Below the pieces are notes generated by a model that ran no database searches, was not told where the DNA came from, and was given only the letters and a program-made list of their open reading frames with translations. Below are positions 1 to 64,000 of a DNA stretch of 64,000 nt, piece after piece. A program made the position numbers and the translations under genes. Every line of letters begins with the position of its first letter. Within the stretch, counting starts at the first letter, position 1. This DNA is from Myceligenerans pegani (GTDB lineage: Bacteria; Actinomycetota; Actinomycetes; Actinomycetales; Cellulomonadaceae): positions 95,001-159,000 of the forward strand of contig NZ_JADBGR010000109.1 in NCBI RefSeq assembly GCF_014892515.1, written 5' to 3'.

Positions 1-23
1 CGCGCGTCGCCGGGCCAGGCCCG

Positions 24-3000
24 TCAGCCCTCCGTGAGGCGGAGGAACGTGATCGAGTGCGGCGGGAAGTCGTACGTGAACCCGCCCGAACCGGCATCGT
101 CGGGCAGCGCCCACGTCCGTTCCGTCGGGACCACGCGTTCCGGCCGCGTCTTCGTGTTGATCGCCGACGGGTCACCCGTCATCTCGATGACCTCGGCCTC
201 GCCGGCCACCTCGAACCCGGCCACGGACACGTCGGTCCGCGCGATGTCGCCGCCCGGGTTGACGACCTTGACCAGCAGCTCGCCGGTCTCGTCGTCGGTG
301 GTGACCACCTGGTACAGCGACTGCGTCACCGGCTCGGTGTACGTCATCTGGAGCTCGCCGTCGAGATACATCTCGATGGTGCGGCCGTCCACGACGATCT
401 TGATGTCGTAGTCCTGGCCGGTCACCAGCGAGTGGCCCTCGACCGCGGCGACCTCACCCTGGCGGCCGCCGTCGGCCCGTTCGAGCGCCTGGCGCGAGTT
501 GCCCCAGCCACCGAGGTTCCACCAGTAGAAGCGGTCGGGCGCCCCGGCCGCGAAGCCGACGAGGAAGCCCTCGCCGCCCCCGAGCTTCCGGGCGCTCAGG
601 TCCAGCGTGTAGTCGCTCCAGTCCTGCCCGTAGGCGTCGGGGATGATCGAGCGGGCGTCCTCGACGCCGGCCGCGGACTGCACGTACTCGCCGTCGACGA
701 CGTCCCAGGCGCCGGCCTGGGCGTCCCAGGTCTCCTCGCCGGAGAAGTCGTCCGAGAACAGGACGTCGCCGGTCTCGTTGTCGGTCACCACGACGTCGTC
801 GTACGCGGCCTGCGTGAGCCACGTGGACAGGAAGACCCCGCCCGACAGGGGCGGCGGCGTCGCCTCGGGGCCGGTGTGCTCCGACGGGACCACCTCGTCG
901 CCGGTGTTCGTCATGAACATCTTCTGCGTGTGGTACGACGTCGAGCCCCACGACTCGTCGTTGTCGAACCACATCATGTCCGGGGACCACTGCACGTAGT
1001 CCTCGTTGGCGAACATCGGCGCGTACGACGCGAGTTCCACGAGGTCGGAGTTGCGCTCGATCCCCGTCATGTACGCCGCCTCGGCCAGCGCGTTGCGCCA
1101 CTGGTTGCCCCGCGAGGCGTACTCACCCAGGAACACGTGCGGGCCGTTGCGGTCGTACGAGTCGTACCGGTCGTCGTTGGCGAGGAACCAGGCCGGGTCG
1201 TTGTAGTAGTGCTCGTCGACCATGTCGACGCCCTGCTCCCGGTTGAACTCCCAGAGCTCGTCGAAGCGCGCGCCGGTGTCGTCCGGCCCCGAGTTCGAGA
1301 TGACGGTCACGTCCGGGTAGCGCTCCTCGATGGCGGCGCGGAAGCGCGGGAAGTTCGCCTCGAACGTGCGGGTGTTCTCCTCGTTGCCGAGGCCGATGTA
1401 CTCCAGCCCGAACGGCTCGGGGTGCCCGAGCTCGGCGCGTACGGCACCCCACTCGGTGTCCGTGTCGCCGTTGGCGAACTCGATGAGATCCACCGTGTCC
1501 TGCACCCAGCGCTCGATGCGCTCGTCGTCGGTCATCTCCGGGATCCGCGAGCCGCAGCCGTTGGCGCCCACGGACAGCACGGGCAGCGGCGTCGCGCCGA
1601 GGTCCTCGGCGAACTCGAAGTACTCGAGGTAGCCCAGCCCGTAGGACTGGTTGTAGCCCCAGAAGTTCCAGTTGGTCGGCCGCTCCTCGACCGGCCCGAT
1701 CGTCTCCTTCCACTGATAGGTACGACGGCGGTCCTGGCCGTCGGACTCGAGGTAGGTGTCGAACGTGCCCACGTTGGTGACGCACCCGCCGGGGAAGCGC
1801 AGGAACGACGGCTCCAGGTCGGCGACGAGCTGCGCCAGGTCCTCGCGCAGCACGGACCGGCCGTTCACCGGGCCCACCCAGGTGTCGCGCGGGAACAGGG
1901 AGACCATGTCGAGGCGCAGTGTCCCGGCGGCGCCGCCGGTCACGACCAGGCGTGCGTCGTCGACCGTCGCGTTCGCGCGGAGCCTGGTCCGGACCTTGCG
2001 CCACTCGTCCCGGGCGTTCACCCTGATGGTCTTCTCGGCGTAGGTTGTCTCGCCGTCGGCCGACTCCAGGCTCACGGTGAGTCGCTGACGCACGTCGGAC
2101 CGCACGAACATCGTGAAGTCGTACTTCTCACGCCGCTCGATCGCGAACCCGGAGTTGTATCCCTCGTTGCGCACGCCCACACCGGGGCCGTCGGCCTCGA
2201 TCTGGAGGTAGGCGCGGTTGGAGTCGTTGAGCCACTCCGACCGCTCGGAGGCCACCTCGACGGTGCCGCCGGCGCCCTCGACCACGTCCCAGGCGGTCAT
2301 GCCGGTGAAGCTCGCGTTGTCGGTGGGGGCGAACTCGAACGACCGGTTGCGGACCAGCTCGGCGTACAGGCCGCCGTCGGCCGCGTAGTTGATGTCCTCG
2401 TAGAAGACGCCGTAGAGGTCGTCGCTCATCTCGGTGCGCGGGGCGTCGGCGTCGATCGTGAGGGTGTGCTCGGTCACCGTGGGGGTGGCCGGCGGGTAGG
2501 CCGCGAGCAGCCCGTCACGCTCCTCGGCGGTGATCGGGATGACGCTGCCGTGCCGCGGGCTCGCGGGGAGTTCGGCGTCCAGGTTGGCCGTCCACCGGCC
2601 GCTGCCCAGGTCGTCCGTCTCGAACAGCATGTAGCCCTGGCCGCCGTGGTACGAGGGCTGGTCCTGGAGCAGGAACCAGCGGTCGTCGGTGAGCGAGGGG
2701 AACATGGTGGGCCCCTCACCGCCGGTGAACTCGCCGCCCCACGGGTTGGGCTCGCCGAACCCGATCCGCTCGGCGGTGAGGTCCCAGCCGTCGCCCTCGG
2801 TCACGCCCTGCGTGAGCCGCAGGTCCGTGGACGACTCCTGCCGCATCCCCATGTACGACTCGTCCTTGGTGAGCCGGTGGTAGACGCCGTCCTCCTCGGC
2901 GATCGTCGAGTCGATCATGCCGAGGCCGTCGCCGCGCTTCTCGTCGATCCACACCCGCGGCTCGGAGAAGGTCACGAAATCCGTGGTGGTCGCGTACAAC

Positions 3001-3626
3001 ATGCGCTGGTAGGACGTGCGGATGTCACGGTCCTCGGGGGCGACGTCGTCCGGGTAGAGCGCCGAGGCCCAGTACACGACGTACTCGCCGGCGTCCGCGT
3101 CGTAGAACGCCTCGGGGGCCCAGAGGTTGCCCGCGTTCTCGGGCGCGAGCACGACCTCGCGCTGCTCGGACCAGTTCACCAGGTCCGGGGACTCCCAGAT
3201 CATGATCGACCGGCTGCCGGTCTCCTGGGCGTCACCGAAGTTGCCGCCGCCGTGGATCTTCAGGTCGGTGGCGAGCACGACGAACCCGGAGCCGTCGGCC
3301 TTGCGCATCACGAACGGGTCGCGCAGGCCCTCGGTGCCGAGGTCGCTGGTCAGCACGGGTGCGTCGTCGTTCAGCGTGGTCCAGTCGAGCGGGTCGGGCC
3401 CCTTGCTCACGGCGAAGGACACCGTCTCGCCGTCGGCGGTGGACTCTCCGGTGAAGTACGGGAAGAAGTAGCCGGCGTAGTCGCCGTCGGAAACGGTGGC
3501 CGACGTCGGCCCGGCGTCGTCGTCCGAGGCCGCGGCGGCCACGGCCGCGGTCGGGGCGGCGAGCCCCAGCGTGAGGGCGCCGGCGAGCCATACTCGCCGT
3601 GATCGCCCAGGTGGCTGTCTGTACAT
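24..3626 (-). CDS. Secreted GH43-GH51 fusion, probable alpha-L-arabinofuranosidase
   Basis: Two-enzyme secreted protein of about 1200 aa, expected to release L-arabinose from arabinan or arabinoxylan outside the cell. Residues 1-33 form a signal peptide (basic start, hydrophobic core, Ala-rich end). Residues about 45-385 are a GH43 five-blade propeller closely similar to the next two genes (LRDPFVM, NLWAPEAFYD and GEGPTMF motifs). From about 390 onward it is GH51-like: GVFYEDINYA opens the domain, E749 in GNEEN fits the acid/base and E835 in LGEYAS fits the nucleophile. A beta-sandwich of roughly 190 residues lies between the GH51 barrel and its C-terminal strand region (FPPHSITFLRL). ATG at 3626 is chosen because AAGGAG sits 8 nt upstream; a longer in-frame start would contain that site. 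Domain calls are strong. The substrate is inferred from neighbouring ara genes. Confidence 0.88.
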   Translation of the reverse strand: MYRQPPGRSRRVWLAGALTLGLAAPTAAVAAAASDDDAGPTSATVSDGDYAGYFFPYFTGESTADGETVSFAVSKGPDPLDWTTLNDDAPVLTSDLGTEGLRDPFVMRKADGSGFVVLATDLKIHGGGNFGDAQETGSRSIMIWESPDLVNWSEQREVVLAPENAGNLWAPEAFYDADAGEYVVYWASALYPDDVAPEDRDIRTSYQRMLYATTTDFVTFSEPRVWIDEKRGDGLGMIDSTIAEEDGVYHRLTKDESYMGMRQESSTDLRLTQGVTEGDGWDLTAERIGFGEPNPWGGEFTGGEGPTMFPSLTDDRWFLLQDQPSYHGGQGYMLFETDDLGSGRWTANLDAELPASPRHGSVIPITAEERDGLLAAYPPATPTVTEHTLTIDADAPRTEMSDDLYGVFYEDINYAADGGLYAELVRNRSFEFAPTDNASFTGMTAWDVVEGAGGTVEVASERSEWLNDSNRAYLQIEADGPGVGVRNEGYNSGFAIERREKYDFTMFVRSDVRQRLTVSLESADGETTYAEKTIRVNARDEWRKVRTRLRANATVDDARLVVTGGAAGTLRLDMVSLFPRDTWVGPVNGRSVLREDLAQLVADLEPSFLRFPGGCVTNVGTFDTYLESDGQDRRRTYQWKETIGPVEERPTNWNFWGYNQSYGLGYLEYFEFAEDLGATPLPVLSVGANGCGSRIPEMTDDERIERWVQDTVDLIEFANGDTDTEWGAVRAELGHPEPFGLEYIGLGNEENTRTFEANFPRFRAAIEERYPDVTVISNSGPDDTGARFDELWEFNREQGVDMVDEHYYNDPAWFLANDDRYDSYDRNGPHVFLGEYASRGNQWRNALAEAAYMTGIERNSDLVELASYAPMFANEDYVQWSPDMMWFDNDESWGSTSYHTQKMFMTNTGDEVVPSEHTGPEATPPPLSGGVFLSTWLTQAAYDDVVVTDNETGDVLFSDDFSGEETWDAQAGAWDVVDGEYVQSAAGVEDARSIIPDAYGQDWSDYTLDLSARKLGGGEGFLVGFAAGAPDRFYWWNLGGWGNSRQALERADGGRQGEVAAVEGHSLVTGQDYDIKIVVDGRTIEMYLDGELQMTYTEPVTQSLYQVVTTDDETGELLVKVVNPGGDIARTDVSVAGFEVAGEAEVIEMTGDPSAINTKTRPERVVPTERTWALPDDAGSGGFTYDFPPHSITFLRLTEG

Positions 3627-3634
3627 CGATGTAC
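3621..3634. promoter_or_regulatory. Perfect 14-bp palindrome over the GH43-GH51 start codon
   Basis: GTACATCGATGTAC is a perfect palindrome that covers the start codon and the spacer after the ribosome-binding site of the GH43-GH51 gene. It could be an operator or simply chance sequence. Its ATCGAT core recurs in the LacI-like site at 60553-60564. Confidence 0.3.
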
Positions 3635-3683
3635 TCCTTCTCATCGGGGCAGCCGGCAGATGCACCGGGCTGAGGTTTCGGGT

Positions 3684-3718
3684 GGCGCCGGTCGGTCATA
3701 CGCTGACCGACCGGCGCC
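3684..3718 (-). terminator. Hairpin terminator after the GH43-lectin gene
   Basis: A perfect 15-bp stem (GGCGCCGGTCGGTCA and its complement) closes a 5-nt loop TACGC. It starts 6 bp beyond the stop of the gene ending at 3724 and lies before the next minus-strand gene. The GGTCGGTCA/TGACCGACC stem recurs at 52547-52579. There is no clear U-tract, as is common for actinobacterial terminators. Confidence 0.7.
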
Positions 3719-3723
3719 GGGAG

Positions 3724-5223
3724 TCACGACGCCGGGTGCAGGATCCACTTCTGGACGGCGTTGCCGTTGTCCGTGTACTGGGAGATCCGCGCGCCGGGGT
3801 CGGTCGCGAAGTCGTACAGGTCCAGCGCCTTGCCCGAGTTGCGGTTGAGGAACGTCACGGTCCCGTCGCCGTTGGCGCGCACCCGGAACTGCTGGTTCGT
3901 CCCCCCGGTGGGGGTCCATTGCACGACGTCGGCCCCGTTGGCCGTACTCGCGCCGGACACGTCCAGCACCAGCCCCGAGTGCCGCGCCTCGATCGTGTGG
4001 TAGCCGCTACCGGCGTCTGCGAAGCGGAACTGCTGGTTGGCGCCGCCCCACGAGCTCCACTGGGTCAGCAGCGCGCCCCGTGTGGTCGACTGCCCCGCGA
4101 TGTCCCACACGAGGCCCGAGTGCGCGGACTCGACCTCGTACCAGGTGCCGGGCTGCACGGTGTCCGTGCTGCCGAACGCCGCGCGCAGCCGGTCGTACTC
4201 GGCCTGCGTGACCGGCAGGACGGTGCCGTGCCGCGGGTCGGTGGGCATGTCGTAGTCGGACACCGCGCTCCACGTCCCGGAGGCCAGGTCCGTCGTCTGG
4301 AACGGCACGTAGCCCCGGCCGCCGAACTCGTCGATGAACAGGTACCAGCGGTCCTCGGTGTTGGACTTGAAGATCGTGGGGCCCTCGCCCTGGCTGATCG
4401 TGCCCCGCCCGATGCAGTCGGCGATGAAGTCCCAGCTCGTGTCCCGCAGGTCGGTCGCCCGCTCGGCGGTGATGAACTTGCCGCAGGGAGAACTGCCGGA
4501 GTTGGAGCGCTCGTCCTTGGTGAAGCGGTAGTAGGTGCCGTTGTGCTGCGTCACCGTCGAGTCGATCACCGAGTACCCCGGGTCGATCCACACCTGCGCC
4601 GCGCTGAAGGTGTTGAAGTCGCTGGTCGTCGCGTACATCATGCGGTTGTACGACGACCCCGTGTGGTTCGGGTCGCTCTCGGCGTACAGCTTCGACGCCC
4701 AGAACACGACGAACTCGCCGCGCGCCGCGTCCCAGTACGCCTCGGGGGCCCAGGTGTTGCCGGCCGTGGGCGGCGACACCAGCTCCAGCCGCGGCGCCGA
4801 CCAGTTCACCAGGTCGTCCGACTCCCACACCACGATGCTGCGCGAGCCGTGCCGCTGGGCGCCGTCCCAGTCGCCGTTGCCGTAGATCTTCAGGTCGGTG
4901 GCGATCTGGTAGAACCGGCCGGTCTCCGGGTTCCGGATGATGAACGGGTCCCGCACACCACCCGTCCCGATGTTCGAGGTCAGCACCGGCTGGTTGCCGT
5001 TGAGGTCGTCGTAGTGCAGCGGGTCGTTGCCGCGGCTCAGGCCGAAGTAGACCTGCTCGCCGTCGGCCGTGCCCTCCCCGGTGAAGTAGGAGAACAGGTA
5101 GCCGACGTACGGCTCGTCGGCCGCCGTGGCCGCCGGCGCGGTCGCGGCACCGGTCACCGCCGCCCCGGCGAGTGCCAGGCCGGCGGCGATCGCCGCCCAT
5201 CTCTTCGAGCGTGTCCTTCTCAT
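3724..5223 (-). CDS. Secreted GH43 glycosidase with C-terminal ricin-type lectin domain
   Basis: Extracellular glycoside hydrolase of 499 aa. A signal peptide (residues 1-34) ends in an Ala-rich stretch. GH43 residues about 36-345 include VRDPFII, NTWAPEAYWD, VIDSTV and QGEGPTIF. A ricin-type beta-trefoil (about 358-497, CBM13-like) carries repeated HSGLV and NQQFRF/NQQFRV motifs and ends in QKWIL. The trefoil probably anchors the enzyme to arabinose- or galactose-rich polysaccharide. The start is supported by GGAGG 7 nt upstream. It lies between two paralogues with the same GH43 fold, which suggests local duplication and divergence. No ara-type operator is visible upstream. An exact linkage cannot be assigned; beta-galactofuranosidase activity is an alternative in related GH43 groups. 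Confidence 0.87.
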   Translation of the reverse strand: MRRTRSKRWAAIAAGLALAGAAVTGAATAPAATAADEPYVGYLFSYFTGEGTADGEQVYFGLSRGNDPLHYDDLNGNQPVLTSNIGTGGVRDPFIIRNPETGRFYQIATDLKIYGNGDWDGAQRHGSRSIVVWESDDLVNWSAPRLELVSPPTAGNTWAPEAYWDAARGEFVVFWASKLYAESDPNHTGSSYNRMMYATTSDFNTFSAAQVWIDPGYSVIDSTVTQHNGTYYRFTKDERSNSGSSPCGKFITAERATDLRDTSWDFIADCIGRGTISQGEGPTIFKSNTEDRWYLFIDEFGGRGYVPFQTTDLASGTWSAVSDYDMPTDPRHGTVLPVTQAEYDRLRAAFGSTDTVQPGTWYEVESAHSGLVWDIAGQSTTRGALLTQWSSWGGANQQFRFADAGSGYHTIEARHSGLVLDVSGASTANGADVVQWTPTGGTNQQFRVRANGDGTVTFLNRNSGKALDLYDFATDPGARISQYTDNGNAVQKWILHPAS

Positions 5224-5322
5224 GGTCGTTCCTCCGTCACGTCGTCGTGCCAGTTTCTTCGGGGTCCGGCGTCGGCCGACGGGCTCTGATCCGGCGTCGG
5301 CCGACGGGGTCTGGTGCCGTCG

Positions 5323-6882
5323 TCAGCTGACGGGGTGCAGGCGCCACTTCTGCGTGGCGTTGCCGTTGTCGGTGTACTGGGAGATGCGACTGCCGGGCGT
5401 GGTGGACCACTCCCACACGTCGAGGGCCTTGCCGGAGAACCGGTTGACGAACGTGACCGTGCCATCGGCGTTCTGCCGGATCCGCCACTGCTGGTTGGTG
5501 CCGTTCAGGTCGTCCCACTGGGCGATGTCGGCGCCGTTCGCGGAGTTCCACTCGTACACGTCGAGGACGAGCCCCGAGTGCCGGGCCTGGATGCGGTGGT
5601 ACCCGTTGCCCGAGTCGAGGAAGCGGAACTGCTGGTTGGTGCCGTCCCACCGGGTGTACTGGGTGAGGAGCGCGCCGGGCGCGGTGGACTGACCCGCGAT
5701 GTCCAGCACCAGGCCGGAGTAGGCCGACTCGATCACGTGCCACCCGGTGCCCGGGCCTCCGGGGCCGCCGTAGGCGTCGAGGAGCGCGGCGTGCTCGGCC
5801 GCGGTGATCGGCAGGACGGTGCCGTGTCGCGGGCTGGGCGGCAGAGCGGCGTCGGGCACGGAGGTCCACTGCCCGGAGGCGAGGTTCGTGGTCTCGAAGA
5901 GCATGTAGCCCTGGCCGCCGTGGTAGCTGGGCTGGTCCTGGATCATGTACCAGCGGTCGTCGGTCAGGGAGGGGAAGACCGAGGGCCCCTCTCCCGCGGT
6001 GAACGTGCCGCCCCAGGGGTTGGGCTGCCCGACGCCGACCCGCTCGGCGATCATGTTCCATCCGTCACCAGAGGTGACGCCCTGGGTCCGGCGCAGGTCG
6101 GTGGACGACTCCTGCCGCACGGTCATGTCGGACTCGTCCTTGGTGAACCGGTGGAAGACGCCGTCGAGCTGGACCACCGTGGAGTCGATCATGCCCCGAC
6201 CGGCGCCCTGGCGTTCGTCGATCCACACGCGGGGCTCGGAGAAGGTCCGGAAGTCCGTGGTGGTGGCGTACATCATGCGCTGGTAGGAGTCGCTGATGTT
6301 CCGCTGGTTCGGCGGCAGGGTCTCGGGGTAGAGCGCCGAGGCCCAGTAGACGACGTACTCCTGGTTCGCGGCGTCCCAGAACGCCTCGGGCGCCCACAGG
6401 TTGCCGGCGTTCTCCGGGGCCAGCACGATCTCGCGCTGCGCCGACCAGGTCACCAGGTCGTCAGACTCCCAGACCATCATCGACCGGGAGCCGGTCTCCT
6501 GGGCGTCGCCGAAGTTGCCGCCGCCGTAGATCTTCAGGTCGGTGGCCAGCAGGTAGAACTTCTGGCCGTCGCCGGACCGGATGACGAACGGGTCGCGCAG
6601 GCCCTGGGTACCCAGCGTCGAGGTGAGGACGGGCTCGCCGCCGTTGAGGGTCTGCCACGACATCGGGTCGTCGCCCGTGGAGACGGCGAAGCTGATCGTC
6701 TCGCCGTCCGCGGTGGACTCGCCGGTGAAGTAGGGGAAGAAGTAGGCGTCGCCGTCACCGGGCGCCGCCGCCGCGGGCGGTGCGGAGACGACGGTGGAGG
6801 TGGTGGCCGCCGCGAGACCGAGCGTTCCGGCCAGGGCCGCGGCCGCGACGCCGGCGAGGGTTCGTCTCAGGGAGATGTGCAT
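5323..6882 (-). CDS. Secreted GH43 glycosidase with C-terminal ricin-type lectin domain
   Basis: Extracellular enzyme of 519 aa and the closest paralogue of the GH43 half of the GH43-GH51 protein: both share YFFPYFTGESTADGE and GNFGDAQETGSRS. Order: signal peptide (1-42), GH43 (about 44-365, with LRDPFVI, NLWAPEAFWD, MIDSTVV, GEGPSVF), then a ricin trefoil (about 375-517) with three HSGLV/NQQ-type repeats and a QKWRL end. The reading frame stays open far upstream because of GC richness. ATG 6882 is chosen because a signal peptide begins there and GGAG lies 5 nt before it. Probable role is removal of arabinofuranosyl (or galactofuranosyl) groups from hemicellulose or pectin side chains; the linkage is inferred. 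Confidence 0.87.
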   Translation of the reverse strand: MHISLRRTLAGVAAAALAGTLGLAAATTSTVVSAPPAAAAPGDGDAYFFPYFTGESTADGETISFAVSTGDDPMSWQTLNGGEPVLTSTLGTQGLRDPFVIRSGDGQKFYLLATDLKIYGGGNFGDAQETGSRSMMVWESDDLVTWSAQREIVLAPENAGNLWAPEAFWDAANQEYVVYWASALYPETLPPNQRNISDSYQRMMYATTTDFRTFSEPRVWIDERQGAGRGMIDSTVVQLDGVFHRFTKDESDMTVRQESSTDLRRTQGVTSGDGWNMIAERVGVGQPNPWGGTFTAGEGPSVFPSLTDDRWYMIQDQPSYHGGQGYMLFETTNLASGQWTSVPDAALPPSPRHGTVLPITAAEHAALLDAYGGPGGPGTGWHVIESAYSGLVLDIAGQSTAPGALLTQYTRWDGTNQQFRFLDSGNGYHRIQARHSGLVLDVYEWNSANGADIAQWDDLNGTNQQWRIRQNADGTVTFVNRFSGKALDVWEWSTTPGSRISQYTDNGNATQKWRLHPVS

Positions 6883-6912
6883 CGTTGCTCCATCCGTTCG
6901 GGTCGATGTGGC

Positions 6913-6936
6913 GCGTGGGCGCGGATGCGCCCACGC
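6913..6936. other. Leader hairpin upstream of GH43 gene
   Basis: A perfect 10-bp stem GCGTGGGCGC with a GGAT loop lies 30 nt upstream of the start at 6882. If transcribed it would sit in the 5' leader. It could alternatively belong to the termination region of the upstream gene ending at 7044. Confidence 0.45.
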
Positions 6937-6957
6937 TCCGGGTCGGTACGGTCGTTC

Positions 6958-7036
6958 GCCGGCGCGTGGTCGGCCCATTGTCGGGTGATCGGTCCGTCGG
7001 GCGACCGGCTCCGGACAAAACCGACCACACGCCGGC
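6958..7036 (-). terminator. Long-stem terminator after GH43 gene 7044-8531
   Basis: Arms 6958-6973 and 7021-7036 pair over 16 bp with one mismatch (GCCGGCGCGTGGTCGG against GCCGGCGTGTGGTCGG), enclosing about 47 nt. It begins 8 bp beyond the stop codon, so it is a probable terminator. Confidence 0.5.
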
Positions 7037-7043
7037 GGGCCGG

Positions 7044-8531
7044 CTACTCGCCGGAGGGCGGCGTGAGCACCTGGCCAGAGGGGACCGGCGTGCCGAAGTT
7101 CGGCGTGCCGTTGCTGTTCCAGGTGATCTTCTGGACGCGGGTCTGCCGGGTGGCCCCGCAGCCGTCGTCGGCCGAGGGGTTGCCGTGGTAGACGAGCCAG
7201 TCCTCCGTGCCGTCCGGGCTCTTGAAGAACCCGTTGTGCCCGGGCCCGTAGACCCCGTTCCCGCGCTGCAGCACGGGTGTGGACTGCTTGGTCCAGGCGG
7301 ACGGGCTCATCGGGTCGGAGCCGGTCAGCTCGAGCAGTCCGAGCTTGTAGTCCGGCGTGTTGCACGACGACGCCGAGAACGACACGAACGTGCGCCCGTT
7401 GCGCTTCAGCACGGCCGCGCCCTCGTTGACGCGGGCGCCCTGGGTCTCCCAGGAGTACGTGGGCGTGGAGATGGTGGCGGGTGATCCGGTGGTGGTCCAC
7501 GGATTGCTCATCCGCACGATGCGGTTCGTCTGGTCCGCGCCGATCCACTCCGAGAAGAGGAGGTAGAGGTTCCCGTTGTGCTCCAGGTAGGAGCTGTCGA
7601 TGTTCCACCTGTTCGGCATCGGCGTGCCCATGAACTCGTACGGCCCCATCGGGGTGTCGCTGGTGGAGCGCAGGACGTGGATCCTCTGCCCGTCGAAGTT
7701 GGTCTGCGAGTTGCCCGAGGTGTAGGTCAGGTACCAGGTGCCGCCGATCCGGTGGAACTCGGGCGCCCAGTGGCTGCAACAGCGACTGGCGACTCCGGCG
7801 TCGTCCCACACCACCTGGTCCTGCGCGGTCTTCAGGCCGGCGAGCGTCGGGGAGCGGCGCATGATGACCGTGGAGTTCCACGTGGTGGTGGACAGGTAGT
7901 AGTAGCCGTCCCAGTACTGGATCCACGGGTCGGCGCCGTTGCTGCGGATCGGGTTGCTCAGCCCGTCGGCACCGACGGGGATGAGGTGCCACCGCTGGGC
8001 GTCGAGCCCGTTGTCGTCGTACTGCGAGATGCGGGCGCCGCGCTCGGTCGACCACTCCCACAGGTCGAGCGCCTTGCCGGAGAACCGGTTGAGGAAGGTG
8101 ACGGTCCCGTCGGAGTTCTCCCGGACCTGCCACTGCTGGTTCGTGCCGCCGAGGTCCTCCCACTGGACGATCTCGGCGCCGTTGTCGGCGTTCCAGCCGT
8201 ACACGTCCAGCACCATGGACGAGTGCCGCGCCTGGATCCGGTAGTAGCCGTTGCCGGAGTCCAGGAACCGGAACTGCTGGTTCGCGCCGTCCAGGCGGTC
8301 CCACTGCTGGAGGCCGGCGCCGGCCTCGGTGGAGATGTCGGTGATGTCGAGCACCATTCCGGAAACGGGTGACTGGATGAGGTACCACTGGCCCGTGTCG
8401 ACGGCGGCGCGCGCCGGCGCCCTGGGGACCACCACCAGGGCGGCCGCCACCATCGCGATGATCGCGAGCAGGCCGGCGAGGGAGAGCCCTGCCCGCCTCC
8501 GGCCGTGCACGTGCCGTGCGTAGGTCGTCAT
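7044..8531 (-). CDS. Secreted GH43 exo-arabinofuranosidase-like enzyme with N-terminal ricin-type lectin
   Basis: 495-aa exported enzyme with the reverse domain order to its neighbours. A hydrophobic signal segment (about 18-42) is followed by a ricin trefoil (47-185; NQQFRF, NQQWQV, AQRWHL) and then GH43 (190-495). D201 in ADPWI fits the catalytic base, HWAPEFH lies mid-domain, and E in VNEGAAVL fits the acid. The sequence differs clearly from the other three GH43 domains and resembles the exo-arabinofuranosidase/arabinanase branch. ATG 8531 has AAGGA about 9 nt upstream. A LacI-type palindrome at 8621-8638, shared with the araBDA and importer operons, indicates induction by arabinose. A secreted exo-enzyme in this regulon would feed the importer directly. 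Confidence 0.87.
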   Translation of the reverse strand: MTTYARHVHGRRRAGLSLAGLLAIIAMVAAALVVVPRAPARAAVDTGQWYLIQSPVSGMVLDITDISTEAGAGLQQWDRLDGANQQFRFLDSGNGYYRIQARHSSMVLDVYGWNADNGAEIVQWEDLGGTNQQWQVRENSDGTVTFLNRFSGKALDLWEWSTERGARISQYDDNGLDAQRWHLIPVGADGLSNPIRSNGADPWIQYWDGYYYLSTTTWNSTVIMRRSPTLAGLKTAQDQVVWDDAGVASRCCSHWAPEFHRIGGTWYLTYTSGNSQTNFDGQRIHVLRSTSDTPMGPYEFMGTPMPNRWNIDSSYLEHNGNLYLLFSEWIGADQTNRIVRMSNPWTTTGSPATISTPTYSWETQGARVNEGAAVLKRNGRTFVSFSASSCNTPDYKLGLLELTGSDPMSPSAWTKQSTPVLQRGNGVYGPGHNGFFKSPDGTEDWLVYHGNPSADDGCGATRQTRVQKITWNSNGTPNFGTPVPSGQVLTPPSGE

Positions 8532-8620
8532 GATTCCGTCCTTCACATCGTTGTAAGGGATCGCGTGCTGTTGTCGCTGTGAGTCGCTGTCCACCGGCCG
8601 CCGATAACGTCGTGGTGCAT

Positions 8621-8638
8621 GGTGTGAGCGCTAACACC
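8621..8638. promoter_or_regulatory. LacI-type operator of the arabinose regulon (site 1)
   Basis: GGTGTGAGCGCTAACACC is a near-perfect palindrome 90 bp upstream of the GH43 start at 8531. Its reverse strand carries TGTTAGCGCTCACA, matching 13 of 14 bases of the sites at 13641 and 17772. It is probably bound by the LacI-family protein encoded at 17830-18882. Confidence 0.75.
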
Positions 8639-8707
8639 ACGCGGGAAGGAGTCGTCGGCGAGTCGGCGGGCCGGCCGCACCCGGATGGGCGACGGCCGGA
8701 TCGTCGG

Positions 8708-8753
8708 CCGGGCGGCCGGCCCGCTCCCGGGTGGGGACCGGCCGGCCGCCCGG
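8708..8753 (-). terminator. Terminator of the furanose importer operon
   Basis: A perfect 13-bp stem CCGGGCGGCCGGC (8708-8720) pairs with 8741-8753 across a 20-nt loop. It lies immediately after the permease stop at 8757 and is the only strong hairpin downstream of the importer operon. Confidence 0.65.
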
Positions 8754-8756
8754 GGG

Positions 8757-9755
8757 TTACGTCTTGCGGAGGGAGAGCGCCCTCTGGAGCACCACGAAGA
8801 TCAGCAGCAGGACGCCGATGACGATCTTGGTCCACCACGAGCTGAGGTTGCCCTCGAACTGGATCACGGTCTGGATGGTGCCGAGGGTGAGCACGCCGAG
8901 CAGGGAGCCCAGGACGAACCCGGTGCCACCCGTCAGCAGCGTGCCGCCGATCACGACCGCGGCGATGGCGTCCAGCTCCATCGCCACGCCGTTCAGGGCG
9001 TAGCCGGACCGGTTGCCCATCGCGAAGAGCAGGCCGCCCAGCGCGGCGCACGTCCCGCTCACCACGTAGGCCAGCACCTTGGTGCGGGACACGGCCAGGC
9101 CCATGAGCATCGCCGACTGCTCGCCGCCGCCGATCGCGTAGACCGTGCGGCCGAAGCGCGTGTAGTGCAGCACGACGAACCCGATCACGACGACGGCCAG
9201 TGCGATGACCACGGCGGCCGTGGTCCGGAAGTGCCCCATCCAGGAGTCCCACCCGGCCAGCGCCGTGAACGCCGGGTCGTCGATGGGGATGGACTCCGGC
9301 GCGATGACGAAGCACAGCCCGCGCGCGAAGAACATCCCCGCCAAGGTCGCCACGAACGGCTGCACCCCGAACACCTGGATCATCACGCCGTGCGCCAGCC
9401 CGATCAGCGAGCCGGTGAGCACCGCGACCGGGAGCACCACGGCGACCGGCCACCCCGCCTGCAGCAACGACGCGATGATCACCGTCGACAGCGCCAGCAC
9501 GGATCCGACCGACAGGTCGATCCCGCCCGTGAGGATGACGAAGGTCATGCCCACGGCCAGCGCGATGAGGTGCGCGTTGTTGATGAACAGGTTCGAGTAG
9601 ACGATCGGCGTGAGGAAGTTGTCGTACCGGGTGCCGCCGATCACCAGCATCAGCGCGAGGACGGCGAGCGTACCCAGCACGGGCAGGTACCTGCGGTCGG
9701 GCCGGAGGGCCGACACCCAGCCGCTCGTGGCCCTCTCGGACAGGGTCGTGGTCAT
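8757..9755 (-). CDS. yjfF: Furanose ABC transporter permease, YjfF type
   Basis: Inner-membrane permease of 332 aa, second of a pair, from the branched-chain/ribose (BPD-2) permease family. About eight to nine hydrophobic segments are visible. The family motif GGIDLSVGSVLALS lies near residue 80, and VIGGTLLTGGTGFVLGSLLG is the conserved C-terminal loop. Its start overlaps the preceding permease stop by 4 nt (ATGA), so the two are translationally coupled. Gene order binding protein, ATPase, permease, permease matches the E. coli galactofuranose system YtfQ-YtfR-YtfT-YjfF. Neighbouring arabinanases and araBDA suggest L-arabinose or arabinofuranose as cargo here; that is inference. It is the last gene of the operon, before a 13-bp-stem terminator. 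Confidence 0.88.
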   Translation of the reverse strand: MTTTLSERATSGWVSALRPDRRYLPVLGTLAVLALMLVIGGTRYDNFLTPIVYSNLFINNAHLIALAVGMTFVILTGGIDLSVGSVLALSTVIIASLLQAGWPVAVVLPVAVLTGSLIGLAHGVMIQVFGVQPFVATLAGMFFARGLCFVIAPESIPIDDPAFTALAGWDSWMGHFRTTAAVVIALAVVVIGFVVLHYTRFGRTVYAIGGGEQSAMLMGLAVSRTKVLAYVVSGTCAALGGLLFAMGNRSGYALNGVAMELDAIAAVVIGGTLLTGGTGFVLGSLLGVLTLGTIQTVIQFEGNLSSWWTKIVIGVLLLIFVVLQRALSLRKT

Positions 9756-10921
9756 CGGGTGACCTCCTTCTCGTCGTCCGGTGCCGCGGAGGGCTCGGCG
9801 TCCGGCACGGGAGCCTGCTCGATGTCCGGGCCCGGCGCCTCGGTGCCCGGGGACGCCGGCGCGCCCGCGCCGTCGTCGGACACCTGCGCGGCGCCGCCGC
9901 GAGCGACGTCGGACACGGGACGACGGCGGAGCGCCGCCACCGCGAACCGCTCGCGGACCCGCGGCGACTGCAGCAGCGTCACGGTCACGACGACCAGCGC
10001 CATGAACAGCGGGGTGACGTGCGGCGAGATGCCGAGCACCGTGACCGTGCGCTCGAGCGTCGCGATGACGAGGACGCCGGCGAACGTGCCGGACAGGTTG
10101 AACTTGCCCCCGCTCAGCGCGGTGCCGCCGATCACGACCGCGAGGATCGCGTCGAGCTCGATGAAGATGCCGGCGTTGTTGGCGTCGGCCGCCATGGTGT
10201 CGGCGCTGACGAGGATCCCGGCGAGGCCGGCGAAGAGCCCGGCGGCCGCATAGACGGTCCAGGTCAGGGTCCGGGAGCGGACGCCGGCCAGGCGGCTGGC
10301 CGCCGGGTTGATCCCGGTGGCCTCCAGCAGCATGCCGAGGGCGGTGCGCCGCACGGTCACCGCCACGATCACGAACAGGCCGACCGCGATCCACACGGCG
10401 GAGGGCAGCCCGAGGAAGAATCCCGAGTTGAGACCCTTGTACGGCTCGCTGGTGACCGTGGTGATGAAGCCGCCGGTGATCAGCATCGCGACGCCGCGGC
10501 CGGCGGTCATGAGGATCAGGGTCGCGATGATCGGCTGGATGCCGAGCACCGTGACGAGGAATCCGTTCCACAGCCCCAGCAGCAGGGACAGGCCCAGCGC
10601 GATCGCCACCGCGACGAGGACCGTCACGGGGCTGCCGGGGTCGGGACTCGCGCTGATGTACTCCAGGGCGACGGCGCCGGAGACCGCCACGACGGCGCCG
10701 ACGGACAGGTCGATGCCGCGCGTCGCGATGACCAGGGTCATGCCGAGCGCGATGAGGAGCAGCGGAGCCGCGGCGCGCAGGATGTCGATCGGCGCGCCGA
10801 ACAGGTGGCCGTCGATGACGCTCACCTGGAGGAAGGACGGCTTGGCGATCGTGTTCGCCACGACGAGCACGACGAGTGCCGCCACCGGCCAGAAGAGATG
10901 GTGTCGCAGGGCCTGCCTCAT
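9752..10921 (-). CDS. ytfT: Furanose ABC transporter permease, YtfT type
   Basis: Inner-membrane permease of 389 aa. The core (residues about 1-330) has the BPD-2 family pattern: N-terminal hydrophobic segment, TRGIDLSVGAVVAVS, and VIGGTALSGGKFNLSGTFAG. It ends in an unusual hydrophilic, Pro/Ala/Asp-rich tail of about 60 residues that is probably cytoplasmic and disordered. The start overlaps the ATPase stop by 4 nt, and its own stop overlaps the next start by 4 nt, so three genes are tightly coupled. It should form a heterodimeric channel with the YjfF-type protein and take ligand from the YtfQ-type lipoprotein. ATG 10921 is chosen because the frame upstream lies in the ATPase gene. Confidence 0.88.
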   Translation of the reverse strand: MRQALRHHLFWPVAALVVLVVANTIAKPSFLQVSVIDGHLFGAPIDILRAAAPLLLIALGMTLVIATRGIDLSVGAVVAVSGAVALEYISASPDPGSPVTVLVAVAIALGLSLLLGLWNGFLVTVLGIQPIIATLILMTAGRGVAMLITGGFITTVTSEPYKGLNSGFFLGLPSAVWIAVGLFVIVAVTVRRTALGMLLEATGINPAASRLAGVRSRTLTWTVYAAAGLFAGLAGILVSADTMAADANNAGIFIELDAILAVVIGGTALSGGKFNLSGTFAGVLVIATLERTVTVLGISPHVTPLFMALVVVTVTLLQSPRVRERFAVAALRRRPVSDVARGGAAQVSDDGAGAPASPGTEAPGPDIEQAPVPDAEPSAAPDDEKEVTR

Positions 10922-12450
10922 GCCGCATCCCCCTCGGCGACGTTCCCGCGCGCGATCAGTTCGACGACCTGGTCCGTCGTCGTCCCCTCGGCATCGACGG
11001 TGGCGACGACCTTCCGGTCGCGGAGCACCGCGATGCGATGGCTGAGGCGCAGGACCTCCTCGAGCTCCGCCGAGATGAAGACCACCGACATGCCCTCCCC
11101 GGCGAGCTCCGAGACGAGCTTCTGGATCTCGGCCTTGGCGCCGACGTCGATACCACGCGTCGGCTCGTCGAGGACGAGCAGCTTCGGGGCCGTCGCGAGC
11201 CAGCGGGCCAGGAGCACCTTCTGCTGGTTCCCGCCCGACAGGTTGCGCAGGAGCGCCTCCGGGTCGGCCGGCCGGATACCGAGCTGGTCGATGTACTTCG
11301 CGACGATCTCGTCGACCTGGCGGCGGGGCAGCGGGCGCACCCAGCCGCGCTCGGCCTGCAGGGCGAGGACGATGTTCTCGCGCACGGTGAGGCCGTCGAC
11401 GATGCCCTCGCCCTTGCGGTCCTCCGAGGTGTAGGCGATGCCCTGGGCCATGGCGGCGCGCGGGGTGTGCAGCTTCCGCGGCGCGCCCTCGACGACGGTG
11501 CCGCCCGAGTCCGCGCGGTCGGCACCCGTCAGAAGGCGGGCGAGCTCGGTGCGGCCCGAGCCCAGGAGGCCCGCCAGTCCGACCACCTCGCCGGGGTACA
11601 CGTCGAGGTCGTACGGCTGGATCGAGCCCTTCCGGCCCAGGCCGATCGCCTGGAGCCGCGGCTCGCCGGCGTCCGGGCGGACGGCGTCGTGCCCGCGCTC
11701 GACGGACTCCAGCACCTGCGCGGACCGGCCGATCATGTGCTTGACCAGCTCGCCGGCGGGGAGGTCGGCCGTGGCCCACTCGCCCACGAGACCGCCGTTG
11801 CGCAGCACGGTCATCCGGTCGGAGACGGCGTAGACCTGGTCCAGGAAGTGCGAGACGAAGAGGATGGCCACGCCGTCGGCCTTCAGCCGCCGCATCACGG
11901 CGAACAGGCTCTCGACCTCGTCCGCGTCGAGGCTGGAGGTGGGCTCGTCGAGGATGAGCACCTTGCAGTCACCGACGGTGGCGCGGCAGATCGCGACGAG
12001 CTGCTGCACGGCGAGCGAGTGGGAGTCGAGGCTGGAGCCCGGATCGATGTCCAGGCCCATCCGCTCCAGGTGCTGCGCGGCCAGCCGGCGCATCTTGCGC
12101 CAGTGCAGGCCGCCGAGCACGCGAGGCTCCGCGGCGCCGAGCATGATGTTCTCCGCGACGGTGAGGTTCCCGCAGAGGTTGACCTCCTGGTACACGGTGC
12201 TGATGCCGTGCGCCCGGGCGTCGCCCGGTCCGCTGAACCTCTGCTCCGCGCCGTCCACGGTGATGGTCCCGGAGGAAGTCTGGTAGACGCCGGTGAGCGC
12301 CTTGATGAGCGTGGACTTGCCCGCTCCGTTCTCGCCCATGAGGGCATGGATCTCGCCGGGATACAGGCGGAAGTCCACCCCGGCCAGCGCCGTGACCGGC
12401 GGGAACTCGACCGTGATCCCGGTCAGCTCCACGACTGGTTGCGTCGTCAC
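10918..12450 (-). CDS. ytfR: Furanose ABC transporter ATPase, YtfR type
   Basis: Tandem ATPase of 510 aa energising the importer. The first nucleotide-binding half (about 5-235) has the Walker A GENGAGKST and Walker B LILDEPTSSLD. The second half (about 260-500) has a degenerate P-loop GLLGSGRTE, a good signature LSGGNQQK and LLVLDEPTRGID; this asymmetry is typical of RbsA/AraG/YtfR proteins. GTG 12450 is chosen: GAAAGG lies about 8 nt upstream and the protein begins with the usual VVELTGITVEF strand, while the longer open frame upstream is compositional. It follows the binding-protein gene after a gap holding a 12-bp-stem hairpin, which would let the binding protein be made in excess. Confidence 0.9.
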   Translation of the reverse strand: MTTQPVVELTGITVEFPPVTALAGVDFRLYPGEIHALMGENGAGKSTLIKALTGVYQTSSGTITVDGAEQRFSGPGDARAHGISTVYQEVNLCGNLTVAENIMLGAAEPRVLGGLHWRKMRRLAAQHLERMGLDIDPGSSLDSHSLAVQQLVAICRATVGDCKVLILDEPTSSLDADEVESLFAVMRRLKADGVAILFVSHFLDQVYAVSDRMTVLRNGGLVGEWATADLPAGELVKHMIGRSAQVLESVERGHDAVRPDAGEPRLQAIGLGRKGSIQPYDLDVYPGEVVGLAGLLGSGRTELARLLTGADRADSGGTVVEGAPRKLHTPRAAMAQGIAYTSEDRKGEGIVDGLTVRENIVLALQAERGWVRPLPRRQVDEIVAKYIDQLGIRPADPEALLRNLSGGNQQKVLLARWLATAPKLLVLDEPTRGIDVGAKAEIQKLVSELAGEGMSVVFISAELEEVLRLSHRIAVLRDRKVVATVDAEGTTTDQVVELIARGNVAEGDAA

Positions 12451-12495
12451 GTTGAAACCTTTCTCGAACGCCGCGGGTTCCTCCGGCGTTCGGCC

Positions 12496-12538
12496 CCGCC
12501 GAGGCAGCACGTCGCAGGGGGACGCACTGCCTCGGCGG
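12496..12538 (-). terminator. Intercistronic hairpin between ytfQ- and ytfR-type genes
   Basis: CCGCCGAGGCAG (12496-12507) pairs perfectly with 12527-12538 across a 19-nt loop. It lies 28 bp after the binding-protein stop and 46 bp before the ATPase start. It probably acts as a partial terminator or RNA stabiliser that raises binding-protein output. Confidence 0.65.
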
Positions 12539-12565
12539 CTGGGGCCGACCGGATCTACCGGTGGA

Positions 12566-13567
12566 TCAGTACTGGCGGTCCGGGAGGGCTTCCTTCGCGG
12601 CCTCCTGGTCGAAGGCCTCGTCGTGCGTGACGATGCGCTCCTCGACGGGCTCGCCGGCCACGGTCGCCTTGATGATCTCGGCCAGGTCCGGGCCGAGCAG
12701 CGGGTTGCACTCGACGATGTAGTTGAACTTGCCGTCGGCCAGAGCCTGCATGCCGTCCTTGACGCCGTCGATCGTGATGATCTTGATGTCCTCACCCGGC
12801 TTCATGCCCGCGGCCTCGATGGCCTCCACGGCGCCCAGGCCCATGTCGTCGTTGTGCGCGAACACCAGGTCGATGTCGTCGTGGGCGGTCAGGAAGCCCT
12901 CCATGACCTTCTTGCCGCCGTCGCGGGTGAAGTCGCCGGTCTGGGAGTCGATGATCTCCAGGTCGCTGCCCGCGATCGCGTCCGCGAAGCCCTGCTGGCG
13001 GTCGATCGCCGGCGCCGAGCCGGTGGTGCCCTGCAGCTCGACGACCTTGTAGCCCTCACCGTCGTACTGCTCGACGGCCCATTCGCCGGACCGCCTGCCC
13101 TCCTCGACGAAGTCCGAGCCGATGAAGGACACGTACGCGTCCTCGATGGTGGTCTCCACCGCGCGGTCCGTCAGGACGACGGGGATGCCCGCGGCCTTGG
13201 CCTCCTCCAGGACCGGGTCCCAGCCGGTCTCGACCACCGGGGAGAACGCGATGACGTCCACGCCCTGGGCGATGTAGTTCCGGATCGCGGAGATCTGGTT
13301 CTCCTGCTTCTGCTGAGCGTCGGAGAAGCTGAGCTCGAAGCCGTTCTCCTCGGTCAACGCGTCCTTGATGGACATCGTGTTGGCGCTGCGCCAACCGGAC
13401 TCCGCGCCGACCTGCGAGAAGCCGACGCTGATCAGCTCGTCGCCGCCGTCACCGCTCCCGGTGTCGTCGCCGGAGCTCGGAGGTTCCGAGCTGCAGGCGC
13501 CGAGGGCGAACAGCGTCGCCGCGGACAGCGCGGCGAGGGCGGTGCGGGCGAAGGTGTGTCGTGCCAT
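12566..13567 (-). CDS. ytfQ: Furanose-binding lipoprotein, YtfQ type
   Basis: Solute-binding protein of 333 aa from the periplasmic-binding-protein 4 (ribose/galactose) family. The lipoprotein signal ends at LFALGACSS, with the lipobox cysteine about residue 26, so it is tethered to the outer face of the membrane. The mature start FSQVGAESGWR, then QQKQENQISAIRNYIAQGVD and SPVVETGWDPVL, matches E. coli YtfQ (galactofuranose binding) very closely. It heads the importer operon. GAGGAG is a strong ribosome-binding site upstream of ATG 13567, and an ara-type LacI palindrome lies 74-91 bp upstream. Furanose binding is well supported by family; whether the ligand is arabinofuranose or galactofuranose cannot be read from sequence. 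Confidence 0.92.
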   Translation of the reverse strand: MARHTFARTALAALSAATLFALGACSSEPPSSGDDTGSGDGGDELISVGFSQVGAESGWRSANTMSIKDALTEENGFELSFSDAQQKQENQISAIRNYIAQGVDVIAFSPVVETGWDPVLEEAKAAGIPVVLTDRAVETTIEDAYVSFIGSDFVEEGRRSGEWAVEQYDGEGYKVVELQGTTGSAPAIDRQQGFADAIAGSDLEIIDSQTGDFTRDGGKKVMEGFLTAHDDIDLVFAHNDDMGLGAVEAIEAAGMKPGEDIKIITIDGVKDGMQALADGKFNYIVECNPLLGPDLAEIIKATVAGEPVEERIVTHDEAFDQEAAKEALPDRQY

Positions 13568-13640
13568 GTCTCCTCCTCGAGAACCCGGTCGGCATCGACC
13601 GGGGGTGGTGCACTCGCGGGCATCGCGCCCGCACTCGGAC

Positions 13641-13658
13641 CATGTTAACGCTCACATG
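13641..13658. promoter_or_regulatory. LacI-type operator of the arabinose regulon (site 2)
   Basis: CATGTTAACGCTCACATG lies in the gap between araA and the importer operon, 74 bp upstream of the binding-protein start. Sixteen consecutive bases are identical to the site at 17772-17789. It probably controls the importer operon. Confidence 0.8.
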
Positions 13659-13709
13659 GTCCGGAATGGAAGATGAATCCGTCACGTTCCAGTAACGACG
13701 AGAGGCCGC

Positions 13710-15221
13710 TCAGAGCCCTCGCGCGAGCCGGTGGTACGCCTGGTTGAATCGCACCTGGTCAGCGAACCCGCGGCGGGTCGTCGACTCGTCGATCACCAGT
13801 AGCTCGGTGTCGGTGATCTGCGCGAACACCTCGAACGCCTCGATCCCGGCGGCGGTGGACATCACCGTGTGGTGCGCCCCGCCGGCGGTCAGCCACGCCT
13901 CGGCCGACACGTCGAACGACGGCCGCGGCCGCCACACGGCCCGCGCCACGGGCAGGTGCGGCAGGTCGGCCGGCGGCACCACGGTGTCCACCACGTTGGC
14001 CGTGAGCCGGAACCGGTCGCGCATGTCCGCGAGCGAGACGACGACGGCGCCTTCGGTGGCGTCGGCGTCGAACACCATCCGCACCGGGTCCTCCTTGCCG
14101 CCGATCCCCAGCGGGTGGATCTCCACGCGGGGCTTCGACGTCGTCAGCGACGGGCAGATCTCCAGCATGTGCGCGCCGAGGATGAGCTCCGACCCCGGCG
14201 TGAGGTCGTAGGTGTAGTCCTCCATGAGCGACGCCCCGCCCGGCAGCCCCTCGCCCATCACCTTGGCCGCACGCACCAGGACCGCCGTCTTCCAGTCACC
14301 CTCCGCGCCGAAGCCGAAGCCGGCGCCCATGAGCCGCTGCACGGCCAGGCCGGGGAGCTGCCGCAGGGCGCCCAGGTCCTCGAAGTTCGTGGTGAACGCC
14401 TTGGCGCCGAGCCCGTCCAGGAAGGTGCGCAGGGCGATCTCCTGCCGGGCCGCGTAGCGCAGGGACTCGTGCCGCTCGGCGCCCTTGCGCAGCTCGTCCA
14501 CGACGTCGTACAGGTCCTCGTACTCCGCCACGAGCGCGTCCACGGCGTCGTCGGCCACCGCGTCCACGGCATCGACCAGGTCGTTCACGGCCCAGGTGTT
14601 CACCGAGACGCCGAACCGCAGTTCCGCCTCGGTCTTGTCGCCCTCGGTCACGGCCACGTTGCGCATGTTGTCGCCGAACCGCGCCAGCTTCAGCTCGCGC
14701 ACGGCGGCCGCGCCGGCGGCGCCGCGCACCCAGGTGCCCACGCGCGCCGTCACGCGCGGGTTCGACACGTGCCCCACCACCGTGGTGCGCGCCGCGCCGA
14801 TCCGGGTCGCCAGGTAGGCGTACTCCCGGTCGCCGTGCGCGGCCTGGTTGAGGTTCATGAAGTCGAAGTCGATGGTGTCCCACGGCAGCTCGACGTTCGC
14901 CTGCGTGTGCAAATGCAGCAGGGGCTTGGTCAGCGCGGACAGCCCGCCGATCCACATCTTCGCCGGGCTGAAGGTGTGCATCCAGGTCACGACGCCCAGC
15001 ACGCGGTCGTCGGAGTTGGCCTCCAGCATGGCGCGGCGGATCGCGTCCGAGTCCTTCAGCACGGGCTTCCAGACGACGCGCGCCGGCACGTCGTCGGACG
15101 CGTCGAGCGCCGTCGCGACGTCCTGCGACTGCTCGGCGACCTGGCGCAGCGTCTCCTCGCCGTAGAGGTCCTGGCTGCCGGTGAAGAACCAGACCTCGCG
15201 GTCGGCGTAGGGCTTCGACAT
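13710..15221 (-). CDS. araA: L-arabinose isomerase
   Basis: Cytoplasmic enzyme of 503 aa that converts L-arabinose to L-ribulose, the first intracellular step of the pathway; length is normal for Ara[12 protein letters not shown] at the N-terminus and [16 protein letters not shown] are AraA signatures. Metal-ligand regions are visible as [27 protein letters not shown] and GGAHHTVM. It is the last gene of araB-araD-araA, separated from araD by 119 bp that contain a 25-bp-stem hairpin. AAAGGA lies about 11 nt before ATG 15221. Its stop is followed by the importer operator, so the ara enzyme and importer operons abut head to tail. High certainty. Confidence 0.97.
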
Positions 15222-15260
15222 CGTGAGATTTTCCTTTCATCGTCCGACGGCGGCCGGCGT

Positions 15261-15322
15261 GGTCGGTCACTCCGTGAGTGATCGGCAGATCGTTCTACCG
15301 ATCACTCACGGAACGACCGACC
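15261..15322 (-). terminator. Long hairpin between araD and araA
   Basis: A 25-bp stem with two mismatches pairs 15261-15285 with 15298-15322 around a 12-nt loop. The inner stem is CTCCGTGAGTGATCGG and the outer end is GGTCGGTC. It sits inside the araBDA transcript 39 nt before araA, so it probably acts as an attenuator, processing site or partial terminator. Confidence 0.6.
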
Positions 15323-15340
15323 GCGCTCGGCCCCGAGCGG

Positions 15341-16090
15341 TCACTTCTGGCCGTAGACGTTCTGGTAGCGGTCGTAGAGGGAGTCGACATGCTTCTGCTC
15401 GATCGGCAGCGGATCACCGAGCTGGCGGGAGATGTGCACCGCGCGGGCGACCTCCTCGCACATCACCGCCGCCTTCACCGCGGCGCGGGCGTCCGCGCCG
15501 ATCGTGAAGGGGCCGTGGTTCGCCATGAGCACCGCCGGGCTGCGCGAGTCCTTCAGCGTCTGGACGATGCCGCGGCCGATCGAGTCGTCGCCGATGATCG
15601 CGAACGGCCCCACGGGGATCGGCCCGCCGAACTCGTCCGCCATCATCGTCAGCACGCACGGCACCGCCTCGCCGCGCGCCGCCCAGGCGGTCGCGTACGT
15701 GGAGTGCGTGTGCACCACGCCCCCCACGCGCTGCAGGTGCTTGTACGTGTACGCGTGCGCGGCGGTGTCCGACGACGGCTTGTGGGGAGAGGAGTGCACC
15801 ATCGCGCCCTCGAGGTCGCAGACCACCATCTTCTCCGGGGACAGCTCGTCGTAGGAGACGCCCGACGGCTTGATCACCAGCAGGTCCTTGCTGCCGTCCG
15901 CCGCCCCGCCGAGCTCGGCCGGGATACGCACGCGCTGGGAGACGTTGCCCGCCGTCCAGACCACGAGGCCGTTCCGGGGCAGCTCGGCGTGCAGGTCGGA
16001 CACCACCTGCCGGGTGCGGGCGATCTCCTCGCGCACCTCGCGCGGGTAGCTGCGGAACTCTTCGGCGGTGCTCATCTCGGCGGTGCTCAT
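15341..16090 (-). CDS. araD: L-ribulose-5-phosphate 4-epimerase
   Basis: Class II aldolase-family epimerase of 249 aa that turns L-ribulose-5-P into D-xylulose-5-P, the exit to the pentose phosphate pathway. Visible motifs are WTAGNVSQR (substrate phosphate loop), KPSGVSYDEL, the zinc ligands in VVHTHSTYATAW, and the NHGPFTIG segment. The start codon of ATG 16090 overlaps the araB stop by 4 nt, giving translational coupling; AGGAG lies 11 nt upstream. The first 15 bp are duplicated in tandem (encoding MSTAE twice), so ATG 16075 is an equally good second start. Middle gene of araB-araD-araA. Confidence 0.95.
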   Translation of the reverse strand: MSTAEMSTAEEFRSYPREVREEIARTRQVVSDLHAELPRNGLVVWTAGNVSQRVRIPAELGGAADGSKDLLVIKPSGVSYDELSPEKMVVCDLEGAMVHSSPHKPSSDTAAHAYTYKHLQRVGGVVHTHSTYATAWAARGEAVPCVLTMMADEFGGPIPVGPFAIIGDDSIGRGIVQTLKDSRSPAVLMANHGPFTIGADARAAVKAAVMCEEVARAVHISRQLGDPLPIEQKHVDSLYDRYQNVYGQK

Positions 16091-17766
16091 CCGGCGTTCT
16101 CCTGGGTGGTGCGGTAGGGCGGGAGCGCCTCGACGGCGGCCCGCTCGGCGGCGAGTCCGGCCGTGTAGCGCTCGAGGTAGGCGGCGAATCCGGCCACGTC
16201 GGCGGCGTCGGGCGCGACGACGTCGACCGCGGCGCCGGCGAACACCTCGGCGGCCAGGTAGTCGCCGAGGCTCCGGCCCCCGCCGGAGCGCCGGTACGCG
16301 CCCAGCACCGCCATGCCCCAGGCGCCGCCCTCGCCGGCGGCCTGCCCGACGCCGACCGGCGCGCCGATCGCCGCGGCCAGCATCCGCTGGGCGACGCCGG
16401 CGGTGCGGAACAGGCCGCCGTGGCCGAACATCGTGTCGATCGCGACGCCCTCGTCCGCGAGCACCCGCATGCCGAGGCTCAGTGTGGCGAACACGCCGTA
16501 GATCTGGGTGCGCATCAGGTTCGCGAGGGTCAGCCGGCTGTCCGGGGTGCGGACGATCGTCGGGCGGCCCTCGGAGAGGCCCGCGATCGGCTCACCGGAC
16601 AGGTGGTTGTAGGCGAGCAGGCCGCCGCCGTCGGGCTCGCCGGCCAGGGCGGAGCGGAACAGCGCCTCGAAGACGGTGTCGGCGTCGGACGGTCCGCCGA
16701 CGGCCGCCGAGAGCTCGCGGAACACCTCGGCCCACGCGCCGAGCTCGCTCGCGCCGTTGTTGCAGTGCACCATCGCGACGAGGTCGCCGGACGGCGTGGT
16801 GACGAGGTCCAGCTCGGGGTGGTGCCGCTCCAGGGCACCCTCCAGGACCACCATCGCGAAGATGCTGGTCCCGGCGCTGATGTTGCCCGTACGGGGCCGG
16901 ACGGCGTTGGTCGCGACCATGCCCGTGCCGGCGTCGCCCTCGGGCGGGCACAGCGGGACACCCGGGCGCAGCGTTCCGCTGGGGTCCAGGAGGTCGGCGC
17001 CCTCCGCCGTGAGGGCGCCGGCGTCGGCCCCGGCCGGGAGGATCTCGGGGAGCAGGTCGGCCAGGCGCGCGCCCGGCGTTCCCGGTGTGCGCGCGGCGAC
17101 GAGGTCGTCGAACTTCGCCAGCATCGCGGCGTCGTACGTGCCCGTCGCGGGGTCGACGGGGAACATCCCGGAGGCGTCGCCGACACCGAGCACCCTGCGC
17201 CCGGTCAGGCGCCAGTGGACGTAGCCGGCGAGCGTGGTGAGGTACGTGGTGCGGGGCACGTGCGGTTCGTCGTCGAGCATCGCCTGGTAGTGATGGGCGA
17301 CCGACCAGCGCAGCGGGATGTTGTACCCGAACAGGTCGGTGAGCTCGGTGGCGGCGGCCTCGGTGGTGGTGTCGCGCCAGGTGCGGAACGGGACGAGCAG
17401 TTCGTCGCCGTCGAACGCGAGGTAGCCGTGCATCATCGCCGAGACGCCGATCGCGCCGAAGGTCGCCGGGCGCACGCCGTACCGCTCCTCGACGTCGGCC
17501 GCGAGGGCGGCGAAGCAGTCCTGCAGCCCCGCCCACACCGCGTCCAGCGAGTACGTCCAGTGCCCGTCGACCAGCTGGTTCTCCCAGTCGTGGCCACCAC
17601 TCGCGATCGGGGCGTGATCCGGCCCGACGAGTACCGCCTTGATGCGGGTGGATCCCAGCTCGATCCCCAGGCTGGTCCGGCCCTGTTCGATAGCTTCCCG
17701 GGCTTGTCCGGTCGCGTCCCGGACGGCGTCCGGGCGCTCTGTCACGACATCGTGCTCCTGCGCCAT
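16087..17766 (-). CDS. araB: FGGY-family ribulokinase, AraB-like
   Basis: Sugar kinase of 559 aa expected to phosphorylate L-ribulose. FGGY features are visible: SLGIELGSTRIKAVLVG (phosphate-binding start, about residue 33), VSAMMHGYLAF, FRTWRDTTT, GNISAGTSIFAMV and HGGLFRTAGVAQRMLAAAIG near the C-terminus. It is the divergent actinobacterial type rather than the classical E. coli AraB, but position as first gene of an araB-araD-araA operon fixes the role. Start is uncertain. ATG 17766 has no ribosome-binding site and lies 5 bp from the operator, while GTG 17745 has CAGGAG with 9-nt spacing. The shorter start would remove only seven residues. Confidence 0.9.
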   Translation of the reverse strand: MAQEHDVVTERPDAVRDATGQAREAIEQGRTSLGIELGSTRIKAVLVGPDHAPIASGGHDWENQLVDGHWTYSLDAVWAGLQDCFAALAADVEERYGVRPATFGAIGVSAMMHGYLAFDGDELLVPFRTWRDTTTEAAATELTDLFGYNIPLRWSVAHHYQAMLDDEPHVPRTTYLTTLAGYVHWRLTGRRVLGVGDASGMFPVDPATGTYDAAMLAKFDDLVAARTPGTPGARLADLLPEILPAGADAGALTAEGADLLDPSGTLRPGVPLCPPEGDAGTGMVATNAVRPRTGNISAGTSIFAMVVLEGALERHHPELDLVTTPSGDLVAMVHCNNGASELGAWAEVFRELSAAVGGPSDADTVFEALFRSALAGEPDGGGLLAYNHLSGEPIAGLSEGRPTIVRTPDSRLTLANLMRTQIYGVFATLSLGMRVLADEGVAIDTMFGHGGLFRTAGVAQRMLAAAIGAPVGVGQAAGEGGAWGMAVLGAYRRSGGGRSLGDYLAAEVFAGAAVDVVAPDAADVAGFAAYLERYTAGLAAERAAVEALPPYRTTQENAG

Positions 17767-17771
17767 AGGGA

Positions 17772-17789
17772 CATGTTAACGCTCACACG
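17772..17789. promoter_or_regulatory. LacI-type operator of the arabinose regulon (site 3)
   Basis: CATGTTAACGCTCACACG lies immediately upstream of the araBDA operon and 41 bp from the stop of the LacI-family regulator. It shares its first 16 bases with the site at 13641, consistent with one repressor controlling both operons. Confidence 0.8.
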
Positions 17790-17829
17790 GCCCGGCGACG
17801 AAACCCGGCGACCGGTCACCGCCGCCGGG

Positions 17830-18882
17830 TCACGACCGCGGCGGGGCCGTGGACGCGCGCACCACGAGCTCCGGGGCGATCAGGGCGCCCGACGGCGACT
17901 TGCCGGCCACCGCGTCGAAGAGCAGTTCCACGCTCCGCCGGCCCAGCTCGGCGAACGGCTGGCGCACCGTGGTGAGCGGGGGGATGAACTGGTCGGCACC
18001 CTGGACGTCGTCGAACCCGACGAGCGAGACGTCCTCCGGGACGCGCAGGCCGGCCTCCCAGAACGCGCGCGCCAGGCCGAGGGCGAGCTGGTCGTTGGCG
18101 GCGAACACCGCCGTCGGGCCGTCTCCGGCCGCGATGCGCTCGGCCAGTTCGCGGCCGACGTCGTACCCGCGGCCCGCGGACCAGTCGGCCACGACCGGCT
18201 CCGGGACGGGGGCTCCGCGCTCCGTCAGGGCGGCGCGCCAGCCCGCGACGCGCTGCCGCGCGTCGAACCAGTCCTGCGGACCGGCCACGTGCAGCACCGA
18301 CTCGTGCCCCAGGTCCAGCAGGTGCCCGACGGCGAGCCCGGCGCCGACCCCCTGGTCCACCGCGAGCGGGATCGTGCGTGCCACCGCCGACTCGCGCGCC
18401 GCGATGAGCACCACCGGGATGGGCGCGTCGAACGCGTCGACGGCGCGGCCGACGTCGTCCTGCGGCGCGATGACGACGACGCCCTCGACCGCCTGGCTCA
18501 TGAAGTGCTCCAGGACGTGGTCCACGGACTCGGCGTCGTACGACCCGATGGTGGCCACCGACGTGAACCAGCCCTGTTCCCGCGCCGCCTCCTCGACGGC
18601 GACCAGGGTGCTGGTCGGCCCGTAGAGCACCGAGGAGGTGGTGATCACCCCGAGCGTCGCCGAGCGCGCCGTGACGAGCGCCCGCGCCGCGACGTTGCGC
18701 CGGTACCCGAGCTCCCGTATCGCCTGGACCACCCGCTCCCGGGTCTCGGGCGCGACCCGGGGGCTGCCGTTCAGCACGCGGGACACGGTCTGGTGGGAGA
18801 CACCGGCCCGGGCGGCGACGTCGGCCATGGCAGGCCGACGCGGGGATCGTCCGTTTCCGGATCCGTTCGAGGACGATTCCAT
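17830..18882 (-). CDS. LacI-family repressor of the arabinose regulon
   Basis: DNA-binding repressor of about 350 aa. The helix-turn-helix is near the N-terminus (MADVAARAGVSHQTVSRVLNG), followed by a periplasmic-binding-protein-like effector domain (about 75-345; TLGVITTSS, VFAANDQLALGLARAF, VSLVGFDDVQGADQFIPPLTTVRQP). It is adjacent to, and codirectional with, araBDA. Three matching palindromes upstream of araB, the importer and a GH43 gene are its probable targets; L-arabinose or an arabinan-derived sugar is the probable inducer. The function is analogous to GntR/LacI-type AraR, but the symbol is withheld because sequence cannot prove it. The start is uncertain: ATG 18882 leaves 18 residues before the HTH, and ATG 18957 is also open. 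Confidence 0.88.
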   Translation of the reverse strand: MESSSNGSGNGRSPRRPAMADVAARAGVSHQTVSRVLNGSPRVAPETRERVVQAIRELGYRRNVAARALVTARSATLGVITTSSVLYGPTSTLVAVEEAAREQGWFTSVATIGSYDAESVDHVLEHFMSQAVEGVVVIAPQDDVGRAVDAFDAPIPVVLIAARESAVARTIPLAVDQGVGAGLAVGHLLDLGHESVLHVAGPQDWFDARQRVAGWRAALTERGAPVPEPVVADWSAGRGYDVGRELAERIAAGDGPTAVFAANDQLALGLARAFWEAGLRVPEDVSLVGFDDVQGADQFIPPLTTVRQPFAELGRRSVELLFDAVAGKSPSGALIAPELVVRASTAPPRS

Positions 18883-18987
18883 GGCGTGGCCGTCCGGTGC
18901 GGGTGGTTCGACTGTCACGCACCCGATCATGACCGATTTCCGGAGCGATGCCTGCATGGCGTCCGGTTTGCGTCATTATGTAGCCCC

Positions 18988-20355
18988 ATGAGGATCCTGC
19001 TGACCGCCGGAAGGCTGCTCATCGCCCACTGGCCGGCGCTGCTCGCCCTCGGGTTCGCCGGCGTCGCGCTGCGGGGCGCGGCGTTCTGGGGCGCGCTCGA
19101 GGTCAGCGAGTGGAACGCGCTCGTGGCGCAGATCGTGCTGCTGGCGCTGCCGCTCGGGCTGCTCCTGCCGGTCATCGCGATGCTGCGCGTCTGCTACCCG
19201 TCGCTGGGCAATCTGACCCGACCGCGGCCGGCAGGCGCCCCGCCCGGCGTCCTCGGCGCGCCGTCGGGCGGCAGGACGTTCCGGCCGGGCGCCCCGGTGG
19301 CGCCGCACGCACCCGGGAACCCGTCGTCGTACGCGGCGGACGTGCCCGAGCGCCGCGAGCAGCCGCTGGCCGACGTCGCGCTGGCCGTGCTGATCCCGTT
19401 CCTCGCCGTGTACGCGATCGAGGGCACGATGGACGCCGACCACGCCCAGTACCTGAACGACGTCGCCGCCGACGAGCTGTTCGGCACGGACATGTTCACG
19501 CCCGGGGGGATCGACTTCGCCTCCCGCCTCGGCCTGTGGACCGGGTGGACGCTCGTCGGGGTGGTGCTGGGCGCGATCGTGCTGCGCTGGCTGCTCGGCC
19601 TGCTCGACCGCAAGGTGCACTTCCTCGGCCTCACCCTGCTCGGCGCGGCCGTGGAGGTGTTCTGGAGCGTCCAGGCCGCCTACGACCTGGAGTCGCTCGG
19701 CAGGGGCCTGCTGGTCGCGCTCCAGGACCGGGCGCTCGTGCACTGGTCGGTGGGGACGTACACCGCCGCGACGGAGACCGCGCAGGGCGCGGCCGTGGCG
19801 GAGGCGGGGGCGGCGGCCGTCGACGGGCTGATCACGGTGGTCGAGTCGCTCGACGTGGTGATCGTCGCACCGCTCGCGTGGCTCGCGATCGGCACCGTCG
19901 TGCTCGGGCGCCGGCTGATGGCGCCGCCGTCCACGGAGCATCGCTGGCTCGACCAGATGACCATGCCGGGCTGGTTGCGGAAGGTGCTCGAGGCGGTGAC
20001 CCAGGAACTGCGGGAGCGCTTCTCGGCGCTCGTGCAGGGGCTGAGGATGATCAAGCGGGGCGGCATCGGCGCGATGCTCGTCTTCTGCCTGGCCTACCTG
20101 GTGGTGATGCGTGCGCCGGTGGCGGTGGGCTGGGCGGTACGGGCGATCACGGGGCCGGTGGAGACGGATCTGTGGCTGCTCGTCATCTCGCCGTGGGAGG
20201 AGGCGGCCGGGATCGCGATCTCGCTGGCCCTCGCCGGCGCGCTGATCGCGGCGACGGTGGACACGATGGTCGGGCGGGGGATGACGGTCGCGGGTGAGCC
20301 GGAGAAGGACGGCGGCGAGGAGGGCGCGATCCCGGGAACGTTCGTCGCGTCGTAG
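18988..20355 (+). CDS. Polytopic membrane protein of unknown function
   Basis: Integral membrane protein of 455 aa, family not recognised. Hydrophobic segments near residues 5-30, 42-68, 125-150, 185-205, 285-310, 360-385 and 410-435 alternate with a Pro/Gly-rich loop (about 75-115) and an amphipathic stretch (325-360). It diverges from the ara repressor. Only 105 bp separate it from the repressor start, including a TANNNT-like -10 (TTATGT, 18976-18981) 6 nt before ATG 18988, so the mRNA is probably leaderless. Downstream is a tandem repeat and then proC. Composition is like its neighbours. No transporter or enzyme motif was seen. Confidence 0.75.
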   Translation: MRILLTAGRLLIAHWPALLALGFAGVALRGAAFWGALEVSEWNALVAQIVLLALPLGLLLPVIAMLRVCYPSLGNLTRPRPAGAPPGVLGAPSGGRTFRPGAPVAPHAPGNPSSYAADVPERREQPLADVALAVLIPFLAVYAIEGTMDADHAQYLNDVAADELFGTDMFTPGGIDFASRLGLWTGWTLVGVVLGAIVLRWLLGLLDRKVHFLGLTLLGAAVEVFWSVQAAYDLESLGRGLLVALQDRALVHWSVGTYTAATETAQGAAVAEAGAAAVDGLITVVESLDVVIVAPLAWLAIGTVVLGRRLMAPPSTEHRWLDQMTMPGWLRKVLEAVTQELRERFSALVQGLRMIKRGGIGAMLVFCLAYLVVMRAPVAVGWAVRAITGPVETDLWLLVISPWEEAAGIAISLALAGALIAATVDTMVGRGMTVAGEPEKDGGEEGAIPGTFVAS

Positions 20356-20358
20356 GGG

Positions 20359-20525
20359 GTGGCAGCGAGGCCGTGGCTCGTTGCCGCCGCGCTGTCGCTC
20401 GTGGCAGCGGCTGTGGGGTCGTTGGCGCCAGGCTGTGGCTCGTGCCGGCAGGGCTGTGGCTCGTGGCAGCGAGGCTCAGGGCTCGTTGCTGCGAGGGCGC
20501 GGCACGTTCCTGCGAGGATGTCCGC
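20359..20525. repeat. Eight degenerate 21-bp tandem repeats upstream of proC
   Basis: About eight head-to-tail units of 20-22 bp run from just after the membrane-protein stop to the proC start codon. Typical units are GTGGCAGCGAGGCTGTGGC and GTTGCTGCGAGGGCGCGGC, most ending in CTC. The last unit supplies the GCGAGGA before the proC ATG. The period equals two helical turns or seven codons. Confidence 0.7.
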
Positions 20526-21341
20526 ATGACCGAACGCGTGGCGATCCTGGGAACCGGGAACATGGGCGAGGCAGTCCTCGCGGGGGCGATCGGGGCGGGC
20601 TGGTCGCCGGGCGAGATCGTCGCGACGGTGCGTGCCACGGCGCAGGGCGAGGCCCGGGGAGCGTCGCTCCGCGACCGCCACGGCGTCGCCACCACCACGG
20701 ACAACGCCGCGGCGGCGACGGACGCCGGACTCGTGGTCGTCGCCGTCAAGCCCAAGGACGTGCCCGCGGTGCTCGACGAGATCGCGCCCGCGCTGGCGGA
20801 CGCCGCCGTCGTGGTGAGCGTCGCCGCGGGCGTCACCACGGCGGCGATGGAGGCCCGCCTGCGGCCCGGCACGCCGGTGGTCCGCACGATGCCGAACACG
20901 CCGGCGCAGATCGGCGCGGGGATCACCGCCGTCGCGCCGGGGGCGGCAGCGGACGACTCCCATCTCACGCTGGTCGAGCGCTTCCTCGCGGGGACGGGCG
21001 ACGTGGTCCGGGTCGCCGAGAAGGACCTCGACGCGGTGACCGCGCTGTCCGGTGGGGGGCCGGCGTACGTGTTCCTCGTGATCGACGCGCTGGCCGAGGC
21101 CGGCGTGCACGCGGGCCTGAAGCGCGACGTCGCGGCGCGGCTCGCCCGGCAGACCGTGCTCGGGGCGGCCCGGCTGACGGTGGAGACCGGCGAGCACCCG
21201 GCGATCCTGCGCGAACGGGTGACGTCGCCGGCGGGCACCACCGCGGCGGGTCTCCGTGTGCTGGAGGACCGGGCGGTCCGGGCGGCCTTCCTGGCCGCGG
21301 TCGAGGCTGCCCGCGCGCGCTCGGCGGAACTGGGCGCCTGA
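20526..21341 (+). CDS. proC: Pyrroline-5-carboxylate reductase
   Basis: Cytoplasmic NAD(P)H enzyme of 271 aa that makes L-proline from 1-pyrroline-5-carboxylate; length is normal. The dinucleotide-binding start VAILGTGNMGEAVLAG is followed by VVVAVKPKDV, VVRTMPNTPAQIG and the family signature around ALSGGGPAYVFLVIDALAEAG. The C-terminal helical part contains QTVLGAARL and LRERVTSPAGTT. ATG 20526 is chosen because the Rossmann strand begins at residue 5 and GAGGA lies 11 nt upstream. The frame stays open through the upstream 21-bp repeats, but that part is compositional and not protein-like. It is a single gene; the following gap to 21595 shows no hairpin. Confidence 0.96.
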   Translation: MTERVAILGTGNMGEAVLAGAIGAGWSPGEIVATVRATAQGEARGASLRDRHGVATTTDNAAAATDAGLVVVAVKPKDVPAVLDEIAPALADAAVVVSVAAGVTTAAMEARLRPGTPVVRTMPNTPAQIGAGITAVAPGAAADDSHLTLVERFLAGTGDVVRVAEKDLDAVTALSGGGPAYVFLVIDALAEAGVHAGLKRDVAARLARQTVLGAARLTVETGEHPAILRERVTSPAGTTAAGLRVLEDRAVRAAFLAAVEAARARSAELGA

Positions 21342-21594
21342 TCCGTCCCTAGGCAGTCCACTTCGCCTCTCTCGCTCGGGAGGCCATCCCCTTCGCTCCC
21401 GTTCGGATTCCGGCGCCCTCGACCACCGGACCTCGAGCTGATACGTGCGACTCGCGGCTCGACCACTTCAGGTCCGCCGCTCGGCAGCGTCCATCTCGTT
21501 CGACCTGCAGTTCGGCGGTGCGCGGTGACCTCGCCGCGGCCAAACGATGGGCGCGTGCCAATAAGTCCGTTGTGTCTCGGTACGATCTGGGGCC

Positions 21595-22485
21595 ATGAAG
21601 CACGCCCGCAATGCCGCGCCCGGTCTGCTGGGGGTGGCCCAGAACCTCTTCGCGTCGCTCGGCACGACGGGCAAGGTGATCTCCGGGACCCTCGCCGCGG
21701 TGGTCGCGGCCACACCGTTCGGCGCCTGGAACGCGGTGGCGGACGACGCGATCCCGCTCGCGGCCGACGCGACCGTCGAGGTGGGGCCGTACGAGGTGGT
21801 GATCGAGAAGGTCGTGTCGACCAAGACCCTCGGTGACGTCCAGCCGCTCGACCCGGCCGACAAGCTGCTCGTCGTGGTCGCCGAGGTCACGAACACGTCC
21901 GACGTCCCGGCACACGCCCATCAGCTCGCCGACATCGTTCCCGCGCCGGTCGGCGCCGGCGTCGTCGACACCGAGAGCCGGCCCGTGCCCGACGATGCGG
22001 AGCCCGGCGATCGGCCCCTGCCGAATCGCTACAACATCGCCGACGCCGGCGAGCTCGACGTGATCAACCCCGGCGTGACGTACCGGGTCGCCCTCGTGTG
22101 GAACCAGGACGGGGACGCCGCCCCCGAGACCGTACGCGTCGACCTCGCCGGACTGCACTGGATCGAGGAGGGGTTCGCGGGTCTCGACGACGAGTACTGG
22201 CTCCCGACCGACGAGGTCACCCACAGCGGCATGTTCGACGTCGAACCGCCGAAGTCCCAGGCAGGCAACGGTAGTGGGTCCGGAGGCGACGGCGGCGGGG
22301 CCGACGCGGGCGAGGGCGACACGGGTGGGGCCGAGGCCAGCGGTGGGACCGACACGGGTGGCGGGGCCGACGATGGCGCCGGGACAGGCACCGGCGCCGG
22401 CGCAGGTGATGGCGCCGGGGCGGGTACCGGCGACGACGCCGGGGCCGGCGGGACGGCGTCCGGATCCGCGGAGTCCGGCGCATGA
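21595..22485 (+). CDS. Membrane-anchored protein with DUF4352-like domain (first of three linked genes)
   Basis: 296-aa protein of unknown function. A hydrophobic segment (about 25-50) is a probable signal anchor. An extracytoplasmic beta domain (about 55-215) has KLLVVVAEVTNTSD, a pattern like the DUF4352/immunoprotective fold. Residues about 220-296 are a low-complexity Gly/Ala/Asp/Thr tail that could span the cell wall. It starts a three-gene cluster: the stop overlaps the next start by 4 nt. A TACGAT -10 (21581-21586) 8 nt before ATG 21595 suggests a leaderless mRNA. The domain resemblance is from pattern only. Confidence 0.7.
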   Translation: MKHARNAAPGLLGVAQNLFASLGTTGKVISGTLAAVVAATPFGAWNAVADDAIPLAADATVEVGPYEVVIEKVVSTKTLGDVQPLDPADKLLVVVAEVTNTSDVPAHAHQLADIVPAPVGAGVVDTESRPVPDDAEPGDRPLPNRYNIADAGELDVINPGVTYRVALVWNQDGDAAPETVRVDLAGLHWIEEGFAGLDDEYWLPTDEVTHSGMFDVEPPKSQAGNGSGSGGDGGGADAGEGDTGGAEASGGTDTGGGADDGAGTGTGAGAGDGAGAGTGDDAGAGGTASGSAESGA

Positions 22486-23099
22486 GCCGCCGCGGATTCT
22501 CCTGGCGCACCATGCTCTTCGCCCCGATCGCGATCGGGGCGGCGACCTGGTTCGTCACGCAGGTGCCGCAGGACACGAGCGTCGACCGGCCGTTCGAGAT
22601 CGAGGGCGCCGTCGGTGAGACCGTGCGCCTCGACTACGCCGACCTCGCCGTGACCGACGTCCGGGTCGCGCAGCGGATCGACGGCGAAGGAGGCGCGCAG
22701 GCCGGCGGCGTGTTCGTCGTGGTCGACGCCGTCTGGGAGGCCGCCGACCGGACGCTCTCCATCGGCGGCGCCGAACTCGTCGACGCCCAGGAGCGCACCC
22801 ATGCCGCGACGAGCCGATCGGGCTGCGCGACGGCCACGACCGCCGTGCCGGCATACGGGCAGCGCATCACGTACTGCTTCGACGTCGTGCCCGACGCGCT
22901 CGACGGGGCACAGGTCCGCCTCGGGCGCGGCGGCGACGGCGAGGACGGCGCGTTCCAGCGGCGGGACGCCGTCGCCGTGGTGGATCTCGGGCTCGACCGG
23001 GCAAGTCTGGAGGAGGCGAGCGCCGACGAGACCCCGCTGTGGATCGACGCGCCGGCTCCGGTCGTCGAGGCGGGCCCCGGCGGAGAGGAGAACGCATGA
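22482..23099 (+). CDS. Single-pass membrane protein of unknown function (second of three)
   Basis: 205-aa protein with a short basic start, one transmembrane helix (about 10-28) and an outside beta-rich domain (35-165). Strands such as GGVFVVVDAVWEAAD and RITYCFDVVP resemble the preceding gene product. Two Cys (in SGCAT and ITYCF) could form a disulphide. The tail is acidic. It overlaps both neighbours by 4 nt, so all three proteins are made in step and may form a complex. No enzyme motif is visible. Confidence 0.7.
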   Translation: MSRRGFSWRTMLFAPIAIGAATWFVTQVPQDTSVDRPFEIEGAVGETVRLDYADLAVTDVRVAQRIDGEGGAQAGGVFVVVDAVWEAADRTLSIGGAELVDAQERTHAATSRSGCATATTAVPAYGQRITYCFDVVPDALDGAQVRLGRGGDGEDGAFQRRDAVAVVDLGLDRASLEEASADETPLWIDAPAPVVEAGPGGEENA

Positions 23100-23734
23100 C
23101 CGCCGTCGTCGACGTGCGCGAGCGGGGATGGTGGCGACGCAACGCGATCTGGCTGGCGGTCCTGCCGCTGATGGTCGCGGCGGCCGCCGCCGCGTGGTCG
23201 TTCCGCCTCATGAACCTGTGGTGGCCCACCGAGCTCGTCGAGCGGGTCGACAGCGTCGGCGCGGGCGAGACGGCGCATTTCGTCGGCGACTACTACGACC
23301 TGGGGCTCACCGATCCGGCGCTCGCGAACACCTGGGTGACCCGCGAGGTGGACGTCCGGGTGCTCGACGTTCGTGAGGTCGACGGTCTCCCCCAGTCGGT
23401 GCTGGCGGAGATCGACAGGATTCCCGACGGCGCGGCGGCGTGGCGGGTCGAGCTGGAACTGACCGCGGAGCCGGGCACCGACCTGGGCCTGTGCCAGGTG
23501 ATGCTCGTGACGTCCGACGGGACGCGGTACGGCGAGGCCAGCAAGGCGGGCACGCGGCCCGACCCACTGGGGCAGGGCAACCCGTGCATGCCGCCCGACT
23601 CGATGGACTCGATCGCCCCGGAGGCGGGGACCTGGCAGGTATCGACCGTGCTGCTCACCCGGGCCGGCGACACCCCCGACGAGATCTGGTTCTCCTTCGG
23701 GAACCCGCACTACGTCACGCTCGACGTGCCCTGA
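23096..23734 (+). CDS. Single-pass membrane protein of unknown function (third of three)
   Basis: 212-aa protein: cytoplasmic start with GWWRRN, one transmembrane helix (about 16-38), then an extracytoplasmic domain of about 170 residues. The domain has two Cys (GLCQVML and NPCMPPDS), an acidic loop GDYYDLGL and a C-terminal strand PHYVTLDVP. The architecture repeats that of the two upstream genes, but sequence similarity is weak. ATG 23096 overlaps the previous stop (ATGA) and has GAGAGGAG upstream. Last gene of the cluster; a run of 22-bp repeats follows before the convergent gene. Confidence 0.7.
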   Translation: MTAVVDVRERGWWRRNAIWLAVLPLMVAAAAAAWSFRLMNLWWPTELVERVDSVGAGETAHFVGDYYDLGLTDPALANTWVTREVDVRVLDVREVDGLPQSVLAEIDRIPDGAAAWRVELELTAEPGTDLGLCQVMLVTSDGTRYGEASKAGTRPDPLGQGNPCMPPDSMDSIAPEAGTWQVSTVLLTRAGDTPDEIWFSFGNPHYVTLDVP

Positions 23735-23800
23735 CGGCCCGGAGAGACGTTCCTCGCGCCGATCGACGGACGTTCGCCGGGTGCCACCCGCGGGGCCCTG

Positions 23801-23877
23801 GGTCCGGCCGGACCGGACCGCAAGGTCCCGGCCGGACCGGATCACGAGGTCCCGGACACCGGATCACGAGGTCCCGG
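23801..23877. repeat. Palindrome and 22-bp-spaced direct repeats between convergent genes
   Basis: GGTCCGGCCGGACC (23801-23814) is a perfect palindrome. CCGGATCACGAGGTCCCGG is repeated exactly at 23837-23855 and 23859-23877, with a degenerate copy at 23813-23831. GGACC/GGTCC pairing between units can form hairpins, so this may serve as a bidirectional terminator. Confidence 0.65.
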
Positions 23878-23881
23878 GCGG

Positions 23882-24529
23882 TCAGAGCGGGAACGCGCGG
23901 TAGAACTCCTTGATCACGTCGGCGGGGCCCGTCGCCTGGAGCACGGCGGTGCCGTTGCGCCAGGTCATGGTGCGCTGCCCGCCGTCGGCCGGCGTCAGCG
24001 CGTACCGGCCCACGACGTCGTCGCCCACCTTCACGTCGCCCGACTCCTTGGCCTTCCCGGCCGCCTCGGTCAGCGCGTCCGCCGAGGTGGTGGCCCCGTC
24101 GGCGTTCGGCCACTGGGTCGCGGTGACGACCACCCGCAGGTCTCCGCCGTCCGTGTACGTGGCCTTCCATCCCTCCGTGGCGTCGGACTCGTCGGCGGCA
24201 TCGGTCTCGGCCATGTCCGTCAGTGCGAACTGCAGGACCGAGGACGGGAGGGCCTCCTGGAAGGCCGTCTCGCCGCCGGGCCGCTGCATCGGCTTGATCG
24301 TGGGCGTCGGAGGGGACGCCGTGACCGTGACGGTCGGCACCGGATCGGGCTCCTCGGCGTGCAGGAAGCCCGGCCAGACGAGCCCGGAGAAGGCCAGGAG
24401 GGACACGAGCACCAGCAGTGCGAGCACGCCCACCACGATGCGCCGGCGGCGGTAGACCGCCGCGGACCGGGGGACCCGGGCCTGCGGGTGGTGCGCCCGC
24501 CCGCCCGATCCCGCGCGCTCGTGGGTCAT
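23882..24529 (-). CDS. Membrane-anchored hypothetical protein next to radA
   Basis: 215-aa protein, family not recognised. Basic cytoplasmic start, one transmembrane helix (about 32-54), a Pro/Thr-rich linker (60-80) and an outside alpha/beta domain (90-215) with TEGWKATYTDGGDLRVVVTA and TMTWRNGTAVLQATG. The domain reads like a sensor or cargo-type fold with no catalytic motif. GAGGAGAGG lies just before ATG 24529. It is divergent from radA with a gap of 160 bp. Conservation of such a gene beside radA-disA is plausible but cannot be tested here. Confidence 0.7.
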   Translation of the reverse strand: MTHERAGSGGRAHHPQARVPRSAAVYRRRRIVVGVLALLVLVSLLAFSGLVWPGFLHAEEPDPVPTVTVTASPPTPTIKPMQRPGGETAFQEALPSSVLQFALTDMAETDAADESDATEGWKATYTDGGDLRVVVTATQWPNADGATTSADALTEAAGKAKESGDVKVGDDVVGRYALTPADGGQRTMTWRNGTAVLQATGPADVIKEFYRAFPL

Positions 24530-24689
24530 TTTCCTCTCCTCGGGTGAGACGTCCCGCCGGTCTTCGGCGGCGTTACGAACCCTATGACGGGTGACCGACA
24601 CGCGCTCGCAGGCGCGCGGTTGCGGGCGCGCGGTTGCCCCGGGCCGTGCCTCGGCGTCGATGTCGGTCACCCCCGGTAGCGTTCCTTGC

Positions 24690-26126
24690 GTGGCGACGAC
24701 GACTACCAAGCGGACCAGGCCCGCGTACGCGTGCACCGAATGCGGCTGGACCACCGTGAAGTGGGTCGGCCGCTGCGGGGAGTGCCAGGCCTGGGGCACC
24801 GTGACGGACTCCGCCCCGGCCCAGGCGGGGCCCCGCACCACGGCGGTCGCGCCGACCCGCTCCGCCGCCCGGCCGATCGCGGAGATCGACGTCGAGGCCG
24901 CCCGCGCCACCCCGACGGGGGTAGGCGAACTCGACCGGGTGCTCGGCGGCGGTCTCGTCCCGGGCGCCGTGGTGCTGCTCGCCGGCGAGCCCGGCGTCGG
25001 CAAGTCGACTCTGCTGCTCGCCGTGGCGAGCAACTTCGCCACCGGCGCCACCGATGCCGTGCGTGACCCGGCCGGCACGTCGCCCGGCCGGGTCGGCGAG
25101 TCCCGCACGGTGCTGTACGTGACCGGCGAGGAGTCGGCGGGTCAGGTGCGGCTCCGCGCCGAGCGGATCGGGGCGCTCGCCCCGAGCCTGCTGCTCGCTT
25201 CCGAGACCGACCTGGCCACGGTGCTCGGGCACGTCGCGGCCGCCGAGCCCGATCTGCTCATCGTCGACAGCGTGCAGACGATCGCGTCGGCGGAGGTCGA
25301 CGGCGCCCCGGGCGGGACGACGCAGGTCCGCGAGGTCGCCGCGGCGCTCATCGCCGCCGCGAAGGAGCGCGGCGTCCCCGTGGTGCTGGTGGGCCACGTG
25401 ACGAAGGACGGCACGATCGCGGGCCCGCGCACGCTGGAGCACCTGGTCGACGTCGTCTGCCAGTTCGAGGGGGACCGGCACTCCCGGCTCCGCATGGTGC
25501 GCGCGGTGAAGAACCGGTACGGCCCCACCGACGAGGTCGGCTGCTTCGACCTGTCGGAGCACGGGATCGAGGGGCTACCGGACCCGTCCGGGCTGTTCCT
25601 CTCGCACACGGCCGCCGCCGCGCCCGGGAGCTGCGTCACCGTGACGCTCGAGGGGCGCCGGCCGCTCGCCGTCGAGCTCCAGTCGCTCGTGGCGCCGAGT
25701 CCGCTGGCCAACCCGCGCCGCGCCACCAGCGGCGTCGACTCCAGCCGCCTCGCGATGATCCTCGCCGTGCTGCACCGGCACGCCGGGCTCCGGGTCGCCG
25801 ACCAGGACGTCTATGTCTCGACGGTGGGCGGTGCGCGGGTCACCGAGCCGGCGGCGGACCTGGCGGCGGCGCTCGCCCTGGTGTCCGCCCGGACCGAGGA
25901 GCCGTTGCCGCCCGCCACGATCGCCGTCGGCGAGGTCGGGCTCGCCGGGGACATCCGGCCGGTCACCGGGCTCGAGCGGCGGCTCGGCGAGGTCGCGCGG
26001 CTGGGCTACCGGCGCGCCGTCGTCCCGGCCGGGACGGGCGTCGCCGCACCGGAGGGGATGGAACTGCTGGAAGCGCAGCACATCCGCGAGGCGATGACCC
26101 TGGCGCGGGCTGCGGGCGATCGGTAG
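24690..26126 (+). CDS. radA: DNA repair protein RadA
   Basis: RecA-like branch-migration ATPase of 478 aa used in recombinational repair. A C4 zinc finger (C15, C18, C29, C32) opens the protein. The Walker A GEPGVGKST is residues 99-107, Walker B is around LLIVDSVQTI, the RadA-specific KNRYG motif begins at K274, and the C-terminal Lon-protease-like domain (about 300-470) ends in GVAAPEGMELLEAQHI. GTG 24690 is chosen: the zinc finger begins shortly after, and TAGCGT (24677-24682) 7 nt upstream marks a leaderless promoter. An upstream in-frame codon at 24591 would add a non-conserved Arg-rich stretch. It is followed by disA, a conserved actinobacterial and firmicute pairing. Confidence 0.96.
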   Translation: MATTTTKRTRPAYACTECGWTTVKWVGRCGECQAWGTVTDSAPAQAGPRTTAVAPTRSAARPIAEIDVEAARATPTGVGELDRVLGGGLVPGAVVLLAGEPGVGKSTLLLAVASNFATGATDAVRDPAGTSPGRVGESRTVLYVTGEESAGQVRLRAERIGALAPSLLLASETDLATVLGHVAAAEPDLLIVDSVQTIASAEVDGAPGGTTQVREVAAALIAAAKERGVPVVLVGHVTKDGTIAGPRTLEHLVDVVCQFEGDRHSRLRMVRAVKNRYGPTDEVGCFDLSEHGIEGLPDPSGLFLSHTAAAAPGSCVTVTLEGRRPLAVELQSLVAPSPLANPRRATSGVDSSRLAMILAVLHRHAGLRVADQDVYVSTVGGARVTEPAADLAAALALVSARTEEPLPPATIAVGEVGLAGDIRPVTGLERRLGEVARLGYRRAVVPAGTGVAAPEGMELLEAQHIREAMTLARAAGDR

Positions 26127-26233
26127 GGTGAAAAATGTATTCATCCTCCTCGTCAGGGGTGTTCATCGAGCCGTTCACGTCACGGCTTTGAAACAATCGG
26201 CTGCCGAGGCAACACACGACGTAGGATTTCTCC

Positions 26234-27316
26234 GTGGCCACGACACCGACGGAAGCAGAAGAACTTCTCCGCGAGACGCTGGCCGCCGTGGCGCCCGGAA
26301 CCGAGTTGCGTGACGGGCTCGAACGCATCCTGCGGGGCCGTACCGGTGCCCTGATCGTGTTCGGCCTCGACGAATCCGTCGAGGAGATGTGCTCCGGCGG
26401 TTTCGAGCTCGACGTCGAGTTCTCCGCGACCCGTCTCCGCGAGCTGTCCAAGATGGACGGCGCGGTCGTCCTCGACCGCACCGCCGGCCGCATCCGCCGC
26501 GCGGCCGTCCAGCTCCTCCCCGATCCCACCATCGAGACCTCCGAGTCCGGCACCAGGCATCGCACCGCCCAGCGCGTCTCCAAGCAGACGGGCTTCCCGG
26601 TCATCTCGGTGAGCCAGTCGATGCGGATCGTCGCCCTCTACGTGGGCGGCAAGCGGCACGTGCTCGAGGACTCGGACACGATCCTCGGCCGGGCGAACCA
26701 GGCGCTGGCCACCCTGGAGCGTTATCGTGCCCGCCTCGACGAGGTGTCCGGGACCCTGTCGGCGCTGGAGATCGAGGATCTGGTCACCGTACGCGACGTC
26801 TGCTCCGTGGTGCAGCGTCTCGAGATGGTCGGGCGCATCTCCGACGAGATCAAGGGCTACGTCATCGAACTCGGCGTCGACGGCCGGCTGCTCGCGCTCC
26901 AGCTCGACGAGCTCATCGGCGACGTCGGCTCCGACCGTGAGTTCGTCATCCGCGACTACGTGCTCGGGCGCAAGGGCCGCACGCTGGACGAGGTGCAGCA
27001 GGCCCTCAGCACGCTGACGTTCCAGCAGCTCCTGGACCTGTCACAGATCGGGCGGGTGCTCGACATGCCCGGCGGGGGTGACGCGCTCGACGCCGCCGTC
27101 GCACCGCACGGCTACCGGCTGCTGTCCAAGGTTCCCCGGCTGCCGAACGCCACCATCGAGCGGCTCGTCGCCCACTTCAGCAGTCTGCAGAAGCTGCTGG
27201 CGGCCAGCGTCGACGACCTCATGTCGGTCGACGGCGTCGGCGACCAGCGCGCCCGCGCCATCCGCGAGGGCCTCTCCCGCATGGCGGAGTCCAGCATCCT
27301 GGAACGCTACGTCTGA
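26234..27316 (+). CDS. disA: DNA integrity scanning diadenylate cyclase
   Basis: Octameric enzyme of 360 aa that makes cyclic di-AMP from two ATP and stops when bound to branched DNA. The N-terminal DAC domain (about 10-150) has the catalytic D75-G76-A77 and R108-H109-R110. A helical linker follows, and the C-terminal helix-hairpin-helix (about 300-345) has [21 protein letters not shown] for DNA. Length and motifs are complete. GTG 26234 lies 6 nt after TAGGAT (26222-26227), so the mRNA is probably leaderless. It is 107 bp downstream of radA, with its own promoter, and is followed by an 8-bp-stem hairpin. Confidence 0.97.
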
Positions 27317-27345
27317 CTCCGATCGATCCGCCGCCCTGCAACACC

Positions 27346-27376
27346 GGCCTGTGACCGAAGCATCGCCCCACAGGCC
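27346..27376 (+). terminator. Hairpin downstream of disA
   Basis: GGCCTGTG (27346-27353) pairs perfectly with CACAGGCC (27369-27376) over a 15-nt loop, 30 bp after the disA stop and before a convergent gene. It is a moderate-strength terminator candidate. Confidence 0.45.
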
Positions 27377-27517
27377 CCGCCCCGGCCCGCCATCCAGGCA
27401 CGTGGTCGGCCGATCACTCGAGAACGGACTGTCAGTCTTTCGGGCGGCTCGCCTGGGATCGGCTGGTCATGCCGGCGTCGTCCAGCTCTGGTACGCGGGA
27501 CTCGAGAACGGACCGTG

Positions 27518-28258
27518 CTACTCGTCCGCCCCGCCGGCGTCCCCGTTCGACTCGTCCGTCGGCGTCGCGCTCGCTGACGGCGACGCGGACGTCGACCCCG
27601 ATTTCTCCGACCCCGACTTCCCCGACCCCGACTTCCCCGACCTCGACGGCGACGGGCTCGGCTCGGGCGGCTCCGGCCGGGTCAGCTGCACCACCTGGCT
27701 GGCCGCGCCGTCCACATCGGCCACCGTCACCTGGGCGCTGTAGATCCCGGGCTCGATCGGCTTCTCCACCCGCTCGCATCCCGGCGCGGAGCGCACGTCC
27801 GACCACCGGACCTCCTGCGTGTCGACCGAGCCGGGGCCGAGCAGCAGCATGCGCTCGGCCTCGTCGCAGTCCCCGGACGACCACACCCGCTCCGCGTCAC
27901 GCCCCGGTTCGCCGGCCCACACGGTCACCGGACGGTTCGCGTCCGCGCCGTCCACGAGGCACGGCGTCGCGCCGGCGTTCTCCAGCGACACGGTGAACAC
28001 CACCGGCTCGCCCGCCGTCACGGTGGTGCGGTCCGCGGCGAGCCGGACGTCGAGCTCGTCGGCGTCGCAGGTGCGGGTGGAGCCGCCCGGATCGGCCGGC
28101 GCGGGTGGATGCACCTTGGCGTCGCTCACGATCGGCGGGGGCGCCTCGGGCCAGACCGCGGGTGCCACCAGCACGCCGACCAGCACCAGTACCGCGACGA
28201 GCAGCACGACCACCACCACCGGACCCCGCCCGGCGGCCCCCCGTTCCGCTGCCTGCAC
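27518..28258 (-). CDS. Membrane-anchored hypothetical protein between disA and mutY
   Basis: 246-aa protein with one N-terminal hydrophobic helix (about 13-35), an outside immunoglobulin-like domain (about 60-190; DRTTVTAGEPVVFTVSLENAG) and a Ser/Lys/Gly-rich tail with the repeat KSGSGKSGSEKSGS. Four cysteines are spaced to allow two disulphides. The family is not recognised; it looks like a surface or wall-associated beta-sandwich. GTG 28258 is chosen because GGGGAG lies about 6-11 nt upstream and the anchor follows. It converges with disA and diverges from mutY. Confidence 0.7.
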   Translation of the reverse strand: MQAAERGAAGRGPVVVVVLLVAVLVLVGVLVAPAVWPEAPPPIVSDAKVHPPAPADPGGSTRTCDADELDVRLAADRTTVTAGEPVVFTVSLENAGATPCLVDGADANRPVTVWAGEPGRDAERVWSSGDCDEAERMLLLGPGSVDTQEVRWSDVRSAPGCERVEKPIEPGIYSAQVTVADVDGAASQVVQLTRPEPPEPSPSPSRSGKSGSGKSGSEKSGSTSASPSASATPTDESNGDAGGADE

Positions 28259-28439
28259 CGACACTCCCCAACTCCACGGTCCCGACCAAGGTGAACGGGA
28301 CCAACAGTAGGCAACTACCTCCCCGCCCCCGCGGAAGCCGCGCCGCCGTCTCCGCACTCCCCGCCGAACCACCGGCGCGAGCCCGACCACACGGCGGACC
28401 CCGACCACAGAGGTTGCCTTCGGGAGACAATGGGTTCCC

Positions 28440-29420
28440 GTGACGTCCTCCACCGCCGGATCCGCCGCGCACGCCGTCCTGCGCGCCGCCATCACCGACT
28501 GGTTCGCCCGCACCGCCCGTGACCTGCCGTGGCGCGCCCCCGACCGGACCGCGTGGGGCGTCCTGGTCAGCGAGGTGATGTTGCAGCAGACCCCCGTCGT
28601 CCGGGTCGAGCCCGTCTGGCGGTCGTGGATGGAGCGCTGGCCTGAGCCCGCCGACCTCGCCCGCGCCGACACGGCCGACGTGCTGCGCGCCTGGGGCCGT
28701 CTGGGCTACCCGCGCCGCGCCCTGCGGCTGCAGGAGTGCGCCGCCGCCGTGGTCGAGCGGCACGACGGCGCCGTCCCCCGCACCGAGGACGAGCTCCGCG
28801 CCCTGCCCGGGATCGGCGAGTACACGGCCGCCGCCGTGCTCGCGTTCGCGTACGGGCGCCGCGCCGTCGTCGTCGACACCAACGTGCGCCGGGTGCTGGC
28901 CCGCACGATCGGAGGGACAGCCCTGCCGGCGCCGTCGTACACGGCGGCCGAGCGCGCCCTCGCGACGGCGATCGCCCCGGCCGGCGACGCCGAGGCCGCC
29001 CGGTGGGCCGCCGCGTCCATGGAGCTCGGCGCCCTCGTCTGCACCGCCCGCTCACCACGCTGCGACGCCTGCCCGGTGGCCGGGCTCTGTGCGTGGAGGA
29101 CCGCGGGCTCACCACCCGACGAGCACGCGGGCCGCCGTCGTACCCAGGCCTGGCACGGGACGGACCGGCAGTGCCGCGGCCGCGTCATGGCAACGCTCCG
29201 CGAGGCCGACGGGCCCGTGGACCGCGGCGTCCTCGTCGAGGCCTGGGTGCGGAGCGCCGGGACAGCGGCCGACGACGGCGCCGGGCGCACTCCCGCCCGA
29301 TCGGACGTCGCCGCCCGCCTGGCTCAGCTCGACCGCGCCATCGCGGGCCTCATCGAGGACGGCCTGGCGGAACAGGACCCCTCGGGCCGTCTCCACCTGC
29401 CGAACGCCCCGGGAAACTGA
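28440..29420 (+). CDS. mutY: A/G-specific adenine DNA glycosylase
   Basis: Base-excision repair glycosylase of 326 aa that removes adenine opposite 8-oxoguanine. The catalytic Glu is in SEVMLQQTPV, the helix-hairpin-helix is LPGIGEYTAAAVLAF, the catalytic Asp is in VVVDTNVRRV, and a 4Fe-4S cluster motif (Cys-X6-Cys-X2-Cys-X5-Cys) is in CTARSPRCDACPVAGLC. After about residue 225 a compact C-terminal part replaces the NUDIX-like 8-oxoG recognition domain; short MutY forms are usual in actinobacteria. GTG 28440 lies 8 nt after GACAAT. The gene converges with glpD with only 16 bp between stops. Confidence 0.95.
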   Translation: MTSSTAGSAAHAVLRAAITDWFARTARDLPWRAPDRTAWGVLVSEVMLQQTPVVRVEPVWRSWMERWPEPADLARADTADVLRAWGRLGYPRRALRLQECAAAVVERHDGAVPRTEDELRALPGIGEYTAAAVLAFAYGRRAVVVDTNVRRVLARTIGGTALPAPSYTAAERALATAIAPAGDAEAARWAAASMELGALVCTARSPRCDACPVAGLCAWRTAGSPPDEHAGRRRTQAWHGTDRQCRGRVMATLREADGPVDRGVLVEAWVRSAGTAADDGAGRTPARSDVAARLAQLDRAIAGLIEDGLAEQDPSGRLHLPNAPGN

Positions 29421-29436
29421 CGCCCCGCACGCAGCC

Positions 29437-31197
29437 CTACGACGTCCGCAGCGGCTGCCACGGGGCGATCTCGTCCGCGGCCCGGACCGCTTCCTCCGCG
29501 GTCTCGTCGTCCGGCGCGCGCAGCGCCTCCAGTTCGGCGTCGATCCGCCTGCGCCAGCCGTCGATCTCGCGCTGCCTCACGGCGTCGTCCCAGCCGAGCA
29601 GCGGCGCCACGACGTCGGCCACCTCGGCCGCGGCGTCGACGCCGCGGTCCGCCACCTCGTAGACGAGGCGGGTGCGGTGCGCGAGCACGTCCTCCAGGTG
29701 CAGCGCCCCCTCGTGCGTGACGGCGTGATGCACCTCGGCGCGCAGGTAGGCGGGCGCGTGCTCCAGCGGCGCGGCCAGACCCGGATCCGCCTCGCACAGC
29801 TCCACCAGGTCGGTCAGGTTGGAGCCGTAGCGGTGCAGCAGGTGGTCCACCATCGGCGGGTTCCAGCCGAACCGCTTCGCCCACGCCCGCGCCTGGCGCT
29901 GGACCGCCCGGAGCCCGACCGCGCCCGTGAGCGGGATCTGGTGGGTGATGCTCGGCAGCGCGGCCGCTCGCTGCCCGATGGCGAAGTCGACGGCGTCCTT
30001 GGCCATCACCCGGTACGTGGTGAGCTTGCCGCCCGCGATCACGGTGAGTCCCGCCGTGGGCGAGGCGACGGTGTGCTCACGCGACACCTTCGCGCTCGAC
30101 GTGCCCGCCTTCGTGCCCGGCTGCAGGAGCGGCCGCAGACCCGCGTACGTGCCGATGACGTCCTCCCGGGTGAGCGGGTGCGCGAGCACCGAGTTGGCGT
30201 GCTCGAGCACGTAGTCGACGTCGGCGCTGGTGGCCACCGGGTTCACGGGGTCGAGCTGCCAGGGCGTGTCCGTGGTGCCGATGATCCAGTACCGCGACCA
30301 GGGGATGACGAACAGCACGGACTTCTCGGTCTGCAGGATCAGTCCGACGTGACCGCGGATCCGGTCGCGCGGCACCACCAGGTGGATGCCCTTCGACGCG
30401 AGCACGTGCAGGCCGCCCGCCGGGCTGTCCGGCTGGCCGGCCAGCTCCTGCGTCTCCTCCGTCCACACGCCGGTCGCGTTGATCACCGCGCGAGCGCGCA
30501 CCGTGATCTCCCGGCCGGTCTCCAGGTCGACGACGACGGCGCCGTTCACCGCGCCCGTGCTGCCCTGCGTCAGCCCGACCACCTGCGTGCGGCTCGCGAC
30601 GTGCGCGCCGTAGGACGCGGCGGTCCGCACGAGCGTGGTCACGAGGCGGGCGTCGTCGACCGACGCGTCCCAGTACTGCACGGCGCCGACTGCGGCGTCG
30701 TGCGCGAGGTCCGGGAACTTCGCCTCCATCTGCGCCTTGGTCAGATGGCGGTGGAAGGGCATCGGGCGGCGACCGGGGGTGAGGGTCGCCAGGACGTCGT
30801 ACAGCGCGATGCCCGTGCCGACGTACGCGCGCTCCCAGACGCGGTGCTCCAGCGGGTAGAGGAACGGCACCGGCCGGACCAGGTGCGGCGCGAGGTCGCG
30901 CAGGAGCAGGTCGCGCTCGGTGAGGGCCTCGTGGACCAGGTCGAAGTCGAGCATCTGCAGGTACCGCAGGCCGCCGTGGACCAGCTTGCTGCTGCGGCTC
31001 GAGGTGCCCTGGGCCCAGTCCTGCGCCTCGACGAGGGCGGTCGACAGCCCGCGGGTCACGGCGTCGAGCGCGATGCCGGCACCGGTCACGCCGCCGCCGA
31101 CGACCAGCACGTCGAGCTCGGTGGTGATGTCCGTACTCGCCTCGAGGGTGGCCAGGGCCTGGGCTCGGGACTCTGCGGTCAGCCGGGTAGATGCCAT
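29437..31197 (-). CDS. glpD: Aerobic glycerol-3-phosphate dehydrogenase
   Basis: FAD-dependent, membrane-peripheral enzyme of 586 aa that oxidises sn-glycerol-3-P to dihydroxyacetone-P and feeds electrons to quinone. The FAD-binding start is LVVGGGVTGAGIALDAVTRG (about 29-48), followed by SSRSSKLVHGGLRYL, YWDASVDDARL, INATGVWTEE and GLRPLLQPG. The C-terminal DAO_C domain (about 440-575) contains YRVMAKDAVDFA and RYGSNLTDLVELC. ATG 31197 is chosen because the Rossmann fold lies soon after and an upstream extension would overlap the divergent argA gene. No glpF or glpK gene is adjacent. Confidence 0.95.
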   Translation of the reverse strand: MASTRLTAESRAQALATLEASTDITTELDVLVVGGGVTGAGIALDAVTRGLSTALVEAQDWAQGTSSRSSKLVHGGLRYLQMLDFDLVHEALTERDLLLRDLAPHLVRPVPFLYPLEHRVWERAYVGTGIALYDVLATLTPGRRPMPFHRHLTKAQMEAKFPDLAHDAAVGAVQYWDASVDDARLVTTLVRTAASYGAHVASRTQVVGLTQGSTGAVNGAVVVDLETGREITVRARAVINATGVWTEETQELAGQPDSPAGGLHVLASKGIHLVVPRDRIRGHVGLILQTEKSVLFVIPWSRYWIIGTTDTPWQLDPVNPVATSADVDYVLEHANSVLAHPLTREDVIGTYAGLRPLLQPGTKAGTSSAKVSREHTVASPTAGLTVIAGGKLTTYRVMAKDAVDFAIGQRAAALPSITHQIPLTGAVGLRAVQRQARAWAKRFGWNPPMVDHLLHRYGSNLTDLVELCEADPGLAAPLEHAPAYLRAEVHHAVTHEGALHLEDVLAHRTRLVYEVADRGVDAAAEVADVVAPLLGWDDAVRQREIDGWRRRIDAELEALRAPDDETAEEAVRAADEIAPWQPLRTS

Positions 31198-31257
31198 GTC
31201 GCCAATCCACCACGGGACGAGGACGCAGGCAAGGGCAGCACGCGTACTGTGGGCGGC

Positions 31258-31950
31258 GTGACCGTGAACATCAGGCCCGCGAGGCCCGCCGACGTGCGGG
31301 CGATCCGCGCCCTCGTGGAGCCGTACGCCCAGCAGCGGATCCTGCTGGCCAAGGAGTGGGTCGGGTACTACGAGGCGGTGCAGGAGTTCCTGGTCGCGGA
31401 GGTCTCGATGGACGACGACGGCCCGGGCAGGGCCGGTTCCGCAGGTGCCGTATCCGGCGTCGAGAGCCCCGAACGCACGGCCGCTCCAGCACCCGGCCCT
31501 GCCGTATCCGGCACCGCGAGCCCCGAGCGCACCGCCACGTCCGCGCCCGGCTACGCCACGACCGCCGTCGTCGGCCCCGAGAAGACCGGCACGTCCGCAG
31601 CGACCGCCGTCGTCGGCTGCGGTGCCCTGCACGTCATGTGGGAGGACCTCGCCGAGATCCGTACGCTCGCGGTCGACCCGGGCTCGCGCGGACGGCGCGT
31701 CGGGCACGAGCTCGTGGAGGGCCTGCTCGACCGCGCGCGCGGCCTCGGCCTGCGCCGGGTCTTCTGCCTGACGTTCGAGGTGGAGTTCTTCCGCAAGCAC
31801 GGCTTCGAGGAGATCGACAGCACGCCGGTGAGCCCCGAGGTCTACGCGGAGCTGCTGCGCTCGCACGACGACGGCGTCGCCGAGTTCCTTGACCTGGCCC
31901 GCGTGAAGCCGAACACCCTGGGTAACTCCCGCATGCTCCTCGAGCTGTGA
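31258..31950 (+). CDS. argA: Amino-acid N-acetyltransferase (N-acetylglutamate synthase) with repeat insert
   Basis: GNAT enzyme of 230 aa matching the short actinobacterial ArgA, first step of arginine synthesis. Family blocks are IRPARPADVRAIRALVEPY, YYEAVQEFLVAE, VVGCGALHVMWEDLAEIRT, RRVGHELVEGLLDRA, CLTFEVEFFRKHGFEEI and the C-terminal LARVKPNTLGNSRMLLEL. Between the second and third blocks lies an insert of about 70 residues built from 18-aa repeats (AVSGVESPERTAAPAPGP and variants), DNA copies at 31447-31500 and 31501-31554. The insert falls in a surface loop and would not break the acetyl-CoA site. TACTGT (31245-31250) 7 nt before GTG 31258 implies a leaderless mRNA. The gene stands alone, with no arg operon nearby. 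Confidence 0.9.
   Translation: MTVNIRPARPADVRAIRALVEPYAQQRILLAKEWVGYYEAVQEFLVAEVSMDDDGPGRAGSAGAVSGVESPERTAAPAPGPAVSGTASPERTATSAPGYATTAVVGPEKTGTSAATAVVGCGALHVMWEDLAEIRTLAVDPGSRGRRVGHELVEGLLDRARGLGLRRVFCLTFEVEFFRKHGFEEIDSTPVSPEVYAELLRSHDDGVAEFLDLARVKPNTLGNSRMLLEL
31447..31599 (+). repeat. 54-bp tandem repeat inside argA
   Basis: Two 54-bp in-frame units (31447-31500, 31501-31554), both opening with GCCGTATCCGGC, and a diverged third beginning at 31555. They encode 18-residue Pro/Ser/Ala/Thr-rich repeats with a conserved SPERT or GPEKT core. Confidence 0.8.
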
Positions 31951-31991
31951 CGCCCGTCGACCACGAGGTCGACGGCTCCTAGGGTGGGGGC

Positions 31992-33365
31992 GTGTCCATC
32001 AGCTACACCCTGCCCGGCGTCCATGTCACCGATCGCACCGTCGAGGTCCCGCTCGACTGGTCGGATCCCGACGACGGGCGCACGCTGAGCGTCTTCTTCC
32101 GCGAGCTCGTCGACCCCACGAAGCGGCGGGACGACCTTCCGCTGCTCGTCTTCCTGCAGGGCGGCCCCGGCGGCAAGGGACCGCGACCCACGGGCCCGGA
32201 CGGCTGGGTCGGCTCGGCGCTGGAACGATTCCGGGTGGTGCTGCTCGACCAGCGTGGCACCGGCCGGTCCACCGCGGTCCGCGCGGACGCCCTGAACGCC
32301 CTCGGCGACGCGCACGCCCAGGCCGAGTACCTCACGCACTTCCGCGGGGACGACATCGTCCGCGACGCCGAGTACATCCGCGACTCCGTCTACGAGGGCA
32401 GGCGCTGGACGACCCTCGGCCAGTCGTACGGCGGGTTCATCACGATGACGTACCTGTCGCTGGCGCCCGAGGGCGTGAACGCGAGCCTGGTGACGGGCGG
32501 ACTGCCCAGCCTGACGGCGTCGGCCCGCGAGGTGTACGAGCGCACGCAGCCGCGCGTCGCCGGCAAGAACGCCCGGTTCCGCGCACGCTACCCGCACACC
32601 GCGGGACTGCTGGGGCGGATCGCCGACCGGCTCGCCGTCGGCGACACCACGCTGCCCGACGGCTCCCCGCTCAGCGTCCGCCGCCTGCAGAGCCTGGGCA
32701 TGGACTTCGGCATGGGCCCGGGCTTCGAGCGCGTCCACTGGATCCTCGACGAGGCCTTCGACGGCCTCGCCGACGACGACGGCGGACGTGGCGGGGCGGG
32801 CACGGCGGCGTCGGACATCGGCGTGGCCGGCGGCCCGGCGGGTACACCCGACGCGGACCTCACCGACACGTTCCTGGCGTCGGTCGCCGCGGCGACCGAC
32901 TTCGTCGGCCGCCCGCTGTACGCGGTGCTGCACGAGCCGATCTACGCGCAGTCCCACACCGGCCCGACGGCCTGGGCGGCGCAGTCCGTGCGCGATGCGG
33001 ACCCTGCTTTCGCCGAGGGCGCGCGCCCGCTGCTGCTGACCGGCGAGATGATCTACCCCTGGATGTTCTCCGAGATCCCGGCGCTCCGGCCGTTCGCCGC
33101 CGCGGCCGACGCCCTGGCCGTCTGGGAGGACTGGGGCGATCTGTACGACCTGGATCGCCTGGCCTCGAACGAGGTGCCCGTCGAGGCCGTCGTCTATCAC
33201 GACGACATGTTCGTGGACGCGGGGTTCTCGCTGGACACGGCCGCCCACGTCGGCAACACGGAGGCGTGGGTGACGAACGAGTTCGAGCACGACGGTCTCC
33301 GCCTCGGCAACACGTTCGCCACCCTCCTGAACCGCCTGGACGCCCGCGGCGGTCCGCTGCGCTGA
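31992..33365 (+). CDS. Proline iminopeptidase-like alpha/beta hydrolase (S33)
   Basis: Serine peptidase of 457 aa, probably cytoplasmic, that removes N-terminal proline from peptides. QGGPGGKGPRP is the oxyanion-hole motif, S145 lies in the nucleophile elbow LGQSYGGF, and LLDQRGTGRS is the strand-5 motif of prolyl aminopeptidases. The cap domain (about 165-330) contains a Gly/Ala-rich loop. The C-terminal YHDDMFVDAGFSLDTA and EHDGLR regions carry the acid and His candidates. TAGGGT (31980-31985) 6 nt before GTG 31992 suggests leaderless expression. It follows argA by 41 bp but probably has its own promoter. Confidence 0.9.
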   Translation: MSISYTLPGVHVTDRTVEVPLDWSDPDDGRTLSVFFRELVDPTKRRDDLPLLVFLQGGPGGKGPRPTGPDGWVGSALERFRVVLLDQRGTGRSTAVRADALNALGDAHAQAEYLTHFRGDDIVRDAEYIRDSVYEGRRWTTLGQSYGGFITMTYLSLAPEGVNASLVTGGLPSLTASAREVYERTQPRVAGKNARFRARYPHTAGLLGRIADRLAVGDTTLPDGSPLSVRRLQSLGMDFGMGPGFERVHWILDEAFDGLADDDGGRGGAGTAASDIGVAGGPAGTPDADLTDTFLASVAAATDFVGRPLYAVLHEPIYAQSHTGPTAWAAQSVRDADPAFAEGARPLLLTGEMIYPWMFSEIPALRPFAAAADALAVWEDWGDLYDLDRLASNEVPVEAVVYHDDMFVDAGFSLDTAAHVGNTEAWVTNEFEHDGLRLGNTFATLLNRLDARGGPLR

Positions 33366-33474
33366 CGTGGCCGCCGGGTGGTCGCACCCGCACCGGACGC
33401 CCTGCCTCGTCGATCACGCCGGCCTGCGACGTCGCCCGCGCGCCGGCCGGCGGCACGGCCCGCCGTCACCTTGA

Positions 33475-33490
33475 TGTGATCCACCTCACA
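33475..33490. promoter_or_regulatory. Crp/GlxR-type binding site upstream of DASS transporter
   Basis: TGTGATCCACCTCACA fits the consensus TGTGA-N6-TCACA perfectly in both half-sites. It lies 65 bp before the transporter start and just upstream of TAGTAT (33492-33497), a -10 candidate. Control by a cAMP-responsive Crp/GlxR protein is the expected reading. Confidence 0.65.
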
Positions 33491-33554
33491 CTAGTATGGT
33501 CCGGATGGCGTGATTTGTTCCTGACCCAACGGCGGGTCGAACCGGGAGGTCCGC

Positions 33555-35069
33555 ATGTCGACGACCGAAGTCACCATCCCCAGCGAAGCACCGCCCACCC
33601 CCGCGGTGCGGCGGCGGCGCGTCGTCGGCCTGGCGGCCGGCGTCGTGCTCGGCGCGCTCGTGTACCTGATCCTGCCCGGCGACCTCAACTCCTCCGCGCG
33701 GTTCGTCGCGGCGGTCGCCGCGCTCATGGCCGTGTGGTGGATGACGGAGGCGATCCCGCTCGCCGCCACCGCGCTCATCCCGATGGTCGCGTTCCCCTTC
33801 CTCGAGGACTTCACGTCCGAGGAGGGCGGCGCCATCGGCATGGCGGCCGTGGTCACGCCGTATGCGAACCCGATCATCTGGCTGTTCATGGGCGGTTTCG
33901 TGCTCGGCCTCGCGATGCAGCGGTGGAACCTGCACCGCCGGTTCGCGCTGAGCATCGTGTCGCGCGTCGGCACGAACCCGGTCGCGCTCGTGGGCGGCTT
34001 CATGCTGGCCACCGCGCTGGTGTCCATGTGGGTCAGCAACACCGCGACCGCGATCATGATGTTCCCGGTGGGGCTCGCCGTGCTCGCACTGGTCAACTCC
34101 CGCGAGCCGGACAAGAACCTCGCGACCGCGCTGCTGCTCGGCATCGCCTACGCCGCCTCCATCGGCTCCGTCTCCACGCTGATCGGGACCCCGCCGAACA
34201 CGCTGCTGCGCGGCTTCGTGCAGGAGGAGTACGGGATCTCGATCGGGTTCGCCGAGTGGATGCTGGTCGGCGTGCCGCTCGCCGCCGTGTTCCTGGTCGT
34301 GGCGTGGCTCGTGCTGACGCGTGTCGCGTTCCGCCCGGGAACAGAGGGGATCGGCGAGGCGCGGCAGATGCTCCGGGACGAGGTCGCCGCGATGGGGCGC
34401 CTGAGCCGCGGGGAGTGGACGGTCGCCGCCGTGTTCGCCGCGGCGGCCACGGCCTGGATCGTGTTCGGCGCGCTCGGCCAGTCCGACTCGTTCGTGGCCG
34501 CCAATCCGTGGATCGACACGTACGACGACGCCATGGTGGCGATCGCCGCAGCGCTGGCGCTCTTCCTCATCCCCGCCACGCGCGACGGGCAGCGCACGCT
34601 CGACTGGTCCGCGATGAAGGAGCTGCCGTGGGGCATCCTCCTGCTGTTCGGCGGCGGCCTCGCCCTGTCCGCGCAGTTCGGGCAGACCGGCCTGTCGACC
34701 TGGATCGGTGAGCAGGTCGCAGGCCTGGCCGGGGTCCCCGTCTGGGTCGTCGTGCTGGCCGTGATCGTCGTGGTCATCTTCCTCACCGAACTGACCTCGA
34801 ACACCGCGACGACGGCGACGTTCCTGCCGGTCATGGCCGGCGTGGCGGGCGGCCTCGGCATCGAGCCGCTCATGCTCCTCGTGCCCACGGCCCTCGCCGC
34901 GACGATGGCGTTCATGCTGCCCGTGGCGACCCCGCCGAACGCGATCGTGTTCGGCTCGGGTCAGATCACCATCGGCCAGATGGTCAAGGGCGGCGTCCTG
35001 CTGAACGTGGCGGGGATCGTCCTGATCATGGCCACCGTCTACGCCTTGGTGATCACGATCCTCGTCTGA
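33555..35069 (+). CDS. SLC13/DASS family sodium-dicarboxylate symporter
   Basis: Membrane transporter of 504 aa for C4-dicarboxylates such as succinate, malate or fumarate. Eleven to twelve hydrophobic segments are visible. The two family SNT signatures are VSNTATAIMMFPVG (about 157-170) and TSNTATTATFLPVMAG (about 415-430), and the paired Pro loops are GTPPNTLL and ATPPNAIVFG. These repeats form the inverted-topology substrate and Na+ sites. GGGAGG lies just before ATG 33555. A perfect Crp/GlxR-type site upstream points to carbon catabolite control. The convergent neighbour is PEP carboxykinase, which fits dicarboxylate-fed gluconeogenesis. Confidence 0.93.
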   Translation: MSTTEVTIPSEAPPTPAVRRRRVVGLAAGVVLGALVYLILPGDLNSSARFVAAVAALMAVWWMTEAIPLAATALIPMVAFPFLEDFTSEEGGAIGMAAVVTPYANPIIWLFMGGFVLGLAMQRWNLHRRFALSIVSRVGTNPVALVGGFMLATALVSMWVSNTATAIMMFPVGLAVLALVNSREPDKNLATALLLGIAYAASIGSVSTLIGTPPNTLLRGFVQEEYGISIGFAEWMLVGVPLAAVFLVVAWLVLTRVAFRPGTEGIGEARQMLRDEVAAMGRLSRGEWTVAAVFAAAATAWIVFGALGQSDSFVAANPWIDTYDDAMVAIAAALALFLIPATRDGQRTLDWSAMKELPWGILLLFGGGLALSAQFGQTGLSTWIGEQVAGLAGVPVWVVVLAVIVVVIFLTELTSNTATTATFLPVMAGVAGGLGIEPLMLLVPTALAATMAFMLPVATPPNAIVFGSGQITIGQMVKGGVLLNVAGIVLIMATVYALVITILV

Positions 35070-35111
35070 TCCGCGTCGCCGCGGGCCCGGCAGCGAAGCC
35101 CTGGACGAATC

Positions 35112-35146
35112 CCGAGGCGGTAGGTCTTGTGGACCTACCGCCTCGG
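35112..35146. terminator. Bidirectional terminator between DASS transporter and pckG
   Basis: CCGAGGCGGTAGGTC (35112-35126) pairs perfectly with 35132-35146 over a 5-nt loop. It lies between two convergent genes. The same sequence, with one stem mismatch, recurs at 39779-39814, also between convergent genes. Confidence 0.75.
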
Positions 35147-35265
35147 CGCCCCGTGACGGGGGTGGTCCCGGTCGGTCTGCCTCAATTTCCCGGCCGGGGG
35201 ACTGGGGGGACGCAGACGGGTGACGCCCTCGCGGGCGGCGCTCAGCGCGTCCTCGGGTGCTCCGC

Positions 35266-37200
<1,935 letters not shown>

Positions 37201-37279
37201 GCTGGCTCCCATCTGCAACAAGTGGCTGGGTTTCCACTCTCACCCGAATCAGGCCCGATTTTCCACGCCAATGGCTGTG

Positions 37280-37295
37280 AAGATCGGCAGATCTT
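37280..37295. promoter_or_regulatory. Inverted repeat in the pckG/regulator divergent promoter
   Basis: AAGATCGGCAGATCTT has perfect 6-bp arms and a 4-bp centre. It is 80 bp upstream of pckG and 79 bp upstream of the RamB-like gene, close to a TACGTATGCT -10 candidate for the latter. It could bind that regulator. Confidence 0.4.
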
Positions 37296-37373
37296 TACGT
37301 ATGCTGAAGCGGCGAGCACCTGTGCGCGTGATCTGGCGCACACACCCTCCCAGTGCGAAGGACGTGAGCAGAC

Positions 37374-38861
37374 GTGACCACCCAGCGGCCGTCGTCGGAC
37401 ACGAACATCACGGCCGGAACGGCGGGCGACGAGCCCGACCTCATCACGCTCGGACGGCGTATCCGGCACGCGCGGACCGGCGCCGGGCTCACGCTCGACC
37501 GGCTCGGCGAGCGGGTGGACGCCGCGCCGAGCCTGCTCAGCCTGATCGAGAACGGGCGCCGGGAGCCGAAGCTCTCGCTGCTCCGCTCGATCGCCGCCGC
37601 GCTCGGCCTGTCCCTGAACGAGCTGCTCGACCCCGAGCCGCCGTCGCGCCGGGCCGCGCTGGAGATCGCACTGGACCGCCACCAGCGCGGACCGCTCTTC
37701 GCCGGGCTCGGGCTGCCGGCCGTCAAGCCGTCGCAGAAGCTGGCGACGCCGGTGCTGGAGCAGCTCGTCGGCCTGCACGACGAGCTGGCCCGGCGGGCCG
37801 AGGAGGCGATCGCGACGCCCGAGGAGGCGCGCCGCGCCAACACGGAGCTGCGGCTGGAGCGTCAGGCACGGGACAACTACTTCCCGCAGTTCGAGCAGCT
37901 CGCCGAGGATCTGGTGCGCGACGCCGGCTACACGGGCGGGGCGCTCACGCACCGTACCGTCGCCGTCCTGGCCGAGCGGCTGGGGTTCACGATCCTGCAC
38001 GTGAACGACCTGCCGCGGTCGGCACGCAGCGTGACCGACCTGCGCAACGGCCGGATCTACCTGCCCCCGGCGTCGGTCCCCGGCGGCCACGGGCTGCGAT
38101 CCCTGGCGCTGCAGGCGATCGCGCACCGGGTCCTGGAGCACGAGCGGCCGCGCTCCTACGCGGAGTTCCTGCGGCAGCGGGTCGAGATCACCTACTTCGC
38201 GGCGGCCTGCCTGGTGCCGCAGTTCGTCGCGGTGCCGTTCCTGGAGGAGCGCAAGCGCGAGCGGGACCTGGCGGTCGAGGACTTCCGGGACGCGTTCGGC
38301 GTCACGCACGAGGCGGCGGCCATGCGGCTGACCAACCTGGCCACGGTGAAGCTCGGCATCCCGCTCCACTTCCTGCGCGTCGGGGACGACGGCGCGCTGT
38401 TCCGCGGCTACGAGAACGACGGTCTGCGCTTCCCCCAGGACCCGACGGGTGCGATCGAGGGGCAGCTCCTCTGCCGCCGCTGGGCCGCGCGCGAGGCGTT
38501 CGACCGCCGCGACGTGGCGACCGAGTACTACCAGTACACGGACACTCCCACCGGGACGTACTGGTGCTCGACGCAGACCGGGTCGGGCGACACGGGGGCG
38601 TTCTCCATCACCGTCGGCGTGCCCTACGCGCACGCGAAGTGGTTCCGCGGGCGGGACACGCGAGTGCGGAAGGTGTCCACGTGCCCGGACCCGGCGTGCT
38701 GCGTGCGCCCGGCGCCGGAGCTCGCCGAGCGCTGGTCCGGCGAGGCGTGGCCGTCGGCGCGGATGCATCAGCAGGTCCTGGCGGCCCTCCCGCGCGGCGC
38801 GTTCCCCGGGGTGGATGATGCCGAGGTGTACGCGTTCCTGGATCGGCACGCGCCGGAGTGA
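37374..38861 (+). CDS. RamB-like XRE-family regulator of acyl/acetate metabolism
   Basis: Transcription factor of 495 aa with the architecture of the short-chain fatty acyl regulator family (RamB; M. tuberculosis Rv0465c type). An XRE helix-turn-helix lies at about 25-85 (LGRRIRHARTGAGLTLDRL, LSLIENGRREPKLSLL). A central IrrE/ImmA-like part (about 180-310) includes AIAHRVLEHERP. The C-terminal domain (320-490) has clustered cysteines in STCPDPACCVRPAPE, probably a metal or ligand site. RamB proteins control acetate, propionate and glyoxylate-cycle genes. Divergence from pckG suggests pckG is one of its targets, which is inference. GTG 37374 follows AAGGA by about 13 nt. Confidence 0.88.
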   Translation: MTTQRPSSDTNITAGTAGDEPDLITLGRRIRHARTGAGLTLDRLGERVDAAPSLLSLIENGRREPKLSLLRSIAAALGLSLNELLDPEPPSRRAALEIALDRHQRGPLFAGLGLPAVKPSQKLATPVLEQLVGLHDELARRAEEAIATPEEARRANTELRLERQARDNYFPQFEQLAEDLVRDAGYTGGALTHRTVAVLAERLGFTILHVNDLPRSARSVTDLRNGRIYLPPASVPGGHGLRSLALQAIAHRVLEHERPRSYAEFLRQRVEITYFAAACLVPQFVAVPFLEERKRERDLAVEDFRDAFGVTHEAAAMRLTNLATVKLGIPLHFLRVGDDGALFRGYENDGLRFPQDPTGAIEGQLLCRRWAAREAFDRRDVATEYYQYTDTPTGTYWCSTQTGSGDTGAFSITVGVPYAHAKWFRGRDTRVRKVSTCPDPACCVRPAPELAERWSGEAWPSARMHQQVLAALPRGAFPGVDDAEVYAFLDRHAPE

Positions 38862-38990
38862 GGGGCGGCGGCCGACGGCGTCGGCGCGACTGGTCGGTCG
38901 GTTCTCGAACGGGCCGATCGTGTCGCGGTTCGGTCGTTCCATGACCGATCGGATACGAGTTCACAGGGGCTACAGGTAGTTTCTGGGGCC

Positions 38991-39743
38991 GTGGCTACGA
39001 ATCTCGCGTGTATCGGACTGGACGTGAAGACCCGGAGCGGTTTCCGGGACCTGGTGCAGGGGGTCCTCCCCGAGGCGAAGGTGATCGCGGAGGAGCGCGA
39101 GGCGACCCTGTACGTCTGGACCGACGCCACGGGTGCGCGGTTGATCATCACGACCGAGGGCGACCTGGTGCGTGCGGTGACGACGTCGTACGCGGGGCCG
39201 CTCGGCGCGCGCCTCGCGGACGTGCGGGCGGCCGACGGCGGCCTCGCCATCGCCGAGATCGTGGACGCCGACGACGACGTCCTCGCCGGTGTGGCCTGCG
39301 AGCTCGAGGAGCTCCAGTTGCTGGGCGACGCCGAGGACGTGCCCGCCGGCGACGCCTGCATCGTGGGACTCGGGCGCTCGGTGGAGGTGTTCGACGGGCC
39401 GGACGAGTTCCTGGCGTCCGACGCCAGCCGGATGACCTTCGCGGGCGAGGAAGCCGCTGACGACGGCGGCGAGCCGATGCGCTTCGAACCGGAGTCGTTC
39501 AGCCCGGACGGTGCGTTCACCATGCAGGTCGACGCCGTGGCGCGCGTGAACGGGACCGTGCTCGACGTGACGCGGCACGAGGTGGAGCGCACCGGTCAGG
39601 CGTTCACGGCGGCCCAGGTCCGCACGGGCGGCTTCGAGGTGACGCTCTGCGTCCCGGCGGGCGAGCCGGACCTGGCCCCGGGGCAGGTGGTCGCGGCCAG
39701 CACCTACCTGGTGGCGTCGATGCCGAGCCTCCTGGCGGCGTGA
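38991..39743 (+). CDS. Hypothetical cytoplasmic protein
   Basis: 250-aa soluble, acidic protein; family not recognised. It has no signal peptide or membrane helix. The N-terminal half (about 1-85) reads as an alpha/beta fold with TLYVWTDATGARLIITTEGDL. The second half looks like a duplicated beta-barrel with MQVDAVARVNGTVLDVTRHEVERTG. Resemblance to glyoxalase-like folds was considered but no metal ligands stand out. GTG 38991 lies 8 nt after TAGTTT (38977-38982), suggesting a leaderless mRNA. Transcription ends at the hairpin at 39779. Confidence 0.7.
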   Translation: MATNLACIGLDVKTRSGFRDLVQGVLPEAKVIAEEREATLYVWTDATGARLIITTEGDLVRAVTTSYAGPLGARLADVRAADGGLAIAEIVDADDDVLAGVACELEELQLLGDAEDVPAGDACIVGLGRSVEVFDGPDEFLASDASRMTFAGEEAADDGGEPMRFEPESFSPDGAFTMQVDAVARVNGTVLDVTRHEVERTGQAFTAAQVRTGGFEVTLCVPAGEPDLAPGQVVAASTYLVASMPSLLAA

Positions 39744-39778
39744 TCCGGGGGAGGGACCGGTCGGCGGCGTCAGAGGTG

Positions 39779-39814
39779 CCGAGGCGGTAGGTCCCACAGG
39801 ATCTACCGCCTCGG
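39779..39814. terminator. Bidirectional terminator, second copy of the CCGAGGCGGTAG hairpin
   Basis: CCGAGGCGGTAGGTCC (39779-39794) pairs with 39799-39814 with one G-T pair over a 4-nt loop, followed by TTCTTCGG. It is nearly the same sequence as 35112-35146 and also lies between convergent genes. Confidence 0.75.
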
Positions 39815-39896
39815 TTCTTCGGTTCCTGCGTGCCCACCCGCGATGGCGGGAACCTCTCTCATCGCGTTCCCGCCGCCACCCGGCCAGGTAGCGGGC

Positions 39897-40409
39897 TCAG
39901 CTGGTGCACACGCGGTGGACCTCCTTGCCCCGGGTCTTGCCGTTCCAGTAGATGGTGCCGCGCACGTTGATGCACCCGATACCCCTGGCGAGGATGCCGG
40001 CCGACTTGTAGCGGGCCGTGCCGCCGCTCGACGCCATGCCGTACGCCGTGTGCCAGACGATGACCTCGGTGTCTCGGGCCTTGCCCCAGGTCGGCCCCGC
40101 GTGGATGACGCGGGCACACTTCCGCTTCCCGCTCCCCCGGTACACGTTCACCCACCCGACCGTCGTCCTGCCGGCCTTGATCGGCTTGTGCCGGATCCGG
40201 GTTCCAGTACACCGGTCCACCGTGCGAATCGACCAGCCGCCGGCCGCAGCCTGCATGGTGGTTTCCGCGGGAATCGCGTTCGCCACCGTGGCAGGCGCCG
40301 TCGTCGGGGTCGCCGCCACGGCGGTCCCGGTCGCCGGCATCGTGAGCGCGAGCGCCGCGACCATGGCGACGCTCCCCTGGCCCAGGCGCCTGCGCAGTTC
40401 CGTGATCAT
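39897..40409 (-). CDS. Small secreted hypothetical protein
   Basis: 170-aa exported protein. The signal peptide (1-33) has a basic start and an Ala-rich cleavage region. The mature part is very basic, with four Cys (VDRCTGT, KKCARV-like RKCARVI, GIGCINV, HRVCTS) that could form two disulphides. It includes WSIRTVDRCTGTRIRHKPI and ILARGIGCINVRGTIYWNG. It reads like small cell-wall or spore-associated secreted proteins of actinobacteria, but no family is claimed. AAAGGGGAG lies upstream of ATG 40409. It diverges from trmL across 96 bp. Confidence 0.72.
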   Translation of the reverse strand: MITELRRRLGQGSVAMVAALALTMPATGTAVAATPTTAPATVANAIPAETTMQAAAGGWSIRTVDRCTGTRIRHKPIKAGRTTVGWVNVYRGSGKRKCARVIHAGPTWGKARDTEVIVWHTAYGMASSGGTARYKSAGILARGIGCINVRGTIYWNGKTRGKEVHRVCTS

Positions 40410-40505
40410 GCCTCTCCCCTTTCCTCGAGGTGCGCGCCCCGAGCGCGCACCGCCGACGGTAGGAGCGCGAGCCCGGGACCCCTCCCGGCGAGGATCTAGC
40501 TCACC

Positions 40506-41057
40506 GTGACCACCGGCACGAGGGCGGAGCCACCCCCGCCGTCGGACAGCGAGAATGGAGCCGTGCCGCATTCTGCCGACGCCTCGCGCCCCGCGTCCCC
40601 GCTCGCCCACCTCATCTACTTCGAGCCCCGCATCCCGGGGAACACCGGCTCGGCGATCCGGCTCGCCGCGGTCACGGGCGCGCGGCTGCACCTGGTCGAA
40701 CCACTCGGCTTCGACCTGTCCGAGGCGAAGCTGAAGCGGGCGGGACTCGACTACCACGACCTCGCCGTGATGGAGGTGCATCCGTCGTTCGACGCCGCGC
40801 TCGGCGCCCTGCCCGGCTCCCGGGTCTTCGCCTTCACGACGCGCGCCACCACCCGGTACACCGACGTCGAGTACCGCCCGGACGACATCCTCCTGTTCGG
40901 CCCCGAGCCCACCGGCCTGCCGGACGACGTGCTCACGCACCCCCGCGTCACGGATCGGGTCGCGATCCCGATGCTGCCGGGCCGGCGCTCCCTGAACCTG
41001 ACGAACGCGGCGTCGATCGCCGTCTACGAGGCCTGGCGCCAGCGCGACTTCGCGTGA
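40506..41057 (+). CDS. trmL: tRNA (cytidine/uridine-34 2'-O)-methyltransferase
   Basis: SPOUT-class methyltransferase of about 160-183 aa acting on the wobble base of tRNA-Leu. The trefoil-knot family blocks are clear: YFEPRIPGNTGSAIRLAA, LHLVEPLGFDL, LKRAGLDYHDL, LLFGPEPTGLP and the knot IPMLPGRRSLNLTNAASIAVYEAWRQ. The conserved part begins near residue 33, so the true start may be the later GTG 40563. GTG 40506 is kept because GAGGA lies about 11 nt upstream. The stop overlaps an open frame leading to the SGNH gene, but the latter starts 87 bp later with its own ribosome-binding site. Confidence 0.92.
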   Translation: MTTGTRAEPPPPSDSENGAVPHSADASRPASPLAHLIYFEPRIPGNTGSAIRLAAVTGARLHLVEPLGFDLSEAKLKRAGLDYHDLAVMEVHPSFDAALGALPGSRVFAFTTRATTRYTDVEYRPDDILLFGPEPTGLPDDVLTHPRVTDRVAIPMLPGRRSLNLTNAASIAVYEAWRQRDFA

Positions 41058-41143
41058 CCGTCGACCAGACGGCACGATCATTGCCCACGGCTCTCAATTC
41101 CGTTACCTTTCCGGGAAAACGCCTTCCAGGAGGTCGCGACGCA

Positions 41144-41983
41144 ATGGAGCAGAAGACCGAACCGACCCGCCGTGCCGTGCTGACCGGGCTCACCGCCGTG
41201 CCGCTCGCCGCGGTGGCTGGGTCCGCAGCAGCATCCGAGACAGCAGCAGCCGCGAACCGCGGCCCCCGAGCCCGCCGCCACCGCACCATCCACATCGCCG
41301 GCGACTCCACCGCCGCACCCAAGGACGTGGCCAGCGCGCCTGAGGCCGGCTGGGGCATGGCTCTGCCGTACTACCTGGCCGGGCACGTCGCGGTGGCCAA
41401 CCACGCGCGCAACGGCCGCAGCTCGAAGAGCTTCGTCGACGAAGGCCGCCTCGACCGGATCGCCGAGGCGATCGCACCCGGCGACATCCTGCTCACCCAG
41501 TTCTCGCACAACGACGAGAAGATCACGGACCCCGCCCGCGGCACCGATCCCTGGACCACGTACCAGGAGTACCTGACCCGGTACGTCGACGTGGCGCGGA
41601 CCGCCGGTGCCGCGCCGGTGTTCGCGACCAGCGCCGAGCGCCGCCGGTTCGACGACGACGGCAACGCCCGGGAAACCCACGGCGAATACCCGCACGCCAT
41701 GCGAGCGCTGGCGGCGGAACTCGGCGTTCCCCTGATCGACGTCCAACCCCAGACCCTCGCGCTGTGGCAGGAACTCGGCCCGGAAGAGACCAAGAACTAC
41801 TTCCTCTGGACCGACACCGAGCAGGACAACACGCACTTCCAGCCGCGGGGTGCCGCCGCCGTGGCGCTCATGGTCGCGGAGGGCCTGCTCAGCACCTGCC
41901 TCCTGCGCCGCGGTGACGTGCGCCGACTGGACGAGACGCCGTCGGACGACTGGTTCACCTGGCTGCCCGAACGCCCGGACTGA
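41144..41983 (+). CDS. Secreted SGNH hydrolase, rhamnogalacturonan acetylesterase-like (CE12)
   Basis: 279-aa exported esterase. The N-terminus carries a twin-arginine signal (TRRAVLTGL) ending near residue 45. The catalytic Ser is S55 in IAGDSTAAP. Block III is QFSHNDE, and the Asp/His pair is D228 and H231 in DNTHFQPRG; these define the SGNH/CE12 type that deacetylates rhamnogalacturonan in pectin. AGGAGG lies 12 nt before ATG 41144. The longer open frame upstream starts inside trmL and is rejected. Removal of acetyl groups would assist the pectin-acting enzymes encoded elsewhere in the window. Tat export suggests folding before secretion. Confidence 0.88.
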   Translation: MEQKTEPTRRAVLTGLTAVPLAAVAGSAAASETAAAANRGPRARRHRTIHIAGDSTAAPKDVASAPEAGWGMALPYYLAGHVAVANHARNGRSSKSFVDEGRLDRIAEAIAPGDILLTQFSHNDEKITDPARGTDPWTTYQEYLTRYVDVARTAGAAPVFATSAERRRFDDDGNARETHGEYPHAMRALAAELGVPLIDVQPQTLALWQELGPEETKNYFLWTDTEQDNTHFQPRGAAAVALMVAEGLLSTCLLRRGDVRRLDETPSDDWFTWLPERPD

Positions 41984-41990
41984 GCCCGAG

Positions 41991-43205
41991 TCACCCCCTG
42001 CGGCCGGCCCGGGCGGCGAACGCGTCCATCGCGGTCAGCACGGAAACCGCCTGCCATACCTGATGCCGCTTCGCGCTCCGGGCCGGGACCAGGATCTCCA
42101 CCTTTTCGAGGGCATCGATCGCATTGCGCGCGCTGCGGTCCGAGACGTCCAGCGTCGACGCCACGTAGTCGGCGTTCACCACGGGCTGGGCGAAGAGTTC
42201 GTCGACCAGTCGCCATGCGGCGGAATCGGAGCGCACGGCGAGTTGCGACCGCCACGCCTCACGGATGTCCAGGATGTCCTGGGACAGCTTTCTCCCGTTC
42301 GCCGTCGCGGCGAGGGCCGCGTCGGCGACCTGTCGAACGATGGGGTCGAGGTCGCCCGTGCGGTACGCGGTGAGCGCGTCGAAGTACCGATCGGGGTCAC
42401 GGAGCAGCCCCGCGGAGACGGGCACCGTGGCGTGGCGCGTCAGCCCGCGACCACGCAGAACCGTGTGAAGGACGACGCGACCGGTTCGGCCGTTGCCGTC
42501 CGTGAACGGATGGATGGTCTCGAACTGCGCGTGCACCAGGGCGGCATGCACGAGCGGCGCCAGGTCACGGCGTCGTGCGGCGAACCGCACGAGGTCGTCG
42601 AGCGCTGCCTCGATGTGGTCGTGGTGCGGGGGCACGAAGTCGGCGTCGTGCGGGCTGATCGGCGAACTGCCGATCCATACCTGCTCTTGCCGGAGCCTTC
42701 CGGCGACATCGGGTTCGGACTCCCCCAGCAGCGTCCGGTGCACGGCAAGAATCTGCGCCACCGTGACCTCGTCACCGAGGAGCAACGCCTCGCTCATGGC
42801 TCTGACGTTCGCGGCCACGAGCTCGGCGTTCTGCTTCGCGCCGACGCCGAGGCTTGCCATCGCAAGGTTGCGAGCGTTCGCTGTGAGGTGCTCGATCTGC
42901 GAGCTCGACGCCGACTCCGTCCGGAGCAGCACAGCCGGCATCGTCACAGGCAGTTCCGCGATCTCCGTATCGAACCGCGCGACGTCCGACGCCACATCGT
43001 CGACCAGGGTGAGCAGGTCGCGCGAGATGTCGACCGGGCTGTCCGCGATCGGCGACAGGCGAGCGGCACGATAGGGGCGCGACAGCCGGTGTCGCTGCCA
43101 GACGTCGAGGCGCGCGTCGTCCGCAGGCGCGGTCCACTCGCGTTCCTCGTAGTCGATCGCGGGCCAGGCCGACGTAGCCATCTGCTCCATAGCCTTCAAC
43201 ACCAC
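41991..43205 (-). CDS. Fic-family AMP-transferase-like protein with winged-helix C-terminus
   Basis: 404-aa protein with a central Fic domain (about 120-290). The catalytic HPFTDGNGRTGR (H232) is intact, so transfer of AMP or another nucleotide moiety to a target hydroxyl is possible. ESASSSQIE near residue 100 resembles the autoinhibitory (S/T)xxxE helix with a preceding Fic_N domain. The C-terminus (about 330-385; STLDVSDRSARNAIDALEKVEIL) is a winged helix that could bind DNA, perhaps the six-copy repeat immediately upstream. Start is uncertain: GTG 43205, GTG 43202 (AAGGAG at 5 nt) or ATG 43190. The stop lies 7 bp from the convergent SGNH gene. Confidence 0.9.
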   Translation of the reverse strand: MVLKAMEQMATSAWPAIDYEEREWTAPADDARLDVWQRHRLSRPYRAARLSPIADSPVDISRDLLTLVDDVASDVARFDTEIAELPVTMPAVLLRTESASSSQIEHLTANARNLAMASLGVGAKQNAELVAANVRAMSEALLLGDEVTVAQILAVHRTLLGESEPDVAGRLRQEQVWIGSSPISPHDADFVPPHHDHIEAALDDLVRFAARRRDLAPLVHAALVHAQFETIHPFTDGNGRTGRVVLHTVLRGRGLTRHATVPVSAGLLRDPDRYFDALTAYRTGDLDPIVRQVADAALAATANGRKLSQDILDIREAWRSQLAVRSDSAAWRLVDELFAQPVVNADYVASTLDVSDRSARNAIDALEKVEILVPARSAKRHQVWQAVSVLTAMDAFAARAGRRG

Positions 43206-43305
43206 CTCTCCTTGTTGAAGGCTAGCATCGTAGCCTTCAACAAGGGCGGATCTTGTTGAAGGCTAGCGCCCTAGCCTTCAACAACGGCCGTTGTCGTTGA
43301 AGGCT
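43190..43305. repeat. Six alternating copies of TAGCCTTCAACAA before the fic gene
   Basis: Copies occur at 43190-43201, 43212-43224 (inverted), 43231-43243, 43253-43265 (inverted), 43272-43284 and 43296-43305 (inverted, truncated to GTTGAAGGCT). Orientation alternates and centres lie about 19-22 bp apart, near two turns of DNA. The array spans the fic promoter and its first codons and stops before the divergent DUF808 transcription unit. An operator array or a mobile miniature repeat are the main readings. Confidence 0.9.
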
Positions 43306-43349
43306 CGGGTTTCCGGGATCCGGGCTGGCGTTTCCCGTAGGCTGCCGCC

Positions 43350-43397
43350 ATGCACGTTGCGCACACCGCCCCCCGTTCATCGGAGACGAGCCGATGA
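43350..43397 (+). CDS. Possible 15-aa leader peptide coupled to DUF808 gene
   Basis: ATG 43350 lies 6 nt after TAGGCT (43338-43343), the spacing of leaderless starts in this window. The frame encodes MHVAHTAPRSSETSR and its TGA overlaps the DUF808 ATG as ATGA. The DUF808 ribosome-binding site GGAG lies within it. Translation of the leader could therefore control the gene behind it. There is no direct evidence of expression. Confidence 0.35.
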   Translation: MHVAHTAPRSSETSR

Positions 43398-44368
43398 GCG
43401 CCGGCCTTCTCGGGCTGCTGGACGACGTCGCGGCGCTCGCCCGCCTCGCCGCCGCGTCCATCGACGACGTCGGCGCCGCCGCCGGCAGGGCCACCGCCAA
43501 GGCCGCGGGCGTCGTGATCGACGACACGGCCGTGACGCCGCAGTACGTGCACGGTGTCACCGCCGCGCGCGAGCTCCCGATCGTCAAGAAGATCGCCTGG
43601 GGGTCGATCCGCAACAAGCTGCTGATCATCCTGCCGATCGCGTTGATCCTGTCGGTGTGGGCGCCCTGGGCGCTCACGCCGATCCTCATGATCGGCGGCA
43701 CGTATCTCGCGTTCGAGGGCACGCACAAGATCCTCGGCTGGTTCCACAAGCACGAGGACCACGAGGTGCCGGCCGTCGTCAAGGGCGAGCAGTCCGAGAA
43801 GGCGGTGATCTCGGGTGCCATCCGCACCGACCTGATCCTCTCGGCCGAGATCATGGTGATCGCCCTCAACGAGGTCGCGGACTCGTCCTTCTGGTTCCGG
43901 CTCGGCGCCCTGATCGTCGTGGCGCTCATCATCACCGTCGTCGTCTACGGCGTGGTCGGGCTCATCGTGAAGATGGATGACGTCGGACTCCTCATGACGC
44001 AGCGCGAGTCCCCCACCAGCCGGCGGGTCGGCCGTGCGCTGGTGGAGGGGATGCCGAAGCTGCTCAGCGCCATCTCCGTGATCGGCACGATCGCGATGCT
44101 CTGGGTCGGCGGGCACATCCTGCTCGTGGGTCTCGACGAGCTCGGCTGGCACGCGCTGTACGGCTGGGTGCACGGCATCGAGGAGGCCGTCCACCACGCC
44201 GTTCCGGTCGCCGGCGCGGCCCTCGCATGGCTGTTCAACACGCTCTGCTCGGCCGTCCTGGGCCTGGTGGTGGGCGGCGCCGTCGTCGGGGTCATGCACC
44301 TCCTGCCGCGCCGCAAGCCGGCGGAGCCGGGGGAGACGTCGGATCCCGCGCCTGCCGAGCAGGCGTAG
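43394..44368 (+). CDS. DUF808 family membrane protein (YedI-like)
   Basis: 324-aa integral membrane protein. The N-terminal block GLLGLLDDVAALARLAAASIDDVGAAAGRA and the following GVVIDDTAVTPQYV are the family signature. Five to six hydrophobic segments follow (about 70-110, 150-205, 225-255, 275-305), with the conserved FEGTHKILGWFHK loop between. The biochemical function of the family is unknown. GGAG lies 8 nt before ATG 43394, inside the candidate leader peptide. It is divergent from fic across the repeat array. The tail is Pro/Glu-rich. Confidence 0.92.
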   Translation: MSAGLLGLLDDVAALARLAAASIDDVGAAAGRATAKAAGVVIDDTAVTPQYVHGVTAARELPIVKKIAWGSIRNKLLIILPIALILSVWAPWALTPILMIGGTYLAFEGTHKILGWFHKHEDHEVPAVVKGEQSEKAVISGAIRTDLILSAEIMVIALNEVADSSFWFRLGALIVVALIITVVVYGVVGLIVKMDDVGLLMTQRESPTSRRVGRALVEGMPKLLSAISVIGTIAMLWVGGHILLVGLDELGWHALYGWVHGIEEAVHHAVPVAGAALAWLFNTLCSAVLGLVVGGAVVGVMHLLPRRKPAEPGETSDPAPAEQA

Positions 44369-44410
44369 GCTCACCCGGACCTCGGAATCCACGCCGCCGG
44401 CGACGCCGGT

Positions 44411-44443
44411 CCGATGCCGAGCGGTCAGCCCGATGCCGAGCGG
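44411..44443. repeat. 14-bp direct repeat downstream of DUF808 gene
   Basis: CCGATGCCGAGCGG occurs at 44411-44424 and again at 44430-44443. It lies between convergent genes, followed by GC-rich partial inverted repeats, and has no evident function. Confidence 0.5.
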
Positions 44444-44539
44444 CCGGTCGCCCGGGCGGCCGACCATCCGGCAAGCAACCGACCTGCACCCGCGACGGAC
44501 CGACCGCAGGCCAGTACCTGCGACACGCACCTGCCGCGG

Positions 44540-45217
44540 TCAGCGCACGACGAGGCGGCGGCCCGGGGCCAGGTCGTAGGTGCCCGGCGTCGCGCCCGTG
44601 GCGGTCACCGTGATGGGCGGCTCCGCGACGACGCGGTTCTCCGTGGGGAACCAGGTGCGGCCGGGCGCGACCAGCACCAGCATCCCGTGGAGATCGCCGA
44701 CGGTCGTGAACGTCGGCGAGCCGTCGTCGGCGTGCACGTAGCGCCTGATCCCGGCCTCCGCGCCGAGCCGGTCGGCCACGGCGACGACGTCGGGCACGGC
44801 GATCCCGACCTCGCTGACGCCGAGGAGGCTGCGCGGGCCGAACGGGCCGTCCGCCGCATTGCCCAGGTCCCGGCGCGCGATGACCTCGAGCACCGACCGG
44901 TCCGGGCCGTGGAAGTAGACGGAGCGGGCGTTCCAGGAACTCTGCGCCTCGTGCTCGCCGCTCAGGAGCGCGACCCGCTGGGCGAGCCAGTCGTGGGCCG
45001 CGGTCACCTGGTTCGCCGGGATCAGGAACGCGTAGTGCTGGTCGCCCGGGGCGGTGTCGTCCTGCCGGAGGACGAGCATGGTGTCGCCGAGTGCGACCTC
45101 CGCCCGCTCGCCGTCGGCCGTCGTACGCCTGGCGACGGACAGCCCGAGGACGCCCTCGTAGTACTCGGCGGTCTCGACGACGGACCGGGTCACTGTCTCC
45201 ACACGTGTGATCTGCAT
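44540..45217 (-). CDS. VOC-family (glyoxalase/dioxygenase fold) protein
   Basis: 225-aa protein of two vicinal-oxygen-chelate modules (about 1-115 and 115-215). Module 1 has VVETAEYYEGVLGLSV and VYFHGPDRSVLEVIAR; module 2 has VSEVGIAVPDVVAVADRLGAEAG and VGDLHGMLVLVAPGRTWFP. Possible metal ligands include the His in DQHYAFLIP and the Glu in LEVIAR. The substrate is unknown: ring-cleavage dioxygenases, glyoxalases and drug-binding proteins share this fold. ATG 45217 is chosen over GTG 45223 because a -10 TTTCAT ends 7 nt upstream, giving a leaderless mRNA. A SoxR-like palindrome lies between -35 and -10, suggesting induction by redox-active compounds. Confidence 0.85.
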   Translation of the reverse strand: MQITRVETVTRSVVETAEYYEGVLGLSVARRTTADGERAEVALGDTMLVLRQDDTAPGDQHYAFLIPANQVTAAHDWLAQRVALLSGEHEAQSSWNARSVYFHGPDRSVLEVIARRDLGNAADGPFGPRSLLGVSEVGIAVPDVVAVADRLGAEAGIRRYVHADDGSPTFTTVGDLHGMLVLVAPGRTWFPTENRVVAEPPITVTATGATPGTYDLAPGRRLVVR

Positions 45218-45224
45218 GGGCACG

Positions 45225-45255
45225 ATGAAACAACCTCAACATCACTTGAGGTCAA
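45225..45255 (-). promoter_or_regulatory. MerR/SoxR-type promoter with SoxR-like box
   Basis: The minus strand reads CCTCAAGTGATGTTGAGG (45251-45234), 15 of 18 bases of the SoxR consensus CCTCAAGTTAACTTGAGG. It lies between TTGACC (-35, 45255-45250) and TTTCAT (-10, 45230-45225), with the long 19-bp spacer typical of MerR-family activation. Confidence 0.6.
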
Positions 45256-45371
45256 CCCCCGACCCGGCCGCGACGTCGGGGGCGCGGCCGGCTGTCTCAG
45301 GCGAGGAGTCACACGCACGGCCACCCCGAGCACGGCCCAGCACGAACAGGCCGCGGGAGCGATCCTCGCAG

Positions 45372-46106
45372 TCAGGCGAGGAGCCAGGCGGCCGCCGCCC
45401 GGAGGAACGCACGATGGGCTGCCGAGCCGTAGGAGCGGACGTCGTGGCCCAGGCCCGAGTAGACCGTGCGGCCGCCGTGCGCCTCGGCGGCCCAGGCGAC
45501 GGGGTGCACGCGGGCGCCGTCGTCGGCGCCGAAGCCGGACTCGGCCGGACCGCGCGTCGTCAGGAGAACCCGCGAGGACTCGGACACCACGAGATGGCAG
45601 TACCGCTCGTCGTACGCGTCGATCGCGCCGGCGCCGCCCAGGGCGTTGCCGAGTCCGTCGGTGACGGGGTGCCCGGGGACGACGTCGAACACCGCGTCGC
45701 CGATCGGCGGATGCATCGAGACACCGGGGATCCAGCGCCCGCCGAGGATCGCCTCGAATCCCGGCGCGTCGGCGAAGGTGTTCGCCGCCTGGTGCAGCGC
45801 GAGGATCGCCCCGCCGGAGCGCGCCCAGCCGGCGAGCCGTTCGTGGAACGCCGTCCAGTCGCCGTCGGCTCCGTCGAACTCCGGATCGGTCCGGCCGCGG
45901 CCGGAGTTCAGGACCAGCAGGCCGACGTCGTCCAGGTCATCCAGCGCTTCCTGCCACGTCGAGCGGACCCGCACCACGACGTCGTCGCCCCCTACCGCGC
46001 CCGGTGCGCCGAGGATCCGCGCGACCTCGTGCGAGGTGGCGGCATGGTCGTGCCAGGGGTCCTCGTACCGCCCGCGGCCGGCCAGGACAAGTATGCGCGT
46101 CGTCAC
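45372..46106 (-). CDS. ThuA-like protein (trehalose-utilisation / class I amidotransferase-like fold)
   Basis: 244-aa soluble protein of the ThuA family, which has a flavodoxin/amidotransferase-like fold and often acts in carbohydrate use. Motifs: ILVLAGRGRYEDPWHDHAATS, VGLLVLNSGRGR, GGAILALHQAANTF, ILGGRWIPGVSMHPPIGD, DERYCHLVVS and GLGHDVRSYG near the end. No classical amidotransferase Cys-His-Glu triad stands out. GTG 46106 lies 7 nt after TAGGAT on the minus strand, suggesting a leaderless mRNA. It is followed by the VOC gene in the same direction, but the latter has its own promoter. Confidence 0.88.
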   Translation of the reverse strand: MTTRILVLAGRGRYEDPWHDHAATSHEVARILGAPGAVGGDDVVVRVRSTWQEALDDLDDVGLLVLNSGRGRTDPEFDGADGDWTAFHERLAGWARSGGAILALHQAANTFADAPGFEAILGGRWIPGVSMHPPIGDAVFDVVPGHPVTDGLGNALGGAGAIDAYDERYCHLVVSESSRVLLTTRGPAESGFGADDGARVHPVAWAAEAHGGRTVYSGLGHDVRSYGSAAHRAFLRAAAAWLLA

Positions 46107-46181
46107 GCCGCCGATCCTAGGCGCGCCCGCGACGACGGACCTCCCGCGTCCGTCCCGACCCGATCCTGGTCGGTCATCCGA

Positions 46182-46796
46182 TCACACCGCACGGACCGGC
46201 TGCCGCAGCACCGTGCGGAGCTTCGCGGGCGCGACGCGACGCGGGTCGGAGAGGTAGATCTCGTGGTGGTCGCCGTTGAAGGCCAAGCCATGGGCGGGCA
46301 GGTACTCGTCGTGCAGGCGCGCCAGTGTGGGGCCCTCGTCGTCGTAGGGGCCGACGTGCAGGATCTGCACGCACCGCCCCTCCCGCGGGGCGAACAACCG
46401 CAGACCGGCGAGCGCCGGGTTCGGCTTCTTCCGCGAGACGTCCGCCACCGCGTGCTCGACCGCCGTGCCATCGACCCAGTCCGGCTGCCAGATCATCACC
46501 GTCCACTCCCAGGCCCCTTTGTCGCGGCTGAGGAACACGCTCGGGTCGTCCGCGCGCCACAGCGCCTCCAGGGGGCCGACCACATGGTCGCGGCCGTCCG
46601 CCTTGCCGGCGAACTTCAGCGTGTACGACACCCCGTACACCGCCTCGACCGCCCGCGCGTAGGACTCCGCGGTGTTCGGATCTCCCTCCCCGTCGACCGC
46701 GACGTACCGGAACCCGGGGACCTCGACCTCCACGAACTCCTGGGCGGACGGCGCGTAGAGCGCCCTGTGCGCGGTCTTGACGTCGTACTTCGCCAT
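46182..46796 (-). CDS. GyrI-like small-molecule-binding protein
   Basis: 204-aa stand-alone GyrI/AraC effector-binding-domain protein. The duplicated SHS2-type fold is visible in FRYVAVDGEGDPN, YTLKFAGKADGRDHVVGPLEALW and CVQILHVGPYDDEGPTLARLHDEYL. Members bind hydrophobic cations or hydrolyse electrophiles in some cases; the ligand is unknown here. The family commonly carries a conserved Glu, seen in HDEYLPAHG, after the central loop. GAGGAGG lies just before ATG 46796. It is in the same direction as the ThuA and VOC genes, with a 76-bp gap to the ThuA start. Confidence 0.88.
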   Translation of the reverse strand: MAKYDVKTAHRALYAPSAQEFVEVEVPGFRYVAVDGEGDPNTAESYARAVEAVYGVSYTLKFAGKADGRDHVVGPLEALWRADDPSVFLSRDKGAWEWTVMIWQPDWVDGTAVEHAVADVSRKKPNPALAGLRLFAPREGRCVQILHVGPYDDEGPTLARLHDEYLPAHGLAFNGDHHEIYLSDPRRVAPAKLRTVLRQPVRAV

Positions 46797-46892
46797 CGCG
46801 TCCTCCTCGCCGAGCGGCTCCGGCACCGTCCCGGACGCCTCGCCGCCATCGTAGAGAGGGTCACCGACACCGCCGTCCGACGCCAGGACCGC

Positions 46893-48179
46893 TCACCGCA
46901 GCGGGTCGAACGACCTGATCTCCTCGGGGGTGCTGCCCGTCATGATCCGTGCCGCCAGTGCGCGGCCGGTCGCCGGGCCCAGCACCATGCCCCACATGCC
47001 GTGCCCGCCCGCCACGTACACGCCGGGAGCGGCCGTCGCCCCGACCAGGGGCAGGCCGTCCGGCGTGACGGGGCGCGCGCCCACCCAGACGTCCGCGCGG
47101 TCGTCCAGGTCCACGCCGCGGAGCAGGCCCCGCACGGAGTTCGCGATCGCCTCGACCCGGCGCTGCCGCAGCGGCTCGTCCGGGCCGCGGAACTCCATGG
47201 TGCCCGCGACGCGCAGGCGCCCCTGGTACGGGGTGCAGGCCACGCGCCGCGCCGGGAAGTAGATCGGATGATCGATCGGCTCGCCCTCGACCGGCACCGT
47301 GAACGAGTAGCCGCGGCCCGCCTGCACCGGCGTCCGCACGCCGAACCGCCGGGCCAGCCGCGGCAGCCAGGCGCCGGTCGCGAGCACGACGACGTCCGCG
47401 GCCATCTCGTCGTGGTCGGCGACGGACACGCGGACCCCGCCGCGCTCACCGGTTCGCGCCGGGCGCACGCCGGTCACCGGCGCGTTCGCGACGATCTTCG
47501 CGCCGCGCGCGATCACCGCGCCCGCGAGCGCCTGCACGAAGGGCCCCGGCTCGATGTACCGCTGCCCGCCCAGCTCCCAGACGGAGGTCACGGCCGGGGA
47601 CAGGTGGGGGCCGCCGTCGGGCACCTTCCGCAGCGGGACGTCCTGGCCGGCGGCCGCCACGCCGTCGAGCTCGTGGGCGAACGGGCCGACCTGCTTCGCG
47701 TTCTCGAACGCAACCACCCAGCGCGAGGGATGGGTGTCGGCGTGCACGCCTTCGGCGACGAGCTCGTCGTACGCGTCGAGAGAGGCCTGGGCGATCGGGG
47801 TGAGCGCGTCCATCGCGCGGCGCCAGGCGCCCGGCGTCGCGTGGCGCATGAACCGGGCGAGGAAGGCCCGGAGGCCGGCATCCCAGCGGAACGGGACGGA
47901 GAGCGCGGCGTCGGGGTCGAGCAGGGCGCGCGGGCCGTAGGTCCACAGCGAGGGGTCGGCGAGCGGCATCGCCATGCCGGGCGTGAGCCATCCGGCATTG
48001 CCCCAGGAGGACCCGGCAGCGACGCCCGTGCGGTCCACGACGGTCACCTCCACGCCGCGTTCCTGCAGGTGCCAGGCGGTGGCGAGACCGACCATCCCGG
48101 CGCCGACGACGATCGCGGACTCGGGCGGCCGCCGGCCGGGCAGGGCGCCGGGCCCGGGGGCGGCGGGGTGTGCGGGCAC
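46893..48179 (-). CDS. FAD-dependent D-amino-acid dehydrogenase-like oxidoreductase
   Basis: 428-aa flavoprotein of the DAO/DadA group. The FAD-binding strand is AIVVGAGMVGLATAWHLQERG (about 22-42). SSWGNAGWLTPGMAMPLADP matches the DadA flavin region, and GRGYSFTVPV and the C-terminal PVTPDGLPLVGATAAPGVYVAGGHGMWGM close the active site. Likely substrates are D-amino acids, with electrons passed to quinone, but sarcosine or hydroxyproline epimer oxidation is possible. GTG 48179 is chosen because GAGGAG lies 7 nt upstream. Upstream frame residues are Arg/His-rich shadow. No amino-acid racemase lies next to it. Confidence 0.87.
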   Translation of the reverse strand: MPAHPAAPGPGALPGRRPPESAIVVGAGMVGLATAWHLQERGVEVTVVDRTGVAAGSSWGNAGWLTPGMAMPLADPSLWTYGPRALLDPDAALSVPFRWDAGLRAFLARFMRHATPGAWRRAMDALTPIAQASLDAYDELVAEGVHADTHPSRWVVAFENAKQVGPFAHELDGVAAAGQDVPLRKVPDGGPHLSPAVTSVWELGGQRYIEPGPFVQALAGAVIARGAKIVANAPVTGVRPARTGERGGVRVSVADHDEMAADVVVLATGAWLPRLARRFGVRTPVQAGRGYSFTVPVEGEPIDHPIYFPARRVACTPYQGRLRVAGTMEFRGPDEPLRQRRVEAIANSVRGLLRGVDLDDRADVWVGARPVTPDGLPLVGATAAPGVYVAGGHGMWGMVLGPATGRALAARIMTGSTPEEIRSFDPLR

Positions 48180-48334
48180 GGGATTCTCCTCGGGCGGTGC
48201 GATGGCGTGCGGATGCCCTCTCCGTCGAGCGCGTTGACGGGTCCATGCTCCACCTGGCAGTGGAGGGCCGCGCAACAGACCGTGATAAGGAGTCGGGACA
48301 TCTCGTGAACGTTCGGCGTCGGTCGGCGGGTTCC

Positions 48335-48357
48335 CGCGCAGGTCGGCGGCCTGCGCG
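48335..48357 (-). terminator. Hairpin after the FAD reductase-like gene
   Basis: CGCGCAGG (48335-48342) pairs perfectly with 48350-48357 over the 7-nt loop TCGGCGG, 13 bp beyond the stop codon at 48370. Confidence 0.5.
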
Positions 48358-48369
48358 CCGCCGTGCGGG

Positions 48370-49716
48370 TCAGCGGAACGCGCCGCGGACCGCGGCGCGG
48401 AGCACGTGACTCAGGCCGACCGATCCCTCGTCGAACATCATCGACGTCACCGTCGCCATGGCGGACTGGTCCCGGCCCACGGAGTCGATGGTGAACCGGG
48501 CCCACCTGCTCGACCGCATGAGGCGCTGCCCGAGGCCGCACGTCCGGTGGTGGTGGGCGAACCGTCGCGTGAACGCTCGCTCGAACCCGCGCAGCGTCCG
48601 CAGCGCGCCCGGGCCGCGCAGCGCGTCGGCGCCGCCGGCCGCACGGGCCGCCGCGAGGTGTTCCGCGAGCTGCACGCCGGCGGCCATCGCGTAGAAGATG
48701 CCCTCGCCGGACAGCGTGTTGATCGTCGCCGCCGCGTCGCCGAGCAGCACTGCGGGGTACGGGCGTGCCGTCATCGCCTGCCTGGCGCCGGCGTGGGGCA
48801 GCTGATGGGTGGCCGGCTCGCCGACGTCGGACACGTCGAACCCGCGCCGCCGCAGGTCGGCGACGTAGGCGTCGAACAGCTCGCCCAGCTTTCGGCTCCG
48901 GGTGGCGAGCAGGTCCACCGGGATGCCGATCCCGACGTTGGCCCGGTCGTCCGGCAGCGGGAAGACCCAGCCGTAGGCCGGCAGCAGTTCGTCGATGAAG
49001 TCGAAGCGGAGGGTGTCGCTCAGCACGAGGTCGGGGTGCTTCACCGTGGCGTAGGCGCGTGTGGCGATGATCGTGTGCTTCTTCGCCGGCCGGTCGATGC
49101 CGAGCGCGCGCCGCACGGCGGAGTACGCGCCGTCCGCGCCGACCACGAGGTCGTAGGGCTCGGCGGTGGTGCTGCCGTGCTGTTCGAGGTGGACGACGGC
49201 GGTCGTGGTGCCGTCGGGCACGAGCTTGCCCGGGGCGGACGGGTCGTCGGGCGACACCGCGCCCTCGCCCGGTACCACGCCGCGGACGCCGTCGGACACC
49301 TCGATGCCCTTGAACGAGACGCCCTCGCGGAACCGCGCCCCGGCCGCGACGGCGGCGTCCTTGAGGGCCTCGTCGAGGTCCAGCCGCGGCACGACGTATC
49401 CGCGGAAGTCGCCGTGGGCGATCGTGGAGTCCTCGATGGCGGCGGTCGCGCCGCCGGGACCGGTGATCGCGACGCCGGTCGGGGTGTGGAAGCGCGCGAA
49501 GACCTCGCTCAGGCCCAGGCTCTCCAGGATCCGCCGAGCGCCCGGTCCCATGCCGTCGCCGCAGGTCTTGTCCCGTGGGAAGGCAGCCTTGTCGACGAGG
49601 GTGACCTCGGCGTCGGGCAACTCGCGGCGCAGCGCGATCGCGGTGACGGAGCCGGCGGGCCCGGCGCCGACGACGAGGATGCGGGGCGGACGCTGTCCTG
49701 CGGTGGCGGTGCTCAT
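48370..49716 (-). CDS. Geranylgeranyl-reductase-family FAD oxidoreductase
   Basis: 448-aa flavoprotein of the PHBH/GGR fold. The Rossmann start is ILVVGAGPAGSVTAIALRRE. Next come DKTCGDGMGPGARRIL (FAD and substrate loop typical of GGR), LVVGADGAYSAVRRALG (DG motif), YGWVFPLPDDRANVGIG, and AVLLGDAAATINTLSGEGIFYAMAAG (GD motif). Such enzymes reduce isoprenoid chains or hydroxylate aromatics; substrate is unknown. In actinobacteria, related proteins act on menaquinone or polyprenol chains. ATG 49716 lies 7 nt after TAGTGT on the minus strand, indicating a leaderless mRNA. An insert rich in Asp/Pro/Ser occurs about residues 125-145. It diverges from the MerR gene. Confidence 0.88.
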   Translation of the reverse strand: MSTATAGQRPPRILVVGAGPAGSVTAIALRRELPDAEVTLVDKAAFPRDKTCGDGMGPGARRILESLGLSEVFARFHTPTGVAITGPGGATAAIEDSTIAHGDFRGYVVPRLDLDEALKDAAVAAGARFREGVSFKGIEVSDGVRGVVPGEGAVSPDDPSAPGKLVPDGTTTAVVHLEQHGSTTAEPYDLVVGADGAYSAVRRALGIDRPAKKHTIIATRAYATVKHPDLVLSDTLRFDFIDELLPAYGWVFPLPDDRANVGIGIPVDLLATRSRKLGELFDAYVADLRRRGFDVSDVGEPATHQLPHAGARQAMTARPYPAVLLGDAAATINTLSGEGIFYAMAAGVQLAEHLAAARAAGGADALRGPGALRTLRGFERAFTRRFAHHHRTCGLGQRLMRSSRWARFTIDSVGRDQSAMATVTSMMFDEGSVGLSHVLRAAVRGAFR

Positions 49717-49802
49717 CGAGACGACACTAGCGGGCCGCTGATCCCGCCGGTCGAACTCCGGCGGCGGGATGCGCCCGCACATGGCGGCCGGGCACCATGG
49801 GC

Positions 49803-49824
49803 TTGACCCTCACACGATGTCAGG
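49803..49824 (+). promoter_or_regulatory. Candidate MerR-type promoter/operator
   Basis: TTGACC (49803-49808) overlaps the imperfect palindrome CCTCACACGATGTCAGG (49808-49824; five of six arm bases pair), 16 bp before GTG 49840. The layout resembles autoregulated MerR-family promoters, but the -10 is not clear. Confidence 0.4.
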
Positions 49825-49839
49825 CGGGAGAACTGGACC

Positions 49840-50667
49840 GTGTTGTCCATCGGAGCCTTCGCGCAGATCGGCCAGGTCACTCACCGCATGCTGCGGCACT
49901 GGGACCAGGCCGGGCTGCTCGTGCCCGCACACGTCGACGAGTTCAACGGGTACCGGTCCTACGACCCGTCCCAGCTCTCGCGGCTCCACCGGATCGTGGC
50001 GCTGCGGCAACTGGGGTTCGGGCTGGAGGCCATCGCGGTGGTCCTGGCCGACGACGGGGACGGTGCCGGCGGCACCGGGACCGACGTCGTCCGGATCAGG
50101 GCGTTGCTCGAGGCCCGTCGCGAGGAGCTCGAACGTGAGCACGCCCTCGCGACCATGCGGCTCACCGACGTGGAACGGCGGCTCCGCCTGATCGAGGAGA
50201 AGACCATGACCATCGAGATCATCACCAAGGACCTCCCCGCCGTGCGGCTCGCGGCGCGGACCGTCAACGTGTCGGAGCAGCCGGAGATCGGCGGGGTCGT
50301 CGGGCCCACGTTCGACGCCGTCGGGAAGATCCTGACGGACGCGCACGGCCCCGGCATGCTGGAGACCCCGATCGCCAGGTACGAGATGACCGACGACGGC
50401 ATGACCGCCGTCATCGGCTACGAGTACGGCGGCGAGCCGCTCGACGGCATCGAGATCGTCGAGCTTCCCGCGGCCCCGGAGGCCGCCTGCACCGTGCACG
50501 TCGGGACGATGCAGGGCATCGGGGCGACGTGGCAGGCCCTCCACACCGAGATGGCGGCGCGCGGCTGGGCGCCCTCGGCCGGGGGCCGCGAGCTGTACGT
50601 GCGGGCGGAACGCGAGGACCAGTCCGACTGGGTCACGGAAATCCAGCAGCCGGTGACGCGGGCGTAG
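49840..50667 (+). CDS. MerR-family regulator with GyrI-like effector domain
   Basis: 275-aa transcription activator of BmrR-like layout. The MerR winged helix is at residues 1-72 (LSIGAFAQIGQVTHRMLRHWDQAGLL, NGYRSYD, LSRLHRIVALRQLGFGLEAI). A coiled-coil dimer helix follows (about 85-122), then a GyrI-like multidrug-binding domain (125-275; GPTFDAVGKILTDAHG, VHVGTMQGIGATWQALHTEMAARGW, RELYVRAE). The ligand is probably an amphipathic or cationic drug. GTG 49840 is preceded by GGGAG at about 12 nt. The divergent flavoprotein gene may be a target, but autoregulation is more likely given the palindrome upstream. Confidence 0.9.
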   Translation: MLSIGAFAQIGQVTHRMLRHWDQAGLLVPAHVDEFNGYRSYDPSQLSRLHRIVALRQLGFGLEAIAVVLADDGDGAGGTGTDVVRIRALLEARREELEREHALATMRLTDVERRLRLIEEKTMTIEIITKDLPAVRLAARTVNVSEQPEIGGVVGPTFDAVGKILTDAHGPGMLETPIARYEMTDDGMTAVIGYEYGGEPLDGIEIVELPAAPEAACTVHVGTMQGIGATWQALHTEMAARGWAPSAGGRELYVRAEREDQSDWVTEIQQPVTRA

Positions 50668-50681
50668 TCCCCGGGCCTGCC

Positions 50682-50709
50682 GCCTGCCGCGCGAGGGCAC
50701 GCGGCGGGC
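50682..50709. terminator. Hairpin between convergent MerR and UxaA-type genes
   Basis: GCCTGCCGCG (50682-50691) pairs with 50700-50709 with one G-T pair over an 8-nt loop. It fills the 43-bp gap between two convergent stop codons. Confidence 0.55.
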
Positions 50710-50710
50710 G

Positions 50711-52486
50711 TCAGGTGACCGCGCCGACGTGCCAGGGGATGAACTCCTCGGCGCCGATCTCCAGGTCCTCGCTCACCGTCCGTTCCCCGGACGCGACCGC
50801 GAGGATCAGATCGAGGATCTCCCGCCCGACGTCCTCCAGCGACGCCGTGCCGTCCACGACCACCCCCGCGTTCACGTCCATGTCCTCGGCCATCGCCGAG
50901 TACATGGGCGTGTTCGTGGCGACCTTGATCGAGGGCGTCGGTCGGCAGCCGAACACCGATCCGCGGCCGGTCGTGAAGACGACGACGTTAGCCCCGCCCG
51001 CGACCATGCCCGTCACCGACACCGGGTCGTAGCCGGGCGTGTCCATGAAGGTGAACCCGGCCCTGGGCGCGATCGGTTCCGCGTACTCGTACACGGCGGA
51101 CAGGGGCGCGGTACCGCCCTTGGCCACCGCGCCGAGCGACTTCTCCAGGATCGTGGTGAGCCCGCCGGCCTTGTTCCCCGGCGAGGGGTTGTTGTCGAGC
51201 GTCCCGCCGCCCGCGGCGACGTAGTCGCGCCACCAGTCGATGCGGTCGAGCAGTCTCTTGGCGACGGCGGGCTCCGTCGCGCGCGCCGTGAGCAGGTGTT
51301 CGGCCCCGTACACCTCGGGCGTCTCGGCCAGCACGGACGTGCCGCCGAGGGCAACCAGGCGATCCGAGGCCCAGCCCAGCGCCGGGTTCGCCGTCACACC
51401 CGAGTAGCCGTCGGAACCGCCGCACTCCAGCCCCAGCACGAGCTCCGAGACGTCGCACTCCTCGCGCTCCCGCGCGTCGACGTGCGGCAGCATCTCGCGC
51501 ACGGCGGCGACGCCCGCACGGACGGTCGCCCGCACGCCGCCCGACTCCTGGATGGTCAGCGACCGCACCACGGTGTCGGCGGGGATGGAGGCGAGCAGCC
51601 CGGCATCGACGCCGGTCGCGGGGTCCGCACCGGCTCCCGGGTTCCCGCCGCTACCGGGGATGTCCGACGACGGCGCCCGGCCGGCCGCGTCCTCGGCAAC
51701 GGTCTGCTCCAGGGTCCGGCCCGATGAGGCGCCGGGGGCGCCGAGCGTCGGCATGCCGAGGTCGACGCTCCGGCCCGAGCGGGCCGACAGGGCCGAACCC
51801 GGGACCATCTCGCAGCCCAGGCCGAGCACGAGCAGGCCGGAGACGTTCGGGTGTGCCGCGTGTCCCCGCAGGGTGCGGATCAGCATCCGGCCGCCCTCGG
51901 AGTCGGGCACCATCCCGCAGCCGCTGGTGTGGGTGAGGGCGATGACGCCGTCGACGTTCGGGAACTCGTCGAGGGCGGCGCCGCGGAACTGGTCGGCGAT
52001 CATCTTCGCGGTGGTCGCCGAGCAGTTCACGCTGGTGAGGATCGCGAGGTAGTTGCGCGTCCCGACCCGCCCGTCGGCCCGCCGGTACCCGCGGAAGGTG
52101 GGCCGCTTCCCTTCCGGTCCCGCTGCCGGATCGCGGCGGTCCCTCGCGGGACCACCGTCAGCGCCCGGAGACCCGGGGCCGGCCGGCTCCGGGCCGCTGC
52201 CTCGGCGGAGGGCCAGGGCTGCCTCGTCGTCGAACGCGAGGTTGTGGGTGTGGACGTGGTCGCCTGGGGCGATGTCCGTCGTCGCCATCCCGATGACCTG
52301 GCCGTACTTGCGCACGGGCGCCCGCCGGCCGACGTCGGACACGGCGATCTTGTGACCGCGCGGCACGGCTCGCGTCCCCACGGTCACGTCGGCGCCGCCC
52401 CCGCCGACCACCTCGCCGGGGGCGAGATCCCGCAGCGCGATCGCGACGTCGTCCCCGTCGTTCAGAACCAGGAGCTCAGCCACCAC
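50711..52486 (-). CDS. UxaA-family dehydratase (altronate/galactarate type)
   Basis: 591-aa cytoplasmic enzyme of the UxaA/GarD family. An N-terminal SAF domain (about 1-90; NDGDDVAIALRDLAPGE, IGMATTDIAPGDHVHTHNL) precedes the catalytic part (about 130-590). The latter has GYRRADGRVGTRNYLAI, NCSATTAKMIADQF, HTSGCGMVPDSEG, LGLECGGSDGYSGVTANPALGWASD and FTTGRGSVFGCRPTPSIKVATN. Cys and His in these motifs bind the catalytic metal. Two low-complexity inserts (about 93-130 and 255-300) are absent from typical homologues. Dehydration of altronate from galacturonate would fit the pectin theme, though no uxaB or uxaC gene is seen here. GTG 52486 follows AAGGAAA. Confidence 0.88.
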   Translation of the reverse strand: MVAELLVLNDGDDVAIALRDLAPGEVVGGGGADVTVGTRAVPRGHKIAVSDVGRRAPVRKYGQVIGMATTDIAPGDHVHTHNLAFDDEAALALRRGSGPEPAGPGSPGADGGPARDRRDPAAGPEGKRPTFRGYRRADGRVGTRNYLAILTSVNCSATTAKMIADQFRGAALDEFPNVDGVIALTHTSGCGMVPDSEGGRMLIRTLRGHAAHPNVSGLLVLGLGCEMVPGSALSARSGRSVDLGMPTLGAPGASSGRTLEQTVAEDAAGRAPSSDIPGSGGNPGAGADPATGVDAGLLASIPADTVVRSLTIQESGGVRATVRAGVAAVREMLPHVDAREREECDVSELVLGLECGGSDGYSGVTANPALGWASDRLVALGGTSVLAETPEVYGAEHLLTARATEPAVAKRLLDRIDWWRDYVAAGGGTLDNNPSPGNKAGGLTTILEKSLGAVAKGGTAPLSAVYEYAEPIAPRAGFTFMDTPGYDPVSVTGMVAGGANVVVFTTGRGSVFGCRPTPSIKVATNTPMYSAMAEDMDVNAGVVVDGTASLEDVGREILDLILAVASGERTVSEDLEIGAEEFIPWHVGAVT

Positions 52487-52546
52487 GGCACTTTCCTTCC
52501 ACCCGAAACCACTCCGCGGCCGGTGTCCCGGCCGCGCCCGATCGAG

Positions 52547-52579
52547 CGCGTGGTCGGTCACCGGATGACCGACCACGCG
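52547..52579 (-). terminator. Hairpin terminator after sugar-binding lipoprotein gene
   Basis: CGCGTGGTCGGTCA (52547-52560) pairs perfectly over 14 bp with 52566-52579 around a 5-nt loop CCGGA. It separates the importer operon from the UxaA-type gene. The GGTCGGTCA stem is the same as in the hairpin at 3684-3718. Confidence 0.75.
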
Positions 52580-52603
52580 TCCCGCAGAACCGTCAGCGGA
52601 CAG

Positions 52604-53929
52604 TCAGCCCGCGATCGCGGCGTTGACCTCTTCCATGAACATCGTCGCGGCCTCCTCCGGGGTGATGCGTTCGAAGATCACCTCGGTGTTGACGCGCTCC
52701 ATGATGTCCTGCATCTCGGCCGAGCCGTTCGGCGGCACGGGCGAGGCGTCGACGATCTCGTCGCCGAGGTCCGCCATGAAGTCGGCCACCTGCTTGTCGG
52801 CGTCGGTCAGGTCGTCGGCGATGACCTCGCGCATGTCCGTGTTCGCCGGCAGGCCACGGTCGGTCAGGTTGATCCTGGCGGCCTCCTCGGAGTTGAGCAG
52901 GAAGTCCACGAACTTCGCCGCGGCGTCCGGGTACTCGGTCGTCGCGGACACCGAGTAGAACATGGCCGGCTTGTAGTACATGCCGGTGCGCTCGAACTCG
53001 GTCTCGCCCGGGTACCGCAGCAGCTGGATGTCCTCACCCGAGGCCTCGGAGAGCGCGCCGAGCTGGTTCGACCAGAAGGACGCCATGCCGCCCACGTTGG
53101 TGCCCACGAGCGACCCCTCAGGGCCGGCGTGCTGGTACTCGATCGTCCGGGTGGCGTCCGGCTGGCCGCCGCCGGACATCAGGTCGAGCGAGGTCTGGAA
53201 GAACTCGGCGACCGTCTCCTCGGACACGCCGAGCTCGCCCTCGGGCGTCCACAGGCTCTCGCCCTTCTGCCGGGCGAGGATGTTCAGGCCGGCCTCGTTG
53301 AAGCCGTAGTCCTGGGTGCCCCAGACGCCCTCGCCGGCGCCCTCGGAGACCTTGTTCGCGACGTCGACGTACTCCTCCCAGGTCCACGACGTGTCGTCCG
53401 GGATCTCCACCCCGGCCTCCTCGAAGACGGCCGGGTTCGCCACGATCGCGTAGGCGTTGATCCCGGTGGGGAGGGCGTACTGCGTGCCGTCGATCTGACC
53501 GCCCGCGAGGATGCTCTGGTCGATCTTCGTCGTGTCGATGTCGAGCTCGCCGAGGTCGGCGAGGACGCCGCGCGTCGCGTAGTCGGAGACGTAGCGCTCC
53601 TCCTGCGTCATCACGTCCGGCGTGTCGCCGGCGGCGACGGTGGTCGAGAGCTTGTTCCAGTAGCCGTCCCAGTCCGTGAAGTCCGGGACCACGGTGATGT
53701 CGGGATTCTCCGCCTCGAAGGCGTCGATGATCTCCTGGGTCGCCGCGTGCCGCTCGTCGGATCCCCACCAGGAGAACCGGATCTCGCACGGGCACTCCTG
53801 GGCCTCGACGTCGCCCGTGCCGCCGACGCCGGAGTCGCCGCCGCACGCGGACAGGATCAGGGCGGTGGCGGCGGCACCCGCCGCCACCGCGGCTCCACGC
53901 CGGCCACGCTGAGTGATTGAGGTACGCAT
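52604..53929 (-). CDS. Sugar-binding lipoprotein of ABC importer
   Basis: 441-aa family 1 extracellular solute-binding protein. The lipoprotein signal ends in ALILSACGG (lipobox Cys about residue 29). The mature domain has IRFSWWGSDERHAATQEIIDAFE, VVPDFTDWDGYWNKLSTTVAAG, TWEEYVDVANKVSE and KFVDFLLNSEEAARINLTDRGLPAN, all typical of oligosaccharide-binding proteins. It is unusually placed last in its operon, after both permeases. AAGGAGAG precedes ATG 53929. No ATPase is encoded; a shared MsmK/MsiK-type ATPase elsewhere is expected. Ligand unknown, possibly a pectin-derived oligosaccharide by context. Confidence 0.92.
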   Translation of the reverse strand: MRTSITQRGRRGAAVAAGAAATALILSACGGDSGVGGTGDVEAQECPCEIRFSWWGSDERHAATQEIIDAFEAENPDITVVPDFTDWDGYWNKLSTTVAAGDTPDVMTQEERYVSDYATRGVLADLGELDIDTTKIDQSILAGGQIDGTQYALPTGINAYAIVANPAVFEEAGVEIPDDTSWTWEEYVDVANKVSEGAGEGVWGTQDYGFNEAGLNILARQKGESLWTPEGELGVSEETVAEFFQTSLDLMSGGGQPDATRTIEYQHAGPEGSLVGTNVGGMASFWSNQLGALSEASGEDIQLLRYPGETEFERTGMYYKPAMFYSVSATTEYPDAAAKFVDFLLNSEEAARINLTDRGLPANTDMREVIADDLTDADKQVADFMADLGDEIVDASPVPPNGSAEMQDIMERVNTEVIFERITPEEAATMFMEEVNAAIAG

Positions 53930-54028
53930 TTCTCTCCTTCTCGATGACGAGACGTCGTCGTTTCTGTCGCTCGGAGGTTCGGTTTGCCGTAGGTGCGAAG
54001 ACCTGCCGCGCCCGGAAGGCGCGACGGC

Positions 54029-54955
54029 CTATTTGATGCCCGTCGTGGCGATCCCCTTGACCAGGTACTTCTGGCCGAAGAGGAACACGAGGAACACCGG
54101 GATCAGGGAGACGATCGACATCGCGAACAACGCGCCCCACGAGCTCTCGCCCGTGGAGTCGACGAAGGTCCGCAGCGCGATCGGCACGGTGTACATGTCT
54201 GGCTTCGTGAGGAAGATCAGCTGACTGAAGAAGTCGTTCCAGGCCCAGATGAACGTGAAGATCGCCGTGGTCGCCAGGGCGGGAAGCGCCAGCGGCATCA
54301 TGATCTGCCAGTAGATGCGCACGTGCCCGGCGCCGTCGATGCGGGCCGCCTCGTCCAGCTCACGCGGGATCCCCCGGAAGAACTGGACCATGAGGAAGAT
54401 GAAGAAGGCGTCCGTGGCGAGCAGCTTCGGCACGATCAGCGGCAGGAAGGTGTTGATCCATTCCAGCCGCGAGAACATCACGTACTGCGGCACGATGATC
54501 ACGTGGATCGGCAGCATGATCGTCATGAGCATGATCGCGAACCAGAAGTTGCGGCCCCGGAACCTCAGCCGGGCGAACGCGTAGGCGGCCAGTGAGCACG
54601 ACACCAGGTTTCCGAGCACACAGCCGAGCACCACGATCGCCGAGTTGATCAGATAGCGGCTGAACGGGTGGAGGAGTGCGCTCCAGCCGTCGGTGTAGTT
54701 GGACAGGTCCACGTCCGAGGGGATCAGCCCGGGCTCACGGAAGATGAGCGCGTTCGGCTTGATCGAGCTCGCCAGCATCCACAGCAGCGGATACAGCATC
54801 ACGAAGCCGAAGAGGACGAGGCCCGCGTGCTTGAGCGCGCTCGTCACGGCGGACCGGACGCGGCGGGCGGCGGTGCCGGTGCGCCGCACGCGCCGGTCCG
54901 GGGACGACGGCGGTTCGGCGAAGGTGACCTTCGAGGGCGTGGCGAGATCAGTCAT
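54029..54955 (-). CDS. Sugar ABC transporter permease, MalG type
   Basis: 308-aa membrane permease with six hydrophobic segments. The first follows an Arg-rich cytoplasmic start (about 38-60), and the SSIKPNALIF loop is typical of the MalG group. The EAA motif facing the ATPase is LDEAARIDGAGHVRIYWQIMMPLALPA-like (about 205-230, EAARIDGAG visible). It ends in KYLVKGIATTGIK, the usual MalG tail. ATG 54955 overlaps the preceding permease gene by 8 nt, indicating coupling. It forms a heterodimer with the MalF-type partner. Confidence 0.93.
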   Translation of the reverse strand: MTDLATPSKVTFAEPPSSPDRRVRRTGTAARRVRSAVTSALKHAGLVLFGFVMLYPLLWMLASSIKPNALIFREPGLIPSDVDLSNYTDGWSALLHPFSRYLINSAIVVLGCVLGNLVSCSLAAYAFARLRFRGRNFWFAIMLMTIMLPIHVIIVPQYVMFSRLEWINTFLPLIVPKLLATDAFFIFLMVQFFRGIPRELDEAARIDGAGHVRIYWQIMMPLALPALATTAIFTFIWAWNDFFSQLIFLTKPDMYTVPIALRTFVDSTGESSWGALFAMSIVSLIPVFLVFLFGQKYLVKGIATTGIK

Positions 54956-55874
54956 CGTAGTGAACCCAATACTTCGAGGCGAGGAAGTTGACGAGCGTCA
55001 TTCCGCCGATGATCAGGAGCAGGAACCAGGCCATGGCCGACGCGTAGCCCATGTCGAGGTCCGCGAAGCCCTTCCGGTACAGGTAGAGCGTGTACAGCAG
55101 GGTCGAGTCGGCCGGGCCGCCGTTCCCGCCGCTCACCACGAACGCCTGCGTGAAGTTCTGGAAGGCATTGATGAGCTGCAGCACGAGGTTGAAGAACACG
55201 ATCGGCGTGAGCATCGGCACCGTGATCGACCAGAACTGCCGGATCGGCCCGGCGCCGTCGATCGACGCCGCCTCGTAGTACATCCGGGGGATCTGCCGCA
55301 GCCCCGCGAGGAAGATCACCATGGGCGCGCCGAAGGTCCAGACGTTCAGGATGATCAGCGTGTTCAGCGCGTGATCCGGGTGCGACACCCAGCCCGTGCC
55401 CTCGATCCCGACGAGCGCCAGCACCTGGTTCACCAGACCGTCGGCGCCGAAGATCTGCCGCCACAGGATCGCGATCGCGACGCTGCCGCCGAGCAGCGAG
55501 GGCAGGTAGTACACCGAACGGTAGAGCGCCAGCCCACGCATGCCCTTGTCCAGCACCAGCGCCAGCGCGAGCGCCGCCGCGAGCTGCAGCGGCACCGACA
55601 CGAACACGTAGGTGAACGTGACCTGGAGCGACGTGAGCAGCCGGGGGTCCTCGAACATCCGCACGTAGTTGTCGAAGCCGACCCACGCCGGCGCCGTCAG
55701 CAGGTCGTAGTCCGTGAAGGACAGGTACAGCGACGCGGCCATGGGACCGGCCGTGATGAGGAACAGCCCCGCGAACCACGGGGCGAGGAAGAGCGCGGCC
55801 ATGCGGCCGTCGCCCTTGCGTCGCTCGCTCGCGGCCCTCCGCGTGCTCGCGACCTCTTGGATCACGCTGGACAT
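54948..55874 (-). CDS. Sugar ABC transporter permease, MalF/LacF type
   Basis: 308-aa permease with six hydrophobic segments and the UgpA/LacF-type start (ALFLAPWFAGLFLITAGPMAASLYLSFTDYDLL). Its EAA motif is YYEAASIDGAGPIRQFWSITVP (EAASIDGAG). The periplasmic loop before helix 2 includes WVGFDNYVRMFEDP. It is the first gene of the operon permease-permease-binding protein. GGAGGG lies before ATG 55874. Two LacI-type palindromes (55954-56002) lie between it and the divergent LacI-DUF6807 regulator, so repression by that protein is likely. Confidence 0.93.
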   Translation of the reverse strand: MSSVIQEVASTRRAASERRKGDGRMAALFLAPWFAGLFLITAGPMAASLYLSFTDYDLLTAPAWVGFDNYVRMFEDPRLLTSLQVTFTYVFVSVPLQLAAALALALVLDKGMRGLALYRSVYYLPSLLGGSVAIAILWRQIFGADGLVNQVLALVGIEGTGWVSHPDHALNTLIILNVWTFGAPMVIFLAGLRQIPRMYYEAASIDGAGPIRQFWSITVPMLTPIVFFNLVLQLINAFQNFTQAFVVSGGNGGPADSTLLYTLYLYRKGFADLDMGYASAMAWFLLLIIGGMTLVNFLASKYWVHYDD

Positions 55875-55953
55875 TCCGCCCTCCGGTCATCGTCGACCTC
55901 TTGCTTCCCCGAGAACGAGCCGCCGCGAAGGGCTCACGTGCGACCTCGAACCG

Positions 55954-56002
55954 AGAAACCGGTTGCCGTGCCAGAACGTACCACATGAGGAACCGGTTTC
56001 CC
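55954..56002. promoter_or_regulatory. Paired LacI-type operators in divergent promoter
   Basis: GAAACCGGTTGC (55955-55966) and GGAACCGGTTTCC (55989-56001) share the palindromic core AACCGGTT with a central CG, the hallmark of LacI-family sites. Their centres are about 34-35 bp apart. They separate the ABC importer operon from the LacI-DUF6807 gene, and the second overlaps the latter's translation start region. Confidence 0.7.
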
Positions 56003-58033
56003 ATGGTGTACCTTCACCTCGTGAACATCAGGCGCCCAGCAGTGACGATCGGCGACGTGGCCGCGGCCGCGGGCGTCTCGCGAGCCACGGTGTCGCGGGT
56101 GATGAACGGCCGCAGCACGGTCGCCGCGGACATCGCCGAGCGCGTGCGAGAGGCCGCGGAGTCGCTGAGCTACCGGCCCAGCACCGCCGCCCGGAACCTC
56201 GCCCTCGGCCGCACGCGGACCGTCGCCCTCGTGATGCCCGACGTCGGGAACCCCGTCTTCCAGCAGATCCTGCACGGCGTCATGGCCGCCGCCGACCAGG
56301 ACGGATACCGCGTGCTCGTCGCGGACACGGCCGAGGACCAGAGCCAGGAGGCGGCCATCGCGCTCGAGGCGCGGCTGCGCTGCGACGCGCTCGTCCTCGT
56401 CTCCCCCCGCATGTCCGACGACGATCTCGCGCGCCTCGTCCCCGACGTCGAGCCCGTCGTCGTGCTGAACCGGCAGGTGCCCCCGCTGCCGGGGCAGGAC
56501 GGCCGGGCCGGCGGCGCACCCGCCGCGCCGAGCCTCGTCGTCGACTACGAGGACGCCGCGGTCCAGGTGATCGATCACCTCGTGAGCCTCGGCCACCGCC
56601 GGCTCGTCTACGTGGCGGGCCCCGGCGCCTCGGCGTCGGACGCCCAGCGCCGCGCGGGTATCCGGCGCGCGCTCGCACATCATCCCGGGCTGGACATCCA
56701 GCAGATCCCCGCCGGCCCCGACATCGCCGCGGGGCACGCGGCGACCGGCGCCGTGCTCGCCGGTCGCGCGACAGCGGCCGTCGCCTTCAACGACCTGGTC
56801 GCGTTCGGGCTGCTCGCCGGGCTGAACGAGGCCGGGGTCGCCGTGCCCGCCGACATCTCGGTGGCCGGATTCGACGACATCGACCTCGCCCGCTACGCGA
56901 CACCGGCGCTCACGACGGTCGCCGTGCCGCAGTCGGAACTCGGCCGACACGCCTGGAAGGAGCTAGCCGCAGTGATGGACGACGATGCTCAGCCTGCCCG
57001 GTCCGCCCGTTTCACCACCGAGCTCGAGGTGCGCACCAGCACGGGGCCCGCACCGGTGGGGCCCGAGCGCGTGCACGCCACCGACCGCGCTGTCCCCGCC
57101 GGTACAGCGGACCACCCGGACACCGCCACCGGAATTTCCGGCGACGCGCGACCGCCGTCGGACCTCGACCTGATCTGGACGGAGGGGCCGGACGCGATCG
57201 TGCTCCACGGCCCCGGCGGCACACCGCTCGCGCGGCGCGAGACAGGCGAGCGCATCCCGCCCGTCCACGCGCCGCGGCCGTACCTGCACCCCGTGCACAC
57301 GCTCGGGGGGACACCGCTGACGGACTCCGGCCCCGTGGACCATCGGCACCACTACGGCGTGGGCATGGCCGTGGCGGACGTGAACGGCACGAGCCACTGG
57401 GGCGGCCGGACGTTCATCGAGCACGTGGGGCCGACGCTCCTGCAGAACCACGGCCGCCAGGTCGCCCGCGACGTACGGGCGGACGGCGGCACCCTGACCG
57501 AGACGGTCGCCTGGCTCGACGAGCGCGGCGGACAGCAGCTCGTCGAGGACCGCCGGGTCACCGCGCGGTTCCCGACCCTGCGGGGTACGGCGGGCCCCGG
57601 CTGGGTGCTCGACTGGCGCTCCGTGCTGCACGCCTCCGACGGCCCGCTGGAGATCCGGTCGCCCGCCACCAACGGCCGGCCGGGTGCCGGCTACGGCGGA
57701 CTCTTCTGGCGGCTGCCGATCGCGGACGAGACGCGCGTGCTGTCCGTCGCCGGTGAGGGCGAGACCCTCGCGCACGGCAGCGACTCGCCCTGGCTGGCCT
57801 TCGTGCAGCGCCACGGCGACCGTCCGACGACGCTCGTGCTCGCCCAGCCGGGCACCGTGCGGCCCTGGTTCGTGCGCTCGGCCGAGTACCCGGGCGCCTG
57901 CCCGGCCCTGGCCTGGGACGCGCCGCTGCTCGTGCCCGACGGCGGATCGGTGCAGGTGGGCCTGGTCGCCGCGCTGTTCGACGCCGAGCTCGGGCCGGCC
58001 GAGGCGGCCGCCGTGGCGGAGGCGATCGTATGA
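56003..58033 (+). CDS. LacI-family regulator fused to DUF6807 (PmoA-like) domain
   Basis: About 676-aa two-part protein. Residues 10-60 are a LacI helix-turn-helix (TIGDVAAAAGVSRATVSRVMNG). Residues 65-345 are a periplasmic-binding-like sensor (TVALVMPDVGNPVFQQ, AVAFNDLVAFGLLAG, VAGFDDIDLARYATPALTTV). After a linker (350-385), residues about 385-675 match the DUF6807/PmoA family: RPYLHPVHTLGG, DSGPVDHRHHYGVGMAVADV, FWRLPIADE. The frame is open throughout, with no stop between domains, so this is a true fusion unless an internal start operates. ATG 56003 has GAGGA at 11 nt; GTG 56021 is an alternative. The stop overlaps the Gfo/Idh gene by 4 nt. Confidence 0.88.
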   Translation: MVYLHLVNIRRPAVTIGDVAAAAGVSRATVSRVMNGRSTVAADIAERVREAAESLSYRPSTAARNLALGRTRTVALVMPDVGNPVFQQILHGVMAAADQDGYRVLVADTAEDQSQEAAIALEARLRCDALVLVSPRMSDDDLARLVPDVEPVVVLNRQVPPLPGQDGRAGGAPAAPSLVVDYEDAAVQVIDHLVSLGHRRLVYVAGPGASASDAQRRAGIRRALAHHPGLDIQQIPAGPDIAAGHAATGAVLAGRATAAVAFNDLVAFGLLAGLNEAGVAVPADISVAGFDDIDLARYATPALTTVAVPQSELGRHAWKELAAVMDDDAQPARSARFTTELEVRTSTGPAPVGPERVHATDRAVPAGTADHPDTATGISGDARPPSDLDLIWTEGPDAIVLHGPGGTPLARRETGERIPPVHAPRPYLHPVHTLGGTPLTDSGPVDHRHHYGVGMAVADVNGTSHWGGRTFIEHVGPTLLQNHGRQVARDVRADGGTLTETVAWLDERGGQQLVEDRRVTARFPTLRGTAGPGWVLDWRSVLHASDGPLEIRSPATNGRPGAGYGGLFWRLPIADETRVLSVAGEGETLAHGSDSPWLAFVQRHGDRPTTLVLAQPGTVRPWFVRSAEYPGACPALAWDAPLLVPDGGSVQVGLVAALFDAELGPAEAAAVAEAIV

Positions 58034-59325
58034 CGTCCCGCGGCGCCGCAGGACCCAGCGAAGGCGCCGGAACGCGCGGAGCGAGTGCCGTGGCGGCCGA
58101 GGCCGGCCGCATGCGGGACGTTCCCCGGATCGCCGTCGTCGGCGTGCACGGGCACGGGGCGTCGCACGTGCGGCGAGTCGGCGAGCTGGCGGCGCGGGGC
58201 GAGGCGGAGCTGACGGCCGTCGTCGACCCGCGGGAGCCGGAGGCCGGAACGCTCGGCGGGGCGCGGGCCACGTGGTTCGCGAGCCTCGGGGACCTGCTGT
58301 CGCAAGGCGAGCTGCCCGACGTCGTCGTCCTGTCCACACCGATCCACACGCACCTGCCGCTCGCTCAGGCCGCGATGGAGGCCGGGATCGACGTGCTGCT
58401 GGAGAAGCCGACCGCGGCGTCGCTCGCCGAGCACGAGGCGCTCGTCGCCGTGGCCGAGCGGACCGGACGGCGGTGCCAGGTCGGCTTCCAGACGTTCGGG
58501 TCGCACGCGCTGCCCGCGGTCTCGCGGATGATCGAGCGAGGAGAGATCGGCGAGGTCACCGGGATCGGGGCGGTCGGCGCGTGGGTGCGGACGGCGTCGT
58601 ACTGGAGCCGCTCGGCCTGGGCCGGGCGGCGGCACCTCGACGGCCACGACGTCGTCGACGGCGTCGTGACGAACCCGCTCGCGCACGCCGTGGCGACGGC
58701 GCTGCGGATCGGCGGCGCACGCCGGGCCGACGACGTCGCCTACGTGGACACCGACCTGTGGCGGGCGAACCCGATCGAGGCGGACGACACGTCATCGGTC
58801 AGGGTGGTCGCCGCGAACGGGACACGGTACGGCTTCGGGCTGACGCTCTGCGCCCACGAGCGAACCCCCGCGCGCGTGATCGTGTACGGCACCGAGGGGA
58901 CGATCGCGCTGGAGTACGAGTACGACCGCGTGCTGCTGCGCACCGGGTCGGTGACTGCCGAGAAGGAGTACGGCCGGACCTCGCTGCTGGAGGACCTGCT
59001 GGCCGCGCGGCGCACCGGCGGGCCGCTGCTCTGCGAGGTCGCCGAGACCGGGGCGTTCATGCGGGTTCTCGAGGCCGTGCGGACGGGGGCGGAGCCGCGC
59101 GCGATCGGGGGCGACGGCGCGGGGGCCGTGGAGGCCGGCGCCGGCCGGGTGCGGCCGCAGGGTGTCGCGGGGGTGGCGGGCCCCGCCGTCGTCATGGAGT
59201 GGCGCGGCGAGGGCGGCGACCGTCGGCCGGTGATCCACGACGTCGAGCGCTGGTGCGAACGCGTCGCGGAGACACAGAAGCTCTTCTCGGAACTCGGCGC
59301 ACCTTGGACGGCGGTCCGCGCCTGA
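58030..59325 (+). CDS. Gfo/Idh/MocA-family oxidoreductase
   Basis: 431-aa NAD(P)-dependent oxidoreductase. After an Ala/Gly-rich extension (1-30) comes the Rossmann fold (IAVVGVHGHGASHVRRVGELA; note VHGHG in place of the usual GxGxxG), VVVLSTPIHTHLPLAQAAMEAG and the catalytic-lysine motif LLEKPTAASLAEHEALV. The C-terminal alpha/beta domain carries VDGVVTNPLAHAVATAL with the usual His. It likely oxidises or epimerises a sugar or inositol. The ATGA overlap with the LacI-DUF6807 gene means the two are coexpressed, and DUF6807 proteins often accompany this family. Substrate unknown. Confidence 0.9.
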   Translation: MTSRGAAGPSEGAGTRGASAVAAEAGRMRDVPRIAVVGVHGHGASHVRRVGELAARGEAELTAVVDPREPEAGTLGGARATWFASLGDLLSQGELPDVVVLSTPIHTHLPLAQAAMEAGIDVLLEKPTAASLAEHEALVAVAERTGRRCQVGFQTFGSHALPAVSRMIERGEIGEVTGIGAVGAWVRTASYWSRSAWAGRRHLDGHDVVDGVVTNPLAHAVATALRIGGARRADDVAYVDTDLWRANPIEADDTSSVRVVAANGTRYGFGLTLCAHERTPARVIVYGTEGTIALEYEYDRVLLRTGSVTAEKEYGRTSLLEDLLAARRTGGPLLCEVAETGAFMRVLEAVRTGAEPRAIGGDGAGAVEAGAGRVRPQGVAGVAGPAVVMEWRGEGGDRRPVIHDVERWCERVAETQKLFSELGAPWTAVRA

Positions 59326-59364
59326 CCGCGACGCCACGGCTCCGATGCTCGCTGGCCGGACCAG

Positions 59365-59395
59365 CCGCCGGCCGCCGTTTCGGGGCGGCCGGCGG
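59365..59395. terminator. Bidirectional hairpin terminator
   Basis: CCGCCGGCCGCC (59365-59376) pairs perfectly with 59384-59395 around the loop GTTTCGG. It lies between the convergent Gfo/Idh and beta-helix genes. Confidence 0.7.
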
Positions 59396-59411
59396 TGGGC
59401 CGACAGCCGGT

Positions 59412-60521
59412 TCAGCAGACGTTGACGCGTGCGTTGCCGGTGATGTTCCAGGTGATGTTCACGCCGCACGGGGACTCGCGGACGCTCGTGTTGTCCACGC
59501 GGGCCGTGACCGTGACGTCGCGGGTGTTGGGGAACTCGCTGCGGGCGGCGACGCGGACCTCGCCGCCGCCGTTCACCGTCCCGCCGTCGATCCGGTAGTT
59601 GTAGCAGTTCTCGATGAGGACCGCGTTGTTGCCGTTGTTCGCGAGGTCGATGTTGCGGATCTGCACGCCGCCCGACTCGGAGACGCAGAAGACGCCGCGC
59701 CCGCCGCCGCGTGAGACGACGCGGTCCACCACGATGTTCGTCGGGTAGGACCCGTTGCTCATCCGGCCTGCCCGGTTGGCGGTGCGGAAGGTGGCGTACC
59801 CGGTACCGGTGGCGACGTCGTTCCCGTCCACCGTTCCGATCCTCGCGTTGACGGTGTTGTTGAGCAGCAGTCCGGTCCCGTCCACGTTGCGCGCGACGAC
59901 GGTGCCGACCTCCAGGCCGTCGACGTTCCAGGTCTCGACGCCGTGGTTGTTCGTGCCGGAGACGTAGACGTCGTCGATCACGACGTTGCGGCTCCCGGCG
60001 TGGTCGCGCTCGAACCGGATGCCGAGCCCGCCGCTGAGGTTGAGGTCGATGTCGCCGAGGTGCAGCCCGTTCATGCCGTAGAACCGCATGCCGAAGTACG
60101 GATTGCCGGTCATGTTGACGTCCCAGATGGTGACGTCGGTGGCGTTCAGGGCTTCGATCGCGCCGCGACCGCCCCGGTTGCCCACGTTCATCGTTCCGCA
60201 GATGGAGATCGAGGTGTGGCTCGGCAGCGAGATCGTGCTCGCGCCGATCGAGCCGCTCGCCGGGACCGCGACGTGCTGCTGCGAGGTGCGGCCGGGCGTC
60301 AGGTTGTCGATCCCGGCCTGGATCGCGGCGCGGTAGTCGCCGCCCCGGTAGACGGTGTTGCCGTGACTGGTCGTGGTGTAGTTACCGGACGATCCGGTGA
60401 CCATCGAGGTGCCTGAGTTGCAGTCCGCGGCCGCGGCGGGCGGGGCGGAACCGGGGATCAGGCCGACGGCGGCGACGAGAGCCGCCGCGGCGACGGCGAC
60501 GGTCGCTCGGTTGATGGGCAT
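59412..60521 (-). CDS. Secreted right-handed beta-helix protein, pectin-lyase-like fold
   Basis: 369-aa exported protein. The signal peptide (1-35) ends AAAADC. Residues about 60-330 show the repeating short-strand pattern of a parallel beta-helix: VTIWDVNMTGNPYFGMRFYG, VVIDDVYVSGTNNHGVETW, LEVGTVVARNVDGTGLLLNN and IRNIDLANNGNNAVLIENC. Asn ladders are frequent. Six cysteines occur, two near the C-terminus (SPCGVN, RVNVC). A carbohydrate lyase or hydrolase on pectin is plausible by fold and context; catalytic residues cannot be fixed. GGAGGAAG precedes ATG 60521. A LacI-like operator sits 32 bp upstream. Confidence 0.82.
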   Translation of the reverse strand: MPINRATVAVAAAALVAAVGLIPGSAPPAAAADCNSGTSMVTGSSGNYTTTSHGNTVYRGGDYRAAIQAGIDNLTPGRTSQQHVAVPASGSIGASTISLPSHTSISICGTMNVGNRGGRGAIEALNATDVTIWDVNMTGNPYFGMRFYGMNGLHLGDIDLNLSGGLGIRFERDHAGSRNVVIDDVYVSGTNNHGVETWNVDGLEVGTVVARNVDGTGLLLNNTVNARIGTVDGNDVATGTGYATFRTANRAGRMSNGSYPTNIVVDRVVSRGGGRGVFCVSESGGVQIRNIDLANNGNNAVLIENCYNYRIDGGTVNGGGEVRVAARSEFPNTRDVTVTARVDNTSVRESPCGVNITWNITGNARVNVC

Positions 60522-60552
60522 CGCTTCCTCCAGAAGGTCGTCGTTGACCGAT

Positions 60553-60564
60553 TGAATCGATACA
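60553..60564. promoter_or_regulatory. LacI-family-like operator upstream of beta-helix gene
   Basis: TGAATCGATACA fits the LacI-family pattern TGnAnCGnTnCA with a central CG. It is 32 bp before the start of the beta-helix gene. The sequence differs from both the ara sites and the AACCGGTT sites, so a regulator outside the window is implied. Confidence 0.4.
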
Positions 60565-60625
60565 CAGCAGGATTGCGCCTTCGTGACCTCTTGAGAAGAG
60601 GGGTGAAACGGTTATGCACCCTGCG

Positions 60626-63600
60626 TCAGCGGCAGGGGGCGACCGCACCCCAGGCGCCGTGGACCGACGTGCCCGGTTCCAGTCCCCGGGTCCACCAGTA
60701 GGCCACGTGGTTCACGCCGTCGTGGGAGACGACGACGTCCCTGGTGTAGACCGCGTCCGCAGACCACGGCGTCGCGCATTCCTCGACGGGCGGCATGGCC
60801 GCCGGGCCCACGGCGACCCACGGGCCCCACCACGAGCCGTCGACCGGCGTCGTACCGCGGGTCCACCAGCGCGCCTCGTACGCGACGCCGTCGTAGGCGA
60901 CGACGTCGCCCGCGGTGTAGATGGTGGTGGGATACCAGGGCGCGACCGGCACCACCTCGGGGAGCGGCTCGATCACGGTCGGGTCCGGGTTGCCCGCGAG
61001 GCGCGCCCCGGTGCCCGACGGCGCGACGTCCGTCAGCTCGTACAGGCCGTGCATCACGACCGAGCCGTCCGGGCCGATCTCGGGCCGGAGGTTCACAGCG
61101 TCCGTCGAGACGAACCAGTCCTCGGTCACCGCGGCCGGGCCGTCACCCGGAGCTGCCGCGACGCCGTCGAAGTAGTTCGTCGGGTCGGTCAGGAGCGAGG
61201 TGTCGTCCTGCTTGAGCTCGAGCTCGTCGGCGAGCGTGGCCTGCCAGGACAGCACGCCGGACGCCCGGTAGTCCGTCTCGCTCGCGGCCGTCTTGAGCTG
61301 CACGTTCATGGCGCTCCTGGACGGCGACACCATCCCGTTGCCGACGCTCGTGACGTTCTCCAGGCGGACGTCCGGACCGGAGTTGGAGGTCACGCCCTTG
61401 GCCAGGTTCCCGAACGAGACCGAGTTGCGCAGCACGTGCGCGCCCGGCATGGACTCGCCGCCCAGCTTGAACCCGTTGCCCTCGCCGAGGTCGGTCAGGT
61501 TCTCGTCGTCCTCGAGCCACCCGTTGGCGTAGGCGACCGAGTCCTCGACCGTCACGACGCCGATCGGGCCGGTCGTGGACTTCGCGTACAGGTCCCAGCC
61601 GTCGTCGATGTTGTGGTGGGCGATGCTGTACCGGATCACGTTGCCCTCGCCGGCGGTCAGCTTCACCCCGAAGCCGTCGGCGTCGTTGCCCAGCGGGTCC
61701 CTGTTGTTGTGGGCCTCGGACGACACGACGAGGTTGTGCGACGGCCACATCTCGGGAGGCTCGGCGGAGAGCCCGGAGATCTGGATGCCCGAGTCCTGGT
61801 TGTGGTGCGACTCGATCTTCTCGATCACGTTGTGGTGGCCCCCGATGTGCAGCGGCTTCTTGTACCCCTGCGACCGGGTGATCTCCAGGTCGTACAGGTG
61901 CCAGTGGTCGCCGCGCAGCCAGATGCCGCCGCTCTCGGACTCGGACAGATCCAGTACCGCGCGGCTGCCGGGTTCCGACATGAGCGTGATCGGGGCGTCG
62001 GCGGTGCCGTTCCGGCCGCGCTCGATGACGATCGCCTCCTGCGGGAGATAGGTGCCACCCTCGAGCACGATCTGCTGGCCGGGCTGGGCGTAGGCGACCG
62101 CCGTGTGGAGGTCGAGCGGTGCGTCGGAGGTGCCGTCCCCGCCCGCGTCGCCGTCGGGCGCGACCCGGATCGCCTGGCCGGGCTCGTTGTACGCCCGCGC
62201 GTCGAAGCTCAGGCCGATCTCGACGGGATCGGTGGACTCCAGTTCCTCGCGTTCACCGAAGTGGGGCTGGTCCGCGGCCGGCACCAGGCGGGCGGTGAAC
62301 TCGTTGGTACCGCGCGCCAGGTCGAGCGGCACGACGGTGCGCTCGCCGGGCACGACGTCGAGGCCGTCGGCCACGACGGCGCCGTCGGCGTCGGTCACCC
62401 GGGCGGTGCCGTACACGTTGGACGTGAGCGGCACGTCGATCGAGTCGTGCGGCGTCGTGCGCGTGACGTCCGCGGCCAGCTCCGGCGTGACGTACACCGG
62501 CGGCGGTTCCTGCGCGGGCTCGTCGTCGTCCGGGTGAATCGTCTCGAACGACCAGTCGGTCACCGTGACCTTGATCTTGCGCGCCGCGAACAGGCCGACG
62601 TAGAAGACCTCGTCGTTCTGCGTGAGCAGCATGTCCGGGTCGTACTGGATCACCTCGTGGCTCTGCTCGCCGTCGCGGTGCCAGATCGCGTGGAACCCGG
62701 TGTTGGAGCGGCGCAGCGTGAGCTCGTAGTCCTCCCCCGCCTCGAAGCGCGGCGGGTTGGCGTTGCCGCCCTCCTCGTAGCCGTCCTTGTAGTCCCAGTC
62801 GAACGCGCGGGAGTCGGTCATGTCGCGGCTCGCGGAGCTCTCCGTGGGCGGGCCGGTGTAGCCGTGCACGAACTTCGCGCCCGGCGTGCCGTAGCGCACG
62901 CCCTCCTCGCCGCCCGCGCCGAACAGGTACTTGGCGACCGACGCTCCGGCGGAGTTCATGTACCGGGCCGAGCTGTCGTTCGGGATCAGGTCGTCCACCG
63001 CGACGATGCCGAACCCGGACTGGTTGTCCTTCGACGCCGAGTCGTCCACGTGGATGGTCGCGCGGAGCGTGAAGTTCTCCGTCGCCGGGTCGATCGCGGT
63101 GTAGTGGTACCAGAAGCCGTCCTCGGAGTCGGCGGCCTTGCCGGAGTTGCCGAGCGCGTCGAACGTGATCGAGCCGTCCTCGTTCTCGATGACCTCGCCG
63201 CCGGAGCCGACGCCGACGTGCGCCGTCTGCCAGCGCTCCACGGCGTCGGAGACGGTGAACTCGACGGGGGCCGACGTCGCGGCGTCGCCCCCGCGGTGCG
63301 CGACGACGCGCGCCTCGTAGGTCTGGCCCACGGTCAGGCCGGTCACGTCGGCGGTGGTGCCGGTGACGCCGTCGACGACGGTGGTGAACTCCTCCGTGCC
63401 CTGCCGGAGGCCGATGGAGTAGGTCTCCGCCTCCGCGACCGCGCCCCACTCGACCGTGACCGTGCCCGCGGCGCCCGAGACGGCGGTGGTCAGGATGCCC
63501 GAGATCTCCGGCGTCGCGAGGGGGAGGGAGAACTCCGGCGTCGCCACACGCTCGGAGACGAGCGGGGCATCCTCGCCCGCCCGGGTGAGCAGCACCTCCA

Positions 63601-64000
63601 CGGCGTAGCTGCCCGACGACGGCGGCTCGACCGCGAGCGTGCCGGTGGCGCCGTCGGCGGCGGTGAAGGCCCGGTCGACGACGTTCCCGTCGACGTCGTA
63701 GAGGTAGGCGTGGGCGAGGTCCGCGCCGTCCGGCCCGACGGTTCCCGTGTAGCCGACCAGCAGGCTTCCCGGGGCCCCGGGGCCGGCGACGACCTGGTCT
63801 ACCACGGGCGCCGCGACCTCGGACCACGGCGTGCGTCCGGTGTCGGGCGCGACGTCGAGCTCGGCGTAGAAGACGTTGACCCCGGAGCTGGGCGAGGCCA
63901 GCCAGTAGGTGCCGTCCGCCGGGACCGTGAGGACCTCGGTGGCGATGGGGGCGCTGTCGTCGTCGGCCGCCGCGACGACCCGGTCGACCTCGGTCCAGGA
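60626..64000 (-). CDS. Multidomain secreted pectate lyase, PL9 type (partial, N-terminus beyond window)
   Basis: At least 1124 residues are open to the window edge, so the start and signal peptide are missing. Order from the visible N-terminus: two or more beta-sandwich modules including a fibronectin type III-like one (VTVEWGAVAEAETYSIGLRQG), a concanavalin-like domain (ENFTLRATIHVDDSASKDNQSGFGI), and a PL9-type beta-helix. The helix part has the DUF1565-like RVAPDGDAGGDGTSDAPLDLH and then HLYDLEITRSQGYKKPLHIG, NQDSGIQISG and DADGFGVKLTAGEGN. Two CBM5/12-like modules end the protein (AYEARWWTRGTTP, NHVAYWWTRGLEP). It probably cleaves polygalacturonate by beta-elimination. The call is firm for architecture; exo or endo mode is unknown. 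Confidence 0.88.
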   Translation of the reverse strand, partial: SWTEVDRVVAAADDDSAPIATEVLTVPADGTYWLASPSSGVNVFYAELDVAPDTGRTPWSEVAAPVVDQVVAGPGAPGSLLVGYTGTVGPDGADLAHAYLYDVDGNVVDRAFTAADGATGTLAVEPPSSGSYAVEVLLTRAGEDAPLVSERVATPEFSLPLATPEISGILTTAVSGAAGTVTVEWGAVAEAETYSIGLRQGTEEFTTVVDGVTGTTADVTGLTVGQTYEARVVAHRGGDAATSAPVEFTVSDAVERWQTAHVGVGSGGEVIENEDGSITFDALGNSGKAADSEDGFWYHYTAIDPATENFTLRATIHVDDSASKDNQSGFGIVAVDDLIPNDSSARYMNSAGASVAKYLFGAGGEEGVRYGTPGAKFVHGYTGPPTESSASRDMTDSRAFDWDYKDGYEEGGNANPPRFEAGEDYELTLRRSNTGFHAIWHRDGEQSHEVIQYDPDMLLTQNDEVFYVGLFAARKIKVTVTDWSFETIHPDDDEPAQEPPPVYVTPELAADVTRTTPHDSIDVPLTSNVYGTARVTDADGAVVADGLDVVPGERTVVPLDLARGTNEFTARLVPAADQPHFGEREELESTDPVEIGLSFDARAYNEPGQAIRVAPDGDAGGDGTSDAPLDLHTAVAYAQPGQQIVLEGGTYLPQEAIVIERGRNGTADAPITLMSEPGSRAVLDLSESESGGIWLRGDHWHLYDLEITRSQGYKKPLHIGGHHNVIEKIESHHNQDSGIQISGLSAEPPEMWPSHNLVVSSEAHNNRDPLGNDADGFGVKLTAGEGNVIRYSIAHHNIDDGWDLYAKSTTGPIGVVTVEDSVAYANGWLEDDENLTDLGEGNGFKLGGESMPGAHVLRNSVSFGNLAKGVTSNSGPDVRLENVTSVGNGMVSPSRSAMNVQLKTAASETDYRASGVLSWQATLADELELKQDDTSLLTDPTNYFDGVAAAPGDGPAAVTEDWFVSTDAVNLRPEIGPDGSVVMHGLYELTDVAPSGTGARLAGNPDPTVIEPLPEVVPVAPWYPTTIYTAGDVVAYDGVAYEARWWTRGTTPVDGSWWGPWVAVGPAAMPPVEECATPWSADAVYTRDVVVSHDGVNHVAYWWTRGLEPGTSVHGAWGAVAPCR

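What the first reader, a model, noticed from the sequence alone, without database searches (positions are those of the whole stretch)
43190..43305. Six-copy alternating operator-like array in front of a Fic gene
Six copies of a 10-13-bp element (TAGCCTTCAACAA) alternate in orientation with centres 19-22 bp apart, close to two DNA turns. They cover the fic promoter and its first codons. The Fic protein ends in a winged helix (DVSDRSARNAIDALEKVEIL), so it could bind its own array. Direct observation: copy number, orientation and spacing. Inference: autoregulation by the Fic protein. Alternative: remnants of a miniature inverted-repeat element.
Basis: partly seen in the sequence, partly recalled or inferred. 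Interest (0 to 1): 0.8.

Follow-up and report, generated by a model that had tools for sequence, protein, structure and literature searches.

The report
Fic enzyme's self-addressed operator array
A bacterial AMP-transferring enzyme gene of the anti-phage SoFic type sits behind six alternating copies of a short DNA word that its own protein's DNA-reading helix very probably recognises, and many relatives carry the same layout written in different words that change together with that helix.

Summary
The array is real: six alternating half-sites at 43190-43306, spaced 22/19/22/19/22 bp (41-bp period), in front of fic (minus strand). The exact 13-mer occurs nowhere else in the 5.87-Mb genome. The protein is a SoFic-like Fic enzyme ending in a winged helix. 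Of 141 usable relatives, 79 have a non-GC-rich palindrome at the same place, against 3 of 139 windows farther upstream and 0 of 423 coding windows. The half-site letters differ between relatives and follow the recognition helix: scanning the whole protein, the five 9-residue windows and the three single columns (R357, N361, D356) most associated with half-site sequence all overlap or lie in that helix. In 21 of 23 loci the half-site is closer to the locus with the most similar helix in other genomes than to a paralogue in the same genome. The 41-bp period persists while letters change, and recurs in distant phyla. Precedent: CccR of Yersinia pseudotuberculosis represses itself through one inverted repeat. 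Apparently new: the family-wide code, the phased multi-site array, the conserved spacing.

The parts
43190..43202 (+). half-site 1 (TAGCCTTCAACAC, 1 mismatch); touches the probable fic start codon
43212..43224 (-). half-site 2 (TAGCCTTCAACAA, exact)
43231..43243 (+). half-site 3 (exact)
43253..43265 (-). half-site 4 (exact)
43272..43284 (+). half-site 5 (exact)
43294..43306 (-). half-site 6 (GAGCCTTCAACGA, 2 mismatches), farthest from fic
41991..43205 (-). fic ORF as listed (404 aa, GTG start): Fic/DOC domain, SoFic-like enzyme with C-terminal winged helix
43188..43190 (-). probable true start codon ATG (sixth codon of the listed ORF), overlapping half-site 1 by one base
   Evidence: same ATG position in L012
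42477..42512 (-). codons for the catalytic motif HPFTDGNGRTGR (residues 232-243)
42102..42140 (-). codons for the recognition helix (residues 356-368) of the winged helix; R357 and N361 co-vary most with half-site sequence, D356 third in the full set
43394..44368 (+). divergent DUF808 gene; shares the intergenic region, but a DUF808 gene is next to fic only in L011 and L012 of 52 loci tested

Best explanation
The six half-sites are the operator array of the Fic protein itself. Fic is a SoFic-like enzyme whose C-terminal winged helix reads TAGCCTTCAAC; two subunits (dimer assumed) take a pair of oppositely oriented half-sites about two helical turns apart, and the 41-bp period (about four turns) puts successive pairs on the same face of DNA so that neighbouring Fic molecules can touch and bind cooperatively. 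Occupancy covers the region where the promoter should lie and the translation start, so the most likely effect is tight autorepression that keeps a potentially self-toxic enzyme scarce without a neighbouring antitoxin. Shown by computation here: the array, its uniqueness, its layout in relatives, the co-variation with the recognition helix and the 41-bp period. Inferred: binding, stoichiometry, cooperativity, sign of regulation, toxicity and anti-phage role.
For: (1) Array real and confined to fic. (2) AlphaFold model, mean pLDDT 93.7, has a winged helix at the C-terminus with recognition helix 356-368; best PDB match 7cb8, Mycobacterium marinum Fic, TM 0.87. (3) Relatives: palindrome score >=9 in a 130-nt window at the start in 82 of 141 loci, against 15 of 139 windows farther upstream, 17 of 423 coding windows and 2.0% of 2,820 shuffles; counting only arms of GC <=60%: 79 of 141, 3 of 139, 0 of 423, and among 39 gene starts called in the window only fic and the divergent DUF808 that shares the array. 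(4) Three or more copies of the locus's own half-site in 60 of 82 loci against 1 of 82 in a coding control. (5) Co-variation (82 loci): among 380 nine-residue windows of the protein the five with the highest partial correlation to half-site similarity start at 353, 355, 354, 356 and 350; among 364 columns the top three are R357, N361 and D356; 0 of 999 label permutations reach the observed value. R357 and N361 stay the top two columns in all four subsets tried. (6) Paralogue test: 21 of 23 loci. (7) 12-mer self-match at lag 41 in 31 of 141 upstream regions (40: 8; 42: 6; any other lag at most 7) against 1 and 0 in two coding controls at that lag. (8) Distant homologues: 30 of 71 with a palindrome against 0 of 71 in coding sequence, 4 of 70 farther upstream and 3.9% of shuffles; lag 41 in 5 of 71, lags 40 and 42 in 2 each, none at 31-39 or 43-47. 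(9) Published precedent: CccR, a Fic protein with C-terminal HTH, represses its own promoter through inverted repeats (PMC9755527, abstract and passages).
Against: No binding, footprint or expression data for this protein. No sigma-70-like promoter match in the intergenic region. 59 of 141 relatives have no palindrome of score 9 in the window: the operator is degenerate there, the start is misplaced (as in L016), or the feature is not universal. Columns outside the helix also score (P86 and A209, 0.213, next to D356, 0.214), and D356 is not among the top eight columns in three of the four subsets. Fic-domain identity still correlates with half-site similarity after correction for the helix (partial 0.198). 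In the strictest dereplication (34 loci) windows at 79-82 score above the helix window, although N361 and R357 stay the top columns. Two of 23 paralogue comparisons go the other way (L060, where the palindrome picked is a GC-rich hairpin, and L078), and that test does not separate the helix from the descent of the whole gene. Label permutation does not fully remove phylogenetic dependence. The Coxiella relative CbFic2 bound random DNA with high affinity (PMC10628234, passages). Repression rather than activation is assumed.
Confidence: 0.88

Rival explanations
1. Another, trans-acting regulator encoded elsewhere reads the array and controls fic (and perhaps the divergent DUF808 gene).
For: The array lies between divergent genes, and no binding data exist.
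Against: A shared regulator would give one motif per genome or a regulon; here paralogues in one genome have different half-sites, closer to Fic loci with the most similar helix in other genomes in 21 of 23 loci; the palindrome occurs nowhere else in the genome; the columns that best track the half-site are in the Fic recognition helix; a DUF808 neighbour is found in only 2 of 52 loci.
Confidence: 0.05
2. The repeats act as RNA: hairpins in the fic leader hide the ribosome site or attenuate transcription.
For: Inverted repeats can form stems; the half-site next to the start could pair with its neighbour over the ribosome-binding region (sequence); weak sub-threshold Rfam matches lie in the array, as hairpins often give.
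Against: Rfam matches are well below gathering scores (26.6 against 68; 20 and 19.2 against 37.5). In L012 the changes in half-sites 2, 5 and 6 (numbered from the end far from fic) are not matched by their neighbours, so pairs are broken rather than compensated (read by eye from the two sequences). Non-neighbouring copies carry the same letters. Helix co-variation and a 41-bp period are not expected from RNA pairing.
Confidence: 0.04
3. Remnants of a miniature inverted-repeat element.
For: Short inverted repeats between genes.
Against: No other copy in the genome; same layout with unrelated letters in front of homologues in many genomes and several phyla.
Confidence: 0.01
4. Fic binds the array, but mainly to be stored or switched: DNA-bound Fic is the inactive or deAMPylating form and transcriptional control is secondary (not exclusive of the best explanation).
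For: For the Coxiella protein CbFic2 DNA binding was proposed to switch a monomer that AMPylates to a dimer that deAMPylates (PMC10628234, abstract and passages).
Against: One array per genome can hold only a handful of molecules; the palindrome sits at the fic start in relatives, as an autoregulatory site would.
Confidence: 0.12

Closest known systems
CccR of Yersinia pseudotuberculosis (PMC9755527; PDB 7xux, link recalled)
   Same: Fic domain with C-terminal helix-turn-helix; represses its own gene by binding inverted repeats near its promoter; binding shown there by gel shift, footprint and affinity measurements (abstract and passages read).
   Different: One inverted repeat with a 26-bp spacer (AGATAATCAT-N26-ATGATAATCT) instead of six half-sites at 19/22 bp; it is a type VI secreted effector. 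Low sequence similarity: chain 7xux_A matches the window protein with E 4.4e-9 over residues 136-289 only.
SoFic / Sofic, anti-phage Fic proteins (PADLOC SoFic; PDB 3eqx, 3zcn; PMC12249575)
   Same: Same architecture; PADLOC SoFic profile match 221.9 bits over residues 58-392; fold match TM 0.69 to 3zcn_A and 3eqx_B.
   Different: Misses NCBIfam's SoFic equivalog cut-off by far (63.3 against 550 bits). PMC12249575 (passages) describes a small antitoxin gene AS1 downstream of E. coli Sofic; here the convergent ORF 41054-41983 ends 7 bases from the end of fic. PMC10628234 (2023) states that DNA binding by SoFic had not been shown.
CbFic2 of Coxiella burnetii (PMC10628234; PDB 8cil)
   Same: Class II Fic with C-terminal HTH that binds DNA; a 20-bp DNA spanning two subunits was proposed there (passages), close to the 19-22 bp spacing here.
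   Different: Tested on random DNA; no operator described in the passages read; acts on host histone.
Fic protein of Mycobacterium marinum, PDB 7cb8
   Same: Nearest solved relative over nearly the full length (E 2.1e-61; TM 0.87).
   Different: A search for the code in the library gave only unrelated papers; regulation unknown to me.

Membership tests
Fic-HTH autorepressor (CccR type) | Fic domain plus C-terminal DNA-binding winged helix in one protein | tested here: met
   Pfam Fic 72.9 bits; recognition helix 356-368 in a pLDDT 93.7 model
Fic-HTH autorepressor (CccR type) | Inverted repeats immediately upstream of its own gene | tested here: met
Fic-HTH autorepressor (CccR type) | The protein's own domain specifies the operator | tested here: met
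   By co-variation only, not by binding; paralogue test
Fic-HTH autorepressor (CccR type) | Direct binding and repression of its own promoter | not testable with these tools
   needs gel shift, footprint and reporter
SoFic anti-phage Fic proteins | Match to the PADLOC SoFic profile | tested here: met
   221.9 bits, E 3.8e-66, profile positions 18-357 of 361
SoFic anti-phage Fic proteins | NCBIfam SoFic equivalog cut-off | tested here: not met
   63.3 bits against 550; hence 'SoFic-like', not SoFic
SoFic anti-phage Fic proteins | Protection against phage | not testable with these tools
   needs infection assays
Class II autoinhibited AMPylase | Catalytic motif HxFx(D/E)GNGRxxR (motif recalled) | tested here: met
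   HPFTDGNGRTGR, residues 232-243
Class II autoinhibited AMPylase | Inhibitory motif (S/T)xxxE(G/N) before the Fic core (motif recalled) | tested here: inconclusive
   S101 and E105 are invariant in the 20 sequences of A1; the window has H106, several relatives have N there
Toxin-antitoxin module | Separate antitoxin gene next to the toxin | tested here: not met
   fic ends at 41991 and the convergent ORF at 41983; between fic and the divergent DUF808 lies only the array; no small gene was sought further away
Miniature inverted-repeat element | Several dispersed copies in the genome | tested here: not met
Known structured RNA | Rfam match above gathering score | tested here: not met
   region 42900-43700

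The most novel reading that the evidence does not exclude
Fic-winged-helix enzymes across bacteria form a large set of insulated, self-addressed circuits in which the recognition helix and a phased half-site array (41-bp ruler, in some phyla about 51 bp) evolve together, so that several paralogues work side by side in one cell; the array assembles a Fic oligomer that both silences the gene and sets the enzyme's AMPylation state, so the operator DNA takes the role of an antitoxin and its loss or occlusion during phage infection would release the toxin.
Probability: 0.18. Interest if true: 0.87.

Novelty: new variant of a known kind. Interest (0 to 1): 0.7.

Why it matters
How bacteria keep self-toxic Fic defence enzymes in check is open: PMC12249575 reports that wild-type Sofic could not be cloned behind a single lac operator, takes this as toxicity from leaky expression, and calls its activation on infection elusive (passages); PMC10628234 notes in 2023 that DNA binding by SoFic had not been shown. 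The data here say that a control is written in front of the gene, in a form that each protein would read for itself, and give a prediction (helix residues 357 and 361, perhaps 356, against half-site letters; 41-bp phasing) that a gel shift can test. It also offers a natural series of protein-DNA recognition pairs for one fold.

Tried and rejected
Search for the same letters in relatives was not used as the conservation test: relatives carry other letters, so only layout-based measures work. The first display of upstream regions had minus-strand loci in the wrong orientation; it was replaced by the tblastn-oriented set. The first palindrome scan (42 of 70 loci with at most 4 of 100 shuffles reaching the score) used rough anchors and is superseded. 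A plain palindrome count at gene starts of the window is not clean: 11 of 39 starts (crude GC3-based gene calls) reach score 9, mostly GC-rich hairpins; hence the GC <=60% version, in which only fic and DUF808 remain. In the lag count the coding controls have their own peaks at other lags (up to 29 loci at lag 15 in the second, 19 at lag 6 in the first), because homologous coding sequences share repeats; shared descent can inflate such counts upstream too, so I also give the dereplicated number. In one search each of the 82 loci brings one inverted pair by construction, so the 166 of 185 alternating neighbours overstate the point. Sub-threshold Rfam matches (a microRNA, nadA) were dismissed as hairpin noise. 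sigma-70 scan: nothing. Papers: ten searches found CccR, CbFic2 and Sofic/AS1; in the titles and abstract starts listed I saw no multi-site operator array, 41-bp period or helix-operator co-variation for Fic proteins. Several listings were capped (20 of 50, 25 of 28, 15 of 113 and 12 of 165 papers), and the library lacks most subscription journals and all preprints.

Rows dropped: 4 of 145 loci (L065, L070, L151, L152) had misplaced start regions and were left out. The co-variation set is the 82 loci with palindrome score >=9, selected on the DNA alone. The structure alignment A2 took 52 of the 75 distant proteins of at least 300 aa plus the window protein. The output was cut in the middle and that part was not read; one search prints the arms and helices of all 82 loci used.

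Full report
What is there. In front of fic (window 41991-43205, minus strand) lie six copies of TAGCCTTCAACAA in strictly alternating orientation from 43190 to 43306: copies 2 to 5 are exact, copy 1 has one mismatch and copy 6 two. Start-to-start distances are 22, 19, 22, 19, 22, so copies on one strand repeat every 41 bp (one search lists the 41-bp direct repeat independently). Shuffles of the window give 1.39 matches on average, at most 5, against 11 seen. In the whole genome (5,869,858 bases, 111 contigs) the exact 13-mer occurs four times, all here, and the palindromic pair with up to three mismatches occurs only here. The likely start codon is the ATG at 43190-43188, which touches the nearest half-site and is at the same position in L012.

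The protein. Pfam gives one domain, Fic (72.9 bits); PADLOC gives SoFic (221.9 bits); NCBIfam's SoFic equivalog is far below its cut-off (63.3 of 550 bits), so I call it SoFic-like. The catalytic motif HPFTDGNGRTGR is intact, and S101 and E105 of the inhibitory motif are invariant in 20 aligned sequences (motifs recalled). An AlphaFold model from an alignment of 53 sequences has mean pLDDT 93.7 and shows a C-terminal winged helix: helices 329-337, 345-352 and 356-368 (recognition helix), then two short strands. The closest solved structure is 7cb8 of Mycobacterium marinum (TM 0.87). The genome's family is probably Cellulomonadaceae (name recalled): relative G068 of the same family has the contig length and overlapping coordinates of L156, titled Cellulomonas timonensis.

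Relatives have the same layout in other letters. A protein search found matches in 111 of 149 related genomes and, at E <= 1e-60, in 100 of 221 genomes of the family. I took 145 loci (L011-L155), 141 of them usable. The test window is 130 nt anchored on the codon aligned to W24, about -111 to +19 of the window's ATG. A palindrome of score 9 or more lies there in 82 of 141, against 15 of 139 in a 130-nt window farther upstream, 2, 7 and 8 of 141 in three coding windows, and 2.0% of 2,820 shuffles. Because GC-rich hairpins inflate such counts (11 of 39 gene starts in the window reach 9), I repeated it for arms of at most 60% GC: 79 of 141, 3 of 139, 0 of 423; after dereplication at 75% identity 42 of 75, 2 of 73 and, in one coding window, 0 of 75; of 39 gene starts in the window only fic and the divergent DUF808, which share the array. 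A DUF808 gene is next to fic only in L011 and L012 of 52 loci, so the array goes with fic. With each locus's own half-site (10-mers, up to 2 mismatches), 60 of 82 loci hold three or more copies, against 1 of 82 in a coding control.

The letters follow the recognition helix. Examples: SDRxARNAI with AGCCTTCAAC (window, L012, L091, L098); SERAAYNAI with TAGCCTTCAGTAACG (L093; L092 has one changed base in one arm); (T/V)RxARNAL with CCTTCCGTA (L018, L019, L100); SLPAAQGAI with CCTTGGACAAG (L027, L029, L109); xxTAQRAL with TTACTTACA(C/G)TT (L064, L137, L147); GAQSAQNAL with TAATCCAAGTTTCG (L140, L146, L149); NVRRHM with TTA(T/C)CAGTTA (L045, L046). To test this without choosing the helix beforehand, I compared half-site similarity between all pairs of the 82 loci with identity in every 9-residue window of the protein, correcting for Fic-domain identity. 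The best five of 380 windows start at 353, 355, 354, 356 and 350; the best three of 364 columns are R357 (0.333), N361 (0.286) and D356 (0.214), followed closely by P86 and A209 (0.213) outside the helix; the median window is 0.07; 0 of 999 permutations reach the observed partial correlation of 0.294. Fic-domain identity keeps a partial correlation of 0.198 when the helix is corrected for. R357 and N361 are the top two columns in four subsets (63, 34, 62 and 47 loci); D356 stays among the top eight only in the first; in the 34-locus subset windows at 79-82 outrank the helix window, perhaps a clade marker.

Paralogues argue against a shared regulator. For 23 loci with a Fic paralogue in the same genome and a palindrome in both, the half-site is closer to the locus or loci with the most similar helix in other genomes (4 to 9 of 9 residues alike) than to the paralogue in 21; the exceptions are L060, where the detected palindrome is a GC-rich hairpin, and L078. 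This test does not by itself separate the helix from the descent of the whole gene.

A conserved ruler. Counting 12-mers that recur with at least 10 of 12 identities, lag 41 is seen in 31 of 141 upstream regions, lag 40 in 8 and lag 42 in 6, while every other lag from 5 to 60 is seen in at most 7; two coding controls give 1 and 0 at lag 41, though they have peaks of their own at other lags. After dereplication at 75%, lag 41 is seen in 13 of 75, the next best lags between 30 and 54 in 3. These 13 carry several different recognition helices, so the spacing is kept while the letters change. At 41 bp, about four turns, all pairs face the same way, which suggests contact between neighbouring Fic molecules (inference).

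Far beyond the family. In 71 usable homologues from one capped scan of the species genomes (about 21-57% identical), 30 have a palindrome of score 9 before the start, 0 of 71 in coding sequence, 4 of 70 farther upstream; the shuffle rate is 3.9%, and 27 of 71 reach p <= 0.04 on their own shuffles. At 11 of 12 identities, lag 41 is seen in 5 of 71, lags 40 and 42 in 2 each, none at 31-39 or 43-47, with 2 at lag 30, 1 at 48, 3 at 51 and 2 at 52; the coding control has single loci at 30 and 39. The loci at 41 are titled Gemmataceae, Delongbacteria, Gastranaerophilales, Lentisphaerae and Bacteroidetes. Alternating copies can be read directly, for example in L227, L217 and L202.

How it most likely works. 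Fic reads its own half-sites through the N-terminal end of the recognition helix; pairs of half-sites about two turns apart take two subunits; neighbouring pairs bind cooperatively; the bound array blocks fic transcription and perhaps translation start. This would hold a potentially self-toxic enzyme at a low, self-set level without a neighbouring antitoxin gene (none is seen between fic and its neighbours). Binding, repression, cooperativity and toxicity are inferred. CccR shows that a Fic protein with a C-terminal HTH can bind and repress its own promoter (PMC9755527, abstract and passages); for CbFic2 a switch of activity by DNA binding was reported (PMC10628234, abstract and passages).

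Rivals. A mobile-element remnant is excluded by uniqueness and by the layout in relatives. A separate regulator is hard to square with the paralogue and helix results. RNA hairpins are disfavoured because L012's changes break rather than restore pairing (read by eye) and because helix co-variation needs a protein reader.

Novelty. Self-repression by a Fic-HTH protein is known to me from one case. In ten library searches (some listings capped) I saw no description of multi-site alternating arrays, of the 41-bp spacing or of a helix-operator code in this family. I file it as a new variant of a known kind.

Noticed in passing
window, within 120 nt upstream of the ORF 13710-15221 (minus strand): A 70-nt imperfect palindrome (score 21, arms with GTGAGTGATCGG) before the start; the highest-scoring palindrome at a gene start among the 39 genes called.
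   Followed up: no
L175, L177, L179, L199, L202 upstream regions: In some distant Fic homologues half-sites repeat every 51-52 bp (about five turns) instead of 41, as if there were two rulers.
   Followed up: partly
L058 (G017), upstream of its fic: A palindrome of 74 nt in all (score 24) before a Fic homologue, containing half-site-like TATCACTTTCA/TGAAAGTGATA but far longer than needed for an operator.
   Followed up: no
G000:C38:25498-25668 (L010): The genome's only other Fic-domain match at E <= 0.001: 38.8 bits in a 134-aa open frame; its surroundings were not examined.
   Followed up: no
genomes G003, G014, G017, G025, G046, G056, G077, G084, G226, G249, G265: Two or more Fic-winged-helix paralogues with palindromes in one genome; their half-sites mostly differ from each other, suggesting insulated parallel circuits.
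   Followed up: partly
window 31866-31992: The divergent ORFs 29437-31866 (-) and 31992-33365 (+) share one short GC-rich palindrome CCGTCGACC-N4-GGTCGACGG between them.
   Followed up: no
L016: Its operator-like palindrome TACGAAAGGAT-N8-ATCCTTTCGTA lies 164-193 nt before the alignment anchor, outside the test window, so the gene may start farther upstream than assumed and the count of 82 of 141 may be too low.
   Followed up: no
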